NCBI GenBank assembly: GCA_018646565.1
Contig: JABGUO010000144.1
Location: 1 to 7,669 of the forward strand
Origin: Opitutia bacterium
GTDB lineage: Bacteria > Verrucomicrobiota > Verrucomicrobiia > Opitutales > Seribacteraceae
Direction: 5' to 3'
Length of the DNA: 7,669 nt
Under the pieces are notes generated by a model. That model was not told where the DNA came from and did not search any database. It saw only the letters and a program-made list of their open reading frames with translations. How positions within the stretch are numbered: position 1 is the first letter of the stretch; each line of letters begins with the position of its first letter. Positions 1 through 7,669 of this stretch are shown piece after piece. A program made the translations under genes and the position numbers.

Positions 1-990
1 ACTCCCGAGGGTTACAACAGACCGTTGCCTGGAAAACCAGACCAATGGAGTCCCTATGATCGGAAATTCGGTGGTTTTTGGAAGGATGGAAAACACTGGA
101 GTGAAATCGTGGCGGATGATGCAATTGACTACTTGTCAGAGGCTAAAAAGCATGCAAATAAAAATCCTTTCTTTGCCTATATTGCCTTTAACGCTCCCCA
201 TGACCCGCGACAGGCCCCCAAAGAATTCATTGATAAATATCCACTAACCCGAATCAAGGTTCCCTCCAATTTTCTCCCCATGTATCCCTATAAAGATAAA
301 ATCGGGTGCCCTCATGGACTACGGGATGAAAAGCTCGCTCCCATGCCTAGAACCAAACATGCCATTCAAGTAAATCGTCAGGAATATTACGCAATCATTA
401 CCCACATGGATCTTCAAATTGGACGAATCCTTGATTCATTAGAAAAATCTGGTATGGCAGACAACACCTATATCTTTTACTCCGCAGATCATGGATTAGG
501 AGTTGGGCATCACGGATTGCTGGGGAAACAAAATCTTTATGAGCACAGCACTCGTGTCCCTTTTATTATCCAAGGACCTGCGATTCCAAAAGGAAAGCGA
601 ATTGAATCCCCGATATATTTACAAGATGTAATGGCAACCAGCTTGGCCCTAGCAGGAATTGAAAAGCCCAAACATGTGGAATTCAATGACATCTTACCCC
701 TTGCTCTGGGAAAGACTAAGAAGTCTCCCTACAAAGAAATTTACGGTGCCTATTTGAATGTTCAACGCTCCATTACTAAAAATAACATCAAACTACTCGC
801 TTATCCCAACGTACCCTTGCTCCGAGTTTATGATATTACCAAAGACCCTGAGGAAAAGAAAGACCTTGCACCCACTCAAAAAGGAAAGGCACTAATCAAA
901 AAACTTTTTCCACAATTAGTGAAATTACAAAAGAAAATGGGGGATTCCCTTGATCTGCCTAAGTCATTTCCACTTATCGCATCCCAATAA
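1..990 (+). CDS. Sulfatase, alkaline-phosphatase superfamily (5'-truncated by window edge)
   Basis: C-terminal 329 residues of a type I sulfatase, an enzyme that hydrolyses sulfate esters; in this kind of bacterium the usual substrates are sulfated polysaccharides or small sulfate esters. The frame is open to base 1, so the TTG at 25 is not a real start. Family signatures visible: an APHDPR motif (about 193-210), the NRQEYYAIITHMD segment before an LEKSG helix, SADHG with the metal-binding Asp and His at 487-492, and GLLGKQNLYEH, whose Lys at 526-528 corresponds to a sulfate-contacting lysine. The C-terminal subdomain ends with the usual 'YDITKDPEEKKDLA' pattern, typical of S1 sulfatases from Planctomycetota, Verrucomicrobiota and Lentisphaerota. 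The nucleophile motif (Cys/Ser-x-Pro-x-Arg) and any signal peptide lie upstream, so formylglycine type, export and substrate cannot be judged. Family assignment is firm; substrate is unknown. Confidence 0.93.
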   Translation, partial: TPEGYNRPLPGKPDQWSPYDRKFGGFWKDGKHWSEIVADDAIDYLSEAKKHANKNPFFAYIAFNAPHDPRQAPKEFIDKYPLTRIKVPSNFLPMYPYKDKIGCPHGLRDEKLAPMPRTKHAIQVNRQEYYAIITHMDLQIGRILDSLEKSGMADNTYIFYSADHGLGVGHHGLLGKQNLYEHSTRVPFIIQGPAIPKGKRIESPIYLQDVMATSLALAGIEKPKHVEFNDILPLALGKTKKSPYKEIYGAYLNVQRSITKNNIKLLAYPNVPLLRVYDITKDPEEKKDLAPTQKGKALIKKLFPQLVKLQKKMGDSLDLPKSFPLIASQ

Positions 991-1106
991 GAGTTCGTTT
1001 TTGATAGAACTAATAATACAGCAACTTTTCACAATTTATAGATAGGTCGGTTAGTTACCAGCGCTGGCGATTTTTTCTGCTTTTAAGTAAATTTTTTAAA
1101 GAATAA
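991..1106. other. Convergent intergenic region
   Basis: This 116-base AT-rich gap separates the 3' ends of the sulfatase (+) and the PQQ propeller (-). I see no open reading frame or RNA gene in it. It contains a GC palindrome followed by a T-run (listed separately) and several A/T runs that could end transcription from either side. Confidence 0.6.
1058..1076 (+). terminator. Weak candidate intrinsic terminator after the sulfatase
   Basis: A perfect 10-base palindrome, CCAGCGCTGG (1058-1067), is followed three bases later by six T's (1071-1076), about 70 bases after the sulfatase stop. The stem can be only about 3-4 pairs once a loop is allowed, which is short for an intrinsic terminator. 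It is still the only GC-rich hairpin plus T-run in the gap. On the minus strand there is no comparable T-run directly after the palindrome. Confidence 0.3.
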
Positions 1107-2357
1107 TTAATCAGTTTTATTTAACTGTAGGCAAATAAGCCGCCTTTTATCACGGGCAAAAAGGAAACCATCAGCGAAAGAAAAATGTGCTCTGGACTCA
1201 GAACCCAGAATTTGTTGACGAAATAAAATATCACAACTTTTTGATGATGCTTTTAAAATTACTAATTCACCGCTTTCCAATAAGACTACTATTTTATCGC
1301 GGACTCGGATCAAGTTACCTGCACCTATTGAAGGTGCTTGCCACATAATTGCGCCGTCCTCCAATCGAATGCATCTGATCACCGGACTTCTTTCCTGCCT
1401 CCCATGGAATCCATAAATATATTCTCCTAACGCCACCGGGGTAGAATAGTGACAATCCAATATTCCTTTTTTATGCCATAACTTTTTGAATTGCGGATTT
1501 TCAGTTTTAATTTCTTCCTGATATTGCCAAAGCCCTGCACCCAAATCGTAACAGGATGAAAGAAACACCCGATTCCCAATAATTAAGGGCGATGTTGCAT
1601 TTACTGAGGCATTTATTGGGGAACGAAATGGAGTAAAAAATTCCTCGCTACCAGCATAAATATCCATCGCAAGGAAGCCTTTTCTCATAAAAGAAAGAGA
1701 AAATGATTTCCCGTTTGCAAAGAAAGGGAGAGAGGAGGAATAATCATTTCCGTATGGTTTACTGGACCATAATGTTTTCCCACTCGTTAAAGAAAAAGCA
1801 ACGATTCCAACTGTATTTCCACCAACATCAAATATGACTCGATCCCCTACAATCAAAGGCGATGAGCATCTCCCAAAGAAACCCTTTGGTGATTGAAAGT
1901 CCTTCTTCAGATCGCGCACCCAAATTGGTTTCCCCGTTGTAATATCTATCCCATAAATGATTCCCTGAGCACCATGCGTTGCAATCAAGCCTCTACTTAT
2001 CGATGGTGTTGAACGTGGTCCATTCCCCATCCCAAAACTATCTTGGTAGCCAGAAAAATAACTGTGCTGCCAAATTTCGGCTCCGCTATCAATATTCAAA
2101 CGATGTACGATTTCATTCTCCCCAACTTGGTCATGAAAGTAAACAGATCTCTCATGTATTATTGGAGCCGACCATCCTGAACCAACTGCAATTTTCCATT
2201 TTATACCAAACTCTTTTCCTTCAGGAGGTAAAGAAATGGTATTGTTTTCGGATGAACCGTTATAGTTTGCACCAAGCCAATTACTCCAATTCTCTGCCAT
2301 TAATTGGGGAATTGAAACCAATAAAAATGAGCCCATCAATACAAAGATAAAAAACAT
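1107..2357 (-). CDS. Exported PQQ-type beta-propeller repeat protein
   Basis: A 416-residue PQQ-like (BamB/quinoprotein-type) beta-propeller. Residues 1-21 form a signal peptide: a hydrophobic run followed by LMA/EN as a probable cleavage site. The mature protein opens with WSNWLGANYNG, matching the 'W-x-x-W-R-G-P-x-x-x-G' opening common in these proteins from Planctomycetota and Verrucomicrobiota. Blade-type repeats ending in 'G-x-x-x-W' recur, for example DSGAEIWQ (90-97), TTGKPIWV (140-147), TSGKTLWS (191-198) and EDGAIMWQ near the C-terminus, each preceded by an 'SxPxI..G..V' strand pair. Such propellers are usually periplasmic scaffolds or binding proteins; enzymatic PQQ use is not implied and no dehydrogenase domain is present. 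The ATG is chosen because an in-frame stop lies nine codons upstream with no ATG, GTG or TTG between. Its n-region lacks a positive charge and no Shine-Dalgarno motif is visible. It starts 32 bases after the stop of the DUF362-like gene, so the two are probably co-transcribed. Confidence 0.85.
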   Translation of the reverse strand: MFFIFVLMGSFLLVSIPQLMAENWSNWLGANYNGSSENNTISLPPEGKEFGIKWKIAVGSGWSAPIIHERSVYFHDQVGENEIVHRLNIDSGAEIWQHSYFSGYQDSFGMGNGPRSTPSISRGLIATHGAQGIIYGIDITTGKPIWVRDLKKDFQSPKGFFGRCSSPLIVGDRVIFDVGGNTVGIVAFSLTSGKTLWSSKPYGNDYSSSLPFFANGKSFSLSFMRKGFLAMDIYAGSEEFFTPFRSPINASVNATSPLIIGNRVFLSSCYDLGAGLWQYQEEIKTENPQFKKLWHKKGILDCHYSTPVALGEYIYGFHGRQERSPVIRCIRLEDGAIMWQAPSIGAGNLIRVRDKIVVLLESGELVILKASSKSCDILFRQQILGSESRAHFSFADGFLFARDKRRLICLQLNKTD

Positions 2358-2389
2358 AATAAGTGCAACCGATCTGCTACGTTAATACT

Positions 2390-3451
2390 TTATTGAACAT
2401 CATAAATTTCAGCTTTCTGGGCATCACCTAATCCAAGTTCTTTTGCGTATTGAAAAAGTAACAGCTTTTTTGCTTTTCTTTCAATAAATCCAAGCTCTTT
2501 CCTTTGCGTATTTAAAACGCTTAACGCTGCCCGATCGACAGAAAGAGGATTTTCACTCAGTAAAAGAGTTGATTCCCTACCTAAAAACTCTGCGTCAAAT
2601 TGGCCGGCATTTGCAAATTGATAGTGACTGAGGTCCATTATCGAATAAAGCCGGTTTTCCCAAAGTTCAGGAATCGCTAAAATTTCAGCGACAGTTGCTG
2701 GTGCTAAAGTTGGTTTATTTAAGAACCTTTGGTAATTTGAAATTGCACCCGTGGTCATGTTTGCTGATGCACCCTCGATCCCTAGGCTCAAATGATCCAT
2801 TGCAACCGATAAATTAATCCAAAATACATCGTTTAGAAAAAGGATACTGGGAAGATAGCTTTTCCTTTCTTCCGCGATACGCATTAATCTGTCTTGAGGA
2901 TATTGAAGAAAAAATCTCGCCCGGTCATGAATTGTGGGTGGCATAGGGCTATCATGTAGCCAAATCGAGTTGAAGTAATTTTGATTACGCGAAGATACCA
3001 CTTGGTACCCGTTATAAAGATTATCTATCTTGCGAGATGAACTAAATCCCGCTCTTGCAAGAGATAATTCATCACGATCCACAATAAATATCTGATCTTT
3101 TTGATACCCCCGTGTAGATAAAATATTCAATAATGCATCAACCAACAAAGAAGAAACTTGTAATCCAGGGGCATGCTTCGTTTTAATTTTGATTGCAATA
3201 TTGGAAAACGTATCAGGTCTTAAACGGGGACCACCGCGACTCTCTGCTGCTAAAATTAGTTTTCGTAATGAACTTAAATACTTTCCCTTCATGCTTTGTG
3301 CTCGAAAAATATCCATGGATCTAGTATCAAGAGGGTCTACTTTAATACTATTAAGTGGAGGTGCAGGGAATTTCACCTCGCCCCCCACAACTACTCGTAG
3401 GCAGACGAAGCTAATTAAAAAAAAATAGACGCTTGCTTGACGTTTCACCAT
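2390..3451 (-). CDS. Exported DUF362-like protein of unknown function
   Basis: I read this as a 353-residue exported protein. From the ATG at 3451 it begins MVKRQ followed by a hydrophobic core (about residues 7-22), a typical Sec signal peptide. The frame extends upstream to 3559, with another ATG at 3472, but that region overlaps the divergent TPR gene, so the shorter form is preferred. AAAGG directly abuts this ATG, too close for a normal ribosome site. Two segments resemble DUF362: IAIKIKTKHAPG followed by a helix and a strand ending IFIVDRD (about residues 85-126), and LNDVFWINLSVAMDH followed by GIEGASANMTTG (about 206-236). These correspond to the family's 'vaIKvN' and 'D.iInlpv.k.H...g.tgalkN' regions. 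The mature part has no cysteine, so it cannot carry the Fe-S cluster of some DUF362 proteins. Function is unknown. It probably heads a two-gene transcript with the downstream PQQ propeller. The existence of the gene is well supported; the family call is by eye. Confidence 0.72.
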   Translation of the reverse strand: MVKRQASVYFFLISFVCLRVVVGGEVKFPAPPLNSIKVDPLDTRSMDIFRAQSMKGKYLSSLRKLILAAESRGGPRLRPDTFSNIAIKIKTKHAPGLQVSSLLVDALLNILSTRGYQKDQIFIVDRDELSLARAGFSSSRKIDNLYNGYQVVSSRNQNYFNSIWLHDSPMPPTIHDRARFFLQYPQDRLMRIAEERKSYLPSILFLNDVFWINLSVAMDHLSLGIEGASANMTTGAISNYQRFLNKPTLAPATVAEILAIPELWENRLYSIMDLSHYQFANAGQFDAEFLGRESTLLLSENPLSVDRAALSVLNTQRKELGFIERKAKKLLLFQYAKELGLGDAQKAEIYDVQ

Positions 3452-3473
3452 CCTTTGAAAAAAATAATTCATG
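3437..3473 (+). promoter_or_regulatory. Divergent start region with weak promoter-like elements
   Basis: The plus-strand ATG (3471) and an alternative minus-strand ATG (3472) share the palindrome CATG at 3470-3473; the preferred minus start is at 3451. That leaves almost no space for promoters, so each must sit in or next to the other's coding sequence. On the plus strand TTGACG (3437-3442) resembles a -35 box and AATAAT (3463-3468) a -10 box, but the spacer is 20 bases. Initiation from this pair would fall after 3471 and would favour the in-frame ATGs at 3495 or 3498. On the minus strand TTGACC (3516-3511) is a possible -35 with only a poor -10 (AAGCAT, 17-base spacer). These are suggestions only. 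Confidence 0.25.
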
Positions 3474-4967
3474 CACTTTATTAAAACATGCTTAATGATG
3501 GTTGCCTCAGGGTCAATCTCACTGATCATATTTAGTTGTACTGAAGAACCACAATCCAACGAACCTGAAATCCAAGCAGTAACTCTCCCAGTAAAGCCAG
3601 ACTTATCGGATGCGATTCAGAAAAGAGTAGAAAAAAAACCAGAAGAAGCGGTCCTGCTACTGAGAAAACACAATAAAAACTTTCCCGACTCGCCCGCGAT
3701 TCTAATCCAACTCAGCCGAGCACTTGCAGATAGTGGCCAATACCCATTAGCAGCATTTCGAATCGAACAAGCCATCTCTGCAGGTGCAGATAAAAATTTA
3801 TTACTCGAATGTGCGGAAATTTATCAACTTGCCGGTGATTTAGATTCTTCACACGAACGCTTTAAGCAATACTTATCTGCGTTCCCTGAAGATTTAAAAG
3901 CCTGGCAGAAGTATGCCCAGACATTAATTACAAACGGAAACGAAACAAATGCATTAAACGCATTCGAAAAAGCAAGTTCAATAGCCTCTCCAGCCGACTG
4001 CTTACTAGTTGCCAAACTTTATACCAAGAAAAAAATCTATGTAAAAGCAGAGCATTGGTTTCGTGAATCTATTCAAAGAGAAACTAAACCAAGTGTACTC
4101 CCTCTACTAGGATTACTTCGAATAAAATTTCTAACTGGGGATGAAAGTGCAGCGGAAGCGCTCATATTCGCAATTGAAAAATCTTATCCTGGTGAATTGA
4201 ATAACGATGATCTAAGTAAAGCCTACAGTTCATTAATCATTAGAAGAAGGCTCGCTGAATTTGGCAAAAGAGAGGTCGTTGTTCAGAACTTGTCGATTAG
4301 CGAACTAGCCCAAGAACTTTTGAGTGAACCTAAAAAAGTAATACCCGCGGTCATTTCATCTGGGCCGAAGCTATCCCCTCCCCTTTCTGATTCATCGTAT
4401 GTCGAAGAAAAAAATAGTGAAGTGGAAAAAATTAATGATGAAAACATTGGACCACAAACCACTTTAGCTGAAGCTTTTTCAATAGATAGCACACAGCTTA
4501 TAAAACCCAGTCCGCTTGAATTGGGTTGGAGTTCTTTTCTCTCCGGAAATTACTCTGAGGCGTTAATTCATGCGAGAGATTCAATAAAATTAAACAGTAA
4601 GGACTCAGAGGCATGGCGGTTAACCTCACAAGCACATTTTCAACTGGGAGAAATTCGCGAGGCAGAAATGACAATTCTTGAAGCAATTCGCCATAATCCA
4701 AATGATTTAAAAACTCGTATGGATTACCTTAATATTGCTAGAGAAACTCTCTCCTCGAACCGGTACCTTGTAGAGTTGGAAAAAACTCATGAACGATTTC
4801 CGGCTTCCGGTGAAATTCTGTGGCAATTAGCAAGGCGTTACCATATAGTAAATCGTATGCCTGTTACCGCGGGAATATTATACAGAAAATTACTCACTAT
4901 TGTCCCAAAAGGAAGCCCATTATATTATCAATCTGAAATGGAATTAATCAAAATACAAAATCTGTAA
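3471..4967 (+). CDS. TPR-repeat lipoprotein
   Basis: A 498-residue tetratricopeptide-repeat protein, probably lipid-anchored. Residues 1-22 form a signal peptide (Lys at 5, hydrophobic core 8-21) ending in I-F-S-Cys23, a near-lipobox with an unusual Phe at -2; the next residues (TEEPQSNEPE) are a polar tether. TPR-type helix pairs fill about residues 45-245 (for example 'SRALADSGQYPLAAFRIEQA' and 'YAQTLITNGNETNALNAFEKA') and again about 350-480 ('GNYSEALIHARDSIKLN', 'LGEIREAEMTILEAIRHNP'). Between them lies a low-complexity Ser/Pro/Glu-rich linker, about 280-345. TPRs bind proteins, so an assembly or scaffold role at the membrane is likely; the partner is unknown. An in-frame TAA at 3465-3467 limits the start to 3471, 3495 or 3498. 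The first is chosen because only it gives a positively charged n-region. No Shine-Dalgarno motif is seen. The stop is 16 bases before the dnaG ATG, so co-transcription with dnaG-rpoD is likely. Confidence 0.85.
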   Translation: MHFIKTCLMMVASGSISLIIFSCTEEPQSNEPEIQAVTLPVKPDLSDAIQKRVEKKPEEAVLLLRKHNKNFPDSPAILIQLSRALADSGQYPLAAFRIEQAISAGADKNLLLECAEIYQLAGDLDSSHERFKQYLSAFPEDLKAWQKYAQTLITNGNETNALNAFEKASSIASPADCLLVAKLYTKKKIYVKAEHWFRESIQRETKPSVLPLLGLLRIKFLTGDESAAEALIFAIEKSYPGELNNDDLSKAYSSLIIRRRLAEFGKREVVVQNLSISELAQELLSEPKKVIPAVISSGPKLSPPLSDSSYVEEKNSEVEKINDENIGPQTTLAEAFSIDSTQLIKPSPLELGWSSFLSGNYSEALIHARDSIKLNSKDSEAWRLTSQAHFQLGEIREAEMTILEAIRHNPNDLKTRMDYLNIARETLSSNRYLVELEKTHERFPASGEILWQLARRYHIVNRMPVTAGILYRKLLTIVPKGSPLYYQSEMELIKIQNL

Positions 4968-4983
4968 TAGAATTTATTTGATT

Positions 4984-6864
4984 ATGCCCATGTATGCAGA
5001 AAATTTTGTAGAAGAACTCAAAGATCGCGTAGATTTGTATGATTTGATCAGTCCCTATGTTCAGTTAAAAAAAAGCGGGGCAAAATGGGTTGGATTAAGC
5101 CCATTCAACCAAGAAAAAACTCCTTCTTTTTATGTTGATTCTATCAAAGGCTTCTTTCATTGCTTTAGCTCGGGGGAAAAAGGAGATGCACTCTCCTTTG
5201 TTCAGAAAGTGGAAAACCTAACTTTTCCTGAGGCCATTGAATTTCTGGCCAACCGGTTTAGCATTCCTATTCGATATGCAGATAATGCAACGGGGAAATC
5301 AAACTCTTATCGAAAGTCAATTAAATCAGATCTCTATGAAGTGCAGGAACTTGCAATGACATGGTTTGCTGAACAATTTCATCTCAAAAATGATGAAAGT
5401 AAGGTTGCACTTGACTACTGGATTACCCAGCGAAAATTTTCCCTCGAAGATGCGAGTCAATTTGGAATTGGATACGCTCCAGTGGACCGATTTGCACTTA
5501 GCCGATACTTAGAAAAAAAAGGGATTAACGACACCATATTGAGTAAATCTGGATTATTTAATGAGAAAAAACAATCCGGACAATTTGCCTCACGGTTTTG
5601 TGGACGGTTAATGATTCCAATTCGGGAAAAGATTGGTCGCGTTTGCGGATTTACTGCAAGACTGCTATCCGTTACACCGGTTTGGGGAGACCGAAAATCC
5701 CCTAAGTATGTAAATTCCCCAGAAACTCCCATATTCCTGAAGGGCGATTTACTCTTCAACCTTCATCTTGCCAACAAAGAAATTGATGAGAACAAGGAGT
5801 TCATACTGGTGGAAGGACAACTTGATGCAATTCGATGTTGGCTCGAAGGGTTTAAAACAGTGGTGGCACCGCAAGGCACTGCGTTTAAAGATTCGCAAGC
5901 CATGCTTATGCGTAAATCTAGTCCTAAGGGCGTAGTTTGTCTTCTTGATGGGGATGAAGCAGGACAAAAAGCGGCATTTTCCTATATTCCCACGTTCTTG
6001 CGGGTTGGACTTGATGCCCGTTTTACCTCACTACCGGAAGGAAAAGATCCAGATCAAATTCTCCTTGAGCAAGGTACGGAAGGCTTAACCAAGATTTTGG
6101 AACAAGGAGTATCTTCAATCGAGTATGCAGTTCGTTACAAACTTAAGGGAAAAAATAACCCACAAGCTTCTGAAATTAGAGCGATCAGTGAGTTAGTGTT
6201 TTCCTCTATATCAGAAGTGGATTCTTTGATCATGCGAGATAGTTACCTGAAGGAACTTAGTCGACATTTAAAGGTCTCCTTTCAGACAATGACTGAAGAA
6301 TTTATTCAATTTAATCGCTCTAAGAGACCTAAATACAAAGGGAATAGTACTAAATCCACGACAATATCCACAAAAAAATCCTCTCCACGTTTGACAACAG
6401 CCGAAGATGATTTATTATTTTGTCTTTTGCATGATGATAGAGTTGCAAGCCCGCTTGCCCAAATTTTTGATCCAACTTGGCTTAACCTCGAAATTCCAGC
6501 GGGGAGGATTTTGGCTAAAATCATGGCAGAAACAAAAGCAGATGGTCCCATTGAAGCCAATCGAATGGAAGAATTCCTTGAAGATGATTCTGAAAGAAAT
6601 GTCTTTCAACAGAACTACTTTCAAGAAGTCTCTTCTTTTGATGAAAATTCCTTTCTTCAACACGCGAACGAATGTCTACTTGCACTTTTCATCCGATCAA
6701 TTAAACAGAAAGAAAAGAAAATACTCCACGACCTCGATAAACCAGCAGATGGAGTTGATACATTAAACACACTTCGTCACGAACTACTCGAACTCCGAAA
6801 AAACCGAAAACATCCGCCCAAACTAATTTTCTCTGACAAGCCCACCCGATACTCACATGCCTAG
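4984..6864 (+). CDS. dnaG: DNA primase DnaG with altered zinc-ribbon ligands
   Basis: A 626-residue bacterial primase, which makes RNA primers at the replication fork with the replicative helicase. Residues 1-100 are the CHC2-type N-terminal domain (LKKSGAKWVGLSPFNQEKTPSF ... FFHCFSSG.KGDA), where three zinc ligands are replaced: Ser39, Asn42, Cys60, Ser63. The RNA-polymerase core follows, with conserved 'GRLMIPI', 'GFTARLL' and 'PKYVNSPETPIF'. The TOPRIM catalytic centre is intact: Glu277 (EGQLDA), Asp322 and Asp324 (DGDEAG), Asp355 and Asp357 (DPD). A basic Ser/Thr-rich linker (about 445-470) leads to the C-terminal helicase-binding region. Length is normal for the family. The ATG at 4984 is preferred to the upstream TTG at 4978; the ATG at 4990 (MYAENF) is equally plausible. 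No Shine-Dalgarno motif is visible. The gene follows the TPR lipoprotein by 16 bases, and its last 8 bases overlap rpoD. Confidence 0.97.
   Translation: MPMYAENFVEELKDRVDLYDLISPYVQLKKSGAKWVGLSPFNQEKTPSFYVDSIKGFFHCFSSGEKGDALSFVQKVENLTFPEAIEFLANRFSIPIRYADNATGKSNSYRKSIKSDLYEVQELAMTWFAEQFHLKNDESKVALDYWITQRKFSLEDASQFGIGYAPVDRFALSRYLEKKGINDTILSKSGLFNEKKQSGQFASRFCGRLMIPIREKIGRVCGFTARLLSVTPVWGDRKSPKYVNSPETPIFLKGDLLFNLHLANKEIDENKEFILVEGQLDAIRCWLEGFKTVVAPQGTAFKDSQAMLMRKSSPKGVVCLLDGDEAGQKAAFSYIPTFLRVGLDARFTSLPEGKDPDQILLEQGTEGLTKILEQGVSSIEYAVRYKLKGKNNPQASEIRAISELVFSSISEVDSLIMRDSYLKELSRHLKVSFQTMTEEFIQFNRSKRPKYKGNSTKSTTISTKKSSPRLTTAEDDLLFCLLHDDRVASPLAQIFDPTWLNLEIPAGRILAKIMAETKADGPIEANRMEEFLEDDSERNVFQQNYFQEVSSFDENSFLQHANECLLALFIRSIKQKEKKILHDLDKPADGVDTLNTLRHELLELRKNRKHPPKLIFSDKPTRYSHA
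6391..6418 (+). promoter_or_regulatory. Candidate sigma70-type promoter inside dnaG, driving rpoD
   Basis: A perfect -35 hexamer TTGACA (6391-6396) is followed after 16 bases by TATTAT (6413-6418), five of six matches to the -10 consensus. Both lie within the dnaG linker/C-terminal coding region, about 440 bases upstream of the rpoD start. In Escherichia coli, rpoD is also transcribed from promoters located inside dnaG, so the position is biologically sensible. A chance match in AT-rich coding sequence remains possible. Confidence 0.4.
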
Positions 6865-7669
6865 AACAAAAAGTACCAAATCCACTACCAAACCTGCTGT
6901 TAAGAAAGCAGCGACAAAAAAAGTTACAGCAAAAAAGACGCCTGTAAAGAAATCTCCTGTGGAGAAGGAGAAGATATCTTCAGTTCGAAAAGTAGAAAAG
7001 GTAAAGACAACAAAGACAGCTTCCACAGAGGCAAAGAAAAAGAAGTCATCAAGTTCAAAACTAACTGTCTCGGCTAAAGAAATTGCAAAAACATTGGATA
7101 AAAACATGGAGCCTCATGCTTTGAATGATGATGTTACTGAGAAAGTTAGAGAACTTATTCACCTTTCGAGAGAGCAAGGATATCTTACTTACAAGAACAT
7201 TGACCAATCTTTGCCCGAAATTGCGAATCAACCTGAAGAGCTTCAAAATGTTATTTCTATTTTTAATAACCTTGAAATTAAGCTTCTCGATTCCAATGAA
7301 GTAGATAAATTCAAAAAGAAAAAAGAAGAAAGCGAAGAGGAAAGTGCCCGGTCTAACCAAAGCGATATGCTGGACGATCCTGTCCGAATGTACCTTAAGC
7401 AAATGGGACAAGTACCTCTTCTTTCCAGAGAGGAAGAAGTTGATATTTCCAAAAGAATCGAAACCGCAGAAAGCTCGGCCCTCAAAATTATTTATTCGGT
7501 CAGTTTAACTGCAAACTTTCAATTAAACATTTGTAAAAAGTTAATTGCCCGCGAAGAAAGATTTGACCGGGTGGTACTCGATAAGAAAATTGACAGTAGA
7601 GAATCGTATTTTAAAAACTTAGCAAAACAGGTAATCGCTCTTGAGGATGCCATTCGAAAAATAAATAAT
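6857..7669 (+). CDS. rpoD: Primary RNA polymerase sigma factor RpoD (3'-truncated by window edge)
   Basis: N-terminal 271 residues of the housekeeping sigma factor, which directs RNA polymerase to most promoters; the frame is open to the last base. Residues 1 to about 70 are an unusual lysine-rich tail (22 Lys in the first 68). Next comes a sigma70 region 1.1-like segment (about 75-150: SAKEIAKTLDKN ... VRELIHLSREQGYLTYKNID), an acidic/basic linker (KFKKKKEESEEES), then region 1.2 (about 173-205: DDPVRMYLKQMGQVPLLSREEEV, a hallmark of primary sigma factors). The rest (VSLTANFQ to the end) looks like the variable spacer before region 2.1; regions 2-4 are outside the window. The ATG lies within the end of dnaG (ATGCCTAG, 8-base overlap), which implies translational coupling; no Shine-Dalgarno motif is visible. 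The downstream ATGs are too late to keep region 1.1. Identification rests on region 1.2 and the dnaG neighbour. Confidence 0.95.
   Translation, partial: MPRTKSTKSTTKPAVKKAATKKVTAKKTPVKKSPVEKEKISSVRKVEKVKTTKTASTEAKKKKSSSSKLTVSAKEIAKTLDKNMEPHALNDDVTEKVRELIHLSREQGYLTYKNIDQSLPEIANQPEELQNVISIFNNLEIKLLDSNEVDKFKKKKEESEEESARSNQSDMLDDPVRMYLKQMGQVPLLSREEEVDISKRIETAESSALKIIYSVSLTANFQLNICKKLIAREERFDRVVLDKKIDSRESYFKNLAKQVIALEDAIRKINN
6893..6967 (+). repeat. Degenerate 15-base coding repeat: lysine pentads in the RpoD tail
   Basis: RpoD residues 13-37 divide into five consecutive pentapeptides, PAVKK, AATKK, VTAKK, TPVKK and SPVEK, four of which end in Lys-Lys. The pattern resembles the C-terminal tails of histone H1 and bacterial H1-like proteins. 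At DNA level the units are diverged, so this is selection for composition or old duplication, not a recent tandem expansion. Confidence 0.65.

Follow-up and report, generated by a model that had tools for sequence, protein, structure and literature searches.

The dnaG locus and its ribbon domain

The window, which is the whole stretch of 7,669 nucleotides analysed here, belongs to a genome of 2.48 Mb (522 contigs, 78% complete). It carries the chromosomal primase gene dnaG and the start of rpoD (Table 1), an arrangement that occurs in other bacteria too. Positions 1-4967 encode a sulfatase, a PQQ/BamB-like beta-propeller protein, an ORF without a Pfam match and a TPR protein, none with a plain link to replication. 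The dnaG start codon ATG at 4984 aligns with the starts in relatives, and an in-frame TTG at 4978, upstream of it, is a possible alternative. The nearest named protein records come from Opitutales metagenome assemblies (97-98% identity). The PF01807 match of the primase scored 102 bits, against a Pfam cut-off of 24.9. Pfam gave no match in the C-terminal part, which Foldseek aligned with the DnaG C-terminal domains 4IM9 and 6CBR at a TMt of 0.65-0.70 but an E of 0.12-0.2.

Table 1. Features of dnaG and its surroundings in the window; ribbon counts refer to distinct cellular metal-free sequences
Feature	Position	Strand	Basis or residues found
dnaG, chromosomal DNA primase, 626 aa	4984..6864	+	ORF; Pfam Zn_ribbon_DnaG, DNAG_N, Toprim
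N-terminal ribbon domain without zinc site	4984..5280	+	PF01807 match at 4999-5280; AlphaFold model
Ser39 (AGC), position of zinc ligand Cys 1	5098..5100	+	Ser in 94/94
Asn42 (AAC), position of zinc ligand His	5107..5109	+	T, N, S, K, Q, A or R in metal-free ribbons
Tyr50, aromatic accompanying the loss in cellular primases	5131..5133	+	Residue counts
Cys60 (TGC), sole ligand kept	5161..5163	+	C 87, D 7 of 94
Ser62, replacing the zinc-knuckle glycine	5167..5169	+	Residue counts
Ser63 (TCG), position of zinc ligand Cys 4	5170..5172	+	S 58 or T 36 of 94
DNAG_N, first part of the catalytic core	5380..5772	+	Pfam
TOPRIM catalytic domain, acidic residues intact	5803..6063	+	Pfam; invariant alignment columns
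C-terminal helical domain, probable helicase-binding domain	6400..6807	+	Model helices; Foldseek, placement inferred
rpoD start (sigma-70 regions 1.1 and 1.2)	6857..7669	+	ORF and Pfam; overlaps the dnaG end, cut by the window end

At the CHC2 positions the window DnaG reads Ser39-x2-Asn42-x17-Cys60-x2-Ser63. The spacing is canonical, and one of the four zinc ligands is present. The coordinates and codons were re-read, and the facts given in the earlier note proved correct. One change had been absent from it: in the second zinc knuckle (C-F-G-C) the window has serine for Gly62, giving C-F-S-S. The only cysteine and histidine residues of the window ribbon are His59 and Cys60. All 59 aligned sequences share Ser39-Pro40-Phe41, Glu44, Pro47-Ser48-Phe49 and Gly67. 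The TOPRIM acidic residues E277, D281, D322, D324, D355 and D357, already described as all kept, are likewise invariant in 59/59, the window included.

Sequencing error, which had been judged unlikely before, and chimerism in the window are very unlikely because the same motif recurs in other assemblies and in the listed homologues. Near-identical DnaG proteins were found at L062 (98%) and L063 (97%), where f-, G- and L-codes denote families, genomes and loci of the comparison set. Of 1055 homologues, 120 were listed, and 119 of these carry a motif of the same kind. The exception, P0117, combines S and N with C-F-G-C and was considered as a half-way form. This was rejected, and P0117 is regarded as a metagenomic assembly chimera on a 2.5 kb contig. 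As far as the EKTPSF motif its N-terminus resembles Opitutales, and what follows the motif is presumably gammaproteobacterial. P0117 was kept outside every ribbon count.

A second, canonical dnaG was searched for, as the earlier note had proposed. The PF01807 and DNAG_N profiles gave one match each in the window's own genome (78% complete), and no second dnaG was found there.

The AlphaFold model of the ribbon had a pLDDT of 93, a value to be read with the caution that AlphaFold may return a remembered family fold even for an unstable protein. The modelled ribbon superposed on the zinc-bound Geobacillus ribbon 1D0Q at 1.2 Å over 92 columns. Between the window and its relative L063, the ribbon showed 0 amino-acid and 21 silent changes, and it evolves more slowly than the catalytic core. 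Judged by these substitutions, the ribbon is under purifying selection against close relatives. The earlier view that the ribbon is folded and selected agrees with these values, the fold being a prediction.

Distribution and origins of the putative metal-free ribbon

The ligand columns were read in 99 of the 177 genomes of the order, a choice made for family spread in which each of the 28 family codes is represented, and in 79 genomes from beyond the order. The motif S-x2-(polar)-x17-(C or D)-x2-(S/T) was found in 27 of the 28 Opitutales families. Only f3, which we take to be probably the Opitutaceae, keeps C-H-C-C, and no mixed family occurred among the 99 genomes. The ligands are missing, too, from three families of the class that lie outside Opitutales (f12, f16 and f22); every other family read from the class and phylum keeps C-H-C-C. 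Whether the change was specific to this genome or shared by its clade had been left open, and the aligned ligand columns assign it to the clade. The family f12 is Methylacidiphilaceae; G042 and Candidatus Methylacidiphilum fumarolicum have ribbon regions of 100% identity, and the metal-free form recurs in Methylacidimicrobium proteins. In f6 and part of f85, the remaining cysteine (position 3) is replaced by Asp, which leaves zero ligands. Thirty further genomes picked for a low PF01807 score gave 29 C-H-C-C ribbons and one of f12.

More than one PF01807 match was found in 19 of the 165 order genomes having one. DNAG_N had no match in 12 of the 177 order genomes and more than one in 8 of the 165 with a match. 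The extra copy read in G496 (L489, G496:C106:9900-10700; f5) is a second PF01807 protein in an open frame of 985 aa, and it is ligand-less (S-T-C-S). A zinc-type second copy is possible in some of the 19 genomes. Eight PF01807 and five DNAG_N matches were counted in the single genome G433 (f7), perhaps in mobile elements. Neither profile was found in G441 (f8; one contig, 2.3 Mb, 95% complete), where a masked stretch, another code or a real absence is possible.

The ribbon was read from 346 of 350 sources (none from L095, L097, L098 and L395), of which 186 were cellular and 160 viral (181 and 137 distinct). Cellular ribbons came from the family search. Viral ribbons came from IMG/VR loci found by the pattern LSPF..E[KR]TP, in which Ser is obligatory (79 loci), and by mixed patterns that admit half-way forms (best 80 of 576); eight contigs were common to both sets. 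The 143-row alignment omits eleven loci, namely own or near copies (L001, L062, L063), short or cut frames (L019, L065, L089, L092, L093, L120) and side hits (L094, L096). L067, L068, L095, L097 and L098 contained no DnaG frame. No ribbon with two or three ligands occurred among the 346 read. This absence of half-way forms suggests two distinct stable solutions, one zinc-bound and one metal-free.

Residue 62 is Ser in 92 of the 94 distinct cellular metal-free ribbons; in the 87 zinc-type cellular ribbons it is Gly (83) or Ala (4). Residue 50 is aromatic in 82/94 distinct metal-free versus 4/87 zinc-type cellular ribbons. Viral ribbons showed no such association (aromatic in 16/72 metal-free versus 12/65 zinc-type). 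In six dnaG ribbons of f6 and f85, in the secondary ORF L096 and in 38 of the 72 distinct viral ribbons, every former ligand is gone, and the same signature is present. As read from these residues, the metal-free ribbon is a definite alternative form and not decay. The codons were parsed in 135 of 154 rows. The Ser of position 1 is encoded by AGY in 88 of 91 rows, whereas TCN is the commoner choice in the same genes (ten families counted). At position 4 the codons were AGY (33), TCN (25) and Thr (33). At position 1, AGY thus looks like what a single-step change from Cys TGY left behind, with hardly any drift since.

All 79 IMG/VR loci obtained with the Ser-requiring pattern were metal-free, and the best 80 of 576 from the mixed patterns comprised 69 zinc-type and 11 metal-free ribbons. 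Most of the metal-free viral ribbons have the same S62. The commonest form in the first viral set was S-K-D-S (19/79). Asp occupied position 3 in 23 of the 30 rows with Lys at position 2 and in 21 of the 61 others, counted over unthinned viral rows uncorrected for relatedness. This tendency to co-occur suggests a Lys-Asp salt bridge in place of the metal in many viral primases. The IMG/VR contigs L275-L310 encode many short phage primases with S-x2-K-x17-D-x2-S ribbons, which have no zinc ligand. The primase of Caulobacter phage Sansa has an S-T-C-S ribbon, and no such motif was found in the Bacillus phage Goe12 primase.

Trees of DnaG minus the ribbon (26 rows, simpler model) rejected all ligand-less rows as one clade (p-AU 2.6e-5) and rejected Opitutales, f12 and f16 as one ligand-less clade (1.3e-32). 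Since one origin is rejected by the trees, the same change arose repeatedly. A single ligand-less Opitutales clade was rejected neither by DnaG (p-AU 0.58) nor by RpoB (0.44), the RpoB locus being available from 27 of 30 genomes. In the RpoB tree f12 and f16 are sisters (100/99), and in the DnaG trees f22 groups with the zinc-type f20 (98*; 96* in the smaller tree). On these topologies, the metal-free switch arose at least two times and probably three times. More losses within Opitutales, or a re-gain in f3, are possible because the best DnaG trees place f3 beside f95, nested among ligand-less families, and the f3 ribbon is nearest to that of f95 (12/12). The re-gain, suggested by the first DnaG tree, is possible yet not needed, because the RpoB tree and the smaller DnaG tree do not contradict a single ligand-less Opitutales clade. 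A test for correlated residues on the tree had three usable pairs (sign test, median p 0.5); about three independent switches are too few for significance.

Other zinc proteins of the same genomes

Other zinc proteins were read in up to 30 of the same genomes. The sites read in ClpX, LigA, DnaX and RecR are structural zinc sites. ClpX keeps C-x2-C...C-x2-C in 27 of 27 read, with no match in 3 of 30. The ClpX match of G005 is weak and under the family cut-off, and it may be another protein. Of 26 LigA sequences read (4 of 30 unread), 20 have the four cysteines. All four are missing from L427-L431 and L433 (G128, G304, G149, G134, G363 and G001, from f2, f4 twice, f5, f6 and f9). No LigA locus was found in the window's own genome, and its genus mates G387 and G416 keep the LigA cysteines. 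Of the 22 DnaX loci read (L436-L457), 19 have no zinc module, among them those of two genomes of f3, whose family keeps the DnaG zinc ligands. Only f13 and two genomes of f95 retain the module; no full match was obtained for G000 or G387. The RecR zinc site is kept in 21 of 23, with no match in G000. In RecR of G128 (f6, L483) and G363 (f9, L488), two of four cysteines are left (C-x2-T...C-x2-Y).

A zinc loss specific to DnaG had been held after ClpX and 19 LigA loci were read, and it was dropped once the reading extended to LigA loci that the zinc-domain profile had not matched. DnaX, LigA and RecR have lost zinc cysteines, and zinc loss is therefore not special to DnaG. The interpretation of the earlier note is supported in part, as regards the predicted fold and the selection, but it was too narrow in treating the primase alone. 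In the accessible part of a 2009 survey (PMC3087516), the Verrucomicrobiae are zinc-free (C-minus) for all eight ribosomal proteins scored and are the only such group in its table; alphaproteobacteria are also zinc-poor in ribosomal proteins. The single alphaproteobacterial DnaG that we read keeps CHCC.

The simplest joint reading is a repeated, protein-by-protein loss of structural zinc in the information-processing proteins of this lineage, with the fold kept. To name zinc scarcity as the cause is a guess. ClpX (27/27) and RecR (21/23) keep their sites, so zinc was not shed everywhere, which speaks against a general zinc-saving demand.

A wider scheme is put forward tentatively, with somewhat less than even confidence. 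The Verrucomicrobiia may be dismantling the structural zinc of the replisome, their ribosome being zinc-free already: DnaX would have come first, DnaG next (about three times) and LigA and RecR last, with the folds kept. DnaG would be a two-state switch with a Ser/polar/Ser-Ser lock (Lys-Asp in many phages) and no half-way survivor. The proposed order is read from the breadth of each loss and not from a dated tree.

Function of the ribbon and comparison with known systems

We consider it probable that the sole DnaG found keeps a functional metal-free ribbon, with substituted ligands and a predicted fold, which likely still holds the template. The earlier suggestion of a ribbon stabilised without metal is the best reading. 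Ser39, the polar residue 42, Ser62 and Ser or Thr63, with the aromatic residue 50 in cellular proteins, would form a side-chain network that replaces the structural work of zinc. The knuckles would be closed by the side chains that stand where the ligands were, together with that of residue 62. The ribbon would keep its normal role in template recognition and present the template to the catalytic core. We infer that the change belongs to a broader removal of structural zinc across this lineage, which reaches proteins of replication (DnaX, LigA and RecR) and, according to the literature, of translation (ribosomal proteins); it would not mark the loss of the primase.

The ribbon might instead bind a metal through other ligands, such as Cys60 together with side chains elsewhere or of a second chain. 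Cys60 is indeed kept in 87 of the 94 distinct cellular metal-free ribbons while the rest of the site is gone, and some Opitutales rows have His at residue 52 (34/83) or Cys at residue 8 (21/83). This is very unlikely, given that the window ribbon offers His59 and Cys60 only, that no new Cys or His column is common to all ligand-less rows, and that the signature is shared by the ribbons of f6, f85, L096 and the viruses in which all former ligands are gone. Still less probable is a relic, with priming independent of the ribbon as in animal Twinkle. A relic fits poorly with the invariant ribbon and TOPRIM residues, with a ribbon that changes more slowly than the catalytic core, and with a single dnaG found, adjoining rpoD.

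DnaX, LigA and RecR are not known to choose priming sites, and their loss of zinc cysteines in overlapping genomes argues against a switch selected for changed priming-site choice rather than for zinc saving. That explanation is unlikely, even though the switch is discrete and repeated and sequence recognition is attributed to the ribbon (PMC6163395, accessible part). A gain of the metal-free ribbon by recombination with a phage primase would suit the many metal-free viral ribbons, most of them with S62. Identity outside the six switch columns points elsewhere: f95 reached 0.64 with other Opitutales and 0.61 with f3 versus 0.50 with viral sequences, f12 reached 0.62 with f16 and 0.61 with zinc-type versus 0.51 with viral sequences, and f22 reached 0.64 with zinc-type versus 0.52 with viral sequences. 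We regard a phage origin as very improbable.

If the ribbon is metal-free as proposed, the theme of a zinc-free translation machinery would extend to replication in one bacterial lineage, and the "zinc finger" label of PF01807 would be wrong for a large group. Methylacidiphilum fumarolicum is a named relative with a natural, predicted metal-free ribbon. Natural variants such as M. fumarolicum, the neighbouring families f3 and f95 with their unlike ligands, and the ligand-free phage primases would separate fold, metal and template recognition. In the open-licence literature, no title or beginning of an abstract on the loss of DnaG zinc ligands in bacteria was found. Zinc loss in treble-clef fingers is treated in the accessible part of PMC4999995.

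The window DnaG shares the ribbon fold and the DNAG_N and TOPRIM core with canonical DnaG (Geobacillus 1D0Q, Aquifex 2AU3) and differs in three of four zinc ligands replaced and in the knuckle Gly changed to Ser. The C-minus ribosomal proteins, as far as the accessible text of PMC3087516 goes, are likewise core proteins of the same lineage in which a cysteine ribbon became zinc-free across a clade. The window DnaG is instead a replication enzyme that was apparently changed in place, whereas gene transfer was proposed for S4. No C-plus/C-minus paralogue pair was found, the own genome (78% complete) having one PF01807 and one DNAG_N match. The putative zinc-binding domain of GluRS is a zinc-free version of a zinc domain in many bacteria, according to the excerpt available of PMC4381286. 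GluRS is a translation enzyme whose domain was proven functional experimentally in a chimera, while the DnaG ribbon is known here from sequence and model.

Metazoan Twinkle has lost three of four ribbon cysteines and kept the TOPRIM motifs (PMC7231222, available part), as the window DnaG has. Twinkle has lost its primase activity and carries a fused helicase, whereas in the window DnaG the catalytic residues are intact, and no second DnaG was found in its genome (78% complete). No Pfam match to a fused SF4 helicase domain was obtained in the window DnaG, and its modelled C-terminus is helical. A Twinkle-type fate is disfavoured because of the intact TOPRIM residues, the single copy and the strong selection. 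The phage DnaG-like primases (S-x2-K-x17-D-x2-S and S-x2-T-x17-C-x2-S) have the same positions changed and mostly the same F-S-S end; they differ in that all four ligands are often lost and an aromatic residue 50 is atypical.
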